A stretch of DNA of 41,320 nucleotides from an uncultured Chloroflexus sp. (lineage in GTDB: Bacteria > Chloroflexota > Chloroflexia > Chloroflexales > Chloroflexaceae). The stretch covers positions 1 to 41,320 of the forward strand of contig NZ_CAKZNK010000081.1 of assembly GCF_937129525.1 (NCBI RefSeq), read 5' to 3'. The notes beneath the pieces were generated by a model. The model was not told the origin of the DNA. It worked only from the letters and a program-made list of their open reading frames with translations, and did not search any database. Position numbers and translations under genes: made by a program. Each line of letters begins with the position of its first letter. The first letter of the stretch is position 1. Below are positions 1 to 41,320 of this stretch, one piece after another.

Positions 1-74
1 TCGCTGCGTTCGACTTGCATGCATTAGGCACGCCGCCAGCGTTCGTCCTGAGCCAGGATCAAACTCTACATGCT
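1..74 (-). rRNA. rrs: 16S ribosomal RNA, 5' end only (gene runs off the window)
   Basis: Read on the minus strand, positions 67 to 48 give the universal bacterial 16S start AGAGTTTGATCCTGGCTCAG, followed by the conserved GACGAACGCTGGCGGCGTGC stretch and the 'CATGCAAGTCGAACG' segment. Only about 74 nt of the gene lie in the window; the mature 5' end near 74 is estimated from E. coli numbering (the AGAGTTTG motif begins at E. coli position 8). Transcription proceeds out of the window to the left. The promoter and leader are annotated separately. Confidence 0.97.
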
Positions 75-189
75 TGGTGTCGAGTAACAGCTTTCGCCGT
101 CTCCCTTCACCGAATTGACGTGGCGTTGATTCTAATAACACTCGTCATTCAGTTGTGAAGGTGCTTTGCGGAACGAGGGAAAACAAAAC

Positions 190-222
190 CAGGAAAATTC
201 AGCAGTACTGAAGTTTCCTGGC
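190..222 (-). promoter_or_regulatory. Hairpin with T-run in the 16S leader
   Basis: Arms at 190-203 and 209-222 form a 14-bp stem with one mismatch around a 5-nt loop. Read in the direction of rRNA transcription the hairpin is followed by TTTTGTTTT (181-189), the layout of an intrinsic terminator. It lies about 100 nt after the predicted start and 115 nt before mature 16S. It could be an antitermination-controlled terminator or part of the RNase III processing stem; the sequence alone does not decide. Confidence 0.5.
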
Positions 223-326
223 GACGTCTCTGAATTGTCTTCAGCGCGTTTCGCTCGGTTTGCTCTCCACTTGTTTGGTCTACCTCGCCGTTCCGCGAGT
301 GAGACCTCGTTCGTTCCAGCTCGCGT

Positions 327-355
327 AGTATAGCATGTCGGTCGAAGCTTGTCAA
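327..355 (-). promoter_or_regulatory. Strong sigma-70-type promoter of the rRNA operon
   Basis: On the minus strand a perfect -35 TTGACA (350-355) is separated by exactly 17 bp from the -10 TATACT (327-332). Transcription should start near 320, giving a leader of roughly 245 nt before the 16S gene. The divergent neighbour at 519 has its own separate promoter. Confidence 0.85.
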
Positions 356-470
356 GAGGTAGTTTTTTTGAAACGTTTTCCGCTTTAGTAAGCCATAATC
401 GCTTATTCTCTTAAACAGACGATGTCGGGAATTTTTGACCACTTTCGCGACGAACTTTATCCGTGACCTG

Positions 471-479
471 TGCTACGAT
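471..479 (+). promoter_or_regulatory. Possible extended -10 promoter for the CoA-transferase gene
   Basis: TGC-TACGAT (471-479) is an extended -10 element. A TTGACC at 435-440 is too far upstream to act as its -35. A start near 486 would give a 33-nt leader to the ATG at 519, which supports that start codon. Confidence 0.4.
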
Positions 480-518
480 GGATGTACATACACCCTTCTG
501 AACGACCCGCGAGGCAGT

Positions 519-1514
519 ATGTTGAACCTTTCCCAGACTCTTCACGGGGTATTGGTAGTTGAAGTGGCCAGCTACATTCCGGGACCGTTATGCGCTGCGA
601 TCCTGGCCGGGTTGGGAGCAACCGTGATTAAAATCGAACGTCCAGGTGGTGACCCGATGCGATCGCTCCCGCCGCTTGACCAGAGCGGTGAAAACCCTCT
701 GTTTGCTTTACTCAATCGCTCAAAGCAGTGTCGCGCGCTCAACTTGCGCCAGGCAACCGACATTGCCAACTTACGCGATATGCTACAGTCTGCTGATGTA
801 CTGATCGACGGTTTGCGACCCGGCGCACTCGCCCGGCTTGGATTGACCGATGACAGCCTGTGGCATACCAATCCACGATTGCTGATTGTCTCTATTGGCG
901 GCTTTCCCTCTACCCATGCCGAGCGTGATCAGGCCTTGCATGACTTAAATGCCCAGGCTTTGAGTGGATTGCTCTCTACCGGCGAATTGCCACCACGTGT
1001 GCCTGGTGTTCACGCCTCTGATATGGTCAGCGGCTTGATGGCAGCCAGCGCTACTTTGGCCGGATTGCTGACCCGGAATACTACAGGACGTGGTGGACGG
1101 ATCGAGACTTCAATGCTAGCAGCAGCGCGCTGGCTCAATGCGCCGGCCCTTGCTCTGGCACTGGCCGGATTGCATACTGCTGATACGTTGAACGGGAGTC
1201 TGGCCTGTTACCGACTTTATCAAACTGCTGATGGACGTTTTCTAGCGGTAGCTGCTCTAGAGAGTCACTTCTGGCAGCGTATATGCATAGCAATCAATCG
1301 ACCTGATTTGATACCTTTGCAATACGAACAATCCGCGCAGCCCACATTGATCGCTGTACTGGCAACGATATTTCGCCAGCGCTCGCTTGCCGAATGGTTA
1401 TCAGTTTTCGCCCCACTTGACGCCTGTGTTTCGCCCGTCTTGCTGCCGACCGAGGCGGCGCAAGACGGACAGGTAGGCGTTGAGCTGGCTATCGAGTCTC
1501 GAACTACGGCATAG
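519..1514 (+). CDS. CaiB/BaiF family protein, alpha-methylacyl-CoA racemase-like
   Basis: A 331-residue class III CoA-transferase-fold protein, predicted to be cytoplasmic. The N-terminal GLGATVIKIERPGGDPMR stretch is the family signature, and LNRSKQ.RALNL matches the usual 'LNRNKRS..LDL' segment. HDLNAQALSGLL (His141-Asp142) and SDMVSGLMAA (Asp168) correspond to the His and Asp acid/base pair of alpha-methylacyl-CoA racemases, so a racemase-like acyl-CoA activity is favoured over CoA transfer; the substrate is unknown. At 331 residues it is shorter than typical members (about 360-400), mainly at the C-terminus. The frame is open upstream to a TTG at 435, but the ATG at 519 has GAGG 4 nt before it and homology begins there. 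It overlaps the 3' end of the convergent lipoprotein gene by 11 bp. Confidence 0.8.
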   Translation: MLNLSQTLHGVLVVEVASYIPGPLCAAILAGLGATVIKIERPGGDPMRSLPPLDQSGENPLFALLNRSKQCRALNLRQATDIANLRDMLQSADVLIDGLRPGALARLGLTDDSLWHTNPRLLIVSIGGFPSTHAERDQALHDLNAQALSGLLSTGELPPRVPGVHASDMVSGLMAASATLAGLLTRNTTGRGGRIETSMLAAARWLNAPALALALAGLHTADTLNGSLACYRLYQTADGRFLAVAALESHFWQRICIAINRPDLIPLQYEQSAQPTLIAVLATIFRQRSLAEWLSVFAPLDACVSPVLLPTEAAQDGQVGVELAIESRTTA

Positions 1515-2400
1515 GATTGACCGTCTGGCCGGTGGCAAGTTGAGCAATGGCCGGTCGCAGCTCATCAAAGGTGATACCACCTTCGTAGCGGGCCTGAATT
1601 ACACCATTGCCATCGACCAGAAATGTCCATGGCTCAGTGCGCAAATTCCACTCTTGCATTGCCGGCACCAGTCTGGCCTGCTGAAATGACTCTCCGAATG
1701 GATACGGATAGACTTCGACATGAATGAAGTTGACCCGATCCCCAAATTCGTTTTTGAGTTGTTTCAAGACGGCCATATTCGGCGCGCAGACCGCTGTCTG
1801 GCAATAGCCAGGGGTGGCAAACGAAACGACAAATGGTTTCCCGCTGGCCAGTGCATCAGCGATCGTCATCCGATAAAAATCGGGGTCAGGCCTGGGATCC
1901 GAGGTTAGTTGATCGAGCGAGGGAACATCACCAGCAGTCAGGTTTCGGCTAGGAATCGCTTTATCACCGACCATCGGCGCAAAAGCCCGCTCGCTGACAT
2001 CCAGCCGAATCCGACTGACTTGTGGCCCACTTGCCTGTGGAATGGTAATTTCGGCCTCCCAACCACCAGCCCGATCAAGGTTTGCATAGGCAACGTAGAG
2101 ACCAACCGGCAGCCCTTGCCCACGATAGATAGCCTGCGTGGTCGCAACCGGAGTCGAGCGATCACCACCGGGGCCAACATAGTACAGTTTAATATCAAGC
2201 TGAAGGTTAGGATCGTTAAGCGGCACACCACCTTGCAACAGACCAAAGGGTAATCGATTCAGACCGATAACCAGCTCTGACGCGGCAATCACCGGCGCAA
2301 CAGGCGCTGCTTCTGGCGTGTTGACCGTTGTTTGATTACCACACCCGGTCATCAACCCTACGACGAGCAATACCAACAAGATTCTAAAATGTGGTTGCAT
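1504..2400 (-). CDS. Thioredoxin-fold lipoprotein with a C-X4-C motif
   Basis: A 298-residue exported protein. The N-terminus has a hydrophobic signal segment ending in the lipobox LMTGC, so it should be lipid-anchored at the outer face of the membrane. The middle third is a beta-rich region of unknown fold. The C-terminal third (from about residue 180) is thioredoxin-like: FATPGYCQTAVCAPN (Cys200 and Cys205, a CX4C pair rather than CXXC), then a beta strand FIHVEVYP, the cis-Pro-like TEPWTFLVD and GNGVIQARYEGG. A thiol-disulfide or copper-handling role is an inference from fold and location. The ATG at 2400 is preceded by GGAGAA; the frame is open further upstream but the signal peptide begins here. 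It is the last gene of the minus-strand run and lies 14 bp after the FixH-like lipoprotein gene. Confidence 0.75.
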   Translation of the reverse strand: MQPHFRILLVLLVVGLMTGCGNQTTVNTPEAAPVAPVIAASELVIGLNRLPFGLLQGGVPLNDPNLQLDIKLYYVGPGGDRSTPVATTQAIYRGQGLPVGLYVAYANLDRAGGWEAEITIPQASGPQVSRIRLDVSERAFAPMVGDKAIPSRNLTAGDVPSLDQLTSDPRPDPDFYRMTIADALASGKPFVVSFATPGYCQTAVCAPNMAVLKQLKNEFGDRVNFIHVEVYPYPFGESFQQARLVPAMQEWNLRTEPWTFLVDGNGVIQARYEGGITFDELRPAIAQLATGQTVNPMP

Positions 2401-2414
2401 ACGGTTTTCTCCAT

Positions 2415-2879
2415 CTATTTGAGCACGTCGCGGCGAAACGTGGCCCGATATGTCTCCTCTGCCCGTTCCACCACAACGGTAATTTCCCACAATCCTTCCA
2501 TCGTATATGCAGTACGCGCCCAATAACGACCCGGCCCATCGGGCAATGCCACCGGCTGTGTTACTCCCATTGGCATCGCCGGCATATCGAGATCAAGATA
2601 GACACTGGCGTCATCAATTGGCTGCCCTTTCGCATCCTGAAGCAGGACGACAAAATCGATAGCCGTGTTCATACGTGGACGATCGGGTGTATCAAGGGTG
2701 ATCGATAGTCCATCGACCACTTGAGTCTCTCGAAGCGGAATGGCACCACTGCTGCATGCGGCTAACAGTATCAGTATGACAATGAGACAATGTGACCGGA
2801 TTAAAGCTGTGATCCCGGAAAAGACGCCTCTTGTTGTGATTGAGAGGCACCGCTGTGGGCACTTGCACGCCCTCGCCAT
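2415..2879 (-). CDS. Small FixH/YtkA-like lipoprotein
   Basis: A 154-residue protein with a long basic N-region, a hydrophobic stretch and the lipobox LILLAACSS, so probably a membrane-anchored lipoprotein. The mature part (VVDGLSITLDTPDRPRMNT..., FVVLLQDAKGQPIDDASVYLD, MPAMPMG, GPGRYWART.YTMEGLWEI) has the strand pattern and Met-rich MPAMPMG loop of the FixH/YtkA beta-sandwich family, often found beside cytochrome oxidase or copper proteins. The ATG at 2879 follows AGAGGTG with good spacing and lies 4 nt after the upstream gene's stop; an alternative ATG at 2897 would overlap that gene by 14 bp. Its partnership with the downstream thioredoxin-fold lipoprotein suggests a shared extracytoplasmic job, possibly metal or redox handling (inference). 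Confidence 0.65.
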   Translation of the reverse strand: MARACKCPQRCLSITTRGVFSGITALIRSHCLIVILILLAACSSGAIPLRETQVVDGLSITLDTPDRPRMNTAIDFVVLLQDAKGQPIDDASVYLDLDMPAMPMGVTQPVALPDGPGRYWARTAYTMEGLWEITVVVERAEETYRATFRRDVLK

Positions 2880-2883
2880 ACCA

Positions 2884-3552
2884 TCACCTCTCGTCATCAG
2901 TCAGCAAACCGGCCCGCACTCCTTCAACCAGTAACGGTAAAGCTGCCAGTTGCACAATATGGAATAGACCGTTGTGATCAAACGGAACATCGCCAACAAC
3001 CAGCTCTAGCGAACTCGTTTGCACACCGGCAGCCAGCATTGTGATGAGGATGCCGACCGTGATCCGTTTGGCGCCGGGTAGCTGATGGCGTTGAGCCAGA
3101 TCGGCGTAGATAGCCAGCGCGGCGATCATAGCAATTAGCTCGTAGGCGATGAAAGCCAGAAAACCGCGTTGGATGCGCCGACTGATCCAGACAAAACCAG
3201 GCGCGACGCCAACGAGCACCGGCAAGACGCGCTGACCAGCGCGCGCTCCCCAGCGATCGCTGACTGCGCCGGTGGTGAAAAGCGCAATGATAAGCGCAAG
3301 CAGTAAATTGAGTGGCTGCCACAGGCGCTCACGCAGAGCAGGTGACAAACGTAAACCATGGATGACGGCTCCTAGCAGGCCACTTGCAGCCAGAAGAGCA
3401 AAGGCTGCCTGCCACACTGGTCGCCGCCACGATGTGCCGACGTGCAGACGCTGAATTGCTGCTAACGCCGCCAATGCCAGTAACAAATCGGTAGCAGCAG
3501 TGGTTTGCTCGCGTCGATCCGTGATGATGTGATGTGATAGCCACTGCTTCAC
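2884..3552 (-). CDS. Polytopic membrane protein of unknown function
   Basis: A 222-residue protein with about seven hydrophobic segments (roughly residues 18-36, 45-65, 78-96, 105-125, 130-152, 162-180 and 190-212), so an integral membrane protein. Polar residues inside or next to the helices (Ser/His in ASGLLGAVIHG and His residues in FDHNGLFHIVQ) loosely recall seven-helix hydrolases of the ceramidase/CREST type, but I cannot assign a family. The start is GTG with AGAGAGG upstream. It ends 4 nt before the FixH-like lipoprotein gene and begins 12 nt after the DUF507 gene, so co-transcription is likely. Confidence 0.6.
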   Translation of the reverse strand: MKQWLSHHIITDRREQTTAATDLLLALAALAAIQRLHVGTSWRRPVWQAAFALLAASGLLGAVIHGLRLSPALRERLWQPLNLLLALIIALFTTGAVSDRWGARAGQRVLPVLVGVAPGFVWISRRIQRGFLAFIAYELIAMIAALAIYADLAQRHQLPGAKRITVGILITMLAAGVQTSSLELVVGDVPFDHNGLFHIVQLAALPLLVEGVRAGLLTDDER

Positions 3553-3564
3553 GAAATAGCCTCT

Positions 3565-3846
3565 CTAGAGCACGATTTTGCGCTCGGCAATCAGGCGCTG
3601 ACGCAGACGACGAAACAGCGTGTCGTAATCAAGCCGTTCGTGGGTAATTTCATATTTATACGCCTGCAACATGCGATGCACTTCAGCATTCAGACGGTCT
3701 TCCACCTCAAGCTCATCAGTCATTATTTCGACAATTGCCGCGCGCAATATCGGATCACTGGTCTGAAACAGCACACCATCGGTCTCAGCCAGGACATCGA
3801 CTAACATTGTCGCCAGTTGATCAATTTTAGCCGGAGAAAGTTTCAT
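3565..3846 (-). CDS. DUF507 family protein
   Basis: A 93-residue, largely helical, charged cytoplasmic protein. MKLSPAKIDQLATMLVD at the N-terminus, the acidic central helix and the basic end (LRQRLIAERKIVL) match the DUF507 family, which has no established function. The ATG at 3846 has AGGGGA 5 nt upstream; an in-frame start 7 codons earlier would overlap the aldolase gene. It lies 17 nt after the aldolase stop and 12 nt before the membrane-protein start. Confidence 0.7.
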   Translation of the reverse strand: MKLSPAKIDQLATMLVDVLAETDGVLFQTSDPILRAAIVEIMTDELEVEDRLNAEVHRMLQAYKYEITHERLDYDTLFRRLRQRLIAERKIVL

Positions 3847-3863
3847 TGTTTTCCCCTTTCCGA

Positions 3864-4541
3864 TCAAATTCGGCCAGCAGCGCGAAACGCGCGCCGTACT
3901 TCAGCCAGCTCGGCGAGCCGTTCGGATGGCAGAGGGCGCGCGCCGCCAAACAAGTGGGCCGCCAGCAACGCGCGCGCACAGTGTTCGATCTGTTCCATCC
4001 GGTGAAACGCTTGCATGAGAGTCACTCCATATGTGAGCGCGCCGTGATAAGCAAGCAAGATCGCCTCATGATCGGCAACGAATGGCGCAATTGCCTCACC
4101 CATCTCAGGAGTGCCGGTGAGGGCATACGGCGCGGTTGGAATCGGCCCCAGTGCAATCAGCGCTTCGGGCAACAATGGCTCGGCCAGACTGACTCCGGCT
4201 AGAGTTGCGCCCACCGCTGTGGGTGGATGGGCGTGAACACAGGCCATGATGTCAGATCGCTGCCGATAGACGAAGAGATGGAGATAGCGTTCGGATGAAG
4301 GTTGACGACCTGGCGCGCCACGCAATAGATGACCATCGAGATCAACGACCACCAGATCATCAACCTGCAACATCCCTTTGGCGAGACCTGCCGGAGTCAT
4401 CAGGATTGAGCCGTCGGGTAAGCGCGCCGACAAATTGCCATCACCGGCCACAATCAGGCCACGTTCGTAAAGTAAGCGACCGCAGTGTACCATTTCGGCG
4501 CGCAGCGTCATTTCGACATCAGCGTGAGAAGTCGTTGTCAT
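3864..4541 (-). CDS. Class II (zinc) aldolase, L-fuculose-phosphate aldolase-like
   Basis: A 225-residue cytoplasmic metalloenzyme of the class II aldolase/adducin family. Glu84 (in SSERYLH), His103 and His105 (in HAHPP) and His166 (in YHGALTYG) each sit exactly 11 residues after Glu73, His92, His94 and His155 of E. coli FucA, so the catalytic Glu and three zinc ligands are all present. GDGNLSARLPDG is the usual N-terminal phosphate-binding loop. The real sugar-phosphate or methylthioribulose-phosphate substrate cannot be read from this. The ATG at 4541 is preferred over an in-frame TTG at 4568. It overlaps the end of the upstream gene by 23 bp. Confidence 0.82.
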   Translation of the reverse strand: MTTTSHADVEMTLRAEMVHCGRLLYERGLIVAGDGNLSARLPDGSILMTPAGLAKGMLQVDDLVVVDLDGHLLRGAPGRQPSSERYLHLFVYRQRSDIMACVHAHPPTAVGATLAGVSLAEPLLPEALIALGPIPTAPYALTGTPEMGEAIAPFVADHEAILLAYHGALTYGVTLMQAFHRMEQIEHCARALLAAHLFGGARPLPSERLAELAEVRRAFRAAGRI

Positions 4542-5610
4542 AACGTTTCTGTTGGCGAAGGCGAACAAACAGAATGAGTGCTACAATCCAACCAGACCAT
4601 GCCAGCAACGGTCGACTAAACCGCATCGCCAGCATCACAACGAGTAAGAGCGCGCGCAACCCACGCACCAACAGACGTTTGGTTAGCTCAGGTCGTGGCA
4701 CAACCGTCCAGTCGATCTGAGCCAGCCGAGGCAACAACCCGCGCTCGACACATCCTTCCAGTGAAAAGAGATAGATGGTATCGGTGTAGTGGGCAGCAAG
4801 CTGCAAATCGCGTTCGAGCGCATCCCAGGTTAACGGTGGCAGGTCTTCAACACTGCTCGAACGCACTGCGCTGCCGACGATACATCCAACACCGATCGCA
4901 TCGGCTGCGGAGCCATAGATATCAATCAGGGCGCCGCCAAGATCGTTGCCAAATTGCTCGATCGGAATACTGCTGAAACAGAGCAAAACTTCGACATCGG
5001 CTGGCAAATCAACAATATCGAGCGCGCGCTGAATTGTAGTGGTTGCGGCCCGCCGATCATCAACGATCAGGGGTAGTTGATAGGTATGAACTTCATAACC
5101 ATCATGATGAATTTCGGCGATCAGATCAATGTAGGCGGAACGCGCGCTCTCGTAGAGAACATTTTCGTGGGCGAGCCAGATGCGGCGGGCAATATCACGA
5201 ATGCCACGCCGCCGGCTGGCAATCACTTCACCCAACGGTGGCTCGATATCAAGACCGATCGCCTGAATGCGCAGATTGTGTGATCTGATCCACTGTCGCG
5301 CCGAACGGTATCGTTCGATTGCCTGAGGATAGTTCTGGAGGTTGAACCAAAACCCTTCTTCAGCCGATAAGAGCAGCCAGGCGATGACGGGAATACGATG
5401 CTGATTGAGAATGGCAATAGCCTGTGCCGTTTCGGCTGAGAGATTGTGAAGGGCAACCGCGATACCATAATCGCCGGTAGTCAGGAAGGAGAGCAGCTTC
5501 GGATCGGCGAGCAAGCCAAGCAAAGCCGACCCTTCCAGCTCACAAAAGAAGATGATCTGTGGCCGGCCTGACATCAGCGGTATTTCAACTGGCGAAGATG
5601 TCGTTTGCAC
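4519..5610 (-). CDS. Membrane-anchored protein of unknown function with a barrel-like domain
   Basis: A 363-residue protein. Residues ~15-290 alternate strands and helices (QIIFFCELEGS, YGIAVALHNLS, IPVIAWLLLS, IQAIGLDIEPPLGE, YEVHTYQLPL, VEVLLCFSSIP, TDTIYLFSLEGC) like a TIM barrel, with a Asp-x-Glu (GLDIEPP) as seen in glycoside-hydrolase-type barrels. It ends in one or two transmembrane helices (about 308-350) and a short basic tail. No signal peptide is obvious. I do not recognise a named family. The GTG start at 5610 sits almost exactly on the predicted transcription start of the promoter at 5617; an internal ATG at 5574 is the alternative. It overlaps the aldolase start. Confidence 0.6.
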   Translation of the reverse strand: MQTTSSPVEIPLMSGRPQIIFFCELEGSALLGLLADPKLLSFLTTGDYGIAVALHNLSAETAQAIAILNQHRIPVIAWLLLSAEEGFWFNLQNYPQAIERYRSARQWIRSHNLRIQAIGLDIEPPLGEVIASRRRGIRDIARRIWLAHENVLYESARSAYIDLIAEIHHDGYEVHTYQLPLIVDDRRAATTTIQRALDIVDLPADVEVLLCFSSIPIEQFGNDLGGALIDIYGSAADAIGVGCIVGSAVRSSSVEDLPPLTWDALERDLQLAAHYTDTIYLFSLEGCVERGLLPRLAQIDWTVVPRPELTKRLLVRGLRALLLVVMLAMRFSRPLLAWSGWIVALILFVRLRQQKRYDNDFSR

Positions 5611-5616
5611 ATCTGC

Positions 5617-5625
5617 ATTATAACA
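5617..5625 (-). promoter_or_regulatory. Extended -10 promoter for the 5610-1504 gene run
   Basis: On the minus strand TGT-TATAAT (5625 to 5617) is a perfect extended -10 element, with no good -35. Transcription would start at about 5610, on the GTG start of the next gene. It lies just inside the intergenic gap after the amidase stop, so the run can be transcribed independently of the amidase. Confidence 0.55.
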
Positions 5626-5628
5626 CCG

Positions 5629-7059
5629 TCAACCGCGCGCGGTTGCCACTTGCGGATGGTATCGCCAGTGCTGAGTCACCTGCTCAAATGCATGTGCCAG
5701 TTGCAATACGCTCAGATCGGCCCGCGGTCGACCGATAATTTGTAATCCCACCGGTAGCATGTCGCGAGTAAATCCGGCTGGCACCGAAATAGCCGGGAGA
5801 TTGCATACCGAGATGTAGTAACACGAGCGCATCCACTCGATGTAGTTGCTCATTGGCACGCCGTTGATCTCGGTGACATACGGCTGTTCCACCGGAAAAG
5901 GCGGCACCTGGCTAACCGGCGCAATAATGAATTCATAGTCCTGCATAAACTCATGCAACCGGGCAAGCAATTCTGCATGCAATCGCATTGCCCGCCCCAC
6001 CTGTGGCCCACTCAGCGCGCGTCCGGCTTCGATATTCCAGATCACAGTATCCTTGATCCGCGCTCGCTCGCGGTCGAGCAAGGTGCCGAGGGTCAGTTCA
6101 TAGCGAAACGCGCGCATGACTTGAAAAATCTCATCAGCGTCAGCCAGATCGGGCGTTGCATCCTCGACAATACAACCCAGTTGCGTGAAGACGGAACGTT
6201 GAGCGGCAATCACGTCACTGACGCGCGGATCGACCGGCAATCCGCCTAGATCAGAACTCCATGCAATTCGGACGCCACGCAGATCGCGCTCGAGTGGCCG
6301 GGCAAAGATGGTTGCCGGCTCGCTGATCGAGAGCGGCGCCCGCGGATCTGGGCCGGCAATGGCCTGCATCATCAGGGCAATATCGCCAACAGTGCGCGCC
6401 ATAGGGCCATCAATCGCAAAGGGAAGGTATGGCGTCGGATCGGGCCAGATCGGCACCCGACCCGGCGAAGAGCGAAACCCTACTACATTGCAGTAACCAG
6501 CCGGGTTGCGCAGTGAACCGCCCAGATCGCTCCCGTCGGCAATCGGAATCATGCCACATGCCAGGGCAACGGCAGCGCCACCACTGCTACCACCACATGT
6601 CTTGCTCAAATCGTAGGGATTGCGAGTAACGCCGAAGACGGGATTAAACGTCTGCGAGCCAGCGCCGAATTCAGGCGTATTTGTTTTGCCAATCGTCACC
6701 GCGCCGGCGGCCTTGAGACGAGCGACGATCAGAGCATCAAAATCGGGAACGAAGTCGGTGAAAATTGGTGAACCGTAGGTCGTGCGCATCCCTTTGGTCT
6801 CAGCCAGATCTTTGTGGGCTACCGGCAGCCCGGCAAGTGGACCCGGGTCCTCGCCACGCGCTAATTGCATATCAATCTCGTGAGCGCGGTGGCGGGCACC
6901 CTCGACATCGAGAGTCACAATAGCGTTAACCAGTGGGTTGATCGCTTCAATCTGGGAGAGATGGGCTTCGAGCACTTCAACAGCAGAGACAACGCGCTGA
7001 CGGATCATACGGGCGATGGTTGTGGCCGGCTGGAGGCAGAGTTCAGTATCCTTAAACAT
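5629..7059 (-). CDS. Amidase signature family enzyme
   Basis: A 476-residue amidase hydrolysing a C-N amide bond through a Ser-cisSer-Lys triad. All three elements are visible: Lys83 in AHKD, the GGSSGG loop (156-161) and the nucleophile Ser182 in GSDLGGSLR. Length and the terminal IGRPRADLSVLQLA segment are normal for the family. The AHKDLAETKGMRTTYGS and SSPGRVP regions resemble general aliphatic/aryl amidases rather than GatA; no GatB or GatC lies nearby. The substrate is unknown. The frame is open 42 codons further upstream, but homology begins at the ATG at 7059 (MFKDTEL). It is divergent from the reductase gene at 7240. Confidence 0.85.
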   Translation of the reverse strand: MFKDTELCLQPATTIARMIRQRVVSAVEVLEAHLSQIEAINPLVNAIVTLDVEGARHRAHEIDMQLARGEDPGPLAGLPVAHKDLAETKGMRTTYGSPIFTDFVPDFDALIVARLKAAGAVTIGKTNTPEFGAGSQTFNPVFGVTRNPYDLSKTCGGSSGGAAVALACGMIPIADGSDLGGSLRNPAGYCNVVGFRSSPGRVPIWPDPTPYLPFAIDGPMARTVGDIALMMQAIAGPDPRAPLSISEPATIFARPLERDLRGVRIAWSSDLGGLPVDPRVSDVIAAQRSVFTQLGCIVEDATPDLADADEIFQVMRAFRYELTLGTLLDRERARIKDTVIWNIEAGRALSGPQVGRAMRLHAELLARLHEFMQDYEFIIAPVSQVPPFPVEQPYVTEINGVPMSNYIEWMRSCYYISVCNLPAISVPAGFTRDMLPVGLQIIGRPRADLSVLQLAHAFEQVTQHWRYHPQVATARG

Positions 7060-7175
7060 GACGCTATCCCATTGATACGAAAACAACCAGGGGAGCTTGA
7101 CAACGAATAGAGATGCTTGCGATGCACATTGTAACAAACGTCGGAAGGTGAGACGATGTAGAAGCGTGCAAATAC

Positions 7176-7205
7176 CTGTCAACAAATCAAGGGTTCAGGT
7201 ATGAT
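7176..7205 (+). promoter_or_regulatory. Probable promoter of the saccharopine-dehydrogenase-like gene
   Basis: CTGTCA (7176-7181, 4 of 6 matches to TTGACA) and TATGAT (7200-7205) are 18 bp apart. A start near 7212 leaves a leader of about 28 nt to the ATG at 7240, which has AAGGAT upstream. Confidence 0.45.
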
Positions 7206-7239
7206 GGTGTTTACAGACGGATTGTTAAAGGATATAACG

Positions 7240-8289
7240 ATGTCAGACTGGATTATCTACGGCGCTAATGGATACACTGGCGAGCTGATTGCGCGCGCGG
7301 CAGTAGCGGCTGGTATGCGGCCACGACTAGCAGGACGTAACGCAGCGGCTATTGCATCACTCGCCGACGAGTTGCGGTTGCCGTTTACCATCTGCCGGCT
7401 TGAAGATCAGAGTGGTCTACGCGCAATGCTGCAAGGCGCGCAGCTCGTCTTACACTGCGCCGGCCCATTCCAGGAAACAAGCGCACCGATGCGGGAAGCC
7501 TGCTTGCAAACGGGGGTTCACTATCTCGACATCACTGGCGAGATTGGCGTCTTTGAAGCAGCAGCGCGTCAGGACAGTGCCGCTCGGAAGGCAGGAATTA
7601 TGATGATGCCAGGAGTGGGCTTCGATGTTGTGCCATCTGATTGCCTGGCAGCCCATCTCGCCCGTCGGCTACCAGACGCAACCACACTTGCGCTGGCTTT
7701 CAGAGCGCTCGGTAGTATTTCGCGCGGCACTGCCATTACAATGCTAACAATGGCTGGTCAAGGATGTGAACGTTGCAATGGTCGTTTGATCACGACACCA
7801 CCATTTCAAGAGGTGCGATCGTTCGATTTTGGCAATGGGCCACGACCGTGTGTCAGTATACCCTGGGGCGATGTAGCGACGGCATATTACACTACCGGCA
7901 TTCCCAACATCAAGGTCTATGTCGCCATTCCCCGCCAGGCCCAAACCTGGATCGGCCTGACCCGTTCACTTCTTCCACTTATCCAAACCCGAGTCGCTCA
8001 GGCCGGATTACGCCATTTAATTACTCGCGCTATTGTCGGCCCAGATGCAAAAATGCGCGCAACCGGGCGCAGCATGATCGTTGGTGAAGCCATCAACGAG
8101 ACTGGCGAGCGTGTGGTTAGCCGGTTGACGGGACCAGAGGGATATGCTCTCACCGTACAGACAGCCCTGCTTATTGTCAAGCGAGTCTTGAACGGCTCCA
8201 GCGCGCCGGGTTTTCACACCCCTGCCGGTCTGTACGGACCTGATCTGATCTGTGAAATACCGGGGGTTATACGCAGCGATGAACGATAG
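7240..8289 (+). CDS. Saccharopine dehydrogenase-like NAD(P)-binding protein (trans-acting enoyl reductase type)
   Basis: A 349-residue protein with an N-terminal Rossmann fold: WIIYGANGYTGELIAR carries the GxxGxxG dinucleotide loop, followed by LAGRN as the second strand end. LHCAGPFQ, HYLDITGE and PGVGFDVVPSDC are conserved blocks of the saccharopine-dehydrogenase-like family that includes mycobacterial trans-acting enoyl reductases and eukaryotic SCCPDH. The substrate is unknown; true saccharopine dehydrogenase activity is unlikely at this length. The ATG at 7240 (AAGGAT, 7 nt spacing) is preferred over an ATG at 7201 that would lie inside the promoter. Single gene between the divergent amidase and the convergent frame at 8413. 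Confidence 0.8.
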   Translation: MSDWIIYGANGYTGELIARAAVAAGMRPRLAGRNAAAIASLADELRLPFTICRLEDQSGLRAMLQGAQLVLHCAGPFQETSAPMREACLQTGVHYLDITGEIGVFEAAARQDSAARKAGIMMMPGVGFDVVPSDCLAAHLARRLPDATTLALAFRALGSISRGTAITMLTMAGQGCERCNGRLITTPPFQEVRSFDFGNGPRPCVSIPWGDVATAYYTTGIPNIKVYVAIPRQAQTWIGLTRSLLPLIQTRVAQAGLRHLITRAIVGPDAKMRATGRSMIVGEAINETGERVVSRLTGPEGYALTVQTALLIVKRVLNGSSAPGFHTPAGLYGPDLICEIPGVIRSDER

Positions 8290-8402
8290 CCGTAAAAATG
8301 GGCGGAGAAGGCTCGCTTTATTCGGTCAGACTGCAGAGGAGTGGGGTTTCATTCTCATACAGTAAGGCGAAAAAAAATTGTCAGCCTCTGCTGGTAACAG
8401 AA

Positions 8403-8436
8403 TTACCTGTTCTTATTTTCGGTAGTAGACAGGTAA
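8403..8436. terminator. Inverted repeat between convergent genes
   Basis: TTACCTGT (8403-8410) and ACAGGTAA (8429-8436) are perfect 8-bp arms around an 18-nt loop. They lie between the plus-strand reductase end (8289) and the minus-strand frame ending at 8413. The long loop and lack of a clean T-run make terminator function uncertain. Confidence 0.3.
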
Positions 8437-8610
8437 AGCGGTAGTATCCATCGCATACCACGCTATACAGCGTGTGGCCGGCGCGCCAGAATCACGTGCT
8501 TCGTCGGGGCAGGCATCGATCGCACACCAGATATACGGCGTGCCCGCCTGATTGCAGACGGGCACATCCCCATAATCCAAGACTTGAGCGATTCCGGCAA
8601 ACGATGACAA
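8413..8610 (-). CDS. Doubtful small Cys/Trp-rich reading frame, possibly a C-terminal fragment
   Basis: A 65-residue frame from a TTG start, with no recognisable family. It contains five Cys (VCNQ, WCAID, ACPDE, TRCIAW and one just upstream in HDCN) and several Trp and Tyr, the look of an exported disulfide-bonded domain, but it has no signal peptide of its own. The frame stays open about 26 codons upstream of the TTG, overlapping the end of the membrane-protein gene at 8637 in another frame, and has no ATG or GTG there. It may be a separated C-terminal domain, a translationally coupled small gene, or noise. Confidence 0.3.
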   Translation of the reverse strand: MSSFAGIAQVLDYGDVPVCNQAGTPYIWCAIDACPDEARDSGAPATRCIAWYAMDTTALPVYYRK

Positions 8611-8636
8611 GTTGCAGTCATGAATTTCCTGTCCTG

Positions 8637-9164
8637 CTACTGACCACTCATCTGGCGAGCAATCTGCTGTCGCTCTTCAGCAGTGACCAGGCCAAAACTA
8701 TCGCCACGATTGAGATAGACAATTTCCTCATTCTTGATTCCAACGATCAGATCCGGCAAAGCATCGCTATTCAGATCGGCCAATCGCATAACGATCGGGG
8801 TCAAATCCTCGTTTGCGCCAACCAGATACGGCCCAACTAGCGCGCGCGTCTTGCTCACGTCACCGCCGGGAATTTCGAGGATCAGCACCTGCCGATCAAG
8901 ATTCATTGCAATCAAGCGTGTTGGCCCAACCTTCTCTTCAGCGCGACCAACTTCCGCCGTCAGATGAAAAGTGCGTGGTCGCCCATACCGCCAGTCGTCA
9001 ACAATCACCTGCCCCCAGCTAATCACAGCGCTTACCAGTACGTATAGCGCAAGTATTGCCAGCAAACCGGTTACGAGATACGCCGTGTTGCTGAACGTTG
9101 ACGCAGGCACGGCAATTGAAGAGACCCGGCGCGGCGAGCGGATTTCGCGACTCGTCACAGCCAT
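8637..9164 (-). CDS. Single-pass membrane protein with a short VCBS/FG-GAP-like segment
   Basis: A 175-residue protein. Residues 1-20 are basic, a single transmembrane helix covers about 22-44 (TAYLVTGLLAILALYVLVSAVI), and the rest should be outside the membrane. The tail contains LADLNSDALPDLIVGIKNEE, resembling one FG-GAP/VCBS calcium-binding repeat (D-x-N-x-D-x-x-P-D). Function unknown. The ATG at 9164 has a strong GGAGGA ribosome site. It has a consensus promoter (9226-9254) flanked by two copies of a LexA-like palindrome, so it may be controlled together with the divergent recN. Confidence 0.65.
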   Translation of the reverse strand: MAVTSREIRSPRRVSSIAVPASTFSNTAYLVTGLLAILALYVLVSAVISWGQVIVDDWRYGRPRTFHLTAEVGRAEEKVGPTRLIAMNLDRQVLILEIPGGDVSKTRALVGPYLVGANEDLTPIVMRLADLNSDALPDLIVGIKNEEIVYLNRGDSFGLVTAEERQQIARQMSGQ

Positions 9165-9193
9165 CACAGTCCTCCTCTGTGAAACATAGAAGT

Positions 9194-9207
9194 AGAACAA
9201 AAGTTCT
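9194..9207. promoter_or_regulatory. LexA-like operator, copy 1 (GAAC-N4-GTTC)
   Basis: AGAACAAAAGTTCT is palindromic in its arms; the minus strand reads GAACTTTTGTTC at 9206 to 9195. It lies just downstream of the predicted transcription start of the membrane-protein gene, a typical repressor position. The 12-mer recurs exactly at 40693-40704. The arms equal those of the Gram-positive LexA box (CGAAC-N4-GTTCG). Confidence 0.5.
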
Positions 9208-9225
9208 TTAGCTCACTTGTTCGAA

Positions 9226-9254
9226 AGTATAGCAGAGGTGTCGTCAACTGTCAA
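9226..9254 (-). promoter_or_regulatory. Consensus promoter of the small membrane-protein gene
   Basis: A perfect -35 TTGACA (9249-9254) and -10 TATACT (9226-9231) on the minus strand are 17 bp apart, the same hexamers and spacing as the rRNA promoter. Such a strong promoter on a minor gene suggests repression, consistent with the palindromes on both sides. Confidence 0.85.
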
Positions 9255-9267
9255 GAACTTTTGTACT
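9254..9267. promoter_or_regulatory. LexA-like operator, copy 2 (one mismatch)
   Basis: GAACTTTTGTAC (9255-9266) differs by one base from copy 1 on the opposite strand. It abuts the -35 of the minus-strand promoter and lies about 54 bp upstream of the recN extended -10, so it could influence both directions. Centre-to-centre distance from copy 1 is 60 bp. Confidence 0.4.
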
Positions 9268-9317
9268 ACTTTTCTCGTGGCGTTACCGCACAGTAACGAA
9301 CAGAGCCGAAACGATTG

Positions 9318-9326
9318 TGGTACAAT
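9318..9326 (+). promoter_or_regulatory. Extended -10 promoter of recN
   Basis: TGG-TACAAT (9318-9326) is an extended -10 element without a clear -35. A start near 9333 gives a leader of about 39 nt to the recN ATG at 9372. Confidence 0.5.
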
Positions 9327-9371
9327 GCTGCATAGTGGTATCAAAGCTCAGATTTGCGTAGCGCCTGCGGT

Positions 9372-11132
9372 ATGCTGATTGAGTTGCAGATTCAGGATTT
9401 TGCCATTATTGACCGGCTGCATCTGCGCTTTGAGCAGGGCTTTAATGTGCTGACCGGTGAGACCGGTGCCGGGAAGTCGATCATTATCGACGCCCTCGGC
9501 ACGCTACGCGGCGAGCGGGTTGATCCCACCTTCGTGCGCGCCGGATGTGCGCGCGCCCGCATCGAAGGCATTTTTAGCCTGGATGACTGCCCTCAGATTC
9601 TTCCACTGCTGGCCGAGCTTGACTTGCTTGATGAAGGCGACGATCAGGTGATTCTGACTCGCGAGATTTCAGCCGAATCGGGCCGCAGTGTAGCCCGTGT
9701 GAACGGGCGCGCTGTGAATAGTGCCAAGCTGCGCGAGATTGGTAGCTGCCTCATCGACATCCACGGCCAACACGAAGGTCAATCATTGTTCAACACACGC
9801 ACGCATATCGACCTGCTTGATCGCTTCGGTGAATTGTTACCGTTGCGTCAGCAAGTAGCCGATCAGTTAACAGCGTTACGGGTTGTACAGGCGCAGTTGG
9901 CCGACCTCCGCGCAGGCGAAGCGCGCCGTCAGGCCCGGATCGAAGAACTCAAGATGCTGCGCGCCGATGTGGCGGCTGCTAAACTCAAACCAGGCGAAGA
10001 GGAAGCCTTGTTGCGCGAACGGGCCATTGCGCAGAACGCGACCAGAATCGCGACACTGGCCGATGAAGCGTATCGAGCGCTGTATACCGGCAGTGACGGG
10101 CGTAGTGGCCGGGCGGCTATCGAGGCGATGGCGCTGGCGGTTGATGCATTGAACGAACTTGCCCGACTCGATGATCGGGCCGGGCTGCTGGCGCAGCAAG
10201 CGACCGAATTGCATTATCAGCTTGAAGAGCTGGTGATTGCCTTGCGTCGCTATCGCGCCGATCTTGATGTCGATCCGCGACGACTCGACGCGATCGAAGA
10301 CCGCCTGACCGCACTGCGCGATCTCCAACGCAAGTATGGCGTTGATCTGGAAACGTTAATCAAGCAGGCGGCTAATGCCGAAGCTGAGATCGAGCAGCTC
10401 AGCAACAGCGCCGAGCAAATTGCTCGTCTGGAAGAGCAGGCGCAGGTATTAATAGCCGAACTGGCTCGCCATACTGCCGAACTATCGCGACGCCGACGAC
10501 AGGTAGGCGATGAGCTGAGTCGTCTGATCAGCGAGGCTATGCACGATCTGGCGATGCCGAATGTGCGCTTCGCGGTACAGATCGAACACGTCGAAGATCC
10601 CAATGGTCTGCCGATTCACGATCGGCGGCTGGTATGCGACCGTACCGGCATTGATCGGGTTGAGTTTTTGATTTCGCCTAACCTCGGCGAGCCGCTTAAA
10701 CCGTTGGCCCGCATCGCTTCAGGCGGCGAAAGCGCGCGCCTGCTGTTAGCGTTGAAATCGATTTTATCGCAGGTCGATGAAGTGCCCACCCTGGTTTTCG
10801 ATGAGATCGATGTCGGTGTCGGCGGTCGCGCCGGGCATGTGGTTGGGCAGAAACTCTGGGCGATCAGTCAGCGTCATCAGGTGCTGTGCATTACTCACCT
10901 GCCACAAGTCGCTGCGTTTGCAAATGCCCACTTTCACATCCGCAAAGAAGTGGTTGCAGAACGCACACGCACCAGTGTAACGCTCCTGTCGCCAGACCAG
11001 CGGGTTGAAGAAATTGCCGCAATGCTTGATGGCATTCCCAATGATCACAGTCGAGCCAACGCGCGTCAGATCCTCGAACGAGCGCAGGCCTGGAAGTTGC
11101 ACCGACAGATCGAGCTAGCCGCAAAAGATTGA
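9372..11132 (+). CDS. recN: DNA repair protein RecN
   Basis: A 586-residue SMC-like ATPase acting in double-strand break repair. The N-terminus (MLIELQIQDFAIIDRL...) is canonical, with the Walker A loop GETGAGKS at residues 29-36. The middle (about 150-390) is a long coiled coil rich in Glu, Arg, Ala and Gln. The C-terminal lobe has the ABC signature ASGGESAR, Walker B TLVFDEIDVGVGGRAG and the H-loop region CITHLPQVAAFA. Length is normal for RecN. The frame begins with a TTG at 9354, but family alignment and the promoter support the ATG at 9372. recN is a classical SOS gene in many bacteria, and the divergent intergenic region has two LexA-like palindromes. Confidence 0.95.
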   Translation: MLIELQIQDFAIIDRLHLRFEQGFNVLTGETGAGKSIIIDALGTLRGERVDPTFVRAGCARARIEGIFSLDDCPQILPLLAELDLLDEGDDQVILTREISAESGRSVARVNGRAVNSAKLREIGSCLIDIHGQHEGQSLFNTRTHIDLLDRFGELLPLRQQVADQLTALRVVQAQLADLRAGEARRQARIEELKMLRADVAAAKLKPGEEEALLRERAIAQNATRIATLADEAYRALYTGSDGRSGRAAIEAMALAVDALNELARLDDRAGLLAQQATELHYQLEELVIALRRYRADLDVDPRRLDAIEDRLTALRDLQRKYGVDLETLIKQAANAEAEIEQLSNSAEQIARLEEQAQVLIAELARHTAELSRRRRQVGDELSRLISEAMHDLAMPNVRFAVQIEHVEDPNGLPIHDRRLVCDRTGIDRVEFLISPNLGEPLKPLARIASGGESARLLLALKSILSQVDEVPTLVFDEIDVGVGGRAGHVVGQKLWAISQRHQVLCITHLPQVAAFANAHFHIRKEVVAERTRTSVTLLSPDQRVEEIAAMLDGIPNDHSRANARQILERAQAWKLHRQIELAAKD

Positions 11133-11135
11133 CCG

Positions 11136-11166
11136 GCGGCATACCGACCATCAGGATGGTCGCCGC
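11136..11166 (+). terminator. Possible terminator hairpin after recN
   Basis: GACCAT (11146-11151) and ATGGTC (11156-11161) form a perfect 6-bp stem with a 4-nt loop, extended by GCGGC/GCCGC outer arms (11136-11140, 11162-11166) across an internal bulge. A short TTTT follows at 11174. It starts immediately after the recN stop. Confidence 0.4.
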
Positions 11167-11220
11167 TGTGCCGTTTTGGTCGCAGCTTGTGTGTAAATCA
11201 TAGAGAGGCCTCAATTTGGT

Positions 11221-14200
11221 ATGTCAGCTCAGAGCACGATAAGTCGCTGGAGTGCGCGCATTGTAGAGGCGAGCTGGCTGTTGGCATTAACTCTCGTGCC
11301 GATCTACTTCAATCTCTACTCCGCTCGCCATTTCGAGCCTGACAAAGCAGTCGTCTTGCGTTCACTGGCTTTGATCGGTATCGCTGCCGGGCTGGTCTGG
11401 TTCATCGATCGTTCAAGCCATCGTACCACTGGCGCCACACAATTGACCGGTTCGTGGTGGACAACGCTGCGCAATCACCCACTCTTTTGGCCGGTTGTGG
11501 CGTATACCGGTATCTTTGCAGTCACAACGATCACTTCAATTACGCCAGCCGCCAGTCTGTGGGGTTCGTACCAGCGCATGCAGGGGTTGTACACCTATCT
11601 TTCTTACCTGATGCTGGGCGGACTGATTGCGGTAGCACTGCGCGCGCCTGACCAGCGCGAACGTTTCATCTCGTTGAGTCTGGCCGCCAGCGCAGTCGTG
11701 GCCATCTACGGGATTATGCAGCATTATCAGCTTGATCCCTTGCCGTGGCGAGGCGATGTGATTGCGCGAGTGGCTTCCACCCTGGGCAATTCAATCTTCG
11801 TGGCCGCGTATCTAATAATGATCGTGCCGCTGGCGCTTTACCGACTGGTTGTAGCGCTGGCAGCCGCTCGCTCAGCGCCACCTGCAACCCAACCGCTAGC
11901 CGAATGGCGCCATGCGTTCGGCGCCGGCATACTCTGGCTGGCCGGAACGTTTCTGATTATCGCGACATTGAAGTTTAGCGTCGCCATTCGCACCATCGAC
12001 TTCCGCTACTGGTGGGTCTTTCCCGGCGCTATCATCTGTGCGACTGCAATCTGGTGGTTGCTGACTGTGCCTCGTCACCAGCGCCGGCCCCACTGGCCCT
12101 TATTCTTGACCCTTGCCTACCTGCTCGGATTCGGATTAGCCTTTGCATTCAATGCAACTGCCGGTGTGCAACAATTCGCCCCCGTGGATGTTGCCACCAA
12201 TGCCCAGGACTGGTGGCTTTGGTTAGCACTGGCAATTCTCGCCCTTCTCAGCGGGTATGGGCTGTCGTTTTTCGGCAATCCACCCGCCGGGCCGTCACGA
12301 CTGGGATGGTCGCTACACGCGGCAACCAGCGCTGCTGTGCTTGCGCTTATTTTGATCACAATCTTTTTCAGCCAGAGCCGCGGCCCCTGGATCGGTCTTG
12401 GCGCCGGTCTGTTTCTGTTTGGATCACTTGCGCTCTGGTATGGGCGCAAACATCTCCAGGCGAGCGGTTATCAGCGTGGTAGTCGCTGGATGGCGCGCGC
12501 GCTTGCAATCTGGATTTTGGTGACGTTCATCAGTGGCGGGTTTCTGATCGCATTCAATCTTTCTGATGCGCCGCTCTTTGCCCGCCTGCGCGAAGTGCCT
12601 TATATCGGTCGAATGGGCCGCCTGTTAGAGGTGGAGAGCGGTACCGGTCTGGTGCGTCGCCTGATTTGGGTGGGCGATCAGCACGCCCGTGGAACTATCG
12701 GTCTGATTACCAGCGATCCGGTACGGCTGTTTATCGGTTGGGGGCCTGAGAGCATGTTTGTCGCCTTCAACCGTTTTTATCCGCCATCGCTGGCCAACGT
12801 TGAGGCGCGCGGCGCTTCGCCCGACCGCTCGCATCAGGCATTCCTCGACGAGATTGTCACCAAAGGTCTGATCGGTTTGGCCGCGTACCTCTGGTTGATC
12901 GGTAGTTTCGGGTGGTTCTGTGTGCGTCAGTTACGTCAATCGGCGAGCTGGCGACATCAAGTGTTGATCATTGCCCTGCTCAGCGCCATTACCGCTCATC
13001 TGGTGGAAGGACTGACCGGTATCCCGATTGTGGCTACGCTCATGCTGTTCTGGATGATGCTGGGCTTGAGTGTTGCGGCAGAACGCATAGAACGCGCCGC
13101 CGAGCAGACAACGACATTGGAGGCTACGCCGGTTGAAGCGCGTCCAGCCGCTCGCCAGGGTAACCGTCGGCCACCAACACGCTCACCGACACGCCGATCG
13201 GCTGCGCGGCAACCGGGCGTCGGTATGGCGGGTATCGTTGGACTGATCAGCCTGACGACCGCCGGTCTGATCTGGTGGCTCAATGTACAGCCGGTATACG
13301 CCGACATGCGCTTTCAACAGGCGCAAAGCTACAACGAACAGGGACAGACTTCAAGCCGCGCACTCCTGACAGCGCTCAATGAATACATTGCCACCATTCG
13401 CACAAATCCCGGTGAAGACTTCTATTATCTTCACCTTGCCCGCACATTGATGACGCTGGCCGACCTGCTGCGCGCGCAGGGAGCAGCGATTGGCGAAGCG
13501 GGAACGCCTGATCTCGATGCGCTGCTTAGACTAAACGGCGTTGAAGAAGTTACAGCCTTCGCGCAACGATCATCGCCACTAAGTTTGCTGGCCTATGCTG
13601 AAGCAGCCTTGCAACGGGCGCATCAGCTCAGCCCGCTCAACAAAGATCACTATGCGAATCTTGGCCGGATCAATACGTTCTGGTATGGCTGGACAGGTGA
13701 CGTGCAACGGCTGTACGTGGCGTTGAACTGGTATGAGCGGGTTGCCGAGATTGCGCCCCGCGATGTTGCGCTGATCAACGAACGCGCCGGGGTCTTGATG
13801 CAGTTAGCTGAATATGCCACAATCAACGGGGAACCTCAGCAAGCCGGGGCATTCTTCCAGCAAGCCGAAGAGCTGTTACAAACGTCGGCGCGGTTCGATC
13901 CGCGCTACGGTGATACTGCATTACGCCTTGGCGATCTGATCCGCTTCCGCACCGGTGACCTCGATGCTGCGGCGACACTGTACGCGCAAGCCGTCGAGCT
14001 TTCACCCCAACAGATGGTGGAAAATCTCGACCGGATCGCCCGCGCGTTGAACAGTCGGCCCGATCTGCTGCAACAACTACGGGCTGCTTTTGCCGCACAG
14101 GCTGAACGCGCTGACCAGGAATTGGCGGCGGCGCGAGGCAAACCGGAACGCGCCTTTGAGCTATCATCTCTCGAGGCACGGACGGTAGAGTTATACGCTG

Positions 14201-14454
14201 CCGTCGCGCGACTGGCCGTGCAAACCGGCGACTTCGATGGCGCATTGACCGCTTATGCCCGCGCTACCGAATTGCAACCGACCAGCGTGGCGCTCAGTCA
14301 GCAATATACGCTCGTCCTGAGCGAAACGCTTCAGTACGATGCGGCTATTGCCGAGGCGCAGCGGTTGCTGACAGTGTTGCGCGCAGCAGGTCGCGTCAAC
14401 GACATCGCGCGCGTTGAGCAATTGATCACGGCTGTTGAGCGCGCCCGCCAGTGA
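11221..14454 (+). CDS. O-antigen ligase/polymerase-like membrane protein with C-terminal TPR region
   Basis: A 1077-residue inner-membrane protein. The first ~620 residues hold about 12-14 transmembrane helices. The Wzy_C/O-antigen ligase signature is SQSRGPWIGLGAG (about residues 383-395), followed by a large loop with GWGPESMF, the conserved DRSHQAFLDEIVTKGLIG and further helices. A basic Arg/Pro linker (about 640-670) leads to another membrane segment (MAGIVGLISLTTAGLIWWL) and a helical C-terminal half with TPR-like repeats (DGALTAYARATELQPTSVALSQQ). Such proteins ligate or polymerise undecaprenyl-linked glycans, or glycosylate surface proteins. The downstream WecA-type transferase supports a surface-polysaccharide role. 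The ATG has GAGAGG upstream, slightly far. Confidence 0.82.
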   Translation: MSAQSTISRWSARIVEASWLLALTLVPIYFNLYSARHFEPDKAVVLRSLALIGIAAGLVWFIDRSSHRTTGATQLTGSWWTTLRNHPLFWPVVAYTGIFAVTTITSITPAASLWGSYQRMQGLYTYLSYLMLGGLIAVALRAPDQRERFISLSLAASAVVAIYGIMQHYQLDPLPWRGDVIARVASTLGNSIFVAAYLIMIVPLALYRLVVALAAARSAPPATQPLAEWRHAFGAGILWLAGTFLIIATLKFSVAIRTIDFRYWWVFPGAIICATAIWWLLTVPRHQRRPHWPLFLTLAYLLGFGLAFAFNATAGVQQFAPVDVATNAQDWWLWLALAILALLSGYGLSFFGNPPAGPSRLGWSLHAATSAAVLALILITIFFSQSRGPWIGLGAGLFLFGSLALWYGRKHLQASGYQRGSRWMARALAIWILVTFISGGFLIAFNLSDAPLFARLREVPYIGRMGRLLEVESGTGLVRRLIWVGDQHARGTIGLITSDPVRLFIGWGPESMFVAFNRFYPPSLANVEARGASPDRSHQAFLDEIVTKGLIGLAAYLWLIGSFGWFCVRQLRQSASWRHQVLIIALLSAITAHLVEGLTGIPIVATLMLFWMMLGLSVAAERIERAAEQTTTLEATPVEARPAARQGNRRPPTRSPTRRSAARQPGVGMAGIVGLISLTTAGLIWWLNVQPVYADMRFQQAQSYNEQGQTSSRALLTALNEYIATIRTNPGEDFYYLHLARTLMTLADLLRAQGAAIGEAGTPDLDALLRLNGVEEVTAFAQRSSPLSLLAYAEAALQRAHQLSPLNKDHYANLGRINTFWYGWTGDVQRLYVALNWYERVAEIAPRDVALINERAGVLMQLAEYATINGEPQQAGAFFQQAEELLQTSARFDPRYGDTALRLGDLIRFRTGDLDAAATLYAQAVELSPQQMVENLDRIARALNSRPDLLQQLRAAFAAQAERADQELAAARGKPERAFELSSLEARTVELYAAVARLAVQTGDFDGALTAYARATELQPTSVALSQQYTLVLSETLQYDAAIAEAQRLLTVLRAAGRVNDIARVEQLITAVERARQ

Positions 14455-14491
14455 TGGGTTTTAAACGCTTACCAACTTTATCATTAACACT

Positions 14492-15514
14492 ATGTCCAAT
14501 ATCGCCCTCATTCTGATCGCTGCGCTGACATTTTCCATTCTGGCGACACCGATTGCCCGGCGGGCCGCCCTGCGCAGCGGCTTCATCGCCGTGCCGCGAG
14601 CGCGCGACAGCCATGCTACCCCGATACCCCTGCTTGGCGGGGCCGCAATCTATGCCGCCTTTGTCGCTGCGCTGCTCTTATTCGGCGATCTCGCTCACAT
14701 CCGCGAGCTGGTCGGCATTTTGCTCGGCGCGACGATCGTCTCGCTCTTTGGGCTGGCCGATGACCAGTGGGGCATGCCGGCCCTGATCAAGTTAGGCGGG
14801 CAGATGCTTGCCGCAACCGTCTTGTTGCTCGGCGGCACGCAGGTGCAACTCTTTCCATGGCCCATGGTCAACTGGGCAATTACCCTGCTCTGGTTAGTGA
14901 TCATCACCAACGCAATCAACTTTCTCGACAATATGGATGGGTTATCAGGTGGGGTTGCCACCATTGCCGCCGCCTTTTTTCTGCTATTGGCAGCGATGAA
15001 TCAACCGCGACAGGTGCTGGTCGGCGCTATGGCCGCTGCTCTGATTGGCGCATGTGTAGGCTTTCTCCGCTACAACTTCAACCCGGCCAGTATCTTTATG
15101 GGTGACACCGGCAGTCTGTTTATCGGCTTTATTCTGGCTGCGCTGGCAATTAAGCTCCGCTTTATGGAGAACACACCCATCGTGACATGGATGGTGCCGG
15201 TATGCGTACTCGGATTGCCGCTCTTTGACACCGCGCTCGTTATCGTCTCTCGTCTGCGCCGGGGTGTCAACCCATTCACTACTGCCGGCAAGGATCACGT
15301 CTCACATCGGCTCCATGCGCTGGGCATGACGAAACGTGAAGCGGTGCTGACCTGTTACTTGCTGGCTGGCGCCAGTGGCCTGATCGGGGTCTACGTAACC
15401 CAGGCTCGACCATCAGAAGCGTACCTGGTCTTGGCAGGGCTGCTAACGGTTGCCATTGGCGGGATCGTCTGGTTTGAGCGGGTTTGTCCAGCGGGACAGG
15501 TACGACAACAATAA
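14492..15514 (+). CDS. WecA/MraY-type undecaprenyl-phosphate sugar-1-phosphate transferase
   Basis: A 340-residue polytopic membrane enzyme of glycosyltransferase family 4 (PNPT superfamily), transferring a sugar-1-phosphate, probably GlcNAc-1-P, from a UDP-sugar to undecaprenyl phosphate. Visible motifs are the Asp pair in LADDQWG, NAINFLDNMDGLSGG with its catalytic Asp residues, the GDTGSLFIGF loop and the HVSHRLHALG His motif specific to this superfamily. The HRLH pattern and hydrophilic profile favour WecA/TagO-like over MraY. It follows the O-antigen-ligase-like gene by 37 bp and is probably co-transcribed, initiating surface glycan synthesis. It ends at twin hairpins facing the convergent pcs. 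Confidence 0.88.
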   Translation: MSNIALILIAALTFSILATPIARRAALRSGFIAVPRARDSHATPIPLLGGAAIYAAFVAALLLFGDLAHIRELVGILLGATIVSLFGLADDQWGMPALIKLGGQMLAATVLLLGGTQVQLFPWPMVNWAITLLWLVIITNAINFLDNMDGLSGGVATIAAAFFLLLAAMNQPRQVLVGAMAAALIGACVGFLRYNFNPASIFMGDTGSLFIGFILAALAIKLRFMENTPIVTWMVPVCVLGLPLFDTALVIVSRLRRGVNPFTTAGKDHVSHRLHALGMTKREAVLTCYLLAGASGLIGVYVTQARPSEAYLVLAGLLTVAIGGIVWFERVCPAGQVRQQ

Positions 15515-15532
15515 ACGCGCTCAGAAACACGG

Positions 15533-15596
15533 AGGGCGCAGCAATGCTGCGCCCTTACAACTTCACCTGGTTCAGGGCGCAGCGATGCTGTGCCCC
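15533..15596. repeat. Two tandem G+C-rich hairpin repeats between convergent genes
   Basis: AGGGCGCAGC-AAT-GCTGCGCCCT (15533-15555) is a perfect 10-bp hairpin. A variant, GGGCGCAGC-GAT-GCTGTGCCC, follows at 15575-15595 with a period of 41 bp. They sit between the end of the plus-strand transferase gene and the end of pcs, and probably act as a bidirectional terminator or belong to a dispersed intergenic repeat family. Confidence 0.6.
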
Positions 15597-15605
15597 TATG
15601 TGACA

Positions 15606-18600
15606 CTACAGCTCACGCTCACCTGAAGCCCATGCCTCGTACAGCTCGTCTTTACTCTTCAGACCAAGCCGCGGCAAGGCATGGTTGACGACGTAGGTAG
15701 CTGCCGTATGACGGTTCTCCCACATTGCCTGGTGCGCTTCGGGTAACTGATCCCACGGCACAACCGCCGGTTCGGTGATCGTGATCAGGCCGGCGCTGAT
15801 CTCTTCGTTCATACGCACAATCTCATAGGCGTTCGAGAGGTGCGTACCGAAGATCTGAGCCGTCGGCATGTAGATGCGGCGCTGGCGCACCCAGATCTGG
15901 GGTGCAAAGAACGAGAAGCGCCGTCCACCGATGTCCTCGAAGTAGACGATGCGTCCGGTGAAGGGCTTGATCAACATGGCGCTAACAGCCAGCGCATCGT
16001 GTCCGGCGCGTTCGATGATCAAGTCGGGATAGCCGCGCGGGTTGTCAGGTGTGCGCAGGAAGCCACCGACGGCGGTACCGATGGGCTTGAAGGTGAGGTC
16101 ATTGAAGCGGCGCACCGCCTCTTTCAACCCTTGCGGATCCTTGCGCGCATCGGGCAGTGGCGGCATTGTTTCCGGCCAATCAAAGTCATCACCGAAACGC
16201 CGCTTGAGTTCCGCAATGCTGACCACGCCACGCAACGCCGCGCCGAAGCCGAGTGACAGCACAAACTCGCGCTGCGCGTCGCTGGCTGTAACCACCACGA
16301 TCCGCGCCCCCATCTGCCGCGCCGCTTCAACTGCTTCCAGACCGGCGCTATCGATCAGCTCATCATTGCTCACGCCGTAGTAGATCAACACCCCTTCGCC
16401 AGCGCGCAGACCTGCCCGTCGCAACATCTCGGTTGGCGACGCTGCGCCGGGTTTACCGAGGAAGGTGAAATGATAGCCGCTGCTGGCGCCATAGAATGTC
16501 AAGGTCGGAATGTGACCATCACGTGGCTCACCGAGCAGTTGGAAGCTCCGCGGGAAAGCCGTCTCGCCAGCGTGCGAAATCACATAATCGGCCAGCCGGC
16601 CATTATTCTGAGCGCGGAACATCTCAAGCAGCGGTTGACCGGCTGCCTCCCATGCTGCCCATTCGGACGGATCGGCAGGCACCCGGGTGAAGCAACCGGC
16701 AATGGCCGGGTCTTTGCGGTTGATTGCGCCCTTACCGCCTGCGGCAAGCAGCGTGGCAGCCCGTTCTGACGAACTGACCATACCGATCACGTTTAACCCA
16801 TTGCGAGCCGCAGTGCGGGCCGCGTCGAGACCGGTACCGGTAGCGGCACCCTCGATAAAGATAGTGCGACCGGGCTGTACTCGCAGGGTAGTGAACAGAG
16901 CGCGGTAAATGGTACCCAGATTGAGGATGTAGCTACCAGCCGCCTCAAGGGTCATATCGGGCAAGATCGGCATGCATTGTGGCGCCTGCGCGACCATAAA
17001 TTGCTGGTGCGAACCATCAGGCGTATCATTGCCCTGAATGACGAAATCGGCGGCCATCGGGTCGAGCCCCATTAGCGGCGAGAGCAGGTCAGTCTGACCA
17101 GAGTAAATCGCCACCAGATCACCGATCTTCAAGCGGCCCTCGCGACGCGCCTCCTCACCCAACGCGACCACGAGGCCGATACCACCCGAACCGGTCACGT
17201 GCCAGTCACGGTCGTGTTCGTCGAACCGTGACACTGGAATACCGGTAATCGCCCAAATATCGTTGAAGTTGACTTCGGACGCCAGCACATAGATCAGAGC
17301 CTGATTAGCGCGAGGCCGTTCGACCGGAATGATAATCTGCTTTTCGGCCACAATCGGATCGCCGTGCATTGCTGCGCCGGTTTCAGGATCGCGGAGGAAA
17401 GCCTGCGCATACTGCCACTTCGGAATCCGGTCAACACCGGGGAAGAAGGGCGAACCGATCGGCAACAGTTCTTTCTGTTCGAGCAAGAGCTGCTCCTGTT
17501 CAGGGCTAATCAATGGGCGACGAGTCGGCAGCGGCGCGCTCTTGCGATCAAGAAACTCGCGGATACCGCGCTTGCCGCCATTCGGATCGACAACCGCCTC
17601 GGCAAACAGCTTCGCCTCGTGTTCGAGACCGGCTTCGAAGCCGTGAATGAAACCGTAACGAACGGCCTCGAGCGCGCGATGCACAGCTACATCGCGCCCA
17701 ACCGTATGCGCCTGTTTGATGATCCGCTCGATACGCGGATGGGCGATAATCGAACGCAACTGATCATCGGCAAAATGCGGATCGGGACGCCGCCACTCTT
17801 CGAGCTGCTCGTGGCGCTGGCGGAAAGCCTTCGTCACCGCGGCTTCGGGCCGCAACTCACCATTTGGCCCGATTGCTTCGCGCGCTAGCGCGCAGGCCAA
17901 CGCCAATGCATCAGCATCACCGGAAGCAATCGCGTCGATCAAGCCTAGCTCCAACGCTTCATCAGCCGGCACACTCCGCCCGCCAAGGATCATCTCGAGC
18001 GCGCGTAGCAAACCGGTGCCATTGTTCCGCTTGTAGAGCAATCGCGGCAGGCGCTGGGTACCGCCGTAACCGGGTAGCAGGCGTAGATTGATCTCAGGCT
18101 GACCAAACTCAGCGTAGACATCTGCAACTCGATAATGACAGGCCAAAGCAAACTCAAGGCCGCCACCGAGCGCCACACCATTGATCGCGGCGATGCACGG
18201 CTTGTTCATGCGCTCGATCTTGCGGAAAGCAAGGTGGGCGTTGTTCGGCAACGCCATCGCCTCTTCGACGGTATGGATCTCCTCTAGCAACTGACGGATG
18301 TCAGCGCCGGCAATAAAGCTCTTGGCGCCCTGACCGGTGAAGACCACGGCGGCCACGTCATTGCGCCGGCTAAGGTGATCGACAATCGTATTCAGCTCAT
18401 CGAGCGCGCGCTCGTTCAGCGCATTAACCGGCGGATTGGTAACGGTCACCACCGCCAGCTTGCCGGCGCTAGCCGTTGGCGGATGGTACTCGATACGGAA
18501 GTAGCGATAGCGTTCGATAATCTGCTGTTCTTCGGCCAGGCGCTGCTTGCGCTTCCACTCGGCAATCTTCGCAGCAATCTCTTCGAGCACTTCGGGATTG

Positions 18601-21080
18601 CGCAGCGTCGTCGTATCACCCAGCGGCTCATCGAGCATCATATTGCGCAAGAATCGACGCATATACTTGCCACTGCGCGTCTCGGGGAAGGCGCTCACTT
18701 CGATATAGTCTTCCGGCACACTCACGGCACCCTTCTCGGTGCGCACCAGCTCATCGAGCCGACGGCGATCGGCGGCAGTCAGATGGCGACCGGGCGCGGG
18801 CTGGATGAAAGCGACCGGGGTCAGACCCTTCTCGCGGTGCGGAGCGCCAACTACAATGCAGTTACCGACCGGCGAATCGGGGGTAATCTGACGGTCGCGT
18901 AAAATCGCGCCTTCGATCTCTTCGGTACCCATACGGTGACCCGACACGTTGATCACGTCGTCGGATCGGCCATGGAGGGTAAAGCTACCATCAGGGTACT
19001 TCATCGCGAAATCACCCTGGATATAGCCCCACTCACCATTCGGCCCACGCCGCCAATAGGTCTTCAAGAAGCGTTCAGCATCACCCTTCCACGCCGTGAG
19101 CGGAATTTCCCCGCGCAGATATGCCTCGAAACCGGGAACATCGCCCCAAATAGTGCGCGTCAGATAGGGATAGGGAGCAGTAATGACAATCTCGCCCTTC
19201 TCTTCGTAGTCGGCCACCCGATAGCGCACATTCCCGCTCTCATCGGTCTCGGCCACCCACACATCACCGGCCACCCACGGCAACGGATAGGTGTGCGCAT
19301 CGGGGCGGAGCGGAAAATCTTGATTACCGTAGAAGTGCGTCCAGACGATGCCACCGTGCTCGGTTGCCCAGTACGAATTGATGTACTGCGGCGTCATGAT
19401 CTGCATACCGAACTGCTGCACTGCCGGGCTAACCGGCTCGGCGCAGAAGGTAGCCACCCGCAACGTTGACATATCGTAGAGCCGCACGTCTTCGATATTC
19501 TGCGGGTTAGACATAACCGTCTTGAGGAAGGTGACACCGGCCTTGAAAATCTGGACATCGTAGCGCTCGATAATGCTGGCATAGCGCCCGGCCTGCGGGA
19601 AGAGCGGCGATCCTTCAGCGATCACGCCGGTAAGGCGACCAGCCATCGTCGCAGTAAGCATGTAGCTTTGACCGGTAATCCAACCCGGATCGGCAATCAC
19701 GTAGATCGTATCGCCCGGTTCGGCATCGAAGCTCACCCGCAACGTATGAACAACACCGGCCACATAGCCACCGTGGACATGGATCACACCCTTTGGCTTG
19801 CCGGTGCTTCCCGAGGTATAGATGATAAACATGGGAAACTCGGCATCAACCGGCTCGCAAGGAATGCTGGCATACAACGCGCGAATAAGCTGGTCATCAG
19901 GCAGACTCAGCAGTTCCGCTTCGCTCTGAACCTGAACACCGGCAGCGCGCGCATTAGCCAGGATCTTTTCGAGCGCGGCCTCTAGCAGCTCGTGGCTCCA
20001 GCGGTCGCGACCCTCATTCCATAAAATCTCTTGACCGGTATGACGGACAACGATCACCGCATCAACGCGCGGCGGCGTCGCGACCAACGCCTGAGCCAGC
20101 GTCGTGCGCACACCAGCCTGCACACCTGCGTCAAGATCGCGCATCTTCGCCAGCGCTGCGCCGACACCGCGCATCACGTCGGAACGTTCGATAGTAATTT
20201 CACCAGCTAAAGCCGCATTTACCTCGGCGATAATCGTCTGGCGCTGCTCTTCGGTCAACGGCAGAGTAGCCAGTGTATCCGTGACAATCTGCCGCACCGT
20301 TTCCACAGGGACATACTTATCGAGCGCCTGATCGGTGTAGGCCTCTTTGTAAGGCACGACCTGGGCATTGCGATATGCGCCATCGGACGTGATAACCACA
20401 CGCGCACCGGCATTGTGGATGCGATCGGACAGCGTTTTATCCGAGAAACCGCCAAAGACCGGCGTGTAGATAATACCCAGACGCTTGGCTGCCTCAGTGT
20501 AGTAGATCTGCGGCATAATATTCGGCATATTGAGCGCAATCCGATCACCCTTCTTCAACCCCAGATCGCGCAACACCTGCGCCGCTTTTACTACTTCCAC
20601 CAACAGCCGTCGCCGCGTAATAGTCTCTTGCACCACCGGCCCGCCACGGCCATTATTCAGCGAGCTATCCCAGCGGTCACCCTCAAAGTAGTAAGCGACT
20701 TCATCGCCATAACCCAGCATGACATGCCGGTCAACCTCGTTGAAACAGGCATTGGTTAGACCACCGCTAAACCAGCGATAAAAGGGAGCTTCGCTGTCAT
20801 CAAACGCCTTTTCCCACGGCTGATAATCGGGTGGGTAATCCACTGCTACTGGCGCGCCGGTAGCGGCATCAAGACCTTCCCAACGCTGACTGGCTTCATC
20901 AAAGCGGATCCAGCAACGATGCTGAGGGTCATACCAGTGAATGACCGTCCGCGCGATAGCGCCGTGAAAGGCGCCGGGATCAGCCAACGCAGCGGCGCGT
21001 TGTGTTTCCCAATCAACGCGATCCCGAATCGGATTAGAGCGGGGCGCCCGCGATGGGGCGGGTGGCGCAGTGTCGATCAT
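15606..21080 (-). CDS. pcs: Propionyl-CoA synthase, trifunctional fusion
   Basis: An 1824-residue cytoplasmic fusion enzyme of the 3-hydroxypropionate bi-cycle, converting 3-hydroxypropionate, CoA, ATP and NADPH to propionyl-CoA. Residues ~1-860 are an AMP-forming acyl-CoA synthetase: TSGSTGKPKGVIH (about 412-424), YWATEHGG, GRSDDVINVSGHRMG (about 706) and the catalytic Lys in ETRSGKYMRR (about 803). Residues ~870-1180 are an enoyl-CoA hydratase/crotonase: FIAGADI, with both expected catalytic glutamates in FGQPEINLRL and LRALEMILGG. Residues ~1300-1824 are a medium-chain reductase with the NADPH loop GAATGTGLDAA. The synthetase carries a large insertion (about 240-380) compared with acetyl-CoA synthetase. 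The ATG is preceded by AGGAGGAC. Domain order and length match the Chloroflexus enzyme described by Alber and Fuchs. It is transcribed alone; no other bi-cycle gene is in the window. Confidence 0.98.
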   Translation of the reverse strand: MIDTAPPAPSRAPRSNPIRDRVDWETQRAAALADPGAFHGAIARTVIHWYDPQHRCWIRFDEASQRWEGLDAATGAPVAVDYPPDYQPWEKAFDDSEAPFYRWFSGGLTNACFNEVDRHVMLGYGDEVAYYFEGDRWDSSLNNGRGGPVVQETITRRRLLVEVVKAAQVLRDLGLKKGDRIALNMPNIMPQIYYTEAAKRLGIIYTPVFGGFSDKTLSDRIHNAGARVVITSDGAYRNAQVVPYKEAYTDQALDKYVPVETVRQIVTDTLATLPLTEEQRQTIIAEVNAALAGEITIERSDVMRGVGAALAKMRDLDAGVQAGVRTTLAQALVATPPRVDAVIVVRHTGQEILWNEGRDRWSHELLEAALEKILANARAAGVQVQSEAELLSLPDDQLIRALYASIPCEPVDAEFPMFIIYTSGSTGKPKGVIHVHGGYVAGVVHTLRVSFDAEPGDTIYVIADPGWITGQSYMLTATMAGRLTGVIAEGSPLFPQAGRYASIIERYDVQIFKAGVTFLKTVMSNPQNIEDVRLYDMSTLRVATFCAEPVSPAVQQFGMQIMTPQYINSYWATEHGGIVWTHFYGNQDFPLRPDAHTYPLPWVAGDVWVAETDESGNVRYRVADYEEKGEIVITAPYPYLTRTIWGDVPGFEAYLRGEIPLTAWKGDAERFLKTYWRRGPNGEWGYIQGDFAMKYPDGSFTLHGRSDDVINVSGHRMGTEEIEGAILRDRQITPDSPVGNCIVVGAPHREKGLTPVAFIQPAPGRHLTAADRRRLDELVRTEKGAVSVPEDYIEVSAFPETRSGKYMRRFLRNMMLDEPLGDTTTLRNPEVLEEIAAKIAEWKRKQRLAEEQQIIERYRYFRIEYHPPTASAGKLAVVTVTNPPVNALNERALDELNTIVDHLSRRNDVAAVVFTGQGAKSFIAGADIRQLLEEIHTVEEAMALPNNAHLAFRKIERMNKPCIAAINGVALGGGLEFALACHYRVADVYAEFGQPEINLRLLPGYGGTQRLPRLLYKRNNGTGLLRALEMILGGRSVPADEALELGLIDAIASGDADALALACALAREAIGPNGELRPEAAVTKAFRQRHEQLEEWRRPDPHFADDQLRSIIAHPRIERIIKQAHTVGRDVAVHRALEAVRYGFIHGFEAGLEHEAKLFAEAVVDPNGGKRGIREFLDRKSAPLPTRRPLISPEQEQLLLEQKELLPIGSPFFPGVDRIPKWQYAQAFLRDPETGAAMHGDPIVAEKQIIIPVERPRANQALIYVLASEVNFNDIWAITGIPVSRFDEHDRDWHVTGSGGIGLVVALGEEARREGRLKIGDLVAIYSGQTDLLSPLMGLDPMAADFVIQGNDTPDGSHQQFMVAQAPQCMPILPDMTLEAAGSYILNLGTIYRALFTTLRVQPGRTIFIEGAATGTGLDAARTAARNGLNVIGMVSSSERAATLLAAGGKGAINRKDPAIAGCFTRVPADPSEWAAWEAAGQPLLEMFRAQNNGRLADYVISHAGETAFPRSFQLLGEPRDGHIPTLTFYGASSGYHFTFLGKPGAASPTEMLRRAGLRAGEGVLIYYGVSNDELIDSAGLEAVEAARQMGARIVVVTASDAQREFVLSLGFGAALRGVVSIAELKRRFGDDFDWPETMPPLPDARKDPQGLKEAVRRFNDLTFKPIGTAVGGFLRTPDNPRGYPDLIIERAGHDALAVSAMLIKPFTGRIVYFEDIGGRRFSFFAPQIWVRQRRIYMPTAQIFGTHLSNAYEIVRMNEEISAGLITITEPAVVPWDQLPEAHQAMWENRHTAATYVVNHALPRLGLKSKDELYEAWASGEREL

Positions 21081-21151
21081 CGACAGTCCTCCTCGACGCT
21101 TGTCTACCTAACTTACCGGTTGTGATATAGATAACAAGGGGTGCATACTAT

Positions 21152-21180
21152 AGACTAACCCCCATGACACAATTCGTCAA
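21152..21180 (-). promoter_or_regulatory. Possible pcs promoter
   Basis: On the minus strand TTGACG (21175-21180) is followed at 17 bp by TAGTCT (21152-21157). A better hexamer, TATAGT (21147-21152), is 22 bp away. The leader to the ATG would be about 65-70 nt. The rest of the gap up to 21511 (430 bp) holds no convincing gene. Confidence 0.35.
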
Positions 21181-21511
21181 GACTTCAATGATTGAGAATT
21201 GTTCACTATTGTTGGTGAAAAATCGGTCTATTGCCTGACAGCGAGCATTCGCATTTAGATCAAATCTCAATCGAATGTATGCGCGTAGCACATAATTGCC
21301 GATACTCAGATATGGTATCATCGCCAAATATTGCCTCGCCGCAACGACCAGAAGCAGGCCCACTTGCAACGAAAGCTCCTGCGCGCACAGATCCCACGCG
21401 CAATTATCACGAGTTACTGCTCAGTCTGTGTAATCGAGATGATATACTTCTTATATCAGGCGCAGTTACACATTGCAACCGGCGCATTTACCGCCTATCA
21501 CAGCCTACAGT

Positions 21512-23728
21512 ATGGTTACATCTATGCCCTTTCAACCGGCCATTGATGAGCAACTCGAAATTGACGGAGTCAACTATCAGGTTTGCGCCCATCCGGCTCT
21601 TCCTGGTCAAGCCTTCATTCAAGAAGGTCAGACTGGTCGCGTCGTGCAACTACGCGCGACTGGCGGGTTTGTCGCTCTCAAAGTGCAGACACAGATTCAC
21701 GATCAAGCGCTGATCGATCACGCACAGCAATTGCAGAGCATCAGCGTCATCCCTGGCTTACAGGCAGCGCGCCGGATAATAATTACCGCAGCAAATCAAT
21801 CAACACTGGTTGCAAAGCACCCGGAACTAAACTACGCTATTTTGATGCCATGGGTGTATGGTCCGCCGTGGCAGGAACTGATTCGCCACCACCGACCACT
21901 CAGCCCCATTCAAAGCCTGACCCTGGCCCGCGCGCTGGCTCACTTACTTGCCGAGATCGAACAGCGCGGCCTCGTCCATGGTGATCTTCAGGCCGCGCAT
22001 GTGATGTTGCCGGGACTGATCGATCCAGGGGCAGCAGCGCCTGTCGCGCTCGTTGATCTGGAAACAATGCACGGCGTCGGCATTCATCGGCTGGCATTAC
22101 CAGCTCCGGCAAGCCCATATCAACATCCAGTAGCGGCGCAAGGTCTATCAATCGATCGATTCGGCGGCGCGCTCCTGATCCTGGAATTACTCGGTTGGTG
22201 TGAAGAGGATGTTCGCGCTGCTGCGGAACCCGATAGTTTTTTTGCCACGACCGATCTGCTCAAGCCGACCGAACGGTACCAGCTTCTGCATGCCGCGCTC
22301 GCGCGTCGTTGGGGGATCGGCCCGGCACAGATGCTGGAACGGCTCTGGCAAAGCGACACACCGATGAAGTGTCCTCAATTCAAGGATTGGCTGGCGATTC
22401 TGCCACCGCTGGCAATGGCGGCCAGTGAGCCACTACCAACCACTGCACCGGCGCTATTAACTATTGATCCGGTAGGGCAACTTATCGACAATGCAACGAG
22501 ATTGCACCAGCAAGGCCAACCGGCGCAGGCATTGCACGAGTATCGCAGCGCACTTGATCAGTTGCCGACCACAGATTCACGCACCAGCGTGGTGATGCAG
22601 AAGATTGATGAACTCGAACGCGAACTTGATCGCACCGGTATTGCCACGACACCACCAACCGGCTTTAACTGGGTATTTCCCGTGATGATTGGCGCGGTCA
22701 CTGTTGTCTTTTTATTGGCGCTGGCCGCAATCGGCCTCAATCGCGTGACCATGCCGACTCCGACCATTGAGCCAGTGGTAACCATGGTAGTGGTGACCAG
22801 TCCAACCCCAGCGCCATTGCCCACGCCAATGCCAACATCGATCATCAGCCCGTCACCATCACCTGCGGTCTCGTTTACCGTTGACCGGATCGTTCCGACT
22901 GAGTTGTTTACTGGCGCGCCGCCGCTTGAATTTACCGTGCAGGGCACCGGACTTTCGAATGTGCGCGCGGCGGCGCTACGCGCTGCCGGTTATGAACCGA
23001 TTGCGCTGACAATCCTGAGTGGCGGTAGTGATACCGAATTGCGTCTCCAGATCGCTGACACCAGCGTATCACTGACCGGCGCCGTGCCCTTTACGCTCGA
23101 ACTCAACGGAATGCCAGTGCCCGGAGCAGCGTTGACCTTGCGCGATTTTAGCAGCGCGCGAGTCGTTGCCGGTGTGCGCGCTGAATACCGTTATACCGGA
23201 CGGATTGCGTCAGACTCCAATGGAACATTCACGCAACTCTACGCCACCCCTTCGTTTGACAGCGCTTTGACGGCTGTGATCCGCAACGGCGATGAGGTCG
23301 AGATTTTAAGCGATCAACCGGTTGGCTGGTACCGGTTGCGGATTCGCGCCAGCACTGACCAGAGTCTGATTGGACAGACCGGCTATCTCGAACGCTGGCT
23401 GGTCGATAATACCAACGTGCCACCGCCGCCAACTCCGACAACGCCGCCAGAACCGCCGCGATTGCGGTTTGTCAAGCTCAGCGAAAGTGAAGATCCACGC
23501 TGTGTTGCGATCCAGATTAGAGGCATTAACACAACCGACTGGCAGGTATCGATTGACGGTTTACGCCTGAGCGGCGCCTTCGATTCTGCCGGCAATACTC
23601 GCATTTGTGGCTTGCGACCGCGCCAGGAGGTTACTTTTACGGTGCGTGACGAGCAGGGGGCGCCGGTGCGGGGAGGAGTCGGCGTGCCAACACGCGGCAG
23701 CGATGTGATGTTTGCCGAATGGCGGTGA
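21512..23728 (+). CDS. Membrane-anchored pseudokinase-like protein with extracellular SH3-like domain
   Basis: A 738-residue protein. Residues ~10-300 resemble a Ser/Thr protein kinase: GFVALKV (Lys57, the VAIK-type lysine), ILMPWVYGPPWQEL as hinge, GLVHGDLQAAHVML in place of HRDLKxxN and LVDLETMHG in place of DFG. The missing catalytic-loop Asn and altered DFG suggest a pseudokinase or divergent kinase. About 325-370 is a TPR-like helical stretch, about 400-420 a transmembrane helix, then a Pro/Thr-rich linker. An Ig-like region follows (TVDRIVPTELFTGAPPLEFTVQG), then an SH3-like domain (GDEVEILS...GWYRLRI) and a C-terminal beta domain. This resembles bacterial receptor kinases with extracellular sensor domains. 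Of several in-frame starts, the ATG at 21512 is chosen; 21524 is possible. Confidence 0.7.
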   Translation: MVTSMPFQPAIDEQLEIDGVNYQVCAHPALPGQAFIQEGQTGRVVQLRATGGFVALKVQTQIHDQALIDHAQQLQSISVIPGLQAARRIIITAANQSTLVAKHPELNYAILMPWVYGPPWQELIRHHRPLSPIQSLTLARALAHLLAEIEQRGLVHGDLQAAHVMLPGLIDPGAAAPVALVDLETMHGVGIHRLALPAPASPYQHPVAAQGLSIDRFGGALLILELLGWCEEDVRAAAEPDSFFATTDLLKPTERYQLLHAALARRWGIGPAQMLERLWQSDTPMKCPQFKDWLAILPPLAMAASEPLPTTAPALLTIDPVGQLIDNATRLHQQGQPAQALHEYRSALDQLPTTDSRTSVVMQKIDELERELDRTGIATTPPTGFNWVFPVMIGAVTVVFLLALAAIGLNRVTMPTPTIEPVVTMVVVTSPTPAPLPTPMPTSIISPSPSPAVSFTVDRIVPTELFTGAPPLEFTVQGTGLSNVRAAALRAAGYEPIALTILSGGSDTELRLQIADTSVSLTGAVPFTLELNGMPVPGAALTLRDFSSARVVAGVRAEYRYTGRIASDSNGTFTQLYATPSFDSALTAVIRNGDEVEILSDQPVGWYRLRIRASTDQSLIGQTGYLERWLVDNTNVPPPPTPTTPPEPPRLRFVKLSESEDPRCVAIQIRGINTTDWQVSIDGLRLSGAFDSAGNTRICGLRPRQEVTFTVRDEQGAPVRGGVGVPTRGSDVMFAEWR

Positions 23729-23742
23729 GGACAATAAACATT

Positions 23743-23768
23743 GAAGAGCGGTTCAATAACCGCTCTTC
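23743..23768. terminator. Bidirectional terminator hairpin
   Basis: GAAGAGCGGTT (23743-23753) and AACCGCTCTTC (23758-23768) form a perfect 11-bp stem with the loop CAAT. It lies between the convergent pseudokinase-like gene (ends 23728) and the minus-strand membrane-protein gene (ends 23779). Confidence 0.75.
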
Positions 23769-23778
23769 TACGTCTCGA

Positions 23779-24216
23779 TCACACCAGATGGCTATAATCC
23801 GCATGCGGCTCGGCGCTCGGCGGGTTAAGCCTGTCAACCAAAATCTCTTCCAGCACAGTGGCTGCAATCGGCAGTAATGGCACCAGACTGAGATTGTACC
23901 GTTCGGCTGCATCACCCTGCAACCGCAACACCCGCTGCCCAAAGAAGATCAATGCCGGCAACGAAGCCGGGAGCGCTGCCAGGACGATGCCACGCGGCAA
24001 CCAGCGTTCGCGCGGCAGCTTGCCGATCAGCGCCTGCCCAATTGTCACAAGCATCAGCGTATTAAACAACAGCCGTGTATGCTCAAGGGTGCTTTCGTTG
24101 CGCAGACTCAGGTAGGGAATCTTCGGCCAGAACTGGCGTGAGTTGCCGTGCAGGACAATCATCACGATGACGTTGGCCACTACAAAGCTTAGTCCTCGCA
24201 GCAGGCGCTTACCCAT
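23779..24216 (-). CDS. Small membrane protein of unknown function
   Basis: A 145-residue protein with about four hydrophobic segments (roughly residues 8-24, 48-66, 75-93 and 108-128), separated by basic loops (GKLPRERWLPRG). No family is recognised. The ATG at 24216 follows a strong AAGGAGGG ribosome site; the frame is open 26 codons further upstream without a better start. A candidate promoter on the minus strand is TTGCGT (24278-24283) and TATGAT (24256-24261) 16 bp apart. Confidence 0.6.
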   Translation of the reverse strand: MGKRLLRGLSFVVANVIVMIVLHGNSRQFWPKIPYLSLRNESTLEHTRLLFNTLMLVTIGQALIGKLPRERWLPRGIVLAALPASLPALIFFGQRVLRLQGDAAERYNLSLVPLLPIAATVLEEILVDRLNPPSAEPHADYSHLV

Positions 24217-24473
24217 ACACAACCCTCCTTCACAATGCCGCACCGTGTCATCTTTATCATAGCATCTCAGCGCTTCAACGCAAATACCTCGCAACCAGTT
24301 TACGCCGATATGTTATCGAATTTATACTATTCACGGCGCGTAGAAGTATCGCTTAACGATTAGCTTACCGAAGCGCATCTGTATCACGCCGGCATATGCA
24401 GCATGGCAAACCTGCGCAGCTATCAATCCAATGATCGCCCGTTCGAGTATGCGTTTCATTGCCCGTCTGCGGC

Positions 24474-26129
<1,656 letters not shown>

Positions 26130-26159
26130 CGTCAGTCGTTGCAGGTAGAGGGACGCACT

Positions 26160-27344
26160 GTGAACGAGTCGTTGATTCCCAAAGGCTTTGCCGACCTTGT
26201 GGCGCCAATGCGCGCCGCACACGAACGGATTTTGGCCGATTTGCGGCGCCACCGGTTCGAACTTCCGCCAGCGCCGGTGTTGCCACCGGCTCGTAGTCGG
26301 GGGATAGCCGCTGCGCGCGCTTACCCGATGCAAGGGGTGCTCAAATATCACGGACTCAGCGATTGGGCACAGCGGATTGCGTTCTTGCCTTCGATTTCGC
26401 TCAACAACGCTGCTGCCCACACCACAACGCTGGTCGAGTTTGATCCGGCATTGCCCGAAGACACAATCATTATCGGCGGCGTCCCGGCGCAAGGCCGTGA
26501 ACGCGAGCGCGTCGTCCGTGTTCTCGATGCAGTCCGTGACCTGGCCAATGTCACCAGTCGCGCGCGGGTGATGTCGCGCAACGTCTTGCGCGCGCGAGTA
26601 GCCGGTAAGGGGTTGGGGACCAGCGCCTCAGCGGCGGCGGCACTGGCCTGCGCTGCGGTCGGCGCCCTCTTTGGAGCGGAACTTGCCGGCAATACCCGTT
26701 TTGTCTCGACCCTTGCCCGCCTCCTGGCCGGCTCTGGCTGCCGCAGCGTGGCTGGCGGCCTTGCCCTCTGGTTGAGTTACCCTGGCATTCCACCGGCAGA
26801 GAGTTACGCCATACGCCTCGATCAACAGCACGAGCTGGAAGATGTTGCGCTGATCACGGTTCCCATCGACTCGCGAGTCGGCCTGAGAACGGAACAAGCG
26901 CACCACGATGCGCCTAATAGCATCTTCTTCCGCTCGTGGATGCTGGCGCGCGGCGACGAGATCCGCGAGTGTATCGCCGCCGTTCAACGTGGCGACTGGC
27001 AGACGATTGGTCAACTGGCCGAACTCGACAGCATGCGACTCCACGGCGTCACGATGTCTGGATCGCGCGAACAGAAGATCATCGGCTGGGAGCCGGAAAA
27101 TATCACCCTCTTTCGCATGTGCAACGATCTGCGCGCGCGTGGTGTGCCGGTTTATGCCAGCACCGATACCGGCCCGACGGTGGTCTTCATCACACAGCGC
27201 TACCACGTGCCTTCAGTGACCACGGCAATCGCGGTCGCCGCTCCTACGCTCGAAACCGTTGTCGCCCCGATCGGTGGCCCGGCTCTTCTGATACCTGTTG
27301 AAGAAGCGCTGAAGGAGGTGTCGCCCGAACAATCTACTTCATAA
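26160..27344 (+). CDS. mvaD: Mevalonate-pathway decarboxylase (diphosphomevalonate or phosphomevalonate decarboxylase)
   Basis: A 394-residue GHMP-superfamily protein, an ATP-dependent decarboxylase of isoprenoid synthesis. GVLKYHGLSD matches the 'IKYWGK' motif, LPSISLNNAAAHTTT the 'LP..SSISxTL' segment, GKGLGTSASAAAALA the ATP loop, GSGCRSVAGGLALW the 'GSACRS' block, and STDTGPTVVF the catalytic 'DAGPN' loop with the Asp kept and Asn changed to Thr. In the relative Roseiflexus castenholzii a homologue was reported to act on mevalonate 5-phosphate, so the substrate is open here. An extra ~50-residue N-terminal extension precedes the first motif. The GTG at 26160 has AGAGGGA upstream and is preferred over a TTG at 26139. 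Confidence 0.85.
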   Translation: MNESLIPKGFADLVAPMRAAHERILADLRRHRFELPPAPVLPPARSRGIAAARAYPMQGVLKYHGLSDWAQRIAFLPSISLNNAAAHTTTLVEFDPALPEDTIIIGGVPAQGRERERVVRVLDAVRDLANVTSRARVMSRNVLRARVAGKGLGTSASAAAALACAAVGALFGAELAGNTRFVSTLARLLAGSGCRSVAGGLALWLSYPGIPPAESYAIRLDQQHELEDVALITVPIDSRVGLRTEQAHHDAPNSIFFRSWMLARGDEIRECIAAVQRGDWQTIGQLAELDSMRLHGVTMSGSREQKIIGWEPENITLFRMCNDLRARGVPVYASTDTGPTVVFITQRYHVPSVTTAIAVAAPTLETVVAPIGGPALLIPVEEALKEVSPEQSTS

Positions 27345-27666
27345 AACACGAAGCGGTATCGCACTACTGTAAACGACGGAGAATCTGCTTTGCGCTATAT
27401 CGGTGCTTCGCCCCGGTGGTGTAGTGGCAAAGCCCGCATGGCGGTCAGGCAATTAAAAGCGTATGCTCCTGTCGGCGCTCATAGGCCGCGCCACCTGAAA
27501 GCTGCGGCAGATAGTGCAACGCCGGACCCTGCCGAAACAGAGACAGAGCATTGCATTGACTCGCCGGCTTTGGTCATTACAACACCTCCATTCGAGCTAA
27601 GCAGCGTGGCAGTGACAGCAGGCGATGTTGCCGAAGCGTATCCGCAAGCCGGATAGTGAACGGGTA

Positions 27667-27847
27667 GAGGGATAATCCTTCCCTCTTGTTGACCGGCTGC
27701 ATACCGGCCCTCGACGGGGAACGGTATGCTTTTGTGTTCTTTTCACAGGCTGAGCGATGGTATCCGGTGAGAGTTCCCCTGGCAGAGCTGATGTCGATGG
27801 TGAAAAGCACCTCAGATGATTTCTATCGCCAGCACAACCCGAAATGA
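27667..27847 (+). pseudogene. Possible C-terminal fragment of an unidentified gene
   Basis: An open frame ends in ERWYPVRVPLAELMSMVKST then SDDFYRQHNPK and a TGA at 27845-27847. The tail has the amphipathic, charged look of a genuine protein end, but there is no convincing start or ribosome site and an in-frame TAG lies just upstream (27667 region). I do not recognise the family. Confidence 0.25.
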
Positions 27848-27898
27848 TCGGTGCCGCAGCTTCAGCAATTCAAATCCCGGCAGTCGCTCTTGTCAGTT

Positions 27899-28288
27899 TC
27901 ACGAATATTTTTTCAGATAACCCCAATCGACAAAATTGCCCATAGTGTCATTGACGACAATCTGATCCCGGCGCAACATTGCCACTCGATTGTATACCTG
28001 ATCTGTTGTGCCGGGCAGGTGAGAACAGATCGCGCTGGATTCGATCGACCGGGCCAGACTGCGCAATCCATGCTTCTTCAACGTTCCCGTTTGGTTCTAT
28101 TCCATCAGTCGGTACATCAACAGATTGGTCAACAGAGCAATCTCAGTCGCCCGACATGGTTCCGTGCTAGTAGCGCAGGTGCGGTAGCGATTTCGCCCAC
28201 GATTCCGCAGAATAACTCAACGACTCCACCAGAGGTTGAGCAGATACATCCTCACGCCGACAACCAGGAACACTGCGATTAACAATCC
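27899..28288 (-). pseudogene. Possible decayed membrane-protein gene with two in-frame stops
   Basis: In one minus-strand frame a hydrophobic helix (LLIAVFLVVGVRMYLLNLWW) is followed by a TGA, then about 45 codons including TEIALLTNLLMYRLME and a TAG, then KKHGLRSLARSIESS through GNFVDWGYLKKYS and a normal stop at 27899. Read through the two stops it would be a roughly 130-residue protein with one transmembrane segment. No family is recognised. Two stops in 130 codons are not by themselves strong evidence of former coding. Confidence 0.25.
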
Positions 28289-28356
28289 CGCTCAGGTGTG
28301 AATGAAGCGCCAGCAAATTCTATTTTTCGGTTATAATTTATCTGTATTGTCCAATA

Positions 28357-28420
28357 TTTACCTGACCAGCACTATCACATCAAGCACCAGCGCGCGGGTA
28401 GTTTACCTGCCCGGCACAAT
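28357..28420. repeat. 19-bp imperfect direct repeat before the MFS gene
   Basis: TTTACCTGACCAGCACTAT (28357-28375) recurs as TTTACCTGCCCGGCACAAT (28402-28420), 16 of 19 identical, with a 45-bp period. The second copy ends 8 bp before the MFS start codon and the first lies 19 bp after a TATAAT box, so they may be regulator-binding sites. Confidence 0.4.
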
Positions 28421-28428
28421 GACCAGTC

Positions 28429-29685
28429 ATGACAACCCATCTGCCGCTAGCCGCATTTCGTTCCCGCGATTTTCGACTACTCTGGTTTGGGAATATCGTC
28501 TCGCTGACCGGCACCGAAATGACGCGCGCCGCCGTAAGCTGGCACATCCTTGAACTTTCCGGCAGCGACCCACTGGCGCTCGGCGCCATCGGCGCAGCAC
28601 GTCTCGTTCCGCTGGTGTTGCTGGCGATCGGGAGCGGTGTGCTGGCCGATGCTATCGACCGTCGGCGATTGATGATTGGCGCGCAGATTGCGATGATGCT
28701 CTGCTCGCTTGCCCTGGCGCTCACGACCAATCTTGGCCTCGTCGGACTCTGGTTGATCTACGGCGTAACTGCGCTGGCCGCTGCCGCCCATACACTCGGC
28801 TTGCCGGCCCGCCAGGCGATCATTCCATCGCTGGTGCCACGCGAACATCTCGCCGGCGCATTGAGTCTCAATATCGTTGCCTGGCAACTGGCAACCATCG
28901 TTGGACCGACGTTCGGCGGTCTTCTGATCGAAGCTGGCGGCGTTGGCCTCGTCTACTGGGTTGATGTAGTCAGTTTTTCGGCGATTCTGCTCGCCTTGCT
29001 CTTGATGCGTCCGCGCCCTCTGATCGGCGAAAAGCGTGACATCAGTCTCCAGGCCGCTATTGAAGGGTTGCGATTTGTCTGGCGCACCCCCCTGATCTGG
29101 AGCACGATGTTGCTCGATTTTCTCGCCACTTTTTTCAGTGCCGCGACCACGCTGCTCCCGATCTATGCCCAGTCAATTTTGCAGGTCGGGCCGCAAGGTT
29201 TAGGGTTACTCTACGCCGCGCCATCGGTCGGCGCGGTGATCGCCAGCGTGATCTGCTCAATTTGGGGAGCCGGTAATCGGCAAGGACCGCTGTTGTTGTG
29301 GGCCGTCGCTATTTACGGTCTCAGCACAGCTATTTTTGGTTTGAGCACCAATTTTGCTCTGTCCCTGCTCATGCTGGCCATCAATGGCGCCGCTGACACG
29401 GTGAGTATGGTTGTGCGTGGCAATATTCGCAACCTCGAAACGCCGGACGAACTGCGTGGTCGGATGGTAGCGGTCAATATGCTCTTCTTCGCGGGTGGCC
29501 CGCAACTCGGCGAAATCGAAGCCGGCGTAGCGGCACGGTTACTCGGCACACAACTCTCGGTGGCGCTCGGTGGCCTGGCCTGCGTATCGATGACAGCCAT
29601 GGTCGCCGCAAAGGTACCCATCCTGCGTTCCTACACCAATGGTCGCCAGCCTGCTCCCGCGCCAGTCCCGGCTACGGCAGATTAG
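28429..29685 (+). CDS. MFS exporter, EntS/MFS_3-like
   Basis: A 418-residue inner-membrane transporter with about 12 hydrophobic segments. The start (FRSRDFRLLWFGNIVSLTGTEM) and the loop GVLADAIDRRRLMIGAQ between helices 2 and 3 are typical of the MFS_3/EntS subgroup, which exports enterobactin and other small molecules. AIIPSLVPREHLAGALSLN and RNLETPDELRGRMVAVN are conserved blocks of that subgroup. The substrate is unknown. The ATG at 28429 has no good ribosome site, so translation may be weak or the transcript nearly leaderless. It converges on the VOC gene. Confidence 0.82.
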   Translation: MTTHLPLAAFRSRDFRLLWFGNIVSLTGTEMTRAAVSWHILELSGSDPLALGAIGAARLVPLVLLAIGSGVLADAIDRRRLMIGAQIAMMLCSLALALTTNLGLVGLWLIYGVTALAAAAHTLGLPARQAIIPSLVPREHLAGALSLNIVAWQLATIVGPTFGGLLIEAGGVGLVYWVDVVSFSAILLALLLMRPRPLIGEKRDISLQAAIEGLRFVWRTPLIWSTMLLDFLATFFSAATTLLPIYAQSILQVGPQGLGLLYAAPSVGAVIASVICSIWGAGNRQGPLLLWAVAIYGLSTAIFGLSTNFALSLLMLAINGAADTVSMVVRGNIRNLETPDELRGRMVAVNMLFFAGGPQLGEIEAGVAARLLGTQLSVALGGLACVSMTAMVAAKVPILRSYTNGRQPAPAPVPATAD

Positions 29686-29757
29686 TTGTCATGCCAGCGG
29701 CAGTTTGCACTCTGGGTCAGCGTCGATGCAGTCCGCAGACAAACCTGTCAGGCTACC

Positions 29758-30678
29758 TTACGACAACTTGAACAACACGCGATTCTGCGCCGGATCGGTA
29801 AGCATCAGGCCCGCTTCGGTTTGCTCATACGGGAGCTGAAGGTATTCGATCCGGCTCAGCAGGCTATCCCAGGCTGGCTGATCGGGTAGCGTAAAAGCGA
29901 TATGATTTAGACCCAATGCATCTGATGGTGGTGGCGGCGCGCCTTCGCCTTGCCAGGTGTTGTAGCCGATGTGGTGATGGTAGCCGCCTGCCGAGACCAT
30001 GCCCATCCGAAAGCTGCGCGCCATGCCCATATCGTCAAATCCGAGCAGATCGTGGTAGAAGTGACGAGTAGCCGGCAGACTGGCGACATACAGATGAAAG
30101 TGACCGATTCGGGTGTCAGGTGGAACCGGGGTATCCAGCCGATCGGTGGGAGAGAGATGCGCAAACAGCGCATCGAGATCGAGCGGCTCACGGCCATTAC
30201 TCAGGCGACCATCGGCCCATACCGCGTAGAATTCACCACGCTCGTTGAATCCAAACACTCCATCTTCGGGTGACTCGCAGTAGAGTTCGATTTCATTACC
30301 CTCTGGATCGGCCAGATATGTTGTTTTGGTCATCACATGATCGGTCGGGTAGTTGGGCCAGCGGAGCGCAAACAAGCGTCCAACTGCGCGCGCCAGCTCT
30401 CGCCGATTGGGGAAGAGGATGGCGTAATGGTAGATCCCGGTGACGCCACGGTACCGTTTCCCGCGCGCAAGCTGCGTCAGTCGCACCAGATCGCGTTCGT
30501 CTACCCCCAATCCTGCCTGCTGCCCATCTCGCCAATTTATCTGTAAGCCGATCACCTGCTGATAGAAACGCAGTTGTTGTTCCAGATCGGCAACGTTCAG
30601 GTGGACGTAAGCGGGTCTTGTGTCGGGATGGATGCGATGCCGGGCAATAGCGACCGGTTGGGGAGGAGACAGGTTCAT
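29758..30678 (-). CDS. CatE-like VOC protein with two glyoxalase/dioxygenase domains
   Basis: A 306-residue cytoplasmic protein with two vicinal-oxygen-chelate domains. Domain 1 (about 20-135) runs from YVHLNVADLEQQLRFYQ to DPEGNEIELYCESPED; domain 2 (about 185-300) from IGHFHLYVASLPATRHFYHD through GGYHHHIGYNTWQGEG to DPAQNRVLFKLS. His in the first strand and Glu/His in later strands could chelate a metal as in catechol 2,3-dioxygenase CatE/YfiE-type proteins. The ring-cleavage substrate cannot be told. The ATG is preceded by AGGAG with 7 nt spacing. Nearby aromatic-type genes (flavoprotein at 32073, tyrosine phenol-lyase at 37323) are only loose context. Confidence 0.8.
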   Translation of the reverse strand: MNLSPPQPVAIARHRIHPDTRPAYVHLNVADLEQQLRFYQQVIGLQINWRDGQQAGLGVDERDLVRLTQLARGKRYRGVTGIYHYAILFPNRRELARAVGRLFALRWPNYPTDHVMTKTTYLADPEGNEIELYCESPEDGVFGFNERGEFYAVWADGRLSNGREPLDLDALFAHLSPTDRLDTPVPPDTRIGHFHLYVASLPATRHFYHDLLGFDDMGMARSFRMGMVSAGGYHHHIGYNTWQGEGAPPPPSDALGLNHIAFTLPDQPAWDSLLSRIEYLQLPYEQTEAGLMLTDPAQNRVLFKLS

Positions 30679-30845
30679 AGGTTGCTCCTGCTGGCAACAA
30701 TCTGCGTTTCAGCGCAATCGGTATCGGTTCATGCTTACGATTATGGTGAGGCGAAAAGGCAGCAATGGATGTAACTGCAACAGCAACTGCTCCACATAAC
30801 AGCCGATGCGCTCTGCCTGAAATGAGCCGCAGAGCCAGATCGCTC

Positions 30846-31757
30846 TTATTCATTCCCGAAATAGTCGGAGTCGATCCGTTTCAGGTGATAGGTTGAGACA
30901 ATTGTTACACCAACATTATAATCAATCATCAAATCGGCCAATCGCTTACCATCAATTAAGACGATATTATAATCAATACTCTCGGCATAGCGTCTGGCTT
31001 CTTCTGAAAAACTCGCTGTTGTGATGAAAACACCTTTGCGCGCTCGTTTTCCCATTAAAGCGCCGGCAAACTTCTGAATCTCTGGACGGCCAACAACGGT
31101 ATCCCAGCGCTTGGCCTGAATGTAGATCCTATCAAGCCCAAGCCGATCTTCATCGATAACTCCATCAATCCCCTCATCGCCTACCTGGCCTACTGCGCGC
31201 GCTGCGTCGCGATGCGAACCACCATAACCCATCTTTACCAGCAGTTCAACTACCAATTGTTCAAAGAATACCGGCGAACACTGCTTGACCAGAGTGAGTA
31301 GCTCTTGAGCCAGACTATCACGTATCTCCTGGTAAGCGGCTTCGAGCAACTCTTGCGGCGTTCGATCTGGAGATACTCTCTGTGGAAATTCGCGCTCTCG
31401 CTCCTGGTCACGATCACCTTCACGAAACCGGCGATACTCAGGAAATTGTTCCAGGAATTGTATATCGATGCGCGGCGGATTGCTTGCCAATACCTGTTGA
31501 CCGCGTGCTGTAATCCGATAAGTAGCCCGTCGCGTCATTTCCAGCAGACCCGCTTTGACCAGATATGTGCGGGCCCAGCCAACTCGATTGTAGAAGAGCG
31601 GCTGTTTTCCACTTGGGATCAACTGGCTCAATTCTGCTTCGGTGAGCTGAAATTCTGTAGCGAGATGATTGACCAGATCGCGAATTGCATGCTCTTGCCC
31701 ATCAGCCAGCGCGCGCAATAACGGTAGCATCAGCGTTTGAAAATCAGGGATCGACAT
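30846..31757 (-). CDS. mrr: Mrr-like type IV restriction endonuclease
   Basis: A 303-residue nuclease that in E. coli cuts DNA with foreign methylation. Residues ~1-100 are the Mrr N-terminal winged-helix domain (LPLLRALADGQEHAIRDLV, FYNRVGWARTYLVKAGLLE). About 165-285 is the PD-(D/E)xK domain: FFEQLVVELLVKMGYGG, then the catalytic GDEGIDGVIDED and IQAKRW with Gln-x-Lys, then GVFITTASFSEEA. All expected catalytic residues are present and the length is normal. No methyltransferase is adjacent, consistent with a stand-alone type IV enzyme. The ribosome site (GCAGAG) is weak. Confidence 0.88.
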   Translation of the reverse strand: MSIPDFQTLMLPLLRALADGQEHAIRDLVNHLATEFQLTEAELSQLIPSGKQPLFYNRVGWARTYLVKAGLLEMTRRATYRITARGQQVLASNPPRIDIQFLEQFPEYRRFREGDRDQEREREFPQRVSPDRTPQELLEAAYQEIRDSLAQELLTLVKQCSPVFFEQLVVELLVKMGYGGSHRDAARAVGQVGDEGIDGVIDEDRLGLDRIYIQAKRWDTVVGRPEIQKFAGALMGKRARKGVFITTASFSEEARRYAESIDYNIVLIDGKRLADLMIDYNVGVTIVSTYHLKRIDSDYFGNE

Positions 31758-31870
31758 AAAGCACTCTGCTTCTGGTATTCAGGGGACTGCGGTCACAGAT
31801 TGAATGCTCTAATTTTACCATCACTATCATATCGTTGTATGACTCTATTCGCAGACCATAAAGTAGAGTA

Positions 31871-31903
31871 AAAAGACCGCCTGATGTTGTGCCATCAGGC
31901 GGA
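31871..31903 (-). terminator. Intrinsic terminator of the flavoprotein gene
   Basis: On the minus strand CCGCCTGATG and CATCAGGCGG (arms 31894-31903 and 31878-31887) form a perfect 10-bp stem with a 6-nt loop, followed by TCTTTTT (31871-31877). It lies 170 nt after the flavoprotein stop and upstream of mrr. A weaker 7-bp hairpin lies between them (32030-32056). Confidence 0.85.
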
Positions 31904-32072
31904 AACGAAAAGTAACCGGGACGAAGACAGCTTGCTGCTGCCCAGGGATCGATGCCAGCTCGGTAGAGAAAGCAGACTCTTTTGTCTACATTACCAGCAC
32001 GAGCGTACCTTCATCTCCCCAGGCCACACGGGCAGGAGCGAGACATGCCCCTGCCCCAATCCCCGCTCACCG

Positions 32073-33725
32073 TTACCGCTCCGCCAACCTGGCCGCGTGG
32101 CGTCCGGCAATCATCCCAAAGACCATTCCCGGCCCCAGCGTCGAACCCGGCCCCGGATAGGTACGGCCCATGACTGAAGCTGATGTATTACCGGCGGCGT
32201 ACAGCCCTTCTATCGGCCTGCCATTTTCGCGCAAGACGCGCGCGCATTCGTCAGTCAGTAGACCGCCTTTTGTCCCCAGATCGCCCGGCCAGACCCGCAC
32301 GGCAAAGAACGGCGGTCGTTCAATCGGCCCAAGATTGGGGTTGGGCTTGACGGTGGGATCGCTGTAGAAGCGGTCGTATGCGCTATCACCACGATGAAAA
32401 TCGAGGTCTTTGCCGGCGCGAGCAAAATCGTTGAAACGGTTGACCGTTGCTTCCAACCGACCCGGATCGATTCCACAGGCCCGCGCCAGATCGGTGATGG
32501 TATTGGCCCGGATGATAAAGCCCGACTCAAGAGCGGCACGCGGCGTAAACCGGGGCGGAATGGTACCGAAGGGATAATACGCGCGATGGCGTGCATCACC
32601 GATAAAGAAAGCCGGAATTGCCGGCACCTCGCGATGCCGTTCGTACTGACGATGGACAAAATCGACGTATGAAGTGGACTCGTTGACAAATCGTTGGCCC
32701 GACTGATCGACAATGATACCGTATGGCAGCGACCGTTCCCAGAGCATAAAATTGGCCTTGCCGTTATGATCAACAAACGCAGCGCCCCACCAGGCATCAT
32801 CCATAAGCGCCGTTGCAGCACCTAGCGCCATGGCCGCTTCGATTGCTACCCCTTTATCACCGGGTGAGGCAACCGTCCATCGAGTGGTAATCGGATGCGG
32901 CTGATAACGCTGCCGCATTGCTTCATTATGGGCAAAACCGCCACTCGTCAGAATCACTGCTCTGGCCGCAAGCTCTATCCGGCGCCCCTCTTTTTCAATG
33001 ATCACACCGGTTACCCGCTGTTGCTCATGCATCAGTTCCACCATTGGCGTGTCTGTCCATACCGGCACACCCCGCGCCAACAGGAGTGAAAGCAACTGAG
33101 CAATCAGGGAACCACCCAACCCGACCAATCGTTTGCCGAGCAGACGCCCACCGATCAGACGCAGACCAAAGACTTCGGCAGCGCGGAAAAAGGCCGGCGC
33201 TGCGCGGAAGGCGACACAGATTTGCGCTGCATCAACGGTATGCATCGGAATCGGGAGCGGAATATTCAATCTCTTGCGCCAGGGCTGCGCCAATCGATTC
33301 AGATCAAACAGGGCCGGCTCAATCGAGCGACCTTCTTTGCACCCTCCCGGCAACTCAGGATAGTAATCTGGATAACCCGGACGATAGAAAAAACGGAAGC
33401 CAAGACTCGCCAGCCATTCCACCATCACCGGCCCTTGTTTTAAGAAGGTCTCACGACGGACAGGCGAGCTAGCCGGACCTACATCACCAATGACAGTATC
33501 CATGTACAACCGCGCGCGCTCGTAAGAATCCAGAATTCCCGCTCGCCGCATGAGAGGGTTATTCGGAATCCACATCCCGCCGCCAGACATTGCCGATGAG
33601 CCACCAACCACGCTCATGCTTTCAACCACAACCGGATCCATCCCGGCTTCCTTTGCCGCCAGCGCTGCGACCAGCCCGGAAGCACCACTACCGACCACCA
33701 CAACCCGATTGGATGCGTCGTTCAT
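32073..33725 (-). CDS. FAD-dependent oxidoreductase, 3-ketosteroid delta1-dehydrogenase/fumarate reductase-like
   Basis: A 550-residue flavoprotein. The N-terminal VVVVGSGASGLVAALAAKEAG is the FAD Rossmann loop with VVES as the ribose-binding strand end, then GGSSAMSGGGMWIPNN, typical of KstD-type enzymes. The C-terminus has GLYAAGNTSASVMGRTYPGPGSTLGPGMVFG, the FAD-closing segment of the same group. A GIIVDQSGQRFVNE block and a DFARAGKDLDFHRGDSAYDRFY block agree. The family desaturates 3-ketosteroids or reduces alkenes; the exact substrate is open. The ATG at 33725 has AAAGGAG; the frame is open 24 codons further upstream without support. The transcript ends at the terminator at 31871. Confidence 0.83.
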   Translation of the reverse strand: MNDASNRVVVVGSGASGLVAALAAKEAGMDPVVVESMSVVGGSSAMSGGGMWIPNNPLMRRAGILDSYERARLYMDTVIGDVGPASSPVRRETFLKQGPVMVEWLASLGFRFFYRPGYPDYYPELPGGCKEGRSIEPALFDLNRLAQPWRKRLNIPLPIPMHTVDAAQICVAFRAAPAFFRAAEVFGLRLIGGRLLGKRLVGLGGSLIAQLLSLLLARGVPVWTDTPMVELMHEQQRVTGVIIEKEGRRIELAARAVILTSGGFAHNEAMRQRYQPHPITTRWTVASPGDKGVAIEAAMALGAATALMDDAWWGAAFVDHNGKANFMLWERSLPYGIIVDQSGQRFVNESTSYVDFVHRQYERHREVPAIPAFFIGDARHRAYYPFGTIPPRFTPRAALESGFIIRANTITDLARACGIDPGRLEATVNRFNDFARAGKDLDFHRGDSAYDRFYSDPTVKPNPNLGPIERPPFFAVRVWPGDLGTKGGLLTDECARVLRENGRPIEGLYAAGNTSASVMGRTYPGPGSTLGPGMVFGMIAGRHAARLAER

Positions 33726-33771
33726 CGCCCACTCCTTTGTATGCAAACATCCATGGCCTTTCGCTGCCGTA

Positions 33772-33798
33772 GATGTCCTGCCGGTGCAGCGGGACATC
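33772..33798. repeat. Inverted repeat upstream of the flavoprotein gene
   Basis: GATGTCCTGC (33772-33781) and GCGGGACATC (33789-33798) form 10-bp arms with one mismatch around 7 nt, 47-73 bp before the flavoprotein start. It may be an operator. Confidence 0.35.
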
Positions 33799-33851
33799 CA
33801 CGGGCAATGTTCTTTAACAAGTCACTGGTTTCAGACAAGAATATTTTAATG

Positions 33852-34037
33852 TCAGTTACGGATCAGTCAGCAACGGCGGATAGCCAGCGCCGGGGCCGAG
33901 CGATAACTTTCTCGCTGGTGACAGTCAACGATCAGGCCACCCACACGGTTGGCGTGGCGATGACAAGCGCGCGCACTCTGCGCACTGTGTTTGCGCCGGT
34001 CGATAATGGTCTTTGCGCTGGCACATCGGCGTAGAAG
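33852..34037 (+). pseudogene. Short frame with faint DUF1028-like N-terminus
   Basis: A 61-codon plus-strand frame starting at ATG 33852. The segment AITFSLVTVNDQATHTVGVAM resembles the N-terminus of DUF1028 proteins (TFS-hydrophobic-x3-D-x-T-x3-GVA), but nothing that follows matches and the frame stops after CAGTSA. It may be the broken 5' end of such a gene or chance. Confidence 0.25.
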
Positions 34038-34930
34038 CCGCGTGTCGCCGGGCAGCATCAGGTAATCCTTCATCGCGATCCTGCGCCTGGTGATGCGCTG
34101 CCTACTGTAAGGCATGTTCTGCCCGTGGATGTCGAGAGGTAGCTGGTGGAGTAGCTTGCCGCCAAAGAACCGGCCTGTCGCGAACATACCACACCTGGAC
34201 AGGCCGGACACGTCTTGCGCTGATGCATGCGCGCGGTTGCCGACCGCCAACGGCATTAAGGCAATGAAACAGATGCTTGCGCCTCACCCGCACAGGCGAA
34301 ACAGAGAGGCACACAGCGGGACAAGCACAGAGTGATCAGTGCCACGAAGTCACGAAGCGCAGGTTTGTAATCGGGAACACTACGCGCTAATGACGGCGCG
34401 CCCGCGGTAGGAGGTTTTGCAGTGCTGATAATATGACAGATGCCTTCCTACCAGAACAGCCCCTCACTCAGGCACGTCTTGCCGAGATGATTTGCTTGGC
34501 TGACGTTACATCAGGCATCTGGCAATCATCTGTAGCGCAGGCGCTATCACATGCTCGTTTTCCTCAGTGCTGAAAAGGCATCTGCTGCGACAACATACAC
34601 CAGAATCGACGATGAATGATCCATTATTCAGGCAAGCAGGTCTACGTGGTGTAGCCAATGGACACGCATCATTACCGGTTAAACCGCCCGATCACTCAGA
34701 GCCATGACCTGCTGATCTAAGAATTGCCTGCCACCACACATTCCACCAAATAGGAGCCACAGGTTGCTAGCTCCCAATCACAGCATCTTGTAAAACACTG
34801 CCTCATTCCAGAACACATAGAAACAAGCAACGCACGCGCCACTTCAGGCCGACAATTTGATCAGACAACTCACGGGCAATCCTGTCTAACCGTGATATGC
34901 TAGTAATACTGGCATCACGGAGTATGTAAT
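34038..34930. other. Gene-poor stretch
   Basis: No intact recognisable gene is present. The region contains many stops in all frames and a short repeat-like stretch around 34340-34360 (CCACGAAGTCACGAAG). Two short, adjacent plus-strand frames (34433-34573 and 34567-34707, 46 codons each) are treated as a possible frameshifted remnant. The promoter of the antiporter gene should lie near 34890-34920 but I see no clear hexamer pair. Confidence 0.45.
34433..34707 (+). pseudogene. Possible frameshifted small gene remnant
   Basis: An ATG-started frame (34433-34573; FLPEQPLTQARLAEMICLAD, then a stop after ARFPQC) overlaps by 7 bp a second frame (34567-34707) that continues VLKRHLLRQHTPESTMNDP and GVANGHASLPVKPPDHSEP. 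A single frameshift near 34567 would join them into about 90 residues. An AGGAGG lies 18 nt before the ATG, too far to be a normal ribosome site. No family recognised. Confidence 0.2.
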
Positions 34931-36439
34931 ATGACGATTGAACCATTGTTACTTGCCACCGGACTACTATTGTCAATCAGCGTAGCCGCCACCCGCGCCT
35001 CGAACCGGTTTGGCGTTCCGGCGTTGATCTTATTTATGGCGATTGGTATGCTGGCCGGCTCTGACGGCCCCGGCGGGATTGCTTTCACCGACGCTGCCCT
35101 GGCTCAACTCATCGGTGTGATTGCGCTGATCTACATTCTCTTCTCAGGTGGGTTGGATACGGATTGGCCGATCATCAAACCGGTGCTGGTCGAAGGCCTT
35201 GTTCTGGCCAATGTGGGAGTGCTGGTCAGCACGCTCGTTGCCGCAGTCGGCGCTCGCCTGATCCTTGGTTTCGACTGGCCACTAGCGCTCTTGTTGGGCG
35301 CAATCGTCTCATCGACTGACGCAGCGGCGGTGTTTAGTGTGATGCGCACCCGCGGCATTCATCTCAAACATCGTCTCGAACCGCTGATTGAGCTCGAATC
35401 GGGTAGTAACGATCCGATCGCCGTCTTTCTCACCATCGGCTTTACCCAACTGATCATCAATCCGGATGCATCGATTGTTGAGCTTGTTCCGGCCTTTGTG
35501 TTTCAGATGATGCTCGGCGCAGCCGGCGGCTACGCCTTTGGCCGGCTCATGATCTGGGTCATCAACCGGATCCGGTTGCAACAGGAAGGTTTGTATGTCG
35601 TTTTGACTATGGCGTTGACGCTGCTCACGTATGGCTTCACTGCGCTGATCGGCGGGAATGGATTTCTGGCTGTCTATCTGGCCGGGATTGTGCTCGGCAA
35701 CGCCAATATCGTGCATAAACGCTCGATCCTGCGCTTTCACGACGGTGTGGCCTGGTTGAGCCAGATCGCAATGTTCCTGATTCTGGGTTTGCTGGTCTTT
35801 CCTTCTCAATTGCCGGCAGTTGCCTGGCAAGGTTTGGCGATGGCGCTCTGGCTGGTGTTTGTGGCGCGACCGTTGTCGGTCTTCATCGCGTTAGGCTGGA
35901 AGCGACGCTCTCTGGCGCAACTGTTGATGATCGCCTGGGCCGGTTTGCGCGGCGCCGTGCCGATTGTGCTGGCAACCTTTCCGCTCCTGGCCGGCGTGCC
36001 TGACGCGCCGTTGCTGTTTAACCTGGTCTTCTTCATCGTGCTGGTATCGGTGCTGATGCAGGGTATTTCGATCAGTTGGGTTGCCCGCCGGTTAGGCGTG
36101 ATGAGCGCGCAGCCGGAAAGTGTCGATAGTCACCTCTTTGTGCCTGAAGTGAGTGGAGCGAGTCAGATCCTGGAAGCGCACATTCCACCTGACTCGGCCT
36201 TGATCGGTAAAACGCTGATCGATCTCGATCTGCCGCGGGGTCTGCTGGTTGTACAGATCCAGCGCGAAGGCGGCTATATCATTCCCAACGGCAGCACCAC
36301 TTTTGCCCCGAATGACCGGCTGGTGCTGCTCGTTGCGCCAACGGCGCTTCAAGCTGTGACCGAACTGTGCGCGAGCTGTAGCCTTTCGCCATTGGGGCCG
36401 ATCCAGCTTGGCGCCCAGGGACAAGTGCAGGCGCGATAG
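34931..36439 (+). CDS. K+(Na+)/H+ antiporter, NhaP2/CvrA-like
   Basis: A 502-residue CPA1-family antiporter. The first ~390 residues hold about 12-13 transmembrane helices, including the conserved ESGSNDPIAVF motif (the ND pair of the ion-binding site) and SSTDAAAVFSV. A hydrophilic C-terminal domain (about 405-485; VSGASQILEAHIPPDSALIGKT, FAPNDRLVLLVAPT) matches TrkA_C/RCK_C, which gates potassium antiporters by nucleotide or ion binding. Likely role: exchange of K+ or Na+ for protons to adjust internal pH. GGAG lies 8 nt before the ATG. It converges on phoU with a hairpin terminator between them. Confidence 0.87.
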   Translation: MTIEPLLLATGLLLSISVAATRASNRFGVPALILFMAIGMLAGSDGPGGIAFTDAALAQLIGVIALIYILFSGGLDTDWPIIKPVLVEGLVLANVGVLVSTLVAAVGARLILGFDWPLALLLGAIVSSTDAAAVFSVMRTRGIHLKHRLEPLIELESGSNDPIAVFLTIGFTQLIINPDASIVELVPAFVFQMMLGAAGGYAFGRLMIWVINRIRLQQEGLYVVLTMALTLLTYGFTALIGGNGFLAVYLAGIVLGNANIVHKRSILRFHDGVAWLSQIAMFLILGLLVFPSQLPAVAWQGLAMALWLVFVARPLSVFIALGWKRRSLAQLLMIAWAGLRGAVPIVLATFPLLAGVPDAPLLFNLVFFIVLVSVLMQGISISWVARRLGVMSAQPESVDSHLFVPEVSGASQILEAHIPPDSALIGKTLIDLDLPRGLLVVQIQREGGYIIPNGSTTFAPNDRLVLLVAPTALQAVTELCASCSLSPLGPIQLGAQGQVQAR

Positions 36440-36443
36440 CCAG

Positions 36444-36483
36444 GGCACGGCGACACTGCGCAAGCACGCAAGCGCGCCGTGCC
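36444..36483. terminator. Terminator hairpin between convergent genes
   Basis: GGCACGGCG (36444-36452) and CGCCGTGCC (36475-36483) are perfect 9-bp arms around a 22-nt G+C-rich loop. TTTT follows at 36489. It separates the antiporter gene from the convergent phoU. Confidence 0.6.
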
Positions 36484-36497
36484 TGCCCTTTTACCCT

Positions 36498-37148
36498 TTA
36501 ATCATTTAACTCAACCTGATCACCGCTCGTGGTATAGATAATCTTTTCGGCCATGTTCAGCGCGCGATCAGACACCCGCTCAAAGTTGTGGGCAATGAAG
36601 AGCAGATCGGCTGTTTCAGGCGGCGTGAGTTGCGCCACCAGCGCCCGCTTCAGCCGCTTGTACTCGTGATCAATCTCATCTTCGTGTGAAACAATGTCCT
36701 TGATTGCATCGGCGCCACCATTATCAAGCGCCGCGAGCGCGCGATCGAGATTGGCTTTTGCCGTTTGGCCCAGAGCAATCAGCTCTGCCGGAGCAGACAA
36801 TGGCCCCCGGTTTGGATCAGGGCTACCGACCACCATCTTAGCTGTCCCCTTGGCATAGTCGGCAATCCGCTCCAATTCGTAACTGATCGACAGTGCCGCG
36901 ATCAAGCGACGCAGATCGCGCGCTACCGGCTGCTGCGTGGCGATCAGATTGACGACTCGCTGCTCGATTGCATCTTTGGCTTCATTGACGACTGCATCAC
37001 CGGCTATCACTTCCTTCGCCAGCTCGACATCACCCCGTTCTAGCGCCGTAATTGCTCGTTCGAGCGCCGCGCTGACCACCCGCCCCATCTCGGACACCTG
37101 CTGACGCAGGGCATTCAATTCCTGATCGAAATGCTCACGCGGTCGCAT
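36498..37148 (-). CDS. phoU: Phosphate-transport regulator PhoU
   Basis: A 216-residue all-helical cytoplasmic protein with two PhoU repeats, each with the acidic/metal-binding E-x-x-x-D pattern (EVIAGDAVVNEAKDAIEQ; IVSHEDEIDHEYKRLKR) and a matching helix (SYELERIADYAKG; AHNFERVSDRALNMAE). PhoU couples the Pst phosphate transporter to the PhoR sensor kinase and restrains phosphate uptake. No pst or phoBR gene is in the window, so it stands alone. The ATG at 37148 has AAGGAGC; the frame is open 16 codons upstream without support. Confidence 0.93.
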   Translation of the reverse strand: MRPREHFDQELNALRQQVSEMGRVVSAALERAITALERGDVELAKEVIAGDAVVNEAKDAIEQRVVNLIATQQPVARDLRRLIAALSISYELERIADYAKGTAKMVVGSPDPNRGPLSAPAELIALGQTAKANLDRALAALDNGGADAIKDIVSHEDEIDHEYKRLKRALVAQLTPPETADLLFIAHNFERVSDRALNMAEKIIYTTSGDQVELND

Positions 37149-37322
37149 GGAATGCTCCTTACACTTGCATGTTGCTCCCGTGACTCCAGGATACACGTTT
37201 TGCGCGCATTATGCTAGCAGTATCATCGAGAATATAGCAACCGGATTTGTTTCCATAGCGCACTCAGACATGTCCAATGGGTCATCGGCTATCGGCACTT
37301 GCAGGTATGCCGAGGCGCATAA

Positions 37323-38852
<1,530 letters not shown>

Positions 38853-38857
38853 TCAGA

Positions 38858-38917
38858 TCAGGCAGAACGTTGTCTGCCGAGAACGCATCAAGGTTCGACT
38901 AAAGCATATCTGCCTGA
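38858..38917 (-). promoter_or_regulatory. Competing inverted repeats in the tpl leader
   Basis: On the minus strand segment A TCAGGCAGA (38917-38909) and segment B GGCAGA (38878-38873) can each pair with segment C TCTGCCTGA (38866-38858). A with C gives 9 bp and B with C a compact 6-bp hairpin with a 6-nt loop; they exclude each other. This layout is seen in switching leaders but may also be a protein-binding site. Confidence 0.4.
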
Positions 38918-38936
38918 CCTCATACCCACTTACACA

Positions 38937-40076
38937 TTACACAATTCCCGTCGGCACCAGATGCCAGTAAGCCCGATTGAGGAGCGCCTTCTCGTAATGA
39001 TAGTAGGCGCTCGGTTTGGGTGGATGCGGTGGATGGGTATAGTCAAACACCAGTTGAGTCGCCTGCCCGCGCCCGGTTTCAAGGAAGCACATCACCTGAC
39101 CGTGGTAGCGTTCGTCGCTCGGTTTACCTTTGATTTCGCCGGCAATGCGATGAGCGATAACCTTAGCCTCAAAGTGAGCCGCTGCGCCGCTCTTGCTCAC
39201 CGGTAGATCGGTTGCATCGCCCAGGCCGTAGATGTACGGAAACTGCTTGTGCTGAAGGGTCTCGCGATCGGTCGGCAGCCATCCCTGCGCGTCACCCAGA
39301 CCAGAGTCGGTAATGATGCGAGCGCCGCGATGAGGTGGCACCAGCACCAGCAAATCGTAAGCCAGGGTGGCGCCTTCGAGCGATGAAACGGTACGCGCCA
39401 CCGGATCGACCGCTTCGGTATTGAAGAAGAGTTCGTACTTGATCCCACGTTCCTCTAGCATGGGAGTAACAAACTCGGCAACACTCTCGATGGTAAAGAC
39501 ACGCCCAATCGGCGAGAGATAGACAATCTCGGTCTTGTCGCGCAACCCGCGCTTGCGCAGTTCATCTTCCAGCATAAACGTAAACTCAAGCGGCGCGGGT
39601 GGACACTTGTAAGGAATATCGGCCACACCGATGACGACAGTGCCGCCGGTAAACTCACGCAGCGCGGCGTGCAGGCGCAACGCCGCTTCGGCGCTGTAGA
39701 AATGATGGGCGCCTTCGCGGTAGCCAGGCACTGCATCCGGCTCAAGTCGGGCGCCGGTTGCGATAACCAGATAATCAAATGGCAACTGAGCGCCATCGGC
39801 CATTTCGACGTAACGCTCGTTGGGATCGATCTTCACCGCATCGCCAATGATCAGATCAACTGAACGGCGCAGCAACGAGCGTTCATTACGCTCCCAGCGC
39901 TCAGGTGGCGCGCCGCCGAACGGCACGTAGAGCCAGCCGGGTTGATAGACGTGCTTGCCTGTCCGATCGATCAGGGTGATCTGCGCTTGCTTGCGCGTCA
40001 ACTGGCTGGCGAGCAAATTGGCAACTAGCGTGCCGCCAACGCCACCGCCTAAAACGACAATATTTTTGACTGTCAT
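38937..40076 (-). CDS. sqr: Sulfide:quinone oxidoreductase-like flavoprotein
   Basis: A 379-residue membrane-associated FAD enzyme that would pass electrons from sulfide to the quinone pool. NIVVLGGGVGGTLVANLLA is the FAD loop and YLVIATGARLEPDAVPGY the second dinucleotide motif. YKCPPAPLEFTFMLEDEL (Cys about 158) is the hallmark SQR segment, and PYIYGLGDATDLPVSKSGAAAH the FAD-ribityl Asp motif. A second Cys is in MCFLETG (about 329). The extra N-terminal Cys found in many SQRs is not seen, so the subtype is uncertain. The C-terminal amphipathic end could hold it to the membrane. The ATG at 40076 has AGAAGGT. The upstream tusA-like gene supports a role in sulfur oxidation. Confidence 0.87.
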   Translation of the reverse strand: MTVKNIVVLGGGVGGTLVANLLASQLTRKQAQITLIDRTGKHVYQPGWLYVPFGGAPPERWERNERSLLRRSVDLIIGDAVKIDPNERYVEMADGAQLPFDYLVIATGARLEPDAVPGYREGAHHFYSAEAALRLHAALREFTGGTVVIGVADIPYKCPPAPLEFTFMLEDELRKRGLRDKTEIVYLSPIGRVFTIESVAEFVTPMLEERGIKYELFFNTEAVDPVARTVSSLEGATLAYDLLVLVPPHRGARIITDSGLGDAQGWLPTDRETLQHKQFPYIYGLGDATDLPVSKSGAAAHFEAKVIAHRIAGEIKGKPSDERYHGQVMCFLETGRGQATQLVFDYTHPPHPPKPSAYYHYEKALLNRAYWHLVPTGIV

Positions 40077-40247
40077 ACGTTTTACCTTCTGCGTATCGGA
40101 AAACACCCGACACAAACCTTGCGCCAGGCATTGCCAGCGCAAACCTGTTAGAGACAGACGCGAAGGCATAGAGGCTGGTCAGAGGGGCTGCCCAGCATAA
40201 GGAACAGGTTCCAACCTGCGAACTGTGCCTTCGCGCCAGACCGTCGA

Positions 40248-40493
40248 TTACCGGGTCTTGCGAACAACAAAGCGGGTATAGCCTTGCTCGGGGAACGCAC
40301 CGATAAACTCGTGCCCCGCTTTCTGCACCCAGATCGGAATATCTTTTGCCGAACCGGGATCGCTGGAAAGAACGGCGACAACTGAGCCAACCGGCACGCT
40401 TTTGATGCCGCGGATCAGTTCCATCATCGGACCAGGACAATGGCTACCGCGAGCGTCGATCTCTTTGTCGATGGTAATGTGAGGGGTTGTCAT
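40248..40493 (-). CDS. TusA/SirA-like sulfur carrier protein
   Basis: An 81-residue cytoplasmic protein with the TusA fold. The signature CPGPMMEL holds the persulfide-carrying Cys19, followed by the helix and the strand GSVVAVLSSDPGSAKDIPIW and the FVVRK end. TusA-like proteins hand sulfur between sulfurtransferases; next to SQR a role in sulfane-sulfur handling is more likely than tRNA thiolation. AGGAGA precedes the ATG. The gap to sqr is 171 bp without an obvious gene, so co-transcription is probable but not certain. Confidence 0.9.
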   Translation of the reverse strand: MTTPHITIDKEIDARGSHCPGPMMELIRGIKSVPVGSVVAVLSSDPGSAKDIPIWVQKAGHEFIGAFPEQGYTRFVVRKTR

Positions 40494-40506
40494 TGTTGTC
40501 TCCTGT

Positions 40507-40559
40507 GGTCAACATTGACCATTAAGATTCCTCGTGACAACTATAGCATGTATGCTATA
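40507..40559 (-). promoter_or_regulatory. tusA-sqr control region with two palindromes
   Basis: TATAGCAT-GT-ATGCTATA (40542-40559) has perfect 8-bp arms and overlaps an extended -10 on the minus strand (TGC-TATAGT, 40548 to 40540). A second palindrome, GGTCAA-CA-TTGACC (40507-40520), lies in the transcribed leader. The first is well placed for a repressor that blocks RNA polymerase. Confidence 0.55.
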
Positions 40560-40681
40560 CGTTCTGCAGAAAGAAGCGACAACATATTCTGTGCAGACTG
40601 CAACCATTGCCGGCGCGCGTAATTGAGTTCTGGACAAGGACGCCAGGGGGAGAGAATCTTTACAATCGACCGGGACGCAGC

Positions 40682-40710
40682 TTGACAATTACGAACTTTT
40701 GTTCGATAAT
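40682..40710 (+). promoter_or_regulatory. Promoter of the DUF1801 gene with an internal LexA-like box
   Basis: TTGACA (40682-40687) and GATAAT (40705-40710) are exactly 17 bp apart. The spacer holds CGAAC-TTTT-GTTCG (40692-40705), a perfect inverted repeat whose arms equal the Gram-positive LexA box. Its core GAACTTTTGTTC is identical to the site at 9195-9206. A repressor bound here would occlude polymerase. Confidence 0.65.
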
Positions 40711-40739
40711 TTCAAGCAATAATGAAAGAGGAAAGCCAC

Positions 40740-41213
40740 ATGAAGCGTGAAAAGCAATCAACTGAAGACGACGATCAGAGCGGATTCTCGGCGGCAGAGC
40801 GGGCAGCAATGCGCGAACGAGCCAAAGAGTTGAAGGAAGCCTCGCGCCGACGCGGAAAGGGTTCTGGCGCCGATGACGTGAACGCAGTGCTTGAAAAGAT
40901 TGCTGAAATGCCGGAACCAGATCGAACGCTGGCCACTCGCCTGCACGAGATTATCATGACCAACGCCCCAATGCTAGCGCCGCGACTCTGGTACGGAATG
41001 CCGGCATACGCGCTGATGGGCAAGGTAATCTGCTTCTTCCAAAGCGCACAGAAGTTTCAGACCCGTTACGCCACCCTTGGGTTTTCGGATAGCGCCCGGC
41101 TCGATGACGGCGCAATGTGGCCCACCGCTTTCGCCGTGACCGGGCTTACTCCGGAAGTCGAAGAACACATCGCTGCGCTGGTGCGACGAGCGGTGGCGAG
41201 TGAGCAATCATAG
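40740..41213 (+). CDS. DUF1801 family protein
   Basis: A 157-residue cytoplasmic protein. The first ~45 residues are charged and probably disordered ([22 protein letters not shown]). The rest matches the DUF1801 fold (YdhG-like, sometimes called iron chaperone): [35 protein letters not shown] with the conserved Trp-Tyr-Gly-Met-Pro, and [21 protein letters not shown]. No catalytic role is established. The ATG at 40740 has GAGGAAA at good spacing; an ATG at 40722 is possible. The promoter contains a LexA-like palindrome, so DNA-damage control is suggested. The remaining 107 bp of the window show nothing. Confidence 0.75.
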
Positions 41214-41320
41214 GCACTGGCAGCGCACTCCCCACGCCGCCCCGTGACCGGCAAGGTTGCGCGCCCCCCGCCCGCTGCGCGTTGAGATGCGGGCAAGCGC
41301 GACCCGGCACAGACGCTGGC

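Follow-up and report, generated by a model that had tools for sequence, protein, structure and literature searches.

Does the palindrome inside the promoter of a DUF1801 gene in an uncultured Chloroflexus sp. act as a LexA operator, and does it place this gene in the DNA damage response? The window, that is, the whole stretch of 41,320 nt analysed here, is one entire contig of a 4.48-Mb genome, and its end lies just 3′ of the DUF1801 (YdhG-like) gene (40740–41213, plus strand), which was assigned by the Pfam DUF1801 model and a fold match. The promoter of this gene has a −35 hexamer TTGACA (40682–40687, plus strand) and a −10 hexamer GATAAT (40705–40710, plus strand) spaced by 17 bp, and the 14-bp SOS/LexA-type box CGAACTTTTGTTCG (CGAAC-TTTT-GTTCG; 40692–40705, plus strand) occupies the spacer, with base 40705 being both the final G of the box and the first base of the −10 hexamer. 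The candidate operator therefore overlaps the promoter elements, in exactly the arrangement that the first-pass annotation had described. The ATG at 40740 was preferred to the mechanical ORF start at 40722, because a putative Shine-Dalgarno stretch (GAGGAAAG, 40728–40735, plus strand) stands before it and alignment with relatives supports this start. Upstream and divergent lies a TusA-like sulfurtransferase gene (40248–40493, minus strand; NCBIfam TusA 44.6 bits, below the cut-off of 78), a neighbour common to this genome and to the genus genomes G005 and G002 at ~99% protein identity. A frame that by eye looks membrane-protein-like stands between the TusA-like and DUF1801 genes in G005 and G002, and it is missing here (40494–40721).

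To what extent could such a motif arise by chance? The 12-bp pattern GAACNNNNGTTC was found twice in the window, at 9195–9206 (GAACAAAAGTTC) near recN and at 40693–40704 (GAACTTTTGTTC), the two being identical on opposite strands. This bears out the earlier statement that the core equals a site near recN, read on the other strand. The accompanying judgement that chance recurrence is unlikely stood in part: the core does occur twice, but shuffled windows held a mean of 0.50 GAACNNNNGTTC sites and 7/100 shuffles held at least two, so recurrence in the window alone is weak evidence. Across the own genome, perfect GAAC-N4-GTTC sites showed no enrichment (44, compared with 52 of the reversed control), and the motif alone therefore proves little; the exact 12-mer of the DUF1801 box occurs there four times. 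By crude gene calls, 15 of the 44 sites are intergenic, including all seven that have an all-A/T spacer, a class for which the reversed control pattern gave three sites in the own genome and 16 against 37 when the eight genus genomes were summed. For five of these seven sites, one or more other genus members also have a site before the homologous gene or frame; the targets are an FG-GAP gene and its paralogue, DUF1801, a kinase-like gene and an open frame of ~100 aa. Recurrence in other genus members was not seen for the sites at C127:57745 and C82:134.

Imperfect matches were evaluated in the same manner. For the Chloroflexota orthologues, use was made, among the matches listed, of 24 with new loci and of the first 60 without, in E-value order; L392, a repeat of L025, was not counted. 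The upstream regions of 103 DUF1801 genes held nine GAAC-N4-GTTC sites with at most one mismatch, no more than eleven control palindromes did (2–9), and two perfect ones versus 0–1 for the same controls. At 80 named loci, nine sites with at most one mismatch were found versus a shuffle mean of 4.7. We therefore draw no argument from near matches, and the matrix result given below rests on the gap in scores.

The LexA protein and its own operators served as the reference. A single LexA_DNA_bind match was found in the own genome, in a 235-aa open frame whose translation contains AG, GQSM and VTLKKF; we take these to be, in turn, the cleavage site, the Ser motif and the Lys motif of LexA, and the protein looks cleavable. 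All eight genus lexA promoters read GAAC(AAAC or ATCC)GTAC-TTGACA-AAACAAGTGTTC followed by TATAAT, with the second box lying within the spacer, like that of the DUF1801 promoter, and in all seven recA promoters read, two G.AC-N4-GT.C boxes lie around the −10 (recA of G002 was uncounted, its match being a fragment). A matrix trained solely on these genus lexA and recA operators placed its best position upstream of lexA in 30/30 non-genus lexA loci, which represent 30 genomes from 53 non-genus genomes, with scores of 10.6–16.5 at 66–405 bp. Over the whole window the top four positions of this matrix were 9193 (15.2), 9253 (15.2), 40691 (14.1) and 9209 (13.6), the fifth scoring 9.1; the DUF1801 box thus ranks third among all window positions as a match to the genus lexA and recA boxes. 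In other DNA, 1.77 positions per 100 kb scored at least 13, a background rate that is, if anything, too high, because the presence of the motif had been the reason for choosing some of the loci.

The same architecture was found in a distant Chloroflexota family, f58, in which the lexA promoters of 6/6 genomes (chosen from 52; four of the six have a DUF1801 box and two do not) hold a box between TTGAC[AT] and TATACT/TATCAT. The box in the lexA promoter of G436 (L396) is ACGAACAAAAGTTCGT, which contains the exact 14-mer of the window, read on the other strand. Based on the rank under the lexA/recA-only matrix, the f58 lexA boxes and the recurrence before DUF1801 genes detailed below, the 14-bp palindrome is likely a LexA operator, and the SOS-type reading of the first-pass annotation is well supported. 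The six f58 loci (L393–L398) also have a second lexA box, GAACAWATGAGC, after the −10, whose asymmetric GAGC arm resembles that of GAACAAGTGAGC at 9211–9222, a recurrent imperfect site. As a separate observation, the recA matches of G027, G031 and G032 fall in two pieces ~1 kb apart within one open frame of 715–732 aa, an arrangement suggestive of a recA intein.

We then asked how widely the box accompanies the gene. DUF1801 orthologues were found in 18/61 genomes, own included, and in 164/400 Chloroflexota; within the genus, 6/8 genomes have the gene. Scored with a ten-family matrix that leaves the DUF1801 sites out, strong boxes precede the orthologues of the own genome (17.9), G005 (16.9) and G003 (19.2), and no box was found before those of G002 (5.4), G004 (1.2) and G007 (0.8). 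The own and G005 boxes are perfect and that of G003 has one half-site mismatch; in G005 and G003 the box closely follows the −10 instead of occupying the spacer. There is some circularity in this matrix, as the same pattern had served to find six of its site families; the lexA/recA-only matrix is the clean test. Among the 103 Chloroflexota upstream regions, five scored 16.9–20.3 with the ten-family matrix (own, G005, G003, G059 and G398), and the other 98 reached at most 11.2 within 150 bp and 12.6 within 200 bp; shuffles expect 0.023 per 103 at ≥16.5, and 0/300 column-permuted matrices reached five. Seventeen more loci of the G398 family added three at ≥14 (L390, 24.2; L382, 15.3; L379, 14.2), and the box was thus found before DUF1801 at 8/120 Chloroflexota loci and was absent at 112/120.

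The position of the strong sites was also counted over larger stretches. The DUF1801 loci of 59 relatives (194 kb) contain nine sites scoring ≥14, of which seven lie within 170 bp upstream of DUF1801 and two elsewhere (L030 and L308), compared with one in 100 kb of recN loci, 19 in 93 kb of lexA loci and one in 87 kb of recA loci, that one before recA. The named-locus set, the best 80 of 519 and including many that are actinobacterial by label, has perfect boxes at three loci (L211, L283 and L290) and matrix scores ≥11 at seven (L211, L212, L234, L274, L277, L283 and L290), six of them labelled Chloroflexota and the seventh, L274, labelled Deltaproteobacteria with a promoter nearly that of L212. 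Here L211 was taken as the G005 locus and L212 as that of G059, the promoter being the same within each pair; L390 repeats the L290 promoter. By eye, plausible −35 and −10 elements flank the box in the own genome, L212/G059, L274, L290/L390, L234, L382 and L379. Conservation in orthologous promoters, the check proposed with the original observation, therefore gave a divided answer: the box is strong at three of six genus orthologues, but absent at the other three and at most loci of the phylum. The control of DUF1801 looks real but patchy, as if it had often been lost or repeatedly gained. Because a perfect site occupies the promoter and similar sites stand at scattered distant relatives, the gene is probably part of the damage response. 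At L024–L026, L030–L032 and L034, DUF1801 lies closely 3′ of a gene ending in ...GGW.WILSNMKTLLETGEP..., presumably SRPBCC/AHSA1-like, with no SOS box directly upstream.

What might the product contribute to such a response? The protein matches Pfam DUF1801 (PF08818) at 25.1 bits, just below the cut-off of 27.2; among orthologues, those at L019, L290 and L283 score above the cut-off and those at L022 and L309 below it. NCBIfam gave no match for three DUF1801 proteins, and a sequence search of solved structures returned no convincing relative (best E 0.49). A structure model of middling confidence (pLDDT 72, pTM 0.58) was built from 36 sequences; L277, which has an internal stop, was kept out of alignment A3. 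The model matched B. subtilis YdhG (2oc6; Z 10.8, rmsd 2.5, 101 aligned, ~11% identity), a YdhG-like protein from Listeria with the title frataxin (9t2w; Z 10.6, rmsd 2.6, 102 aligned) and 2kl4 (Z 9.8), the hits from rank 4 downwards having Z ≤6.7, and the best Foldseek E-value was 3.0e-3. The product is thus predicted to adopt the bacterial frataxin-like fold of YdhG over residues 52–163, with an extra N-terminal helix. YdhG is described as resembling frataxin, interacting with IscU-type proteins and stimulating Fe-S cluster formation (PMC10855754). By this likeness, the DUF1801 product may help to provide or retain iron or Fe-S clusters while the cell recovers.

The twin site at 9195–9206 had been attributed to recN, and this attribution did not hold, since the site belongs mainly to a divergent gene for an FG-GAP-type membrane protein (8637–9164, minus strand). 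In this gene's promoter (9226–9254, minus strand), TTGACA (9254–9249) and TATACT (9231–9226) are spaced by 17 bp; the box GAACTTTTGTAC (9255–9266) lies directly upstream of the −35, as box 1 of lexA does, the matrix-detected GAACAAGTGAGC (minus strand) lies downstream of the −10, and the 12-bp core is in the leader. The site is ~30 bp before the FG-GAP gene versus ~165 bp before recN (SMC_N by Pfam; 9372–11132, plus strand), whose −10-like TACAAT (9321–9326) is ~55 bp past the nearest box. A perfect GAAC-N4-GTTC precedes the FG-GAP gene in 7/7 genus genomes read, and where this gene is ~15 kb (G003) or ~0.85 kb (G006) from recN the box is found at the FG-GAP gene, the 420 bp before recN in these two genomes holding no box at ≤1 mismatch (the recN upstream region of G002, which ends at a contig end, was uncounted). 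We therefore rejected recN as the main owner of the site and, by comparison of homologues, regard the FG-GAP gene as the likely owner of the boxes at 9195–9266; recN may still be affected by them in the other genomes. A Pfam scan of the gene's longer frame and an NCBIfam search of the protein gave no match, and the name was taken from the homologue L036. This gene with three LexA-type boxes is a candidate for an unstudied SOS gene family. The FG-GAP homologues at L036, L178, L191 and L199 in the genus also have perfect boxes.

Further boxes of this type were noted in the genus. In seven genomes a box lies between TTGAC(A/G) and a −10 (L061, at 1311 on the minus strand, L180, L188, L189, L193, L195 and L203), and a basic open frame of ~100 aa (MLSW...) can be read behind it in six of the seven. 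The one tested, that of L203, had no Pfam match; it could encode a small SOS protein or a leader. A Ser/Thr-kinase-like gene likewise has a LexA-type box close to its promoter, both in the own genome (L015:1499–1514) and in G002 (L182, 498 bp before the homologous start).

Several other explanations were weighed against LexA control of DUF1801. A chance origin of the palindrome, in a promoter rich in A+T, would agree with the genome-wide site count, which does not exceed that of the reversed pattern, and with the half of the genus orthologues that have no box; yet a matrix trained independently of this site ranks it in the window's top four, seven of the nine strong sites in the relatives' loci stand upstream of DUF1801, and the box fits the −35/−10 spacer perfectly, so that we think chance an unlikely source. 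Alternatively, the box may bind another regulator, for example a second LexA/XRE-type repressor, and the gene would then be controlled, but not by DNA damage. The support for LexA is the resemblance of sites, and some relatives do encode further proteins matching the LexA DNA-binding model; the own genome, however, has the single match described above, and the same exact 14-mer stands in a lexA promoter, making this quite improbable.

A real box could also have the divergent TusA-like gene as its target of consequence, as the two genes share a control region and the box is 211 bp from the TusA-like start. Against this, the box fills the spacer of the DUF1801 promoter, and in G005, where another frame separates the two genes, it stays beside DUF1801; we consider this very unlikely. 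LexA control of DUF1801 is the reading that we hold with good confidence: a LexA operator at 40692–40705, through which LexA would repress the frataxin-like gene until DNA is damaged, with a product that would aid iron or Fe-S metabolism. Bound to this site, a LexA dimer would mask the spacer together with the −10 edge and so exclude RNA polymerase from the promoter; upon DNA damage, RecA-stimulated self-cleavage of LexA would release the operator, and the frataxin-like product could then support Fe-S enzymes or hold iron.

A broader proposal is tentative and rather doubtful: Chloroflexota may have repeatedly recruited a frataxin-like protein into the SOS response, such that damage switches on iron or Fe-S handling, with the genus also placing SOS-type operators on FG-GAP membrane proteins and the ~100-aa frame. 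If this were true, iron and Fe-S handling might limit Fenton chemistry or rebuild Fe-S repair enzymes. LexA control of DUF1801 would extend the predicted SOS regulon to a class of genes whose products have a frataxin-like fold and, if the iron role holds, would link DNA damage directly to iron and Fe-S management; the comparisons also provide a working LexA operator model for Chloroflexota. Our search of one paper library found no paper joining DUF1801 with LexA; judged by titles, none treated a Chloroflexota SOS regulon or Chloroflexus LexA; by title and abstract start, none linked YdhG to DNA damage; and by title, among the matches listed, none concerned LexA control of frataxin. A 2012 comparative study worked on other groups and left Chloroflexi, with further groups, aside, on the grounds that in the omitted groups well-defined motifs for LexA were missing and/or complete genomes were too few (PMC3323433).

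The Gram-positive-type LexA/SOS box of Bacillus subtilis and Mycobacterium is given in the same study as GAAC-N4-GTTC (PMC3323433). The DUF1801 box agrees with it in both half-sites, the 4-bp spacer and the placement over the promoter, and the genus lexA and recA genes have related boxes; it differs in its TTTT spacer, where most boxes have an A..T core, and at the second base the genus recA boxes are less strict (G[TC]AC). Compared with the YdhG/DUF1801 frataxin-like proteins (2oc6), the product shares the predicted fold of residues 52–163, whereas the low sequence identity, the extra N-terminal helix, a Pfam score just under the cut-off and the SOS-type operator set it apart. Known core SOS genes include lexA, recA and recN. 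Unlike these, the DUF1801 gene encodes no recombination or repair enzyme and is sporadic in the phylum, but it shares with the genus lexA and recA the operator class and its overlap with the promoter.
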